Below, piece by piece: positions 1 to 33,940 of a stretch of DNA of 33,940 nt. How positions within the stretch are numbered: position 1 is the first letter of the stretch; every line of letters starts with the position of its first letter. The notes below the pieces were generated by a model. It made no database searches and was not told the origin of the DNA. It worked only from the letters and a program-made list of their open reading frames with translations. Made by a program: the position numbers and the translations under genes. Origin of the DNA: Collinsella sp. AF25-2LB (GTDB lineage Bacteria; Actinomycetota; Coriobacteriia; Coriobacteriales; Coriobacteriaceae); assembly GCF_003458415.1 (NCBI RefSeq), contig NZ_QRUF01000021.1, forward strand, positions 1 to 33,940, in the 5' to 3' direction.

Positions 1-156
1 CTGTCGTTTCCGTGCCCCTGGATTGGGTCATAGTGTCTGACTTCGCCAAGACATCGGTGTTGCCCGACCAGTCGTTTTGGCACTTAGGTGGCAATTAGGG
101 ACGTTCCTTATGTGCCGGCACTTGGGGACACTCCTTGCGCTGATAGTCGTTGGGTT

Positions 157-210
157 AGTCGTTGGGGACGTTCTTGTTTGACTAGTCATTTAAGAACGTC
201 CCAAACGACT
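157..210. repeat. 54-bp palindromic intergenic repeat, family A copy 1
   Basis: A near-perfect inverted repeat. The left arm AGTCGTTGGGGACGTTCTT pairs with the right arm AAGAACGTCCCAAACGACT around a GACTAGTC centre. A second 54-bp copy lies at 7073-7126 with an identical first 31 bases, and a shortened relative is at 13188-13215. A partial extra left arm (tagtcgttggg) just upstream suggests a nested duplication. Bases 1-156 hold no gene I can support. Confidence 0.85.
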
Positions 211-262
211 AACTTCCTTCCCGTAACCTTTCTGCAACAATTTGCCCTTCACGCTGCCCGAC

Positions 263-291
263 TTCGCTCGTAACGTTCCCTGCGCTACACT
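263..291 (+). promoter_or_regulatory. Weak candidate promoter for the pyridoxal kinase gene
   Basis: A TACACT hexamer (286-291) is preceded by TTCGCT with a 17-bp spacer, about 50 bp before the start codon. The -10 match is fair and the -35 match is poor, so this is tentative. Confidence 0.3.
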
Positions 292-341
292 TAGTCGCAC
301 TGTGGCGCTGCCGCGCCGCGCCCGAACCAAGGGGGACACTC

Positions 342-1166
342 ATGAAGAACACTCAGCTGCTGCTGATCAACGATATGTGCGGTTACGGCAAGGTCGCGCT
401 TTCCGCCATGCTGCCGGTGCTGTCGCACATGGGCTATCGCATTCACAACCTGCCGACGGCCCTCGTTTCCGATACGCTCAACTACCCCAAGTTCTACATC
501 CACGACACCACGGAGTATGTCCGCCAGAGCCTCGCTATCTGGGAGGAGCTCGGCTTTGAGTTCGACGCCATCTCGACCGGCTTTATCGTGACCGAGGAAG
601 AGACGCGCATCATCTCGGACTTCTGCCACCGCCGTGCGCAAAAGGGCACCAAGGTGTTCGTTGACCCCATCATGGGCGACAACGGCAAGCTCTATGCGGG
701 CGTGCCCGAGTCCACGATTGGCCTTATGCGGCGCCTGCTGGAGTGCGCAGACTACGCGGTGCCCAACTATACCGAGGCGTGCCTGCTTGCCGATAGGCCT
801 ATCGCCGAGCAAATTACGCCCGATGAGGCCCGCGCCCTTGTGGACGCTGTGCGCGAGCTGGGTGCCAAGTCGGTGGTCATTACGAGCGCCGTGGTCAATG
901 GCACGAACGCGGTTATCGGTTACGACCATGTGGCGGGGGAGTACTTCACGATTCCCTTTGAGCTCATTCCGGTCTATTTCCCGGGCACGGGCGACACGTT
1001 CTCGGCGGTGCTCGTCGGCCGCGTTATGGCCGGTTGGAGCCTGCAGCGTGCGACGAGCGATGCCATGCGCGTGGTAGCGGAGCTTATCGAGCGCAATGCC
1101 GACCAGGAGGATAAGTCCGCCGGCCTTCCCATCGAGGCCTGCCTGGATGTGATTGACCATGAGTAA
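342..1166 (+). CDS. Pyridoxamine/pyridoxal kinase (PfkB family)
   Basis: This 274-aa cytosolic kinase phosphorylates pyridoxal or pyridoxamine with ATP in vitamin B6 salvage. The N-terminus (LLINDMCGYGKVALSAMLP) matches the start of the PdxY/PdxK-type pyridoxamine kinases. Mid-protein VDPIMGDNGKLY and the C-terminal anion-hole motif PGTGDTFSA, with the catalytic Asp at about residue 218, are ribokinase-superfamily hallmarks. Length is normal for the family. The ATG at 342 follows AAGGGGGA at a good distance. The stop overlaps the next gene by 8 bp, implying co-translation. Family identity is secure; choice between pyridoxal, pyridoxamine or hydroxymethylpyrimidine as main substrate is inferred. 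Confidence 0.9.
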   Translation: MKNTQLLLINDMCGYGKVALSAMLPVLSHMGYRIHNLPTALVSDTLNYPKFYIHDTTEYVRQSLAIWEELGFEFDAISTGFIVTEEETRIISDFCHRRAQKGTKVFVDPIMGDNGKLYAGVPESTIGLMRRLLECADYAVPNYTEACLLADRPIAEQITPDEARALVDAVRELGAKSVVITSAVVNGTNAVIGYDHVAGEYFTIPFELIPVYFPGTGDTFSAVLVGRVMAGWSLQRATSDAMRVVAELIERNADQEDKSAGLPIEACLDVIDHE

Positions 1167-1488
1167 TGCTGATGAGGGCGGCGTCAAGCCTGCGGGCGAG
1201 AACAAGCCGCTCGGCGCGCCGCGTGGCAAGCGTCCGCGTATCCGCGTGAGCTGCGTGGACCAGCTGGGTGCGTGCCGCTGCCACCATGGTCACAAGCCGG
1301 GCGACGTCTTTGACTTCGACCGAGACCGCGGCAAGATGTGCGCTATGGCCTGCCATGTGGGCTTTCCCTATATCGATATCCTGCGCTATGGCGGAACCGT
1401 GCCTGGCAACGAGCCCGGCACGGCAAAGTTCTGCTGCCCCGAGGTCGATACGCTGAACGTCTGGCTTGCCGAGATCGTCGACGAGTAG
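1159..1488 (+). CDS. TIGR04076-like small cysteine-rich protein
   Basis: This 109-aa protein of unknown function resembles the TIGR04076 family. It has an N-terminal beta segment containing a VSCVDQLGACRCHHGH cysteine/histidine cluster, then KPGDVFDF, then KMCAMACHVGFPYIDILRYGG, and an FCCPEV motif near the C-terminus. Nine cysteines in about 110 residues suggest metal binding or redox chemistry, but no catalytic role is known to me. The ATG at 1159 lies inside the end of the kinase gene; a TTG at 1153 is an alternative start. The overlap argues for translational coupling with the B6 kinase. Confidence 0.72.
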   Translation: MSNADEGGVKPAGENKPLGAPRGKRPRIRVSCVDQLGACRCHHGHKPGDVFDFDRDRGKMCAMACHVGFPYIDILRYGGTVPGNEPGTAKFCCPEVDTLNVWLAEIVDE

Positions 1489-1496
1489 TCGAGCGC

Positions 1497-1529
1497 AATG
1501 TGACAAAGGGACAGTCCCTTTGTCACATT
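1497..1529. repeat. 33-bp perfect palindrome, family B copy 1
   Basis: Arms AATGTGACAAAGGGAC and GTCCCTTTGTCACATT are perfect reverse complements around one central base. It lies 9 bp after the preceding stop codon. A small GGGG-CTG-CCCC hairpin followed by TTCTTTTT (1534-1550) sits directly downstream and could terminate transcription. Related copies are at 3046, 4973 and 11638. Confidence 0.9.
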
Positions 1530-1555
1530 CGCCGGGGCTGCCCCTTCTTTTTGCT

Positions 1556-1561
1556 TATAAT
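1556..1561 (+). promoter_or_regulatory. Consensus -10 hexamer upstream of the AAA/DUF4143 gene
   Basis: TATAAT matches the sigma-70 -10 consensus exactly and sits in AT-rich DNA. No good -35 is visible 16-18 bp upstream, where the sequence is CGGGG-rich. Transcription starting near 1568 would place the three phased repeats inside the 5' untranslated region. Confidence 0.4.
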
Positions 1562-1572
1562 CCTAAATCTCT

Positions 1573-1652
1573 GCATTTCATCCGATTTTAGGTTCTAAAA
1601 ATCATACATTTCATCGATAATTAAGCGCATAAAACTTTGCATTTCATTTGAT
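1573..1652 (+). repeat. Three 33-bp-phased direct repeats (CATTTCAT core)
   Basis: The octamer CATTTCAT starts at 1574, 1607 and 1640, exactly 33 bp apart each time. Each copy sits in a similar context: an A-rich stretch about 10 bp before, T(G/A) immediately before, and a GAT shortly after. The last copy ends about 20 bp before the start codon. Exact three-helical-turn spacing fits a cooperative protein-binding array, but no regulator is known from this sequence. Confidence 0.7.
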
Positions 1653-1671
1653 GACACTGAGGGGAGAGCCT

Positions 1672-3033
1672 ATGCTGCGCAGGAAAATAGCGGCAGAGCT
1701 GGAGCGTTGGCTGAAGTCTGCCGAGCAAAAGGCCTTATTCATCACGGGTTCTCGCCAGATCGGCAAAAGCTATTCGATTCGCGCATTTGGCAAAGCCAGC
1801 CATGCAACCTACATCGAGCTCAATCTCATGGAAAATCGCCAGGCAAAAGATGCTCTTCTCGAGGCGCGGAATGCCGATGATTTCATCAGCAGGGTGACGC
1901 TTCTTTCGGGAAAGTCGATTGCACCAGGCAAAACGCTCGTGTTTATCGATGAGGTCCAAGAGGCCCCCGACATCATGACGATGGCAAAGTTCCTTGTAGA
2001 GGACGGGAGGTGCCGCTGGGCGTTTTCGGGGTCAATGCTCGGGACCCAGTTCAAGGGCGTCAGGTCCTATCCCGTGGGGTATGTCCACGAGCTTAGGATG
2101 TTCCCGCTCGATTTTGAGGAGTTTTGCTGGGCAACCGGGGTGAGCGAGGGGGCTCGCCAAACGATACGTGACGCGTGTATCAGCGAGAGGCCCATTCCTG
2201 ATTACATTCATGACGCGATGATGGCAAACTTCAGGACCTATACCGTTGTCGGCGGAATGCCGGAGGTCGTGCAGCGTTTCCTTGACACGCAGGGCGACCT
2301 TGCCTCTGTTCGTCAGCTACAGTCCGAGCTCAACGAACAGTACCGACGGGATATTTCCAAGTATGCAAGCGGGCGTGCCCTTCAGGTGCAGAGCATCTAC
2401 GATCAGCTCCCCATTATGCTTGAGGGCGAACACAAGCGTTTCGTGCTCAATTCCATTGACCCCAAGGCGCATTATGAGAAGTACCAGCGAGATTTTGTCT
2501 GGCTTGTCGATGCCGGCGTTGCTCTCAAAGCCGATATCGTAACCGAGCCAAAGTCGCCCCTGCTCAAGACGGCACGGCCATCGCAGTTCAAGCTATACCA
2601 ATCGGATACGGGCATGTTGATGGCGCGCTACCCCGTTGGAGTCGCCCAAGCGGCGTATCTTGATAGCAAGGAGCCCAATCTGGGCGGCTTTTACGAAAAC
2701 GTGGTGGCCCAGCAGCTGGCTGCCCAAAATCGCCAGCTTTACTACTATCAGACAAAAAAGCGCGGTGAAGTGGACTTTGTGGTCGATGGGCCGGATGGGA
2801 CGGCTGTTCCGATCGAGGTTAAATCGGGCTCCTATTACCACGCGCACGCTGCGCTCGGTCATGTGCTTGATACGGCTGAATATGGCGTAAGGCTCGGGAT
2901 TGTTTTCTCGAGAGGCAACGTTGAGCGCAACGGAGCGGTTCTCTATTTGCCGCTATATGCGACCTGGGCCCTTTCGGATGTTTTGGGCGACTCCTGCGCC
3001 GAGGGGATAAAGCTGGAGGTCAAGCCGGTCTAG
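1672..3033 (+). CDS. AAA ATPase with DUF4143 (ATP-binding protein)
   Basis: This 453-aa protein has the AAA_14 plus DUF4143 architecture. Walker A is GSRQIGKS at residues 26-33 and Walker B is VFIDE with acidic residues near 93-94. The C-terminal part contains GEVDFVVD (Asp368) and PIEVKSG (Glu382, Lys384), which together form a PD-(D/E)XK-like pattern. Such proteins are common, often in many copies, in gut anaerobes, and their cellular role is unsettled. The ATG at 1672 is chosen because GAGGGGAGAG precedes it; ATG 1651 and TTG 1648 are alternatives that would overlap the third repeat. AGG/AAA codons are more frequent than in neighbouring genes, suggesting acquisition by transfer. Confidence 0.88.
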   Translation: MLRRKIAAELERWLKSAEQKALFITGSRQIGKSYSIRAFGKASHATYIELNLMENRQAKDALLEARNADDFISRVTLLSGKSIAPGKTLVFIDEVQEAPDIMTMAKFLVEDGRCRWAFSGSMLGTQFKGVRSYPVGYVHELRMFPLDFEEFCWATGVSEGARQTIRDACISERPIPDYIHDAMMANFRTYTVVGGMPEVVQRFLDTQGDLASVRQLQSELNEQYRRDISKYASGRALQVQSIYDQLPIMLEGEHKRFVLNSIDPKAHYEKYQRDFVWLVDAGVALKADIVTEPKSPLLKTARPSQFKLYQSDTGMLMARYPVGVAQAAYLDSKEPNLGGFYENVVAQQLAAQNRQLYYYQTKKRGEVDFVVDGPDGTAVPIEVKSGSYYHAHAALGHVLDTAEYGVRLGIVFSRGNVERNGAVLYLPLYATWALSDVLGDSCAEGIKLEVKPV

Positions 3034-3045
3034 GGCCAGTCCCGG

Positions 3046-3076
3046 ATGTGGCAAAGGGGCAGTCCCTTTGTCACAT
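3046..3076. repeat. Family B palindrome, copy 2 (degenerate)
   Basis: The left arm ATGTGGCAAAGGGGC carries two changes relative to the right arm GTCCCTTTGTCACAT. It lies 12 bp after the AAA ATPase stop codon. The core is the same as at 1497, 4973 and 11638. Confidence 0.8.
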
Positions 3077-3080
3077 TCAT

Positions 3081-3144
3081 GAGCGTGGATTTTCTCCCGT
3101 TTAGAGCGCACTCGAGCGCTCAAAGTGGGAGAAAACCCACGCTC
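3081..3144. terminator. 64-bp inverted repeat between convergent genes
   Basis: The left arm GAGCGTGGATTTTCTCCC pairs with the right arm GGGAGAAAACCCACGCTC, and GAGCGC / GCGCTC pair further in. The only mismatch in the outer 18 bp is central to the GGAT/ACCC step. Because it separates convergent genes (AAA ATPase on plus, phosphatase on minus) it could serve as a bidirectional terminator. No long T-tract follows, so a repeat of another kind is also possible. Confidence 0.6.
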
Positions 3145-3181
3145 GTTTCGCGCCGGAGACGTGGCTCGCGACCTCGCTTGT

Positions 3182-3628
3182 CTACAGTTGCTCGAGCATA
3201 GCGGTGCAACCGTCGAGCACGTCGCGGTAGGTGGCATCGAAGTTGCCGGTGTACCAGGGATCGGCCACGTCACCGGGGCGCTCGGTCCAATCGAGCAAGC
3301 GTGTAACCTTGCCGTCGGGGTCGTCGCCAAAGATGCGCCGCAGGCCGCGGGCGTTCTCGTCGTCCATATAGACAATGTGGTCCCAGTCGCCATACTCCGC
3401 GCGACGCACCTGGCGGGCACGGTGCGCAACGACGGGAATCCCGACTTCACGCAGCTTGGCGACCGTGCCATGATGCGGCGGGTTGCCGATCTCCTCAGTT
3501 GAGGTCGCAGCGGAGTCAATGACAAACTCGCCCGCGCGCCCGGCGCGCCGCACCAGCTCGGTAAACACGGACTCAGCCATCGTCGAGCGACAGATGTTCC
3601 CATGGCAGATAAACAGTACACGTTGCAT
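3182..3628 (-). CDS. Low-molecular-weight protein-tyrosine-phosphatase
   Basis: This 148-aa cytosolic phosphatase hydrolyses phosphotyrosine. The P-loop CHGNICRS at residues 8-15 gives the nucleophile Cys8 and Arg14, and DPWY supplies the general acid Asp123. Size and order match the LMW-PTP family. The ATG at 3628 is chosen because AAGGAAA precedes it and because the family begins directly with the strand leading into the P-loop; an in-frame extension upstream would add 15 unrelated residues. It follows the MFS gene by 45 bp on the same strand, so the two are probably co-transcribed. The substrate is unknown. Confidence 0.93.
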   Translation of the reverse strand: MQRVLFICHGNICRSTMAESVFTELVRRAGRAGEFVIDSAATSTEEIGNPPHHGTVAKLREVGIPVVAHRARQVRRAEYGDWDHIVYMDDENARGLRRIFGDDPDGKVTRLLDWTERPGDVADPWYTGNFDATYRDVLDGCTAMLEQL

Positions 3629-3673
3629 ATGCGGTTTCCTTTCGATCGCCATCATCGAGCTCGAGTATCGCAT

Positions 3674-4915
3674 CTACGCCTGCGCCATCGTCCTCTTGCG
3701 TTCCCAGCGAGCCAACTTAATCGTCACCAGCGTGAGCGCCCAGGCCACAAGCGAGAACACGGCACCGACCGCGCCTACATATGCAATGCCAACGCTGCTT
3801 ACCACGGCGCCGCCCACTGCGGTGCCAAACGAGATGCCGACGTTAAACGCCATGGGCTCAACCGAACTTGCGAGTACCATCGACTTGGGATGGCGGCTGC
3901 GTGCCACGTCCATAAAGTGCGTGATGCACGACACCGAGAACAGGTACATGAGCAGCGCCAGGCTAAAGACAAAGACCAGCGCGAGCGGCATGGTGCCGCC
4001 CACAGCAAACAGTCCGAGTAACGCTGCAGCCTGCAGCACAAACGTCACGAGTAGCGCCTTCATGCCAAAGCGCGCATCGATCCATCCGCCCAGGATGTTC
4101 GAGATCAGGCAGAACACGCCGTAGGCCATGAGCGTGGTACTGGCTTCGACCGTGCCCATGCCCAGCACCTGCTCAAGATAAGGCGTCACGTAGCCGTAAA
4201 AAACGTAGACCGACCCCACGCCAAACAAAAAGATGAGCATGCCGGTGATGATGCTCGGCTCGCGTAGTAGACCCGCCTGTTCGCGAAAAGTGGCGGGCTC
4301 GTCGGTTTGCCCAGCGCGCGGCATAAACGCCACGAGCGCTCCGCAGATCAGAACGGCAAAGGTCAGCGTGCCGTACATGGCCACGTGCCAGTCGAGCGTG
4401 TCGGCCACAAACTTGCCGATCGAAGTGACAAAGACCATTGCCACGGAAAACGCGCCGTACACTACCGAGATGGCGAGTGAGGTCTGCTGCGGGGACAGCA
4501 GCTCAGGGATGTACGTTACGCCCACGGCGAGCAGCGCACCCGAGACGGAGCCCAGGACAATACGCGAGATAAACAGCACTTGAAAGTTGGGCGCCAGCGC
4601 CATAACCAAATTGCCGAGCACAAAGACGATGCTGTAGCACACGAGCAGCTGGTAGCGGCGAAAACGCCCCGTGCTGAGCGCAAGCACTGGCGTCGCGATG
4701 GCGTAGACAAGCGCAAACACGCTAATAAGTTGGCCTGCGGTGGCAAGCGATACGCCGAGTTCCGTTGCCAAGTCGCTTTCGATGCCGATGACCACGAACT
4801 CGGAGCAGCCGAGCGAGAATCCCAACAGCACGAGCAGCGCCAGGCAGAGCTTGGTGCGCGCAGGGGAGAGCGCGGCGGCGGTTGACTTACTTTTAGGCGT
4901 GGTTGCGGCGGTCAA
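3674..4915 (-). CDS. MFS transporter, DHA1/AraJ-like exporter
   Basis: This inner-membrane protein of about 413 aa has the twelve hydrophobic segments of a major facilitator. The first helix region reads LGFSLGCSEFVVIGI and is followed by ATAGQLISVFALVYAIATPVLA, typical of the AraJ/DHA1 drug- or sugar-efflux group. A cytoplasmic loop near mid-protein (RAGQTDEPATFREQ) divides the two six-helix halves. I choose TTG 4915 because GGAG lies 8 bp upstream; GTG 4924 is the alternative but has no spaced ribosome site. A longer open frame runs back through the family B palindrome and is not credible as protein. The substrate cannot be read from the sequence. Confidence 0.85.
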   Translation of the reverse strand: MTAATTPKSKSTAAALSPARTKLCLALLVLLGFSLGCSEFVVIGIESDLATELGVSLATAGQLISVFALVYAIATPVLALSTGRFRRYQLLVCYSIVFVLGNLVMALAPNFQVLFISRIVLGSVSGALLAVGVTYIPELLSPQQTSLAISVVYGAFSVAMVFVTSIGKFVADTLDWHVAMYGTLTFAVLICGALVAFMPRAGQTDEPATFREQAGLLREPSIITGMLIFLFGVGSVYVFYGYVTPYLEQVLGMGTVEASTTLMAYGVFCLISNILGGWIDARFGMKALLVTFVLQAAALLGLFAVGGTMPLALVFVFSLALLMYLFSVSCITHFMDVARSRHPKSMVLASSVEPMAFNVGISFGTAVGGAVVSSVGIAYVGAVGAVFSLVAWALTLVTIKLARWERKRTMAQA

Positions 4916-4972
4916 GGTTGTCACTCCAATGTCGCATGAATAAGCGAGATTCAATCCCTGCAACTCTAGCAG

Positions 4973-5005
4973 AATGTGACAAAGGGACAGTCTCTTTGTC
5001 ACATT
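4973..5005. repeat. Family B palindrome, copy 3
   Basis: AATGTGACAAAGGGAC pairs with GTCTCTTTGTCACATT, with one mismatch. It lies between divergent genes (MFS on minus, membrane protein on plus), so it cannot be a simple 3'-end terminator here. Confidence 0.88.
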
Positions 5006-5031
5006 GCGCTGCCGGCCGGTCGCCCAAACCG

Positions 5032-5084
5032 TCACAACATTCGGCGAAAATCTCGAAATCGAGGAAAAACGTCGAATGTTGTGA
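5032..5084. repeat. 53-bp inverted repeat between divergent genes
   Basis: TCACAACATTCGGCG pairs with CGTCGAATGTTGTGA with one mismatch, and an inner CTCG-AAAT-CGAG hairpin fills the centre. The remainder of the 4916-5175 gap holds a possible TATAAG hexamer (5130-5135) but no recognisable -35. Confidence 0.75.
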
Positions 5085-5175
5085 TGGTTTTCCTATCTGT
5101 GCCGGCGAGCTGCCGTGCCGTCTGGGGGTATAAGACTAGCGAGTGTTTATTTGCGAGGCCTAAGGGGCGCCCCGT

Positions 5176-6045
5176 ATGGATATCGATAACTTTGAATGGT
5201 GGTATAGCGAGGGTGAGGCTCCGGACGAGGAGTGGGACGAGCCCATGCCGCGTGACGTGTCGAGCGACGAGGACGAGACCGGCAACGACGTCGCCGCCGA
5301 TTCGGACGCCGCCCTCGACCCCGTCGAGCCCCTGACCTTCGAACAAGCTTGGGCCCAGGCCGAGGCAGACGAGGCCAAGGCCGACGCTACGGCCACGCTC
5401 GGCGAGCCAGCCGACATGTCCATCTCGCCGGCAAAGATCCCGCAGCCGCGTCACACCATCGACCCCGACAGCACGGCATCCTTCAGCATTCTCGACGTGC
5501 CCGCGCAAGGCGCCCAGGCGCCTGCGCCCACACATCGCCCCGACCTGGCTCGTGAGGAAGACGCGGGCCGCCGTTCTCCGCTCGGCCCCATCCTTATCGC
5601 CTTCATGGCCGGCGTTATCGCATGCTCGGTAATTGGAAACGTCTGGAGCCATGTTGAACAACAGCGAAAAGACGCCGCCAAGGTCGAGATGTCTATCGAG
5701 CAATCGCTCGGCCGCACGCGCTCGGTACATGTGTCGGTCGAGGTCAAGGACGGCGCGACGTGGGACACCGCGCGTGGCGACAGCCAAATGCTCATCCACA
5801 TCGTGGGGCGTACGCTCAAAGGGCAGACGATTGACGAGTATCAATACGTCAATTCCGCTGGTGACGGCATCGAACTTAAGCCCGGCGACTACGAGCTCAC
5901 CGTCGATGAACCGCCCGTCGCCACCGACGGCACGCGCTTCCGTGCCTCAAAGCGCATGGTCCCCGTGAGCTTTAACTCACAGGCGCCCGACACGGTCGAC
6001 ACCACACCGCAGGGCAGGTTCGACCTTTACGTGGATACCCAGTAG
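5176..6045 (+). CDS. Hypothetical single-pass membrane protein
   Basis: I do not recognise this 289-aa protein. Residues 1 to about 130 are strongly acidic and low in complexity (runs of D/E, then Pro/Ala), so probably a disordered cytoplasmic tail. RRSP followed by one hydrophobic helix (about residues 137-158, PILIAFMAGVIACSVIGNVW) gives an N-in, C-out topology. Residues 165-289 contain beta-strand-like stretches (VHVSVEVKDGATW, MLIHIVGRTLKG, LKPGDYELTVDEPP) and could form a small extracellular beta-sandwich. Start ATG 5176 has only a weak AAGGGG site. It stands alone, with repeats upstream. Coding potential is supported by length and the coherent architecture. Confidence 0.75.
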   Translation: MDIDNFEWWYSEGEAPDEEWDEPMPRDVSSDEDETGNDVAADSDAALDPVEPLTFEQAWAQAEADEAKADATATLGEPADMSISPAKIPQPRHTIDPDSTASFSILDVPAQGAQAPAPTHRPDLAREEDAGRRSPLGPILIAFMAGVIACSVIGNVWSHVEQQRKDAAKVEMSIEQSLGRTRSVHVSVEVKDGATWDTARGDSQMLIHIVGRTLKGQTIDEYQYVNSAGDGIELKPGDYELTVDEPPVATDGTRFRASKRMVPVSFNSQAPDTVDTTPQGRFDLYVDTQ

Positions 6046-6115
6046 GCACTCGCCGCTCATTCCGCTATGGCTACTCAATAATCGCCTGCCGTCCCGTCCC
6101 GCCGCCAAGAGTGGG

Positions 6116-6138
6116 ACAATAGCCCTCGACACTATTGT
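6116..6138. promoter_or_regulatory. Inverted repeat upstream of the aldose epimerase
   Basis: ACAATAG (6116-6122) and CTATTGT (6132-6138) are perfect 7-bp arms around a 9-bp centre, ending 20 bp before the start codon. Position fits an operator, but the palindrome is short and could be chance. Confidence 0.35.
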
Positions 6139-6158
6139 TTACTTTTGGAGGAAGTAGC

Positions 6159-7052
6159 ATGTCTACTGTCACTACCATCAAGCGCGGCGGCCTCACCGCG
6201 GCCATCGATTCCATGGGTGCCCAGCTCACGAGCCTTGCCCTCAACGGCAACGAGTATCTGTGGCAGGGCGACCCCGCCTTTTGGGGCAAGCATGCGCCCA
6301 TCCTGTTCCCCATTGTGGGCTCGCTGCGCAACAACACGGCGACGTCTGCGGCCGGCACCTGCGAGATGCCGCGCCACGGACTCGCGCGCATCGTCGAACA
6401 CAAGCTGGTCGAGGTTTCGGAGGACGGCTCCTCGGTAACGTACGAGATCACCGACACGCCCGAGTCGCTCAAGGCGTTCCCGTTCCACTTTAAGCTCAAC
6501 ATGACCTATGCCCTGACTGGTGACGCCACACTTACCCAGACCTTTGCCGTCACCAATACCGGCGACGTGGACCTGCCGTTCTCGGTGGGCGGCCACCCCG
6601 CGTTTAACGTACCGGCTCCCGGTGCCGAGGACGAGGCATTCGAGGATTACGAGCTGGCGTTTACCGAGGCTTGGACTAATGAGGCTCCCATCATCACGCC
6701 CGACGGTCTTATGACGTTCGAGGGCAGTTACAAGGCTCCCGATAACTCGGACGTGCTGCCCATCACGCACCGCAGCTTCGATAACGACGCCATCATGTTC
6801 ACCGATACCCCGGGCTCCACGCTCACGCTGCGCGGCCGCAAGTCGGGCCACGGCGTCAAGATCGACTTTGAGGGCTTTAAGTACATTGGCGTGTGGTCTG
6901 CCGCCAACGACGCCCCGTTTGTGGCGCTCGAGCCCTGGACCGGTCACACCACCATGGACACCGAGGACGACGTCTTTGAGCACAAGGTCAACACCATCAC
7001 CTTGGCTCCCGGCGAGACGGATGTTCGCAGCTTTAGCGTTACTCTGCTTTAA
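6159..7052 (+). CDS. Aldose 1-epimerase family protein (LacX-like)
   Basis: This 297-aa cytosolic protein belongs to the galactose-mutarotase superfamily, LacX subgroup. It carries YLWQGDPAFWGKHAPILFPIVG near the N-terminus, MPRHGLAR (likely catalytic His) and GGHPAFNVP (second conserved His), as expected for enzymes interconverting alpha and beta anomers of sugars or sugar phosphates. Length is normal. ATG 6159 is preceded by a strong GGAGGA site at 6147; an in-frame extension to 6135 lacks one. It is monocistronic as far as visible, followed by a family A palindrome. The actual sugar is unknown. Confidence 0.9.
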   Translation: MSTVTTIKRGGLTAAIDSMGAQLTSLALNGNEYLWQGDPAFWGKHAPILFPIVGSLRNNTATSAAGTCEMPRHGLARIVEHKLVEVSEDGSSVTYEITDTPESLKAFPFHFKLNMTYALTGDATLTQTFAVTNTGDVDLPFSVGGHPAFNVPAPGAEDEAFEDYELAFTEAWTNEAPIITPDGLMTFEGSYKAPDNSDVLPITHRSFDNDAIMFTDTPGSTLTLRGRKSGHGVKIDFEGFKYIGVWSAANDAPFVALEPWTGHTTMDTEDDVFEHKVNTITLAPGETDVRSFSVTLL

Positions 7053-7072
7053 CAGGCTGCATACCTGGGACT

Positions 7073-7126
7073 AGTCGTTGGGGACGTTCTTGTTTGACTA
7101 GTCGTTTAAGAACGTCTCCAACGACT
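7073..7126. repeat. 54-bp palindromic repeat, family A copy 2
   Basis: It is the same length as the copy at 157-210 and identical over the first 31 bases; the right arm reads AAGAACGTCTCCAACGACT. It starts 20 bp after the epimerase stop codon and may also act as a transcription terminator, although it has no T-tract. Confidence 0.88.
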
Positions 7127-7151
7127 ATCAATCGTTTTCAGTTCGTAAACT

Positions 7152-7178
7152 TGCATATATGCATTTATATATGCATTT
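7152..7178. promoter_or_regulatory. Tandem TGCAT palindromes, candidate operator of the ABC operon
   Basis: The perfect 12-bp palindrome TGCATATATGCA is followed at once by a second overlapping ATGCAT-TTATAT-ATGCAT palindrome. The AT-rich tandem arrangement about 70-95 bp before the lipoprotein gene resembles paired ARG boxes bound by ArgR-type repressors. The factor is inferred, not seen. A GGAGG at 7182-7186 has no start codon at a usable distance. Confidence 0.45.
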
Positions 7179-7245
7179 GCTGGAGGTAGCGCTGAGCGGT
7201 ATCCTGTTAAGTCGTCAGCATACGATTCAACAGGGAAGGCAGATT

Positions 7246-8172
7246 ATGCATTCTCCCCATCAACGCGACGCGCATCCGCAGCCGATATGCAGCCGTCGCA
7301 TCTTTTTGGGTAGCGCTCTCGCTGCGAGCGCTACTGTCGTCGCCGGCGCACTTGCCGGTTGCCAGCGCCCCTCCACGCTGGAAGTAGTTCAGCCCACGAC
7401 GGGTGGCGGTCGCGACGACCTGTCCGATTCCGTTATCGGCAAGGATAAGATCCGCATTGGCATGGAGGCGGCCTACGCCCCGTACAACTGGCAGGTTTCC
7501 GAAGCCAGCGAGTACACCATCCCCATCGACAACGTGCAGGGCGCCTATGCCGATGGCTACGACGTGCAGATCGCCAAGATCGTCTGCAAGGCCCTCGGTG
7601 GCGAGCCCGTTGCCGTCAAGCAGAGCTTTTCGGGCCTTATCGATTCGCTCAACAACGGCCAAATCGACCTCATCATCGCCGGCATGAGCGCCACGCCCGA
7701 GCGCGAAGAGTCGGTCGGCTTCTCCGACCCGTACTTCATTGGCTACTTTGGCCTATTCGTAAAAGAGGGCTCGCCCTACCAAAACGCCACCAAGCTTAGC
7801 GACTTTAGCGGTGCCACGGTGCTCGGCCAAAAGGACACCATGCTCGACACCGTCATCGACGAGATCCCGGGCGTTGTGCACAAAAACCCGGTCGACTCCG
7901 TCCCCACGGTGTTCTCGAACCTGCTGCAGGGCACCTGCGACGCCGTGACCTACAACACCGAGAACGAGAAGGGCTATATGGCTCAAAACCCGGGCATCGT
8001 TCCCATTCATTTTGCCGAAGGCGAGGGCTTTAAGCAGGAGGTCGCGGCAAACGTCGGCTGCCGCAAGGGCTCGGACAAACTGCTTAAGCTCATCGACAAG
8101 ACACTCAAGGGCATTAGCCAAGAGGAGCGCGACCAAATGTGGGACGCGTGCCTCGACCGTCAGCCGGCATAG
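7246..8172 (+). CDS. Amino acid ABC transporter substrate-binding lipoprotein
   Basis: This 308-aa family-3 solute-binding protein captures polar amino acids outside the membrane. The signal region has a twin-arginine-like SRRIFLG (residues 16-22), a hydrophobic core, and lipobox LAGC with Cys39 as the lipidated residue, so it may be exported folded through Tat and anchored. The mature domain has the typical IRIGMEAAYAPYNW start, FSGLIDSLNNGQIDLIIAGMSATPERE and FSDPYF. ATG 7246 follows GGAAGG; the in-frame upstream extension would pass through the palindromic operator and gives no signal peptide. Permease and ATPase genes follow directly. Confidence 0.93.
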   Translation: MHSPHQRDAHPQPICSRRIFLGSALAASATVVAGALAGCQRPSTLEVVQPTTGGGRDDLSDSVIGKDKIRIGMEAAYAPYNWQVSEASEYTIPIDNVQGAYADGYDVQIAKIVCKALGGEPVAVKQSFSGLIDSLNNGQIDLIIAGMSATPEREESVGFSDPYFIGYFGLFVKEGSPYQNATKLSDFSGATVLGQKDTMLDTVIDEIPGVVHKNPVDSVPTVFSNLLQGTCDAVTYNTENEKGYMAQNPGIVPIHFAEGEGFKQEVAANVGCRKGSDKLLKLIDKTLKGISQEERDQMWDACLDRQPA

Positions 8173-8181
8173 GGAGGCAGC

Positions 8182-9330
8182 ATGAAAACCGTCAATCGCC
8201 TGGCCTCCTTTATCAAGGCCGATCACCGTTACGTATACCTGGGCACGAGCGTCATCGCGGCGCTTGGCCTGGCGTTTAGCCAGCGCAACCCCACGCCGCT
8301 GAGCTTTTTGGCGCCCACTGGCATCTTCCAGGACTGCCTTTGGGCGATCCTGTGGGCCTGGGTCGTCGTGTCGGCGGCGGCACTCGTCACCAAGCTCATG
8401 CACTGGAACGACTATCGCGAAAAGTCGCCGTTCGCCTCCGAGCGTTTCCGCCGCGGCGCGCGCCTGGGTAGCTATGTTGTGGTCGCCATCGCAGCGATCT
8501 TTTTCGTGGACCGCTGCATCATGTCGTTTATCGACCTGGTGCAGGTGAGCATTGTCTCGGATTCCAACCCCAGCGACTTTTTGTCGAGCCTGGTCTACAT
8601 GACCTACAAGAGCGGCGACTTCTTCATCCGCGGCATCGAAATCACCATCGCGCTTGCCACCTTCGGCACCGTCATCGCCTTCTTCCTGGCACTGCTCTTT
8701 GTGTTTTTGCGCATTCAGACGTTCGACCGCGTGGACAACGACTTGGTGCGTTTCTTTAAGAGTATCGGCCGCGGCTTCGCGACCGTCTACTCCACCATTG
8801 TGCGCGGCACGCCCATGATGGTCCAGGGCCTGCTTATCTATTACGCGGGCTTTACCGTTCTGCGCGGCATGGGCTTCGAGACCGCCCAGGCCAACCAGAT
8901 CTGGAGCACCTTTACCGCCGGCCTCGTCACCATCTCGCTTAACTCCACCGCCTACATGATGGAGGTCCTGCGCGGCGGCATCGAGTCCATCGATCCCGGC
9001 CAAGCCGAGGCGGCGCGATCGCTGGGCCTGTCGCAGTGGCAGGCCATGCGCAAAGTCGTGTTCCCCCAGGGCATTAAAAATGCGATTCCGGCGCTCACCA
9101 ACGAGCTCATCATCAACATCAAGGATTCGTCGGTGCTCTCGGTCATCGGCGTGTTCGACCTTATGTACGCTACTACCACGGTCGCCGGCGTGTACTACCG
9201 CCAGATGGAGGTCTACTGCGTGGCGCTCGTGGTCTACCTGATCCTGACGCTCGTGGCGAGCCGCCTGCTCGAAGCCTTTGGCAAAAAGCTCGGTGCCGAG
9301 GCTCCGGCCACGCTGCCCAGCTCTAACTAG
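8182..9330 (+). CDS. Amino acid ABC transporter permease
   Basis: This 382-aa inner-membrane permease of the HisM/GlnP type is longer than the usual 220-250 aa. The extra N-terminal part (residues 1 to about 150) adds hydrophobic segments ([44 protein letters not shown]) before the canonical transport domain. The coupling loop [21 protein letters not shown] starts at Glu276 and contacts the ATPase. ATG 8182 is preceded by GGGAGG and lies 9 bp after the binding-protein stop, so the operon is tight. Confidence 0.93.
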
Positions 9331-9352
9331 GCTTAAGACGAGGAGAATCATC

Positions 9353-10138
9353 ATGGCAGATACCGCCACTACCGGCGTTGCGGCCGCCGCACAGACCAAT
9401 GAGCCGCTCATCCGCGTTGAGGGCCTGCGCAAGAGCTTCGGCTCGCTCGAGGTACTCAAGGGCATCGACCTGTCCGTTAACCCCGGCGAGGTCGTCACCA
9501 TTATCGGCGCCTCGGGCTCGGGCAAGTCGACCTTCCTGCGCTGCCTCAATCTGCTCGAGACCCCGGACGCGGGCCACATCTGGTTCCACGGCCAGGACCT
9601 TACGGCCGAGCGCTGCAATATCAATAAACTCCGCGAGGACATCGGCATGGTGTTCCAGGGCTTTAACCTGTTCAACAACATGGACGTGCTCGACAACTGC
9701 ACGCTTGCGCCCGTCATGCTCAAAAAGATGAGCAAGGCCGAGGCTGAAAAAATTGCGATGGAGCATCTGACGAGCGTGGGACTCGAAAAGTTCGCGCACG
9801 CCGCCGTGGGCCGCCTGTCCGGTGGTCAAAAACAGCGCGTAGCCATCGCACGCGCCCTGTGCATGAATCCGCAGATCATGCTGTTCGACGAGCCGACTTC
9901 GGCACTCGACCCCGAGATCGTGGGCGAGGTGCTCGAGGTCATGCGCAAGCTCGCGGCCGACGGCATGACCATGGTCGTCGTCACGCACGAGATGGCCTTT
10001 GCCCGAACCGTGTCCGACCGCGTGGTCTTTATGGATAAGGGCGTGGTGCTCGAGGACGCCGCGCCGGCCGAGCTCTTTGGCAACCCCAAACACCAGCGCA
10101 CCCGCGAGTTCCTCTCGCGTTATCTCGAGGACAAGTAA
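9353..10138 (+). CDS. Amino acid ABC transporter ATP-binding protein (GlnQ/HisP type)
   Basis: This 261-aa ATPase powers the preceding permease. Walker [10 protein letters not shown] spans residues 52-60, the Q-loop follows ([12 protein letters not shown]), then the signature RLSGGQKQR, Walker [15 protein letters not shown] and the switch His in [12 protein letters not shown] 9353 has an AGGAGA site 7 bp upstream; an open frame reaching back into the permease gene is not needed. With the two genes before it, it completes a polar amino acid importer. Confidence 0.95.
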
Positions 10139-10162
10139 CCGACCGCAAATGTTTGCATGACA

Positions 10163-10185
10163 GGGCCGCTCCCGTGGGGCGGCCC
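10163..10185 (+). terminator. GC-rich hairpin after the ABC operon
   Basis: GGGCCGCTCC and GGGGCGGCCC form a 10-bp stem with a 3-nt loop, about 25 bp after the ATPase stop. There is no clear T-tract (CTCGTCAT follows), so termination is likely but not certain. Confidence 0.55.
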
Positions 10186-10210
10186 TCGTCATCACAATCG
10201 AAAGGATGTC

Positions 10211-11638
10211 ATGGCCGAGGTTTGGCGCTTCTTTGCGCATGAGGATGATTTTGCCGATTTGGACGAAGCTGGTGCGTGCGAGCGCCTGGGCCGCGTGCTG
10301 TCGTTTCCGACCATCTCGAGTATGGATGCCGAGGCGGTGAACTGGCAGCCGTTCGACGACCTGCGCGCGTATATGCAGCAGGCTTGGCCGCACGTATTTA
10401 CGGCGGGTAAGGTCGAGCTTATCGACCATTCGCTATTGGTGACGCTTAGCGGTTCCGACCCTGCCCTCAAGCCCATTATGCTCATGGGCCACATGGACGT
10501 GGTTCCCGTGGTACCCGGCACCGAGGCTGACTGGACGCATGCCCCCTTTAGCGGACATGTGGACGACACCTACATTTGGGGTCGCGGCGCCATCGATATG
10601 AAAGACCAGGTCGCAGGCATTCTCGAGGCGGTTGAGTATGCGCTCGCGCACGGCTGGGAGCACAAGCGTACCCTGCTGCTCGCCTTTGGCCAGGACGAGG
10701 AAACCACGCAGTACGGCGCGGGGGCGATCGGTCGTGTGCTCGAGGAGCGTGGCGTTGAACTTGAATATCTGATCGACGAGGGTGACTACCGTATTGTTTC
10801 GGCTGCCGAGTATGGCGCGGGCGAGGGCTGGCTTATGCATGCCGACCTCGCGGAGAAGGGTTACGCCGATATCATACTCAAGACGAAGAGTGAGGGCGGG
10901 CATTCGTCCAACCCCTACGGCGGCACATCGCTCGAGGTGCTCAGCCGTGCCATCACCGCAATCTGCGATATCGAGTGGCCGACGCGCGTGACCGACTTGC
11001 TTGCCGCTCAACTCGTCGAGTTGGGGCTCTACACGGCCGATGAAATTGCCGCCAACGGGGATGCCATTGTCCGCGATTGCCTCGCCAGCAAAAAGCTCTA
11101 TCCGCTGGTGACGACCACCTGCGCGCCCACGCAGATCGAGGGTGGCAGCACCGGCGCCAACGTAATGCCGCAGGATATGTGGGCCAACATTAACTTCCGC
11201 ATGCTCGAGGGTACGAGCGTGGTCGACGTTGTGGCGCGCTGCCGTGAGGCGGTTGCCGGGGCGGACCTTGCCGGTTGTGTCGAAGTGGAGCTGGGCCCCG
11301 GCAGCTCCGAGCCTTCGCCGTCTCCGCGTGTCGGTGGACCGGGGCTCGAGGCCGTTCGCGCCATCGCCGCCCGCTATTTCCGTGATCCAAAGGGGACGGA
11401 GGAAAACGGACCGAGTGCGACGGGCGGGGCTCCTGTCAGCATCGTCCCCTCGACCGTGATCGGCGCGACCGACGCTGCCAACTATCAGCGCATTTGCCCT
11501 GAGTGCATTCGTTTCTCGGCCTTTGTGGTCGACGATGACGAGTGCGACCGAGGCGTCCACGGCACCAACGAGCGCATTACCCGCCGAGTCTACCTTCAGG
11601 GTGTCCGCTTTTTCATCGCTCTGCTCCACACGCTCTAG
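10211..11638 (+). CDS. M20 family metallopeptidase (ArgE/DapE/carboxypeptidase-S type)
   Basis: This 475-aa zinc-dependent amidohydrolase has the family motifs: GHMDVVPV (His94, Asp96), RGAIDMKDQ (bridging Asp129) and QDEET (catalytic Glu163 with ligand Glu164). GGSTGANVMP and NFRMLEG belong to the dimerisation or lid domain. The overall layout is closest to carboxypeptidase-S-like M20 enzymes that cleave dipeptides or N-acyl amino acids. ATG 10211 has AAAGGA 5-10 bp upstream. Proximity to the amino acid importer suggests use of peptide-derived amino acids, though a hairpin separates the two. Exact substrate unknown. Confidence 0.9.
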   Translation: MAEVWRFFAHEDDFADLDEAGACERLGRVLSFPTISSMDAEAVNWQPFDDLRAYMQQAWPHVFTAGKVELIDHSLLVTLSGSDPALKPIMLMGHMDVVPVVPGTEADWTHAPFSGHVDDTYIWGRGAIDMKDQVAGILEAVEYALAHGWEHKRTLLLAFGQDEETTQYGAGAIGRVLEERGVELEYLIDEGDYRIVSAAEYGAGEGWLMHADLAEKGYADIILKTKSEGGHSSNPYGGTSLEVLSRAITAICDIEWPTRVTDLLAAQLVELGLYTADEIAANGDAIVRDCLASKKLYPLVTTTCAPTQIEGGSTGANVMPQDMWANINFRMLEGTSVVDVVARCREAVAGADLAGCVEVELGPGSSEPSPSPRVGGPGLEAVRAIAARYFRDPKGTEENGPSATGGAPVSIVPSTVIGATDAANYQRICPECIRFSAFVVDDDECDRGVHGTNERITRRVYLQGVRFFIALLHTL

Positions 11639-11672
11639 AATCCAACAAAGGGACTGTCCCTTTGTCGGATTC
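11638..11672. repeat. Family B palindrome, copy 4 (variant ends)
   Basis: The core ACAAAGGGAC-T-GTCCCTTTGT matches the other copies, but the outer arms are GAATCC/GGATTC instead of AATGTG/CACATT. Both arms have changed together, so the palindrome is preserved. It begins on the last base of the M20 stop codon. Confidence 0.85.
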
Positions 11673-11866
11673 CGTGCGGGTTATATGCAGGTTTGCCTGC
11701 GCACGCTATCATGTATGGGTTAGACCGCAACTATGTACCCCATACGCGAAGGGATGCGCATGTATCTGAGGATCGACATGTTCTAGCCGGGCTTACCCCC
11801 GCAGCGGGGCCCCGCGCCCCATCAATTCTGCCGATTTTCACCTTCACGCATATAAAGGAGTCCGTC
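11673..11866 (+). promoter_or_regulatory. Structured leader upstream of prfA
   Basis: About 190 bases hold several possible hairpins. CGTGC/GCACG encloses GCAGG-TTTG-CCTGC (11673-11705). GTATGGG (11713-11719) pairs perfectly with CCCATAC (11738-11744). A CCCCGC-AGCGGGG stem lies just after the short leader ORF (11760-11786). The prfA ribosome site AAAGGAG is at 11854-11860. No good promoter hexamers are visible. Confidence 0.4.
11760..11786 (+). CDS. Possible 8-codon leader peptide upstream of prfA
   Basis: ATG at 11760 is preceded by GAAGGGA with a 5-6 bp spacer and encodes MYLRIDMF ending in TAG at 11784-11786. It is 80 nt before the prfA start and in a different frame. TAG is read by RF1, the product of prfA, so a regulatory uORF is conceivable. 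Such a short ORF can easily be chance. Confidence 0.3.
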   Translation: MYLRIDMF

Positions 11867-12934
11867 ATGCGCGACAAGCTCGAAAAGATCATCAAGGCCT
11901 ACGAGGAGCTCGAGAAGAAGCTTTCCGACCCGGCCGTCGCCTCCGATATCAAGGAGTTCACGCGTCTCAACAAGGAGTACGCGCACCAGTCCGACCTCAT
12001 TGCCGCCTCGCGCGAGTACATCGGCGCGCTCGATGACATCGAGGCTGCCAAGGAAATGCTGCACGATACCACCGATGCCGATGAGAAGGAGATGCTCCAG
12101 ATGGACATCTCCGAAAACGAGGCCAAGCTCCCCCAGCTCGAGGAAGACATCAAGTACATGCTCATCCCGAGCGACCCCAACGACGACAAGAACACCATCG
12201 TCGAGATCCGCTCCGCCGCCGGTGGCGACGAGGCGGCCATCTTCGCCGGCGACCTGTACAAGATGTATCAGCGCTTTTGTGAGTCGCGCGGCTGGAAGAC
12301 TACCGTGCTCGATTCCAGCCCCAGCGAGGCCGGCGGCTTTAAGTCCATTGAGTTCAAGGTCGAGGGCGACCGCGTCTACTCCGTTATGAAGTACGAGTCC
12401 GGCGTGCACCGTGTCCAGCGCGTCCCCAAGACCGAGTCCCAGGGCCGCATCCAGACTTCAACGGCTACCGTCGCCGTGCTTCCCGAGGCCGAGGAAATCG
12501 ACGTCCAGATCAACCAGTCTGACCTGCGCATCGACACCTACTGCGCCTCCGGCCCTGGCGGTCAGTGCGTTAACACCACCTACTCCGCCGTGCGCATCAC
12601 CCACCTGCCCACCAACACCGTGGTGCAGTCGCAGGAGCAGCGTTCCCAGATCCAGAACCGCGAGGTCTGCATGCAGATGCTGCGCGCCCGTCTGTACGAG
12701 ATGGAACTCGAGAAGCAGCAGGCAGAGCTCGGTGCCGAGCGCCAGAGCCAGATCGGCCACGGTAACCGTTCCGAGAAGATCCGCACCTACAACCAGCCCC
12801 AGGACCGCGTGACCGATCACCGCATCGGTTTCAACTCCACCTACAACGGCGTCCTTCTGGGCGATCAGCTCGGCACCGTGATCGAGGCACTCGCCGCCGC
12901 CGAGCGAGCCGAGAAGCTGGCGCAGGCTGTGTAG
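11867..12934 (+). CDS. prfA: Peptide chain release factor 1 (RF1)
   Basis: This 355-aa release factor recognises UAA and UAG stop codons and triggers peptidyl-tRNA hydrolysis. The GGQ motif is in SGPGGQCVNTT, and the following conserved blocks (QEQRSQIQNRE, RIRTYN-like KIRTYNQPQDRVTDHRIG) fit RF1 rather than RF2. Length is standard. ATG 11867 follows AAAGGAG, and the protein starts with the expected helical MRDKLEKIIKAYEEL. Its own stop codon is TAG. prmC, whose product methylates the GGQ glutamine, lies next downstream. A 147-nt structured element begins 3 bp after the stop. Confidence 0.98.
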   Translation: MRDKLEKIIKAYEELEKKLSDPAVASDIKEFTRLNKEYAHQSDLIAASREYIGALDDIEAAKEMLHDTTDADEKEMLQMDISENEAKLPQLEEDIKYMLIPSDPNDDKNTIVEIRSAAGGDEAAIFAGDLYKMYQRFCESRGWKTTVLDSSPSEAGGFKSIEFKVEGDRVYSVMKYESGVHRVQRVPKTESQGRIQTSTATVAVLPEAEEIDVQINQSDLRIDTYCASGPGGQCVNTTYSAVRITHLPTNTVVQSQEQRSQIQNREVCMQMLRARLYEMELEKQQAELGAERQSQIGHGNRSEKIRTYNQPQDRVTDHRIGFNSTYNGVLLGDQLGTVIEALAAAERAEKLAQAV

Positions 12935-12937
12935 TGG

Positions 12938-13084
12938 GTTACGCGGTTTTGCCAAACCGCGTAACGGCTCGACGCTGCGCGCCGCCCAGAGCGACAATTT
13001 GTCATTCAAAAGGCAAGGCATGACCAGAAGGTCTATGCCTTGCCTTTTTCATGCCAACTTGTTCGCTCTGGACGTCGCTCGCTG
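12938..13084 (+). ncRNA. 147-nt three-stem structured element, copy 1 (3' of prfA)
   Basis: Stem A: GTTACGCGGTTT pairs with AAACCGCGTAAC (12938-12965). Stem B: CCAGAGCG-ACAA pairs with TTGT-T-CGCTCTGG and encloses stem C. Stem C (13011-13045): AGGCAAGGCAT-GACC, loop AGAA, GGTC-T-ATGCCTTGCCT, followed by TTTTT, so it also looks like an intrinsic terminator. A second copy of identical length lies at 28554-28700. Thirteen positions differ, ten of them as five compensated pairs across the three stems. Strand is inferred from the T-tract and from the position after the stop codon. I cannot tell whether it belongs to a named RNA family. Confidence 0.75.
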
Positions 13085-13144
13085 GCATTGCCAAAACATC
13101 GGCGTTTTCTTGGTTGTCAAATGATCCGTAGGGAGTCATTGGGG

Positions 13145-13270
13145 ACATTGCCTTGATATTATATTCAGTCGGCTGTGATGGCATTTTAGTCATTGGGGAC
13201 GTTCTTAAATGACTAGGTTGGGCACATTGCTTTGAGATGTTATTTAATCGGCTTTGATGGCCATTAAGCC
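13145..13270. repeat. Degenerate direct repeat with a family A fragment
   Basis: ACATTGCCTTGATATTAT...TCGGCTGTGATGGC (from 13145) is repeated as ACATTGCTTTGAGATGTT...TCGGCTTTGATGGC (from 13224), offset 79 bp. Between them, 13188-13215 is a shortened family A palindrome (AGTCATT ... AAATGACT around GGGGACGTTCTT). Another GTCATTGGGGAC start lies at about 13135. The region looks like decayed repeat DNA. Confidence 0.6.
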
Positions 13271-13325
13271 GGCTACCTGCTCAAAGAAATTAGCGGCATT
13301 CATCTGCTATCGAAAATAATGCTCA

Positions 13326-13358
13326 AAAAATCGTCCGAGAAGTCGCGGGGCGATTTTT
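13326..13358. terminator. AAAAATCG/CGATTTTT hairpin in the prfA-prmC gap
   Basis: Perfect 8-bp arms surround a 17-nt loop and end in a T-run, so it can act as a weak terminator in either direction. The rest of 13359-13606 has no gene; an imperfect TTTTGGGGCAA/TTGCCAAAA hairpin is at 13413-13434 and a possible promoter (TTGCCG, 15-bp spacer, TACAAT at 13553-13558) precedes prmC. Confidence 0.4.
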
Positions 13359-13606
13359 GATGCGTCGCGCGTCAAGTGATTTGGCAAGTTCTTGGTTAGA
13401 TATTGGTCAGTTTTGGGGCAACCTTGCCAAAAGCTTGACGGATGCAGATTTAGACGTCGACGAATGAACACTTCGATTGCGATTCAAGCAAAATTCTGGG
13501 CTGATTCTCGATAATCGCTTCCAATCGTCCCTTGCCGCGTGCCGCCCTCGCGTACAATCTGCTCCGACATTCGCGCGCCGTCCGGCGCTTAAGAGGGGAG
13601 GGCCCC

Positions 13607-14857
13607 ATGGCAAACGAGATTTGGACCATCAAGCGTTGTCTCGAGTGGACCAAGGAGTACCTGGCCGAGCGCGGCGAGGAGCACCCCCGTCTTTCTGCCG
13701 AGTGGCTGCTCTGCGCTGCCACGGGTTTGGCACGCATCGACTTATATATGCGCATGGACGAGACGCTTAACGCGGCTCAGCTCGAGACCATGCACGCGGC
13801 CGTTGTTCGTCGCGCTAAAGGTGAACCGCTGCAGTACATCACCGGCAGCACGCAGTTTCGCATGATCGACGTCACGTGCGCCCCCGGCGTGCTCATTCCG
13901 CGTCCCGAGACCGAGATGCTCGTCGAGGAAGTCCTCAATTATCTGGATGCCGAGGTGCTGAGCCCCGAGGCTGCTGCCCGTCAGCGTGTTGAGCTGCCTT
14001 GGAACGATGAGGTCGAGGAGGCACGCAAGGCTGAGGCCGCGCTGGCAGACGAACGCGCGACCGCCGAGCGCCGTGCCGCCAACCTGACGGCCGCCGATGA
14101 GGCTGCGCTGGGTAGCGACGTGCTCGGCAGCCGTGCCTATGCCGAGGAGCTGGCCGACCGCGAGGCCGAGGAAGCCGCCGCGCAGGCAGCAGAAGCCGAA
14201 GTCGCGGAAGCCGCCGAGTCCGAGCTCGACGAATACGGCATCGCCATCGAGGGTGCCGACCAGGAGACGGCTTCAGCTCAGGATGCCGCTTCGCCTGCCC
14301 CAGCCGAGCCCCGCATCGCCCGCGTTCTCGAGGTCGGCTGCGGCACGGGCTGCATCTCGCTCTCCCTTGCCTGGGAGCGCCGCGGCCACGTTACCTGCAC
14401 CGCCACCGATATCGAGCCGCGCGCTATCGATCTGGCCACCAAAAACCGCGACGCGCTCGGTCTCACATCCGATGAGGTCGCCTTTAGCCTCACCAACCTG
14501 GTGAGTTCCATTCCCCGCGAAGAGTGGGGCACCTTTGATGTGCTTGTCTCCAATCCGCCCTACATTCCGACCGACGTCATGCGCTCACTGCCGCACGAGG
14601 TCAAGGACTTCGAGCCCGACCTGGCGCTTGAGGGCGGCGCCGACGGCCTCGATATCTTCCGCCGCCTGCTCAATGCGGCGCCTTACATGCTGCGCGCCGG
14701 CGGCCTGTTTGCCTGCGAGCTCTACGAGGGTGCCCTCGACGCCGCCGCCGAGCTCTGCCGCCAGGCGGGTCTCTCGGACGTGCGCATCGTCCGCGACCTC
14801 ACCGATCGCCCCCGCATCGTCCGAGCCATCGTCACCGAGCCCAAACAGCGCCAGTAA
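13607..14857 (+). CDS. prmC: Release factor glutamine N5-methyltransferase with large insertion
   Basis: This SAM-dependent enzyme methylates the glutamine of the GGQ motif in RF1/RF2. The N-terminal helical domain (residues 1 to about 112) ends in PGVLIPRPETEMLVEEVL. The SAM motif RVLEVGCGTGCISLSLA begins near residue 239, and the catalytic NPPY is at 316-319. At 416 aa the protein is about 120-130 residues longer than typical PrmC. The excess is an Ala/Glu-rich, low-complexity segment (about 114-236) between the two domains. ATG 13607 follows GAGGGGAGG. Together with prfA upstream and tsaC downstream it forms a widely conserved cluster. Confidence 0.95.
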   Translation: MANEIWTIKRCLEWTKEYLAERGEEHPRLSAEWLLCAATGLARIDLYMRMDETLNAAQLETMHAAVVRRAKGEPLQYITGSTQFRMIDVTCAPGVLIPRPETEMLVEEVLNYLDAEVLSPEAAARQRVELPWNDEVEEARKAEAALADERATAERRAANLTAADEAALGSDVLGSRAYAEELADREAEEAAAQAAEAEVAEAAESELDEYGIAIEGADQETASAQDAASPAPAEPRIARVLEVGCGTGCISLSLAWERRGHVTCTATDIEPRAIDLATKNRDALGLTSDEVAFSLTNLVSSIPREEWGTFDVLVSNPPYIPTDVMRSLPHEVKDFEPDLALEGGADGLDIFRRLLNAAPYMLRAGGLFACELYEGALDAAAELCRQAGLSDVRIVRDLTDRPRIVRAIVTEPKQRQ

Positions 14858-14871
14858 TATTTATTAACTGG

Positions 14872-14900
14872 TTAGCAAAAATTATAAACTAGTTTATAAT
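14872..14900 (+). promoter_or_regulatory. hicAB promoter with 20-bp perfect palindrome
   Basis: ATTATAAACTAGTTTATAAT (14881-14900) is a perfect palindrome. Its right end contains a consensus TATAAT (14895-14900), and TTAGCA lies 17 bp upstream as a -35. The arrangement fits autorepression by the HicB antitoxin binding over the -10 element, about 26 bp before hicA. Confidence 0.7.
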
Positions 14901-14925
14901 TAGGACGGCTGAAAGAGGTCGGCCC

Positions 14926-15111
14926 ATGCAACCTCCTACCTTTCGGGAAATCATTGCCCTACTCAAGCACGATGGATTCGTGAAGGTCGCGCAAGTCGGT
15001 AGTCATGCTAAGTATGTTTCTGGCGACCGTGTTGTCACCGTGAACGGCTCTGGTGGTGATCGACCAAAGAAGGGCACGTGGGCAAGTATTCGTCGCCAAG
15101 CTGGATGGTAG
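14926..15111 (+). CDS. hicA: HicA-type toxin (mRNA interferase)
   Basis: This 61-aa protein matches the HicA/YcfA family: FREIIALLKHDGFVKVAQVGSHAKY followed by a basic C-terminus. The conserved His27 in GSHAKY is the residue needed for RNA cleavage in characterised HicA toxins. Like other HicA proteins it has a small double-stranded-RNA-binding-like fold by family. ATG 14926 is preceded by AGAGG. hicB starts 11 bp after the stop, and a palindromic promoter lies upstream. Local AT content is higher than in flanking prmC, consistent with acquisition. Confidence 0.88.
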   Translation: MQPPTFREIIALLKHDGFVKVAQVGSHAKYVSGDRVVTVNGSGGDRPKKGTWASIRRQAGW

Positions 15112-15122
15112 TTGGAGGCAAA

Positions 15123-15569
15123 ATGAGGCAGCGATTTACCTATGACTGCGTTCTCATAAAAGAAGACGACGGGTACTGCGCCAGCTTCCCGCAGATTCCC
15201 GGCGCTTTTGCCGATGGCGATACGCGCGAAGAAGCGATTGCCCATGCCACCGAGGCGCTGATGGCGTTTTTGGCCGACGACCTCAACAACGGTTTGACTC
15301 CGGCAGGGTACGAACGCTCGGCCGAGGTCGTGGCCCTTTCAGTCGAAATCGACCACGAGGACGCTCGGGAAGCGGCGTGCCGAACATTTAAAGACGCAGC
15401 GCTGGACCTCAAAGTCTCCGCTCCGCGGATTACCGCGCTGGTCAAAGCCGGAAAGCTCGATGTTGAACTTGTCGACGGCCGTCGGATGATAACGATAGAC
15501 AGCATCGAGCGCTACGCCGCCCAAAAACGCCACGCCGGCAGGCCAAAGAAGTTCATCGCAGTCCAATGA
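15123..15569 (+). CDS. hicB: HicB-type antitoxin
   Basis: This 148-aa antitoxin should neutralise the preceding HicA and repress the operon. The N-terminal half is the HicB partial RNase H-like fold (CVLIKEDDGYCASFPQIPGAFADGDTREEAIAHATEAL). The C-terminal half (APRITALVKAGKLDVELVDGRRMITIDSIERYAAQKRHAGRPKK) looks like a DNA-binding helix-turn-helix with an AT-hook-like GRPKK end. ATG 15123 has GGAGG 5 bp upstream; an in-frame extension inside hicA is unlikely. A 134-bp gap without features follows. Confidence 0.88.
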   Translation: MRQRFTYDCVLIKEDDGYCASFPQIPGAFADGDTREEAIAHATEALMAFLADDLNNGLTPAGYERSAEVVALSVEIDHEDAREAACRTFKDAALDLKVSAPRITALVKAGKLDVELVDGRRMITIDSIERYAAQKRHAGRPKKFIAVQ

Positions 15570-15703
15570 CCCCCTCACTTTCACCGACTACTAAAGCCGC
15601 TCACCAAACCAACATGCACTCTGGCCAAATAGGTTGAACGTTTCGTGCGAGAATGCCCCTCAGTAAACAAACTTTCACCAGAGCGTAAGGGGCTGGCATA
15701 CAC

Positions 15704-16447
15704 ATGCAGACGGTCTATCGGGTATACGAGGGAACGCGCGAGCCGCATCGGCTCGCCGTCGAGCGCACGGCCGAGGTGCTCGGCCGCGGCGGCCTGGCCT
15801 TGATCCCGACCGAGACCGTCTACGGTGTCGCCGTGGCAGTCAACGCCTTCTCGGACGCCGTGCCCCAAGATACAAGCGAATTCCCATCGTGGCCGCGCGA
15901 TCCGCAGGCTGTCGTCAATGGCGCCGCGGTCCCTGCGCTCGGTACCGGCTACCGCCGCATCTTTACCCTCAAGCAGCGCAAACTCACCCAAACGGTCGCC
16001 TGGCTGGTTGATAATGCCGAAGCACTCGACCGCTATGGCGTGGATATCCCGGAAGATGCCCGCGTACTTGCGCGACGATGCTGGCCGGGCGCCCTGACTA
16101 TCGTGGTCAAGGCAGCCCCCTGCGTGCCGACCTTTATGCGCGCTGCCGATGACACCGTGGCACTTCGCGCTTCGGCCTCTCCCGTGGTCCAAGCGCTCAT
16201 CCGCGCCTGCGGCAGTCCCCTTGCCTGCACGAGCGCCAACACGCACGGCGCGCCTTCGCCGGCAAGCTTTGCCGCCGTCGAGGGTCGCATCCTGGAGGGG
16301 GTCGATGTTGCCGTCGACGCCGGTGAGACCCCGTGTCGCGACGCCTCGACCATCGTGTCGTTCCAGCACGGCGGGCTCCAGATCCTACGCCAAGGCGCAC
16401 TTCCCGCATCAGAGATCGAGCGGGTCCTGTCCGACCCGATGCAATAG
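15704..16447 (+). CDS. tsaC: Sua5/YciO/YrdC family threonylcarbamoyl-AMP synthase
   Basis: This 247-aa protein makes threonylcarbamoyl-AMP from Thr, bicarbonate and ATP for the t6A37 tRNA modification. It has GGLALIPTETVYGVAV at the substrate cleft, RRCWPGALTIVVKA, and LACTSANTHG (the SxN motif). The usual KxRPxxxPL segment reads KQRKLTQTVAWLV, and about 30 extra residues are inserted after VYG (roughly residues 50-80). ATG 15704 has only a weak AAGGGGC upstream. It normally follows prmC in Gram-positive genomes; here hicAB separates them. sua5/ywlC are other names for the family. Confidence 0.85.
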   Translation: MQTVYRVYEGTREPHRLAVERTAEVLGRGGLALIPTETVYGVAVAVNAFSDAVPQDTSEFPSWPRDPQAVVNGAAVPALGTGYRRIFTLKQRKLTQTVAWLVDNAEALDRYGVDIPEDARVLARRCWPGALTIVVKAAPCVPTFMRAADDTVALRASASPVVQALIRACGSPLACTSANTHGAPSPASFAAVEGRILEGVDVAVDAGETPCRDASTIVSFQHGGLQILRQGALPASEIERVLSDPMQ

Positions 16448-16460
16448 AAAGGTGTAAGCG

Positions 16461-18002
16461 ATGTCGTTGAATCTGGGCAGCCTGGGCATGGAAGATGCCT
16501 CGTTTAACTTTGGCGGTTCCTACATCATGGCGCTCGACTGTGGCACCACCTCGGTACTCGCGGCCATTGTCGACGAATACGGCTGCATCGTTGCCCAGGC
16601 GCGACGTAGCGTCAAAACCAGCTTCCCGCGCCCCGGCTGGGTGGAGCAGGATCCCACGGAGGTGCTTGCCAGCCAGATCGGCGTGATGATGGAGGTTCAG
16701 TTTAAGAGCGGCATCCATTCTGACCGCATCGCCGCCATCGGCATCTCCAACCAGCGCGAGACCACGGTGGTCTGGGACCGCGTGAGCGGCCAGCCCATCT
16801 ATAACGCCATCGTATGGCAGTGCCGCCGTACCGCGTCTCAGATCGATAATTTGGTTGAGCGGGGCGCAGAAGAGCTAGTGCGCTCCCGCACGGGGCTTAC
16901 GCTCGACCCGTATTTCTCGGCCTCCAAGGTACAGTGGATTCTCGATAACGTCGACGGCGCGCGCGAGAGCGCGGCGGCGGGCGACCTTATGTTTGGCACC
17001 ATCGACACGTGGCTCATCTACAATCTCACCGGTGGCCAGGTCTTTGCCACCGACTATACCAATGCCAGCCGTACCGCACTCTTCAACATCCATACGCTCG
17101 AATGGGACGACGACCTGCTGGCGCTCTTCGACATCCCGCGCTCTATGATGCCCGAGGTTCGCTGGAGCTCGGGTGACTACGGCCGCGTCGCGAGCGATAT
17201 TATGACCAACATGCCGCCCATCATGGGCGTGGCGGGCGACCAGCAGGCTTCGCTGTTCGGCCACTGCTGTTTCCATCCCGGTCAGACCAAGAACACCTAC
17301 GGTACGGGCTGCTTTATGCTCATGAATACCGGTGACGAGATCGTCGAATCCAAGAACGGTCTGGTCTCCACGATCGGTATCGCCGCGGACGGCAAGATCA
17401 GCTATGCGCTCGAGGGCTCCATTTTTGCCGCCGGCTCCACCATGAACTGGCTGCGCGACAACATGGGCATCATCTCCAACGTAACCGAGTCGGCGCAGCT
17501 TGCCGCCTCGATTAGCGACAACGAGGGCTGCTACTTCGTCCCTGCCTTCGCAGGTCTGGGGGCTCCCTGGTGGGACCCGCATGCTCGCGGTATCGTGTGC
17601 GGTCTGACCGGTGCCTCGAGTCGCGCGACCATTGTGCGTGCGGCCTGCGAGTCCATGGCCTACCAGAGTTATGACGTGCTGCGCGCCATGGAGCAGGACG
17701 TGGGACTTTCGATTGAGCGCCTGTCCGTCGATGGCGGTGCCTCGCGCAACGAGTTCATCATGCAATTCCAGGCCGATCTGCTGGATATCCCCGTGCTGCA
17801 GTGCGAGACGGTGGAGACCACGGCGATCGGCGCCGCGTACTTGGCGGGCCTTGCCGTCGGCTACTGGGAGGATTTGGAGGAGCTGGAGCAAAACGCCCAG
17901 ATCGTCAAAATCTTCCATCCTCATATGTCCGCCGAGCGCCGTGAGAGCAACCTTGCTGGTTGGCGTGATGCCGTCAAGCGTTCGCTCGGCACCGCTCAGT
18001 AG
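16461..18002 (+). CDS. glpK: Glycerol kinase
   Basis: This 513-aa FGGY-family kinase phosphorylates glycerol to glycerol-3-phosphate with ATP. YIMALDCGTTS starts the first phosphate-binding motif; NQRETTVVWDR and YNAIVWQCRRT are substrate-site segments. GDQQASLFG carries the catalytic Asp (about residue 260), followed by NTYGTGCFML and the FGGY signature GLTGASSRATIVRAACESMAYQS. ATG 16461 has GAAAGGTG upstream and is 13 bp after tsaC, giving a short N-terminal extension (MSLNLGSLGMEDASFNFGG) relative to other GlpK; later ATGs at 16488 and 16527 are alternatives. No glycerol facilitator or GlpD is nearby. Confidence 0.96.
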   Translation: MSLNLGSLGMEDASFNFGGSYIMALDCGTTSVLAAIVDEYGCIVAQARRSVKTSFPRPGWVEQDPTEVLASQIGVMMEVQFKSGIHSDRIAAIGISNQRETTVVWDRVSGQPIYNAIVWQCRRTASQIDNLVERGAEELVRSRTGLTLDPYFSASKVQWILDNVDGARESAAAGDLMFGTIDTWLIYNLTGGQVFATDYTNASRTALFNIHTLEWDDDLLALFDIPRSMMPEVRWSSGDYGRVASDIMTNMPPIMGVAGDQQASLFGHCCFHPGQTKNTYGTGCFMLMNTGDEIVESKNGLVSTIGIAADGKISYALEGSIFAAGSTMNWLRDNMGIISNVTESAQLAASISDNEGCYFVPAFAGLGAPWWDPHARGIVCGLTGASSRATIVRAACESMAYQSYDVLRAMEQDVGLSIERLSVDGGASRNEFIMQFQADLLDIPVLQCETVETTAIGAAYLAGLAVGYWEDLEELEQNAQIVKIFHPHMSAERRESNLAGWRDAVKRSLGTAQ

Positions 18003-18123
18003 GGCTGCGACGGAGCACTCGATACAACAAACCGCTAAACTTATGCACGGCGCGTGGCAACAGCGCCGCGGCGCGCCATGTCAGTAAGGCCATCTTGCGG
18101 CCGCAATGAAAGGGGCAAGACCC

Positions 18124-18771
18124 ATGACCGTTACCTACGATACGTCCCGTGTGACGCTTGTCGATCATCCACTCGTCCAGCACAAGCTGTCGATCCTGCG
18201 CGATAAGTCGACCGGCACCAACCAGTTCCGCCAGCTTGTGCGCGAGCTTGCGCTCTTTGACGGTTACGAGGCCATGCGCGACCTGCCCATGGAAGACGTT
18301 GAAGTCGAGACTCCCATCACCACTGCCACGTTTAAGCAGCTTGCCGGCAAAAAGCTCGCTATCGTACCTATCCTGCGCGCCGGTCTTGGCATGGTCGACG
18401 GTATTCTCGACCTGGTGCCCTCCGCTCGCGTGGGTCATATCGGCATGGAGCGCGACGAGGTCACCCACGAGCCGCATGAGTATTACTGCAAGATGCCCAA
18501 GGATATCGACCAGCGCATCTGCCTGGTTGTCGACCCCATGCTCGCCACGGGTGGCTCGGCCGAGATGGCTATTAGCTACCTGCGCGAGCGCGGCGTTAAG
18601 GACATCCGCATGCTGTGCATCGTCGCCGCGCCCGAGGGCCTCAAGTCGCTGACCGAGAAGGACCCCGACGTACGTATTTATACGTGCGCCATCGATGACC
18701 ATCTCAACGAGGCCGCCTACATCGTTCCCGGCCTGGGTGACGCTGGTGACCGTATTTACGGAACGCTCTAA
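18124..18771 (+). CDS. upp: Uracil phosphoribosyltransferase
   Basis: This 215-aa enzyme converts uracil and PRPP to UMP in pyrimidine salvage. [13 protein letters not shown] and the PRPP-binding loop [16 protein letters not shown] (starting about residue 135) are diagnostic, as is the uracil-binding C-terminus [19 protein letters not shown] 18124 follows GAAAGGGGC; an in-frame ATG at 18106 overlaps that site and is rejected. The 121-bp gap before it contains a GGCGCG/CGCGCC inverted repeat. Confidence 0.97.
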
Positions 18772-18963
18772 CCACTGAGCGATATCGGCTACAGCCGCAA
18801 ATACGAAGAAATGGTGCGCGCGGGCGAGCAAAAGACGTCCACGCGCACTCCTGTTAACGGACGTTTTGCCCTGCAGGGTTCTAGAAAAACGTATTACCGT
18901 ACCTGCGGCATAAAGAAGGTCTTAAGAAAACGAACAGGTGCGTATTAACCGATGCTTTTTCGG

Positions 18964-18991
18964 TTGTACTTTAGCGATTGGCTCGTACAAT
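18964..18991 (+). promoter_or_regulatory. Candidate promoter of the atp operon
   Basis: TTGTAC (18964-18969), a 16-bp spacer and TACAAT (18986-18991) form the best sigma-70-like pair in the gap, 62 bp before the first gene. TTGTAC and GTACAA are also reverse complements. The preceding stretch 18772-18963 has small hairpins (CGGCT-AC-AGCCG; GTGCGCG...CGCGCAC at 18814-18848) but no gene. Confidence 0.55.
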
Positions 18992-19052
18992 AGTCACCAA
19001 TGTTTGGCGGGAACTGTTCTGTGGAGCGTTAAAAAGGAAAGTGAGGACGCCA

Positions 19053-19364
19053 GTGTTTCAGATAGCCGATCTGCTCGCTATCGTTGCAGGCGCCATCGCG
19101 GGCGCGGTCGCCTTTCTTCCCTTTGTTTTTACGCTCAAGCCGGTTCTTGACGATAAACAGAATGCGGACATGCTCAAGGGGATGGTGAGTCTCGCGGTCT
19201 CGGCGATTGCGTTGCTCGTCTTTACTCTGGTCGTGTTCGCGTTGTTCGGAGAGGCGTTTCGCATGTTCCTCTTGGGCGAGGCGATCGGCTTCGTGGCCTT
19301 TATGGCCGCCTGCACGGTCCGTGTCGCCAAGGCACTGCGGGATCCTCATGAGGTCGAAAGGTAA
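19053..19364 (+). CDS. AtpI-like membrane protein at head of atp operon
   Basis: This protein of about 103 aa has three hydrophobic helices (IADLLAIVAGAIAGAVAFLPFVF, MVSLAVSAIALLVFTLVVFALF, MFLLGEAIGFVAFMAACTV). It occupies the position of atpI/UncI, thought to help assemble the c-ring. Sequence similarity to AtpI is weak, so position carries most of the weight. GTG 19053 is chosen because GAGGA lies 5 bp upstream; GTG 19041 is an alternative. atpB begins 3 bp after the stop. Confidence 0.7.
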   Translation: MFQIADLLAIVAGAIAGAVAFLPFVFTLKPVLDDKQNADMLKGMVSLAVSAIALLVFTLVVFALFGEAFRMFLLGEAIGFVAFMAACTVRVAKALRDPHEVER

Positions 19365-19367
19365 GTC

Positions 19368-20171
19368 GTGGAAATTTTTGAAAAGCTGCCCGATGAGATT
19401 AATCATCTGGTTAGCGAGTTCAGCTCCACCCCCGTCGTGGGCGATCTGAGCTGCGGTATCACGCAGTACTCGTTTTGGCTGATCGTCTCCACGATCGTGC
19501 TCCTGATCGTCCTGGCCGTGTTCAAGAAGAAGCAGGCCCTGGTTCCCAAGGGCTTCTTCGTCAACGGTTTCGAGTACATCATCGAGTACGTCGAGAACGA
19601 TATCGGCAAGGGTGTCGTGGGTGAGAACTGGAAGAAGCACTTCCCGTTCCTGTGCTCGCTTTTCCTGTTCATCCTGATCAATAACATGATCGGCCTGATC
19701 CCGGGAATGAAGCCCGGCACCGGCGCAATCGGCTCCACCGCCGCGCTCGCCATCTTCGCCTTCGTGTACTTCATCTACTACGGATGCAAGGCCCACGGCG
19801 TGATCGGCTACATCAAGAGCCTCGCCCCGCAGGGCGTGAGCTTCCCGATGAACGTGCTTGTGTGGGTCGTCGAGCTCTTTTCGACCTTCCTGCGCCTCAT
19901 CACGCTCGCCGTCCGTCTGTTCTGCAACATGTTCGCAGGACACGTGGTCATGGGTTCGTTCGCCATCATGGCGAGCATGTTCATGCAGCCGCTGCTTCAG
20001 CAGGCTTCCGCGGCTCACGCCGTCGGCGCCCTGCCTTCGCTTGCCTGGCTTGCCATTCTCATCCTGATCTACGCGATCGAGCTTGTGGTCGGCGCCATCC
20101 AGGCTTACGTCTTCACGGTCCTTACCGCCGTGTATGTCTCTGAGGCAGAGGAGGTCGCGGAGGAGGAGTAG
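19368..20171 (+). CDS. atpB: ATP synthase Fo subunit a
   Basis: This 267-aa integral membrane subunit forms the proton half-channels. The essential arginine lies in RLITLAVRLFCNMFAGHVV, and NNMIGLIPG and AYVFTVLTAVYV are conserved flanks. About six hydrophobic helices are present. The GTG start at 19368 follows AAAGGTAAG. A 124-bp gap follows before atpE, which may allow separate control of c-subunit output. Confidence 0.96.
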   Translation: MEIFEKLPDEINHLVSEFSSTPVVGDLSCGITQYSFWLIVSTIVLLIVLAVFKKKQALVPKGFFVNGFEYIIEYVENDIGKGVVGENWKKHFPFLCSLFLFILINNMIGLIPGMKPGTGAIGSTAALAIFAFVYFIYYGCKAHGVIGYIKSLAPQGVSFPMNVLVWVVELFSTFLRLITLAVRLFCNMFAGHVVMGSFAIMASMFMQPLLQQASAAHAVGALPSLAWLAILILIYAIELVVGAIQAYVFTVLTAVYVSEAEEVAEEE

Positions 20172-20295
20172 TCTTCCGTTCGCGCCTCAAAGGTAAGGCA
20201 ATTCGTTCAACCGCCGGCGCCCGTACCCATGGAGCCCGGCAGTTATAAAAAGGTTATCCTGCGTGAAATAAGACACGCACGACAAAGGAGGAATC

Positions 20296-20490
20296 GTGGG
20301 AGTTATCGGTTACGGTCTCGGTGTTATCGGCGCTGGTCTTGCTATCGGCCTGTCTGCTCTGGGTGCTACGGGTGCTATGGCCCGTCAGCCTGAGGTCCAG
20401 GGCCGCGTGTTCACCGTCTTCATCATGGGCTCCGCCTTCGGCGAGGCTCTGGCTCTGATCGGCTTCGTTGTCGCGCTGATCGTTAAATAG
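20296..20490 (+). CDS. atpE: ATP synthase Fo subunit c
   Basis: This 64-aa hairpin subunit builds the rotor ring. Two glycine/alanine-rich helices flank the polar loop ARQPEVQG, and the ion-binding carboxylate is Glu in GSAFGEALALIGF. The position equivalent to the Na+-binding Gln is Ile in helix 1, and Ala rather than Ser/Thr follows the Glu, so it looks proton-specific. It is shorter than the common 70-85 aa because the N-terminus is trimmed. The GTG start has a perfect AAAGGAGG site, fitting the need for high translation. Confidence 0.96.
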   Translation: MGVIGYGLGVIGAGLAIGLSALGATGAMARQPEVQGRVFTVFIMGSAFGEALALIGFVVALIVK

Positions 20491-20505
20491 CACGGAGCGT
20501 CAAGT

Positions 20506-21108
20506 ATGAATCTTTCATCCCAGAAGAGCGCGATCGCACTCTCCGCGTCCGCGGCCGCGCTGCTCATGCCGGTTTCCGCGTTCGCCGAGGACGGCGCCGC
20601 CGGTGCGGACATCCTCATCCCTAAGATGGCGGAGTTCATCCCGGCGCTCATCGCCTTCCTGATCATCTGGATCGTGCTGGCCAAGGTCGCCCTGCCGGGC
20701 ATCATGAAGACCATGGAGGAGCGCGGCAAGAAGATCGAGGAGAGCCTCGACGAGGCCGAGAAGACCAAGCAGGAGGCTATCGCCAAGCGCGCCGAGTCTG
20801 ACTCGATCGTCACCGACGCCCGTCGTCAGGCTGCCGATATTGTTCTCGAGGCCCGTAAGGACGCCGAGTCCGAGCGTGCTCGCATTATCGAGGCTGCGCA
20901 CAAGGAGGCCGAGGAGATCATCGCCAAGGCCCACACGACCGTCGAGGACGAGCGCAAGTCCATTTACGCCGGTGCTGCGAGCTCCATCGCCGACCTGTCC
21001 GTCGCCGTCGCCACCAAGATCGTGGGCGAGGCACTCGAGGACGAGACCGAGCAGAAGAAGCTCATCGAGCGCTACATCCAGGAAGCAGGTAGCCTGAATG
21101 CCGACTAG
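20506..21108 (+). CDS. atpF: ATP synthase Fo subunit b
   Basis: This 200-aa peripheral-stalk subunit has a membrane helix (about 43-64, EFIPALIAFLIIWIVLAKVAL) followed by a long charged coiled coil (EERGKKIEESLDEAEKTKQEAIAKRAESD and onward). Unusually, a signal-peptide-like region precedes the helix: residues 8-27 are hydrophobic and end in SAFA|ED, a good signal peptidase I site. ATG 20506 has GGAGCG upstream. It overlaps atpH by 11 bp. Confidence 0.95.
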   Translation: MNLSSQKSAIALSASAAALLMPVSAFAEDGAAGADILIPKMAEFIPALIAFLIIWIVLAKVALPGIMKTMEERGKKIEESLDEAEKTKQEAIAKRAESDSIVTDARRQAADIVLEARKDAESERARIIEAAHKEAEEIIAKAHTTVEDERKSIYAGAASSIADLSVAVATKIVGEALEDETEQKKLIERYIQEAGSLNAD

Positions 21109-21574
21109 CCGCTATCAGGACAAGGTGCTCGAGACCTACGCGCGCTCCCTCATGGAAGCCGCCAAGGCCGAGAACCATGTGTTCGAGGACCTCGAGATGA
21201 TCGAGCGCCTGGCTTCCGCCAGCCCCGAGATCATCGCCGTGCTCGACACCATGTCCAAGCGCGACCAGCTCGACCTTCTTCCCAAGGTGGCAGCTGCCTT
21301 TAAGTATGTTGCCGAGGAAGACGAGGATGTAGTGGGCGTGACCGTCACCACGGCGATCCCGCTCGACGACGAGCTGCGTCAAACCATCACTAAGAAATGC
21401 GAGCAGGACTTCGGCCGCAAGGTATTCCTTATCGAGCAGGTCGACCCGTCTATCGTGGGTGGCCTGGTGCTCGAGGCCCGCGGCGAGCGTCGTGACATTT
21501 CCGTCAAGACGCAGCTGCGCATCGCGCAGGAGACCCTCGCAAACTCTGCTAATTCGTACGGAGGTGAAGCCTAA
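21098..21574 (+). CDS. atpH: ATP synthase F1 subunit delta
   Basis: This 158-aa protein links F1 to the peripheral stalk. The N-terminal helical part starts [17 protein letters not shown], and the C-terminal signature is [26 protein letters not shown]. It is slightly shorter than the usual 175-180 aa. The ATG at 21098 lies within the end of atpF, and its stop shares a base with the atpA start, so translation is coupled. Confidence 0.95.
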
Positions 21575-23172
21575 TGTCCGAAACCCTCAATGCCCAGGAT
21601 ATCGCCAAGAAACTGCAGGAGCAGCTCACGAGCCTCTCCGCGACGGTCGATACGCATGAGGTTTCAACGGTCGACGAGGTAGGCGACGGCATCGCGCGCG
21701 TCTCCGGCCTCAAGAGCGCCATGGCAGGCGAGCTTCTGGAGTTCAAGAGCTCCGATACCGGTGAGACCGTCTTCGGCCTTGCCCAGAACCTTGACCGTGA
21801 CGAGGTCGGCGCCGTTCTGTTCGGTGCCGTCGACTCCATCAAGGAAGGCGACGAGTGCCGCACCACTGGCCGCATTATGGATATCCCCGTGAGCCGTGCC
21901 ATGCTCGGCCGCGTCGTCAATCCGCTCGGCCAGCCCATCGACGGCCTGGGCGACATCGTCGCCACGCACCGTCGCCCCATCGAGTTCAAGGCTCCCGGCG
22001 TCATCGATCGTACCCCGGTGTGCGAGCCGGTTCAGACCGGTCTGCTCGCTATCGACTCCATGGTGCCTATTGGCCGCGGCCAGCGCGAGCTTATCATCGG
22101 CGACCGTAAGACCGGTAAGACCGCCATCGCCATCGACGCTATCCTCAACCAGCGCGGCAAGGGCATGGTCTGCATCTATGTCGCCATCGGCCAGAAGGCC
22201 TCCACGGTTGCCAACATCCGCGAGACCCTCGCTCAGCACGGTGCGCTCGACTACACCATCATCGTTTCGGCTACCGCTGCCGATTCTGCCCCTATGCAGT
22301 ACATCGCGCCTATGGCCGGTGCCGCTATCGGCGAGTTCTTCATGTACAACGGCGAGGACGGCAAGCCCGCCAGCGAGACCAACCCCGGCGGCCACGTGCT
22401 CGTCATCTACGACGACCTGTCCAAGCAGGCTGTGGCCTACCGTCAGATGTCGCTGACGCTGCATCGTCCGCCCGGACGCGAGGCCTATCCTGGCGACATC
22501 TTCTACCTGCACTCTCGTCTGCTCGAGCGTGCCGTCAAGATGTCCAAGAAGAACGGTTACGGCTCCATGACGGCACTGCCGATTATCGAGACCCAGGACG
22601 GCGACGTCTCGGCCTACATTCCGACCAACGTCATTTCCATTACCGATGGTCAGATCTACCTGCAGTCCGAGCTCTTCTTCCAGGGTCAGCGCCCGGCAGT
22701 CGACGTGGGCATCTCCGTGTCCCGCGTCGGTGGCGATGCGCAGACCAAGGCCATGAAGCAGGTCGCCGGCAACCTCCGTCTGGACCTCGCTTCGTACCAG
22801 GAGCTCGCTGGCTTTACGCAGTTCGGCTCCGACCTCGACGAGGCTACTCAGAAGCAGCTGACCCATGGTGCTCGCATGACCGAGCTCCTGAAGCAGCCGC
22901 GTTACAAGCCGTTTGAGGTTGGCGAGCAGATCGTTACGCTGTTCGCTGGCAACGAGGGCTTCCTGGATGACTTGGAGATCGCCGACGTGCTGCCCTTCCG
23001 TGCCGAGCTCATCGAGTACATGGACAATGGCTTTGGTTCGCTGCTCGACAAGGTTCGCGCCAAGAAGATCGATGATGACACCAAGGCTGAGCTCTTGCGC
23101 GTCATCGGCGACTTCAAGCAGCAGTTCATGGCCAAGCACCATTCGGATGTTTCTGGATCAGAGGAGAACTAA
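21574..23172 (+). CDS. atpA: ATP synthase F1 subunit alpha
   Basis: This 532-aa regulatory nucleotide-binding subunit has the Walker A motif GDRKTGKT with Lys182, [18 protein letters not shown], and the arginine-finger region [19 protein letters not shown]. Length is slightly above average because of C-terminal residues. The ATG overlaps the atpH stop by one base, with GGAGGTG upstream. Confidence 0.98.
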
Positions 23173-23177
23173 GCCCC

Positions 23178-25540
<2,363 letters not shown>

Positions 25541-25543
25541 GTT

Positions 25544-25936
25544 ATGCGTATCCGCATCGTGTGCCCCGTGAGCTGCGCCTATGAGGGCGACGCTGCGTTT
25601 GTGTCGATTCCGTCCACGGATGGCGAGTTTGGTGTTCTGCCTGCTCACTCCAGCGAGATCTGCACGATCGACCGCGGTTACGTTCGCGTTTCCGATAAGG
25701 CCATGGGCACTGTCGACCACACGTTTGCCGTGGCCGGCGGCTATGCCCAGGTTGCGGACGATGTCGTGACCGTTCTCGCCGAGCGCGCTTGCGATTTGGC
25801 GACCGTCGATGCCGACAAGCTTAAAGCTGATATTCAAGGTTTTGAAGAGAAGCTGGGTAATTTGTCGGAGGATGATGCACGCCGCGCCTACCTCTATAAT
25901 GAAATCGCATGGTGTAAGCTCAAGCTTGCCCAATAG
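25544..25936 (+). CDS. atpC: ATP synthase F1 subunit epsilon
   Basis: This 130-aa subunit of the central stalk can inhibit ATP hydrolysis. The N-terminal beta-barrel is recognisable (VCPVSCAYEGDAAFVSIPSTDGEFGVLPAHS) and the C-terminal helices are EEKLGNLSEDDARRAYLYNEIAWCKLKLAQ. It starts 3 bp after atpD, completing the operon, and an intrinsic terminator follows after about 36 bp. Confidence 0.95.
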   Translation: MRIRIVCPVSCAYEGDAAFVSIPSTDGEFGVLPAHSSEICTIDRGYVRVSDKAMGTVDHTFAVAGGYAQVADDVVTVLAERACDLATVDADKLKADIQGFEEKLGNLSEDDARRAYLYNEIAWCKLKLAQ

Positions 25937-25972
25937 TCAAACGATTTAGCGTTCGACCATTTGCGAACACAT

Positions 25973-26012
25973 CATGCCCGGGATGGCCCAGCCACCCCGG
26001 GCATGCTTTTTG
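25973..26012 (+). terminator. Intrinsic terminator between atpC and murA
   Basis: ATGCCCGGG-A-TGG pairs with CCA-C-CCCGGGCAT around a CCCAG-type loop, followed by GCTTTTTG. It is the strongest classic terminator in the window. The T-run ends only about 13 bp before the murA start codon and abuts its ribosome site GAAAGGG. Confidence 0.85.
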
Positions 26013-26024
26013 AAAGGGTAGACC

Positions 26025-27308
26025 TTGGATATTATCCGCGTTGAGGGTGGCCACGCCATCGGAGGCTCCGTGCCCGTCTCGGGTGCCAAGAACTCCGCGC
26101 TCAAACTCATGGCGGCAACGCTTCTGGCGCCGGGCAAGACGACGCTGCAGAACGTGCCCGATATTTCCGATGTTCACGTGATGGGCAAGGTGCTCAAGGG
26201 CATGGGCGCTACGATCGATGTTCTCGACGAGCACACGCTCGAGATTGATACCTCTCAGGTCGATTCATGGGAGGCCCCCTACGAGCTCGTTGCCAAGATG
26301 CGTGCTTCCACCGCCGTCATGGGACCCCTGCTGGGCCGCTTCCATCGCGCCAAGATTGCCATGCCGGGCGGCTGCAACCTGGGTGCTCGCAAGATCGATA
26401 TGCACATTCTGGGTCTCGAGGCCCTGGGCGTTGAGTTCGATACCGCCCACGGTTACATCAACGCTAATGCGCCCCAAGGTCTGCGCGGTACCACCGTCAC
26501 GCTCGAGTTCGCCAGCGTCGGTGCGACCGAGAACCTCATCATGGCCTCTGTGCGCGCACAGGGCACCACGGTTATCGACAATGCCGCCCGCGAGCCCGAG
26601 ATTGTCGATCTCGCCAACATGCTCAACGAGATGGGCGCCAAGATTGTAGGCGCCGGTACGCCCGTCGTGACTATCGAAGGCGTGGAAGAGCTCCATCCCG
26701 TTACCCATTGCGTGGTGGGCGACCGTATCGAGGCCGGCACCTTTATCGTCGCCGGCGCCCTGATGGCCGATGAACGTGGCGTCGATGTTACGGGCTTCTG
26801 CCCCATCCATCTGGGCATGGTGCTCAAAAAGATGGAACTTATGGGCATCGAGTGCGAGCGTATCGAGAACGGTGTCCACGTCAATCGAGTCGAGCGCATC
26901 AAGCCGGTCGATATCCAGACGCTTCCGTTCCCGGGTTTCCCGACCGACATGCAGGCACAGATCATGGTGCTTTCGGCCCTTGCCGACGGAAGCTCCGTAA
27001 TTACCGAGAACATCTTCGAGAACCGCTTCATGTTTGCCTCCGAACTCGTGCGTATGGGTGCCGATATTCGTATCGAGAGCCATCACGCCATGATTCACGG
27101 CGTCAAGGGCTTCTCGGGCGCACAGGTCACCTCACCCGACCTGCGTGGCGGCGCGGCGCTTGTGGTTGCCGGTCTTATCGCCGACGGTATTACCGAGGTC
27201 TCGGCCATCCATCACATCAAACGTGGCTACGAGCAGTTTGTCGAAAAGCTGCAGGCGCTTGGCGCGCATGTCGAGCATGCCACCGTTTCCGATCCCGCCA
27301 TCTACTAA
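26025..27308 (+). CDS. murA: UDP-N-acetylglucosamine 1-carboxyvinyltransferase
   Basis: This 427-aa enzyme transfers enolpyruvate from PEP to UDP-GlcNAc, the first committed step of peptidoglycan synthesis. VSGAKNSALKLMAATLLA, MPGGCNLGARKIDMHI with Cys117 at the fosfomycin-reactive position, and FPGFPTDMQAQ are diagnostic. Cys rather than the Asp of mycobacteria predicts fosfomycin sensitivity of this enzyme. The TTG start at 26025 has GAAAGGG upstream and begins the protein at the expected DIIRVEGG. The LCP cell-wall gene follows 12 bp later. Confidence 0.97.
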   Translation: MDIIRVEGGHAIGGSVPVSGAKNSALKLMAATLLAPGKTTLQNVPDISDVHVMGKVLKGMGATIDVLDEHTLEIDTSQVDSWEAPYELVAKMRASTAVMGPLLGRFHRAKIAMPGGCNLGARKIDMHILGLEALGVEFDTAHGYINANAPQGLRGTTVTLEFASVGATENLIMASVRAQGTTVIDNAAREPEIVDLANMLNEMGAKIVGAGTPVVTIEGVEELHPVTHCVVGDRIEAGTFIVAGALMADERGVDVTGFCPIHLGMVLKKMELMGIECERIENGVHVNRVERIKPVDIQTLPFPGFPTDMQAQIMVLSALADGSSVITENIFENRFMFASELVRMGADIRIESHHAMIHGVKGFSGAQVTSPDLRGGAALVVAGLIADGITEVSAIHHIKRGYEQFVEKLQALGAHVEHATVSDPAIY

Positions 27309-27320
27309 TGCAGGTTGCCT

Positions 27321-28553
27321 ATGTTTAACAAAAAGCCCCTTGCGGATAACACCCGAAGACCTTCGACTGGCGCGCAGGCTAAGATCTACAGCCGCGACAA
27401 CGTTGCTCGCTATTCCGAGCGCGCCCGCCAGCGCCGTCGCGGACGTACGGTTCGTCGCGTAGCGCTTATCGCCGTGCTCGGCGTGCTGCTGAGCGCCACG
27501 ACCGCTGCGGGCCTGTGGTTTGCCACCATCATGGGCAAACTCGGCGACTCCAATGTCATTACCGACAATCTGCGCCGGGTTCTGGTCGATACCGACGAGG
27601 CAAAAGATCCGTTCTACGTGCTGCTTCTTGGCACCGACGGTCGTCCGGGCGAGGACACGTATCGCGCCGACTCAATTATCTTGGCCCGCATCGATCCTAC
27701 GCAAAAACAGGCAACGCTTATCTCCATTCCGCGCGATACCAAGGTTGTCTATAACGGCTCGACCATGAAGATTAACGCCTGCCATACGTATGGCGGTGCC
27801 GAAGCCATGGTCCAGGCGGTCAACGAGCTGTGCGGCGTTCAGATTTCTCACTATGCCGAGGTCAGCTTTGACGGCATGCAGGCGCTGATTGATTCGGTTG
27901 GCGGTATCGACATTAACGCAACCGATGATGTTGACGACCCCGAGCACCTGGATATTAAGATTACCGCTGGCCAGCAGCATATGGACGGTGCCACCGCCCT
28001 TACCTATGCCCGCTGCCGCTACACCTATGCCGACGGCGATTACACGCGCATGCGCCACCAGCGTCAGGTGCTTGGCGCCCTTGCCAACCAGATTCTCAAT
28101 AACTTCGATGCCACGAAGATCTTTGGCCTGGTTAATTCGCTGTCCGATATGCTCGTGACCGATATGAGCGTTCAGGATATCGTCTCTACGGTCAACGCCA
28201 TGCGCGGTATGGATGTCGACGGTATCTACTCGGCCAACCTGCCTTCGTACGCCGACGACAGCACCATGATTGACGGTGTGAGCTACGTCTTTGTCTACGA
28301 GGACGAGCTCAAGGAAATGATGGAGCGCGTCGATGCCGGCAAGGATCCCAAGGGTCCCAACACCATGGGTCTTTCCGACGGCTCCAGCTCTACGATCGGC
28401 GACCTCAGCAACAACACGTCTGACGACTACGCAAACGGCACCGCAACCTCATCGGTCAGCTCTGACGATTCCGATGGCTCAAGCGATTCGAGCGATTCGG
28501 ACTACTACGAACAGCCCACCGGCGACGGCAACGGTTACGAGGCCAACTACTAA
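27321..28553 (+). CDS. LytR-CpsA-Psr (LCP) family cell-wall ligase
   Basis: This 410-aa type II membrane protein likely attaches polyprenyl-linked glycopolymers to peptidoglycan. An Arg-rich cytoplasmic stretch (about 34-46) and one helix (about 47-70) precede the LCP domain: FYVLLLGTDGR, YRADSIILARID, ISIPRDTKV, KINACHTYGG, LTYARCRY and DYTRMRHQRQVL carry the Asp/Arg residues that bind the lipid pyrophosphate. The C-terminal 60 residues are a Ser/Asp/Thr-rich tail. ATG 27321 is preferred over TTG 27315. It is in tandem with murA, and a structured element begins directly after its stop. Confidence 0.92.
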   Translation: MFNKKPLADNTRRPSTGAQAKIYSRDNVARYSERARQRRRGRTVRRVALIAVLGVLLSATTAAGLWFATIMGKLGDSNVITDNLRRVLVDTDEAKDPFYVLLLGTDGRPGEDTYRADSIILARIDPTQKQATLISIPRDTKVVYNGSTMKINACHTYGGAEAMVQAVNELCGVQISHYAEVSFDGMQALIDSVGGIDINATDDVDDPEHLDIKITAGQQHMDGATALTYARCRYTYADGDYTRMRHQRQVLGALANQILNNFDATKIFGLVNSLSDMLVTDMSVQDIVSTVNAMRGMDVDGIYSANLPSYADDSTMIDGVSYVFVYEDELKEMMERVDAGKDPKGPNTMGLSDGSSSTIGDLSNNTSDDYANGTATSSVSSDDSDGSSDSSDSDYYEQPTGDGNGYEANY

Positions 28554-28700
28554 GTTACGGCGTTTTACCAAACGCCGTAACGACTCGACGCTGCGCGCCG
28601 CCCAAGGCGACAATTTGTCATTCAAAAGGCAGGGCATGACCAGAAGGTCAATGCCCTGCCTTTTTCATGCCAACTTGTTCGCCTTGGACGTCGCTCGCTG
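28554..28700 (+). ncRNA. 147-nt three-stem structured element, copy 2 (3' of LCP gene)
   Basis: It begins on the base after the LCP stop codon. Stem A is GTTACGGCGTTT / AAACGCCGTAAC (28554-28581); stem B is CCAAGGCG-ACAA / TTGT-T-CGCCTTGG; stem C is AGGCAGGGCAT-GACC, AGAA, GGTC-A-ATGCCCTGCCT (28627-28661) followed by TTTTT. Spacing between stems is identical to copy 1 at 12938-13084. Loops and linkers (for example GACAATTTGTCATTCAAAAGGC, split by stems) are almost unchanged, while stem changes are compensated. Confidence 0.75.
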
Positions 28701-28741
28701 ACGTTGGCTCAACCTGCGATGTTGACTACTCCCCTTGTATC

Positions 28742-28775
28742 AAAAACCGCCCCGTTCTCTGTAGAGGACGGGGCG
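28742..28775 (-). terminator. Intrinsic terminator of pepT
   Basis: Read on the minus strand, CGCCCCGTCCTC and GAGAACGGGGCG form a GC-rich stem followed by GTTTTTG. It lies 30 bp beyond the pepT stop codon. Confidence 0.85.
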
Positions 28776-28804
28776 ATTCGTCTTTTGGGCTTATGCAGCC
28801 AGGC

Positions 28805-30052
28805 TTATGCGAAACGGGCTACGAGCTCCTGCAGGACGTCGGTCATCTTGACGAGCGAACTGGCCGGGACGAACTCGTTGACGCCGTGGTAGCAATAGCC
28901 GCCGGTGGAAAGGTTGGGGCAGGGCAGACCGCGGAACGACAGCTGCGCGCCGTCGGTGCCGCCGCGAATCGGCAGCACTTGGGGCTCAACGCCGCAGGCA
29001 AGGTAGGCTTCCTTGGCAACATCAATAAGCTCGGGATAGTCACGAACGATCTCGGCCATATTTCGATACTGCTGCTTAATCTCGACCGTCACGCGCTCCT
29101 CACCCAGACGCTGGTTGAGCATCGAGGCGGCGGCATCAATAAGGTCGAGTTTCTGCTGGAACTTGGCGGCGTCATGGTCGCGGACGATATAGCGCGCTGT
29201 GGCGTGATCGACGGTTGCAGATACACCTTCAAGGTGATAAAAGCCCTCGTAGCCTTCCGTATACTCCGGGCGCTGTACGTAGGGGAGCAACGCGTTGAAG
29301 TCGCAGAACAGATTGCCTGCGTTGACCATACGGCCTTTGGCGTCGCCCGGGTGGATGGACTGGCCCTCAAAGCGGACGGTCGCCTCGGCAGCGTTAAAGC
29401 ACTCCCACTCCAGCTCGCCGATGGGGCCACCGTCGACCGTGTAGGCGTACTTGCAGCCAAAGGTATCGATATCCAACAGCTCGGCTCCGTGGCCGATCTC
29501 CTCGTCAGGGCAGAAGCAAATGCCGAGTGCGGGATGGGGCAGAGAAGGGTCCTGAGCGATACGCGCGACAAGCGACATGATCTCGGCGACGCCTGCCTTG
29601 TCATCCGCGCCCAGCAGCGTGGTGCCATCGCTGCAGACCAGGTCCTCACCCGCGAGGTCGTTCAGGGCGGGAAGCTTGGCGGTACTCATGGCAACGGGCT
29701 TACCGTCAACCGTGCCGCAGACCAGGTCGCCGCCTTCGTAGTGCACGATGTGCGGCTTCACGCCGGCGCCCGGTGCAACTTCGGTGGTGTCGAGATGGGC
29801 GATCAGGCCCAGGGCGGGCTTGTCCTCAGCGCCCACACTTGCGGGGATATGCGCGCAGACATAGGCGTGCTCGGTCACGTGGGCATCTTCCGCACCAAGC
29901 TCGCGCAGCTCTTCAGCCAGCACGTTGGCAAGGTCAAACTGAACGGCGCTCGAGGGTACCTGGTCGCAGTTTGCATCCTCGGACTGCGTGTTGATCTGGA
30001 CGTAGCGCAAAAAGCGCTCGAGGACATCGGGGTTCGTGGTGGTGTTTTCCAT
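28805..30052 (-). CDS. pepT: Peptidase T (tripeptide aminopeptidase)
   Basis: This 415-aa M20B zinc enzyme removes the N-terminal residue from tripeptides. LGLIAHLDTTEVAPG supplies the first metal His/Asp, TTLLGADDKAGVAEI the bridging Asp, and FCPDEEIGHGAE the catalytic Glu pair; IRGGTDGAQLSFRGLPCPNLSTGG is the C-terminal PepT signature. Length matches the family (about 408). ATG 30052 follows GGAG at 8 bp; a longer in-frame version back to 30148 would cross the palindrome and the divergent promoter and is rejected. Confidence 0.96.
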   Translation of the reverse strand: MENTTTNPDVLERFLRYVQINTQSEDANCDQVPSSAVQFDLANVLAEELRELGAEDAHVTEHAYVCAHIPASVGAEDKPALGLIAHLDTTEVAPGAGVKPHIVHYEGGDLVCGTVDGKPVAMSTAKLPALNDLAGEDLVCSDGTTLLGADDKAGVAEIMSLVARIAQDPSLPHPALGICFCPDEEIGHGAELLDIDTFGCKYAYTVDGGPIGELEWECFNAAEATVRFEGQSIHPGDAKGRMVNAGNLFCDFNALLPYVQRPEYTEGYEGFYHLEGVSATVDHATARYIVRDHDAAKFQQKLDLIDAAASMLNQRLGEERVTVEIKQQYRNMAEIVRDYPELIDVAKEAYLACGVEPQVLPIRGGTDGAQLSFRGLPCPNLSTGGYCYHGVNEFVPASSLVKMTDVLQELVARFA

Positions 30053-30099
30053 AAAGACCGCTCCAATCTTGGTCGTCGTGTGCAACAAGAACTCTAGCA

Positions 30100-30119
30100 C
30101 GGTATGCCACGGCATACCG
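30100..30119. promoter_or_regulatory. Palindrome in the pepT / regulator divergent region
   Basis: GGTATGCC-AC-GGCATACC (30101-30118) has perfect 8-bp arms, extended by C/G on each side. It lies between the divergent starts of pepT and the DtxR-type gene. TAGAAT (30136-30141) is a possible -10 for the regulator. The site could bind that regulator or another repressor. Confidence 0.5.
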
Positions 30120-30172
30120 CGACGCTTGGATGGGGTAGAATCAGCCATTGAATGCAGAAGGGACGGAAGATC

Positions 30173-30595
30173 ATGGATACGACAAATAGCTCGCGCGAAC
30201 TACATCTGACGGTGGCGAACGAAGACTACTTGGAGTGCATGGTTCGCATTGAAAGCGAAGAGGGGGAAACCAACGGCGTGCGATCGGTCGACATCGCGCA
30301 GCGCCTTGGCGTCTCCAAGGCATCGGTCAATAAAGCGGTTTCGGCGCTCAAGGCATCCGAGCTTGTCGAGCAATCGCACTATGGCAAGGTAATCCTGACC
30401 GATCGCGGCCGCGAGGTTGGCACGGCTATCTGGTACCGTCATCGCCTCATCCGCACGTTTTTGGTTCAGGAGCTCGGTGTCGAATTTGAGCGAGCCGATT
30501 CCGAGGCCTGCATGATGGAGCATGCGCTATCCGAGGACACGATGAGCCGCTGGCTCGCCTATCTCGAAAAGCAGGGAATCAGCGTCGAGGAATAG
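30173..30595 (+). CDS. DtxR/MntR-family metal-dependent transcriptional regulator
   Basis: This 140-aa regulator has an N-terminal winged helix (EDYLECMVRIESEEG..RSVDIAQRLGVSKASVNKAVSALKASELVEQ..YGKVILTDRGREVG) and a dimerisation/metal-binding domain. The YRHRLIRTFLVQELGV and DSEACMMEHALSED segments carry the His, Cys, Glu and His residues of the metal site. With no SH3-like C-terminal domain it resembles MntR in size. ATG 30173 follows GGACGGAAGA; an ATG at 30152 lacks a ribosome site. The methyltransferase gene follows after 10 bp. Whether the metal is Mn or Fe cannot be read. Confidence 0.9.
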   Translation: MDTTNSSRELHLTVANEDYLECMVRIESEEGETNGVRSVDIAQRLGVSKASVNKAVSALKASELVEQSHYGKVILTDRGREVGTAIWYRHRLIRTFLVQELGVEFERADSEACMMEHALSEDTMSRWLAYLEKQGISVEE

Positions 30596-30605
30596 CGGGA
30601 TATAT

Positions 30606-31499
30606 ATGGATACGAGTTATTACAACCGCTTTGGTGCCGAGGAACTTACGCGCCGCTTGTCGAGCGAGACCTTGTTGGCGCAGGGCCCCATGGGCAGTGT
30701 TCTGTTGAGTGAGTACGACGCCGCCGATATTCCACCGGCGTTTTGGAATCTGGCGGAGCCGCAGACCGTTTCTCGTATCCATCGCTTGTATGTCGCCGCC
30801 GGTGCGCAGGTGCTCATTACCAATACCTTTCAGGCATCAAGCTATGCCCTCAAGCACGACCAGATTGCGCCGTCCGTGGCGGAGGTCAATCGCGGGGCCG
30901 TCGACGATGCCCGCCAGGCGCACCCTCAGCTGCTGCTGGGCTCGATGGGTCCGATCGGTATTGAGTGGTTTGCCGAGGACTCTGCCGAGTTTCGTGAGAT
31001 CCGAGGCATTGCGCGCGAACAGGCGCACGCCTTGCTCAATGCTGGTGTTGATGGTCTGCTGATCGAGACGGTGACGTCTATCCGTAATTTGCAGCCCATG
31101 CTTGCCGGCGCTCGAGATGCCGCTGACGGCATGCCTGTCCTGGTGAGTTTTGTCGTTGATGACAAAGGCGACCTGTTGGGCGATGGCCTCAACATCGAGG
31201 CAGCCGTTTTGTACGCCGAAAAACACGGCGCAAACTCGGTTGGTGTTAATTGCTGTTCGCTTGCGGCCGCGAACGCGGCGGTGCCTAGGATGGTTGCATC
31301 GGCGACTACTCCTGTCACGGTGCGTCCCAACGTGGGCGATCCGGTCCAGACTCAGGATGGCCCCGTATGGCACGAGAACCCCGAAGCTTTCGCCCGCGCA
31401 TGCATCGAATGGAGACATGCCGGTGCCGCAATGGTGGGCAGTTGCTGTGGAACCACGGCAATCACTACGGCAGCGATGGCCGAGGCGCTCGATATATAA
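30606..31499 (+). CDS. Homocysteine S-methyltransferase family protein
   Basis: This 297-aa protein is the single Hcy-binding domain, as in MmuM/BhmT or the N-terminal module of MetH. QGPMGSVLL begins the barrel, TNTFQASSYAL is conserved, and the zinc ligands are the Cys of GVNCCS and the adjacent pair in GSCCGTT. It would methylate homocysteine to methionine, using S-methylmethionine or a separately encoded methyl carrier. ATG 30606 follows GCGGGA. It is probably co-transcribed with the metal-dependent regulator, which fits a zinc enzyme but is inference. An intrinsic terminator follows. Confidence 0.9.
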   Translation: MDTSYYNRFGAEELTRRLSSETLLAQGPMGSVLLSEYDAADIPPAFWNLAEPQTVSRIHRLYVAAGAQVLITNTFQASSYALKHDQIAPSVAEVNRGAVDDARQAHPQLLLGSMGPIGIEWFAEDSAEFREIRGIAREQAHALLNAGVDGLLIETVTSIRNLQPMLAGARDAADGMPVLVSFVVDDKGDLLGDGLNIEAAVLYAEKHGANSVGVNCCSLAAANAAVPRMVASATTPVTVRPNVGDPVQTQDGPVWHENPEAFARACIEWRHAGAAMVGSCCGTTAITTAAMAEALDI

Positions 31500-31508
31500 A
31501 GGGCAAAG

Positions 31509-31533
31509 CCGCTCCATACGGGGCGGTTTTTTT
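31509..31533 (+). terminator. Intrinsic terminator after the methyltransferase gene
   Basis: CCGCTCC-ATAC-GGGGCGG forms a 7-bp stem (one G-T pair) followed by seven T residues, 9 bp beyond the stop codon. Confidence 0.88.
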
Positions 31534-31571
31534 ATTAAAGGCTTTAGCCTGTGCGGGGCGCGCAGCGCGCC

Positions 31572-32303
31572 GCATCAGAAACCACCCGCTATGCGGGTGG
31601 GGGCAACCGGCTTTACAAAGCCGCCCCCTCGCCGGACACTTGCGATTGTTCATGCCGCAAGGAATCCGAGTCGAGAGGGCGGTGGTGGCGTATGGCCCAG
31701 AAGGCCTACAGCCTGTCGCACACGAAGTGGATGTGCAAGTACCACGTCGTGTTCACGCCGAAGTATAGGCGCAAAGTCATCTACAACCAAATAAGGTCCG
31801 ACCTTGGGGAGATCTTCAGGAAGCTCTGCCAGTACAAGGGGATAGAGATCATCGAGGGGCACCTGATGCCCGACCAAGTCCACATGCTGCTGGCGATACC
31901 GCCGAAGTACAGCGTGTCCAGCGTGATGGGCTACCTGAAGGGGAAGAGCTCGCTGATGGTATTCGACAGGCACGCGAAAATGAAGTACAAGTTCGGCAAC
32001 AGGAAGTTCTGGGCCGAGGGCTACTACGTTTCCACCGTCGGCCTGAACGAGGCGACGATCGCGAAGTACATCCGGGAGCAGGAGAAGGCCGACATCGCGC
32101 TCGACCGGCTGAGCGTCAAGGAGCACGAGGACCCCTTCGATAGGGGGCCGGGGCGCAAATAGCGCCGGTTTGACCGGCCCGTCACGGGTCAACCTGCAGT
32201 GCGGCCCGAACCCCGTGAGGGCCGGCGCCTTTAGACGCGTGCCGGAAACCCAAGGGTTATACCCTAAGAGCAAACCACCCCTTTTAGGGGTGGTTTTGAT
32301 TGC
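31572..32303 (+). mobile_element. IS200-type (IS200/IS605) insertion sequence
   Basis: The single transposase gene is flanked by subterminal hairpins instead of terminal inverted repeats. The left one is CCACCCGC-TAT-GCGGGTGG (31582-31600). The right one is AAACCACCCCT-TTT-AGGGGTGGTTT (32272-32296). Both begin in AAACCACCC, as expected for ends bound by the same TnpA. Other hairpins in the leader (GGCGCG-CAG-CGCGCC at 31557-31571; GGCTTT-AC-AAAGCC at 31609-31622) and near the right end (AGGGT-TAT-ACCCT) may belong to the element. The outer limits are approximate, and no target duplication is expected. Length of about 0.73 kb is normal. Confidence 0.7.
31692..32162 (+). CDS. tnpA: IS200/IS605 family transposase TnpA
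   Basis: This 156-aa Y1 HUH-type transposase carries out single-stranded DNA cut-and-paste. KYHVVFTPKYRRKVIY, HLMPDQVHMLLAIPPKYSVSSVMGYLKGKSSLMVFDRH and GNRKFWAEGYYVSTVG are typical of IS200 transposases. The nucleophile is Tyr126 in KYIREQ. The metal-binding pair, normally His-x-His, reads Gln62-Val63-His64. Reading frame and length are intact. ATG 31692 follows GGTGGTGG; the long leader and hairpins upstream are usual for IS200, which is poorly translated. Confidence 0.92.
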   Translation: MAQKAYSLSHTKWMCKYHVVFTPKYRRKVIYNQIRSDLGEIFRKLCQYKGIEIIEGHLMPDQVHMLLAIPPKYSVSSVMGYLKGKSSLMVFDRHAKMKYKFGNRKFWAEGYYVSTVGLNEATIAKYIREQEKADIALDRLSVKEHEDPFDRGPGRK

Positions 32304-32422
32304 TTGCATGTCCTCGGCAGCATTTGCCCAAATGGTGAATGCTGGTGCCGGCAGGTTGCCGAGTGCGTGTTGCGGGTATACCTCACGCGTACCATGATCC
32401 AAACACTGTGAGGTGTCTGCGC

Positions 32423-33823
32423 GTGTGCGCGATAATTCATTTTGGAACTGACGGTTGGCGCGCTCGCGTCGATGAGGACTTCACTGCCGATAACGTTGCC
32501 CGTATCGCCGATGCCGTCGGCGAGTTGTGGCAAAAGACCAATCCGGGCAAAACGGTATATATAGGGTTCGACACCCGGCCCCTGGCGAGCGAGTTTGCTG
32601 AGCTTGCGGCGGGCGTGCTAGCAGCGCACGGGCTAGACGCCGTGCTCGCTTCGCGACCTGTCCCGACCCCTGCCCTTACGTGGGCGGCGGCTTATGACGG
32701 TGAGGCGTGCGGCGCGCTCATGGTGACGGGGTCCCATCATCCGCAGGGTTATCTGTGCCTCAAGATTCGCATGGGTGACGGCTCGACCGCCAACCAGGAT
32801 GTCATCGAAGAGCTCGAAGAGACCATGGCTCCCGAGCCAATGGGGATCGAGGGGCAATATCGCACCGCGGATATCATTCCTGACTATATGCAGGCGGTGG
32901 CATCGTTTGTCGATGCCGAAGCCATCCGCGCCGCGCACCTGCGCGTGGTTGTCGATCCGATGGGCGGCGCAGCCCAGGGCTATCTGGCCGACTTGCTACG
33001 CGAGCTTGGCGTTGAGGTGCACGAGATTCACGCCGGGCAGGCGTCTGACCAAGAAGATATCTGCCCCGACCCCGTTGAGCCTTGGGTGGACGCTTGCGAG
33101 CGCACGGTTATCGATGACGGAGCTTGCGCTGGTCTGGTGACCGACGGCGACGCCGACCGTATCGGTGCGGTTGACGAGCGCGGCAGATATATACATCCGC
33201 ATCAGATCATGGCGCTCGTTTTGGGCGACTTGGTTCAATTTCGTAATTTGGAGGGGCGCGTCGTCGTCAATCTTTCATGCTCGACGCTCGTGCGTCGCAT
33301 TGCCGAGGCGCTTGGCTGCCGCGTGACCGTCAAACCGGTCGGTTTCAAATATATAGCGGCAGAGATGAAGAAGGGCGGCGTCCTCATAGGCGGCGAAGAA
33401 GCCGGTGGTATCGGCATCGCCGCGCATATGCCCGAGCGCGATGGAATCCTCGCCTGTCTAATTCTGTGTGAGCTTATGGCAAAGACGGACGCGCCTTTGG
33501 GCGTTCTGGTCGACCAACTCGAGGACAGTTTTGGTAAGACGAGTTACGGTCGACGGGATTTGCGCCTTGAGGCCGAAGATGCCGAAACGTTACGAACCCT
33601 GCTGCCGGGCGTAAACCCCAAGTCGATTTGTGGCAAGGTGCCGCAAAACGTTAGTCATATGGATGGCTTGCGTTTGGCATTCGAGGATGACACGTGGCTG
33701 CTGGTCCGTCCTAGCGGGACCGAACCAGTGGTGCGCGTCTACGCCGAGGGGTTCTCGGTGGAAGAACGTGATGAGTTGCTCGATGCTGGCTGTGCTTTAG
33801 CTAGGGGGACGTATCCGCTTTAA
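32423..33823 (+). CDS. Phosphoglucomutase/phosphomannomutase family protein
   Basis: This 466-aa alpha-D-phosphohexomutase interconverts hexose 1- and 6-phosphates. Domain 1 begins IHFGTDGWRA and holds the phosphoserine loop VTGSHHPQGY (Ser104, with HHP where HNP is commoner). The Mg site is DGDADR at 241-246, the sugar-binding loop is GGEEAGGIG, and the C-terminal phosphate clamp is RPSGTEPVVRVYAE. The GTG start at 32423 is chosen because GTGAGGTG lies 7 bp upstream and the protein then starts right at the first domain; GTG 32408 is an alternative. Substrate (glucose, mannose or glucosamine phosphate) is not decided by sequence alone. It follows the IS200 element, from which it is separated by about 120 bp. 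After it (33824-33940) I see nothing. Confidence 0.9.
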   Translation: MCAIIHFGTDGWRARVDEDFTADNVARIADAVGELWQKTNPGKTVYIGFDTRPLASEFAELAAGVLAAHGLDAVLASRPVPTPALTWAAAYDGEACGALMVTGSHHPQGYLCLKIRMGDGSTANQDVIEELEETMAPEPMGIEGQYRTADIIPDYMQAVASFVDAEAIRAAHLRVVVDPMGGAAQGYLADLLRELGVEVHEIHAGQASDQEDICPDPVEPWVDACERTVIDDGACAGLVTDGDADRIGAVDERGRYIHPHQIMALVLGDLVQFRNLEGRVVVNLSCSTLVRRIAEALGCRVTVKPVGFKYIAAEMKKGGVLIGGEEAGGIGIAAHMPERDGILACLILCELMAKTDAPLGVLVDQLEDSFGKTSYGRRDLRLEAEDAETLRTLLPGVNPKSICGKVPQNVSHMDGLRLAFEDDTWLLVRPSGTEPVVRVYAEGFSVEERDELLDAGCALARGTYPL

Positions 33824-33940
33824 CCATGAGACTGCCTTATATAAAGAGATGCTCGGCGAGCGGTAGGTAACGGCTGGCAAACGTTAGTCGGATTCCAAGA
33901 TGTGTAGGAAATGTGTACGCCCAGATTCCCGCCCACGGGG

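Follow-up and report, generated by a model that had tools for sequence, protein, structure and literature searches.

A modular palindromic repeat, mostly anchored at stop codons, in genomes across the order Coriobacteriales

Two copies of a two-hairpin element behind prfA and an LCP gene

The window analyzed here, a stretch of 33,940 nucleotides from Collinsella sp. AF25-2LB (contig NZ_QRUF01000021.1), carries prfA and a gene of the LCP family, each followed by a copy of the same two-hairpin element (Table 1). The first copy starts 3 nt past the TAG stop codon of prfA (12932-12934), and the second starts immediately past the TAA stop codon of the LCP gene (28551-28553). Read from the stop codon, the element consists of a short hairpin (hairpin A; a 12-bp stem with a loop of 3-4 nt of the form T..C), a linker ending in the word CGACGCTGCG, a long imperfect hairpin, the word CGCTGAC and a tail. 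The long hairpin is itself composed of an outer stem, an internal loop, a segment of 6-7 bp, another internal loop and an inner hairpin; the AGAA loop of copy 1 lies at 13026-13029. Compared with dinucleotide shuffles, the folds of the two copies gave z values of -9.0 and -10.4, with 0 of 200 shuffles as good.

The initial annotation had described a duplicated 147-nt element with five compensated base pairs. Alignment of the 147-nt stretches 12938-13084 and 28554-28700 gave exactly the 13 differing positions that had been claimed; ten of these form five compensated pairs (12944/12959, 12945/12958, 12989/13068, 12990/13067 and 13016/13040), and the remaining three lie in the loop of hairpin A (12951), in the linker (12967) and in a bulge (13034). 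The likeness of the two copies thus stands, but neither the limits of the unit nor the notion of a mere duplication does: the covariance model described below places the copies at 12938-13086 and 28554-28702, the tail adds about 25 nt, and the element in the window is a member of a multi-copy dispersed repeat family. This dispersed nature, the tie to stop codons and the shuffling of modules had all been missed. In addition, a second repeat, AGTCATTGGGGACGTTCTTAAATGACT, is present at 13134-13149 and 13188-13215, downstream of copy 1, and also downstream of many other copies.

Table 1. Positions of the genes, the two element copies and their parts in the window
Feature	Position	Strand	Basis
prfA, peptide chain release factor 1	11693..12934	+	TIGR00019, 478 bits (cut-off 423); open frame taken from the first start codon, with the family match beginning at residue 58-63
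Copy 1, whole model span, after prfA	12938..13086	+	R1 158.2 bits, R2 149.4 bits
Copy 1, hairpin A (12-bp stem, TGCC loop)	12938..12965	+	Predicted folds
Copy 1, linker containing the conserved word CGACGCTGCG	12966..12979	+	Counts of CGACGCTG across copies
Copy 1, long imperfect hairpin (borders approximate), closing with CGCTGGC (usually CGCTGAC)	12976..13086	+	Folds, covariation
Copy 1, stretch bounded by the TC/TC internal loop (13006-13007 with 13049-13050)	13006..13050	+	TC/TC in 101 of 104 A6 rows
Copy 1, tail of type ATTGCCAAAACATCGGCG	13087..13113	+	One of three tail types distinguished by eye at the prfA site
LCP family glycopolymer transferase (LCP/LytR) gene	27315..28553	+	TIGR00350, 138 bits (cut-off 62); PF03816
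Copy 2, after the LCP gene	28554..28702	+	R1 160.7 bits, R2 151.7 bits
Copy 2, hairpin A	28554..28581	+	Predicted fold
Copy 2, long hairpin (borders approximate)	28592..28702	+	Fold, model alignment
Copy 2, tail of type GTTGGCTCAACCTGCG	28703..28724	+	Read in the sequence

Distribution, conserved words and covariation in the order

The covariance-model search of relatives that the initial annotation had proposed recovered many further copies across the order. In the nearest genome (G001), BLAST gave 30 matches, several of which were the two strands of one copy, and the model R1, built from 15 copies of this genome and the two window copies (two further printed copies were left out), gave 41 matches at E <= 0.01, three of them the opposite strand of another, corresponding to 38 places. 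At E <= 1e-6, R1 matched 45 of the 65 searched genomes of the Collinsella family (f1). In 21 genomes of the genus Collinsella it found 21-37 matches each, a count in which opposite-strand matches of one copy may be included twice; the rest of the genus gave 11 matches in one incomplete genome and 0-10 in the other 21 genomes, and other genera of the family gave 0-15. When named genomes were scanned for hairpin A, at least 120 stretches were found, and all 80 among the matches listed were from Collinsella. A portion of 450 kb from an annotated C. aerofaciens record contained six matches, four strong and two weak.

Beyond this family, the broader model R2, built from 105 matches (alignment A6), matched 140 of 297 genomes of the order Coriobacteriales, representing 43 of 107 genera and four families, in a census that scored 10 candidates per genome; eight genomes from two other families (f2 and f5) that were searched more deeply had 2-48 matches each. 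Within a sample of 296 genomes of the phylum, the 14 that matched were all from the same order, and the repeat has so far been found in this order alone.

Most copies were in the sense orientation, directly behind a stop codon. In the Collinsella family, 77 of 106 copies began from 7 nt after to 2 nt inside a stop codon, 18 were further from a stop and 11 had no such frame within 150 nt; this count considered frames of at least 100 codons and started from 112 rows (107 distinct, one with too little flanking sequence), leaving out weak, cut-off, reverse-strand and some edge rows, and it scored orthologous sites separately, so that the copies are not independent. The commonest arrangement (30 copies) was one in which the element and a TAG stop share the G, and the stops at the elements were TAG in 61 cases, TAA in 14 and TGA in 2, compared with 100, 75 and 36 in the background of long frames. 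In family f2, with frames of at least 80 codons and 40 of the 48 matches in G120, 20 of 26 in G272 and 20 of 27 in G288, 50 of 80 copies were situated within -7 to +3 of a stop, 9 within 32 nt, and 21 had none within 40 nt; by the same measure, 14 of 400 positions drawn at random from these loci were near a stop. The four strong matches in the C. aerofaciens record follow the stops of the SDR, M20 peptidase, queA and tyrS genes, at distances of 2 nt and 1 nt and, in two cases, with an overlap of 1 nt; the two weak ones are not anchored in this way, as one overlaps the end of map and one lies antisense between genes. In two divergent copies (L160:4291-4440 and L056), the stop codon and the last codons were seen by eye to lie inside the outer stem.

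Between families, the stems are almost wholly different and the end words unchanged. The word CGACGCTG was found in 80 of 105 copies from f1 and 63 of 80 from f2, and 94 of the 105 f1 copies and 75 of the 80 f2 copies carried TCGCTG at the 3' end; likewise, the loop of hairpin A began with T and ended with C in 50 of 50 hairpins read from the Collinsella family and 59 of 62 from f2. The TC/TC internal loop of the long hairpin (GA/GA on the other strand) was kept in 101 of 104 distinct A6 rows, whereas a loose TC/TC pattern fitted just 27 of 80 f2 copies; it is therefore a feature of the Collinsella family. Hairpin A is not recognizable in some copies from other genera, and it stands alone at some sites. 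Internal deletions were observed in L014, L142, L129 and L139, at least one of them flanked by short direct repeats, a pattern that the loss of palindromes in replication would be expected to leave.

The further copies also allowed the pairing to be evaluated. In A6 (104 distinct rows), 94.9% of the cells pair, 44 of 47 pairs changed on both sides, and the covariation score was 0.554, compared with 0.159 after shuffling and 0.057-0.098 after sliding. In A7, an alignment of 82 f2 rows of which none had been used in building the model, 88.9% of the cells pair, 42 of 47 pairs changed on both sides, and the score was 0.563 (0.161 shuffled, 0.069-0.099 slid); each of the two alignments had been fitted to the structure of the model. 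A tree-based null was computed with our own script in the manner of R-scape, by re-dealing the substitutions along the tree in 60 replicates (E < 0.05), and it is a single-tree null that ignores the inferred recombination. Against it, 20 of 47 pairs were significant in A6 (73 of 105 rows kept) and 23 of 47 in A7 (72 of 82 rows kept), so that covariation exceeds the phylogenetic expectation in the additional copies, as the initial annotation had anticipated. Overall, 32 column pairs were significant in A6 and 29 in A7; 7 of the other 12 in the former and 4 of the other 6 in the latter lay within 2 nt of a pair. In these alignments, conservation of the pairing despite sequence change is well supported.

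Exchange of modules at gene ends and the search for a mobilizer

A survey of the end of prfA found a strong match in 41 of 43 genomes of the genus (a 42nd gave a weak paralogous match), and 30 loci were fetched. At 20 of them an element starts at the stop codon, with three cut by a contig end or an inserted IS-like sequence; over the end of prfA, these 20 loci share 94-98% identity with the window. They nevertheless carry hairpin A, long hairpin and tail in several different combinations, with one combination common to some of the loci, and three tail types were distinguished by eye. The other 10 loci, with 90-91% identity, have no element, and an ordinary-looking terminator was seen by eye at eight of them. 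In the last three prfA codons the third-position diversity was 0.69, 0.60 and 0.43 (21 rows), compared with a mean of 0.113 (sd 0.157) elsewhere in the gene, where 6 of 131 positions reached 0.5 or more; this raised diversity suggests that the exchanges end there.

Other gene ends vary in presence as well as in content. At one of them, in L157, there is no element and the stop codon is followed by an ordinary terminator, and the same site was found in five distinct element-bearing sequences, four of which have apparently the same terminator beyond the element; in the fifth (L173) that terminator was not seen within 430 nt. A third site occurs in full, truncated and absent states, with the terminator kept. 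Thus, at two sites the stop codon is followed first by the element and then by an ordinary terminator, and for this reason a plain terminator does not explain the element, as had been argued at the outset. In L284 and L288, from two genomes of the genus, copies with different stems directly follow what is apparently the same short-chain dehydrogenase gene end. The nearest case of an empty site, L157, has a difference of about 20 nt there, and none of the sites compared was a cleanly empty one with a target duplication.

Regarding a possible mobilizer, the pattern within the genus initially favored a RAYT (Y1_Tnp) gene, as six of six genomes without Y1_Tnp lacked R1 matches at E <= 1e-6. This candidate was countered by R2 matches in three of those six genomes (G020, G022 and G043) and by G120, G132 and G272, which have 23-48 matches each without Y1_Tnp (48 in G120); G003 and G005 also have element matches without Y1_Tnp, and the occurrence of Y1_Tnp does not follow that of the element across the order. 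When 30 Y1_Tnp loci, a part of all Y1_Tnp matches, were searched with R1, one copy was found, and it held an inserted IS200; no RAYT flanked by the repeat was found in the loci and genomes examined. TGGGGAC words flank the Y1_Tnp genes in L250 and L252, and the second repeat AGTCATTGGGGACGTTCTTAAATGACT may be the true REP of RAYT genes. In L020/L240 (G001:C3:62897-63550), a copy with a replaced 3' part has a gene for an IS200-type Y1 transposase behind it, and in L218 a similar insertion-like sequence change interrupts a copy. Pattern or similarity searches of viral contigs and phages gave no matches. In the plasmid collection a single record matched, the 900-kb C. aerofaciens record NZ_OY725717.1 (L291-L299); this record, labelled plasmid 6, carries recA, a ribosomal protein gene, secA and groEL and looks chromosomal.

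Taken together, the element is a real, order-wide and mostly stop-anchored palindromic repeat with modular exchange: it is multi-copy, occurs in four families of the order, lies mostly in sense behind stop codons, and has modules, namely hairpin A, outer stem, inner hairpin and tail, that stand in different combinations at one site, with the pairing kept.

Strand preference, competing explanations and known systems

A structure selected as sense RNA is expected to tolerate G.U more than A.C, and a control on 13 tRNAs gave 4 GT and 0 AC cells, too few for a firm expectation. In the long hairpin, small counts showed no excess of G.U: among pairs that were at least 85% Watson-Crick, there were 33 GT and 42 AC cells in f1 (27 pairs, p 0.36) and 30 GT and 53 AC cells in f2 (25 pairs, p 0.015). 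This filter was applied because the unfiltered counts (103 GT and 92 AC over all pairs in f1; 63 GT and 228 AC in the long hairpin in f2) take in poorly formed model pairs, especially in f2. Moreover, in 150 of 152 cores of the long hairpin the antisense strand had the more stable fold (80 of 82 in f1 and 70 of 70 in f2, with RNA parameters), with mean values of -72.6 against -63.6 for the sense strand in f1 and -82.6 against -67.1 in f2; with DNA parameters it was better in 79 of 82 and 70 of 70. The cores are the copies with the word GACGCTG or GACGC (82 of 91 full-length f1 rows and 70 of 80 f2 copies). For hairpin A, the model alignments gave a G.U asymmetry (31 GT and 4 AC in f1, 31 and 8 in f2; 22 and 3 tree events) that direct reading of the hairpins attributed partly to misalignment. 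The direct counts were 3 GT and 2 AC in f1 and 24 GT and 6 AC in f2, 14 of the 24 being at the closing pair; on these counts, hairpin A may yet be a structured RNA. The initial annotation had held that selection acts on RNA (or cruciform) structure. That structure is kept is upheld, but RNA specifically is disfavored by both the pairing counts and the strand comparison, and the term cruciform was closer. The absence of a G.U excess and the better antisense fold favor a DNA hairpin with a preferred strand, which from the sequences would be the likeliest of these options as the object of selection, although the conserved pyrimidine mismatches could be readable by a protein on the sense RNA too.

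We therefore consider it close to an even chance that the element is an order-wide, dispersed non-coding palindromic repeat of the REP/BIME/ERIC kind that moves from one gene end to another, with selection acting mainly on a DNA hairpin. The mismatches (in the Collinsella family TC/TC, or GA/GA on the opposite strand) would make the antisense strand the better-folding one, and since that strand folds better, a putative enzyme with single-stranded hairpins as its substrate could, as we propose, tell the orientation of a palindrome that is otherwise symmetric. Copying or recombination through the hairpin would yield new copies and module swaps, and an element would survive best right behind a stop codon, where both the protein and the promoter of the following gene would be spared. 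In a 3' untranslated region the element would also have to change the mRNA end, perhaps with a secondary benefit. Against this explanation, copies lie closer to the stop codon than gene avoidance alone would bring them, and the searches found no mobilizing gene and no clean empty site with a target duplication. A bolder version, in which order-wide, strand-polarized DNA hairpins at stop codons are recombined in place by a putative enzyme and cassettes are swapped among dozens of loci, seems to us unlikely; if true, it would be a chromosomal counterpart to attC-like bottom-strand recombination, with gene ends as the exchange sites.

The mostly sense, stop-anchored position, the very stable sense fold with strong covariation, the G.U excess read directly in f2 hairpin A and the precedent of ERIC RNA that alters mRNA stability (described in part in PMC2229807) are what would be expected of a 3'-untranslated mRNA element selected as RNA, which might protect the 3' end, direct processing (e.g., cleavage of the long stem by RNase III) or influence the release of ribosomes. 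Such an element is possible but on balance improbable, given the long hairpin without a G.U excess, the antisense preference of the cores, the share of closing pairs among the f2 hairpin-A cells and the near-even direct count in f1. A family of (partly bidirectional) intrinsic transcription terminators spread by recombination is quite unlikely: the window subfamily has TTTTT after the inner stem, a loose home-made scan found a terminator-like hairpin inside 57 of 107 copies, ordinary-looking terminators occupy most of the element-free prfA loci, and terminator-like sites up to 300 nt downstream were moderately commoner than in shuffled sequence (44 vs 28 of 101), but by eye many inner modules have no U tract, a separate terminator is still present downstream at the two sites described above, and hairpin A, the outer stem and CGACGCTGCG would be superfluous for a terminator.

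The better-folding antisense strand could alternatively belong to a functional small RNA transcribed on the opposite strand in the direction of the stop codon. The excess of A.C on the gene strand (G.U on the opposite one) over G.U in f2 would fit this, with f1 leaning the same way at p 0.36; however, of 92 next long frames scored, 53 were co-directional and 39 convergent, so that there is often no neighbor to transcribe the element, and we give this possibility a very small chance. Equally small is the chance that these are neutral palindromes on whose fold selection does not act and in which template-switch correction or block exchange alone maintains the match between the arms. Along the tree branches of the long hairpin, 203 changes led from one Watson-Crick pair to another, compared with 43 to GT, 59 to AC and 64 to others, and the GT and AC counts are similar, as such correction would produce; the persistence of the TC/TC mismatch in the f1 rows argues against mere arm-to-arm correction, as do ends and an architecture common to several families. 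Interspersed palindromes are already known, but the repeat described here combines several features: the tie to stop codons, varied modules at one site among near-identical genes, two unlike hairpins persisting across the families of an order and, in the Collinsella family, a fixed mismatch that gives a strand. The repeat family is thus a new puzzle in the evolution of bacterial gene ends. It makes a long-standing question testable, namely whether bacterial 3'-end repeats are kept for mRNA ends or for DNA mobility, and the gut Collinsella genomes provide a natural series in which the same gene occurs with or without the element or with different modules.

Comparison with Rfam, which had been suggested at the outset, found no family at the gathering cut-offs on the window element or anywhere else in the window, and in 16 other loci the one match was a tRNA away from the element. 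A permissive scan around copy 1 gave 11 matches far below the cut-off, mostly microRNA-like (the best being mir-789, 30.5/100 bits). The Collinsella-1 RNA (RF01700) is likewise a candidate structured RNA from the same group, but it is a different RNA, with one copy in two of three genomes searched, at another place. The open-licence literature on repeats in Collinsella, Coriobacteriales or Eggerthella gave no description of the element, and the palindromic repeat family is apparently undescribed; PMC8040213 reports 250 palindromic candidate RNAs, and an overlap with the element could lie in its tables.

Among known kinds, the element may work like REP/BIME or ERIC. The antisense strand of the element reads CGTC beyond the hairpin foot. 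With REPs and BIMEs, as portrayed in part in PMC3733652, the element shares its dispersed palindromic nature, its many subfamilies and the conservation of unpaired words at the foot of the hairpin, and CGTC REPs are there also described without an associated transposase. A REP, however, is a palindrome of 20-40 bp, whereas the element is about 150 bp, has two unlike hairpins in one orientation and is tied to stop codons. GTAG-type REPs have a GTAG tag at the foot and a flanked RAYT (Y1_Tnp) gene, while the units here are about 148 bp with the foot words CGACGCTGCG and CGCTGAC, no GTAG tag, and no such gene in the loci and genomes examined; CGTC REPs have a CGTC tag, a stem of 8-9 bp and a CCA tail, while the element stems are 12 bp and more than 30 bp. 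ERIC/IRU-like repeats, as far as outlined in PMC2229807, resemble the element in their similar length, long stem, tens of copies and intergenic position. Unlike in these and MITE-like repeats, neither a terminal inverted repeat spanning the entire unit nor a TA duplication was seen for the element, and it shows modular exchange of concentric stems. Because it departs from both the GTAG and the CGTC REPs and no target duplication was shown, we did not file it under REP or ERIC. Integron attC sites, which an IntI-type integrase exchanges within arrays of cassettes, are imperfect hairpins just behind stop codons in which structure is kept under sequence drift and the bottom strand is preferred. 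The element is attC-like in its hairpins behind stops, its fold kept while the sequence drifts and its better-folding antisense strand; attC ends, however, read AAC..GTT and those of hairpin A read GTT..AAC, an orientation that argues against attC, and here, unlike at attC sites, no cassette array was noticed and ordinary chromosomal genes stay put.
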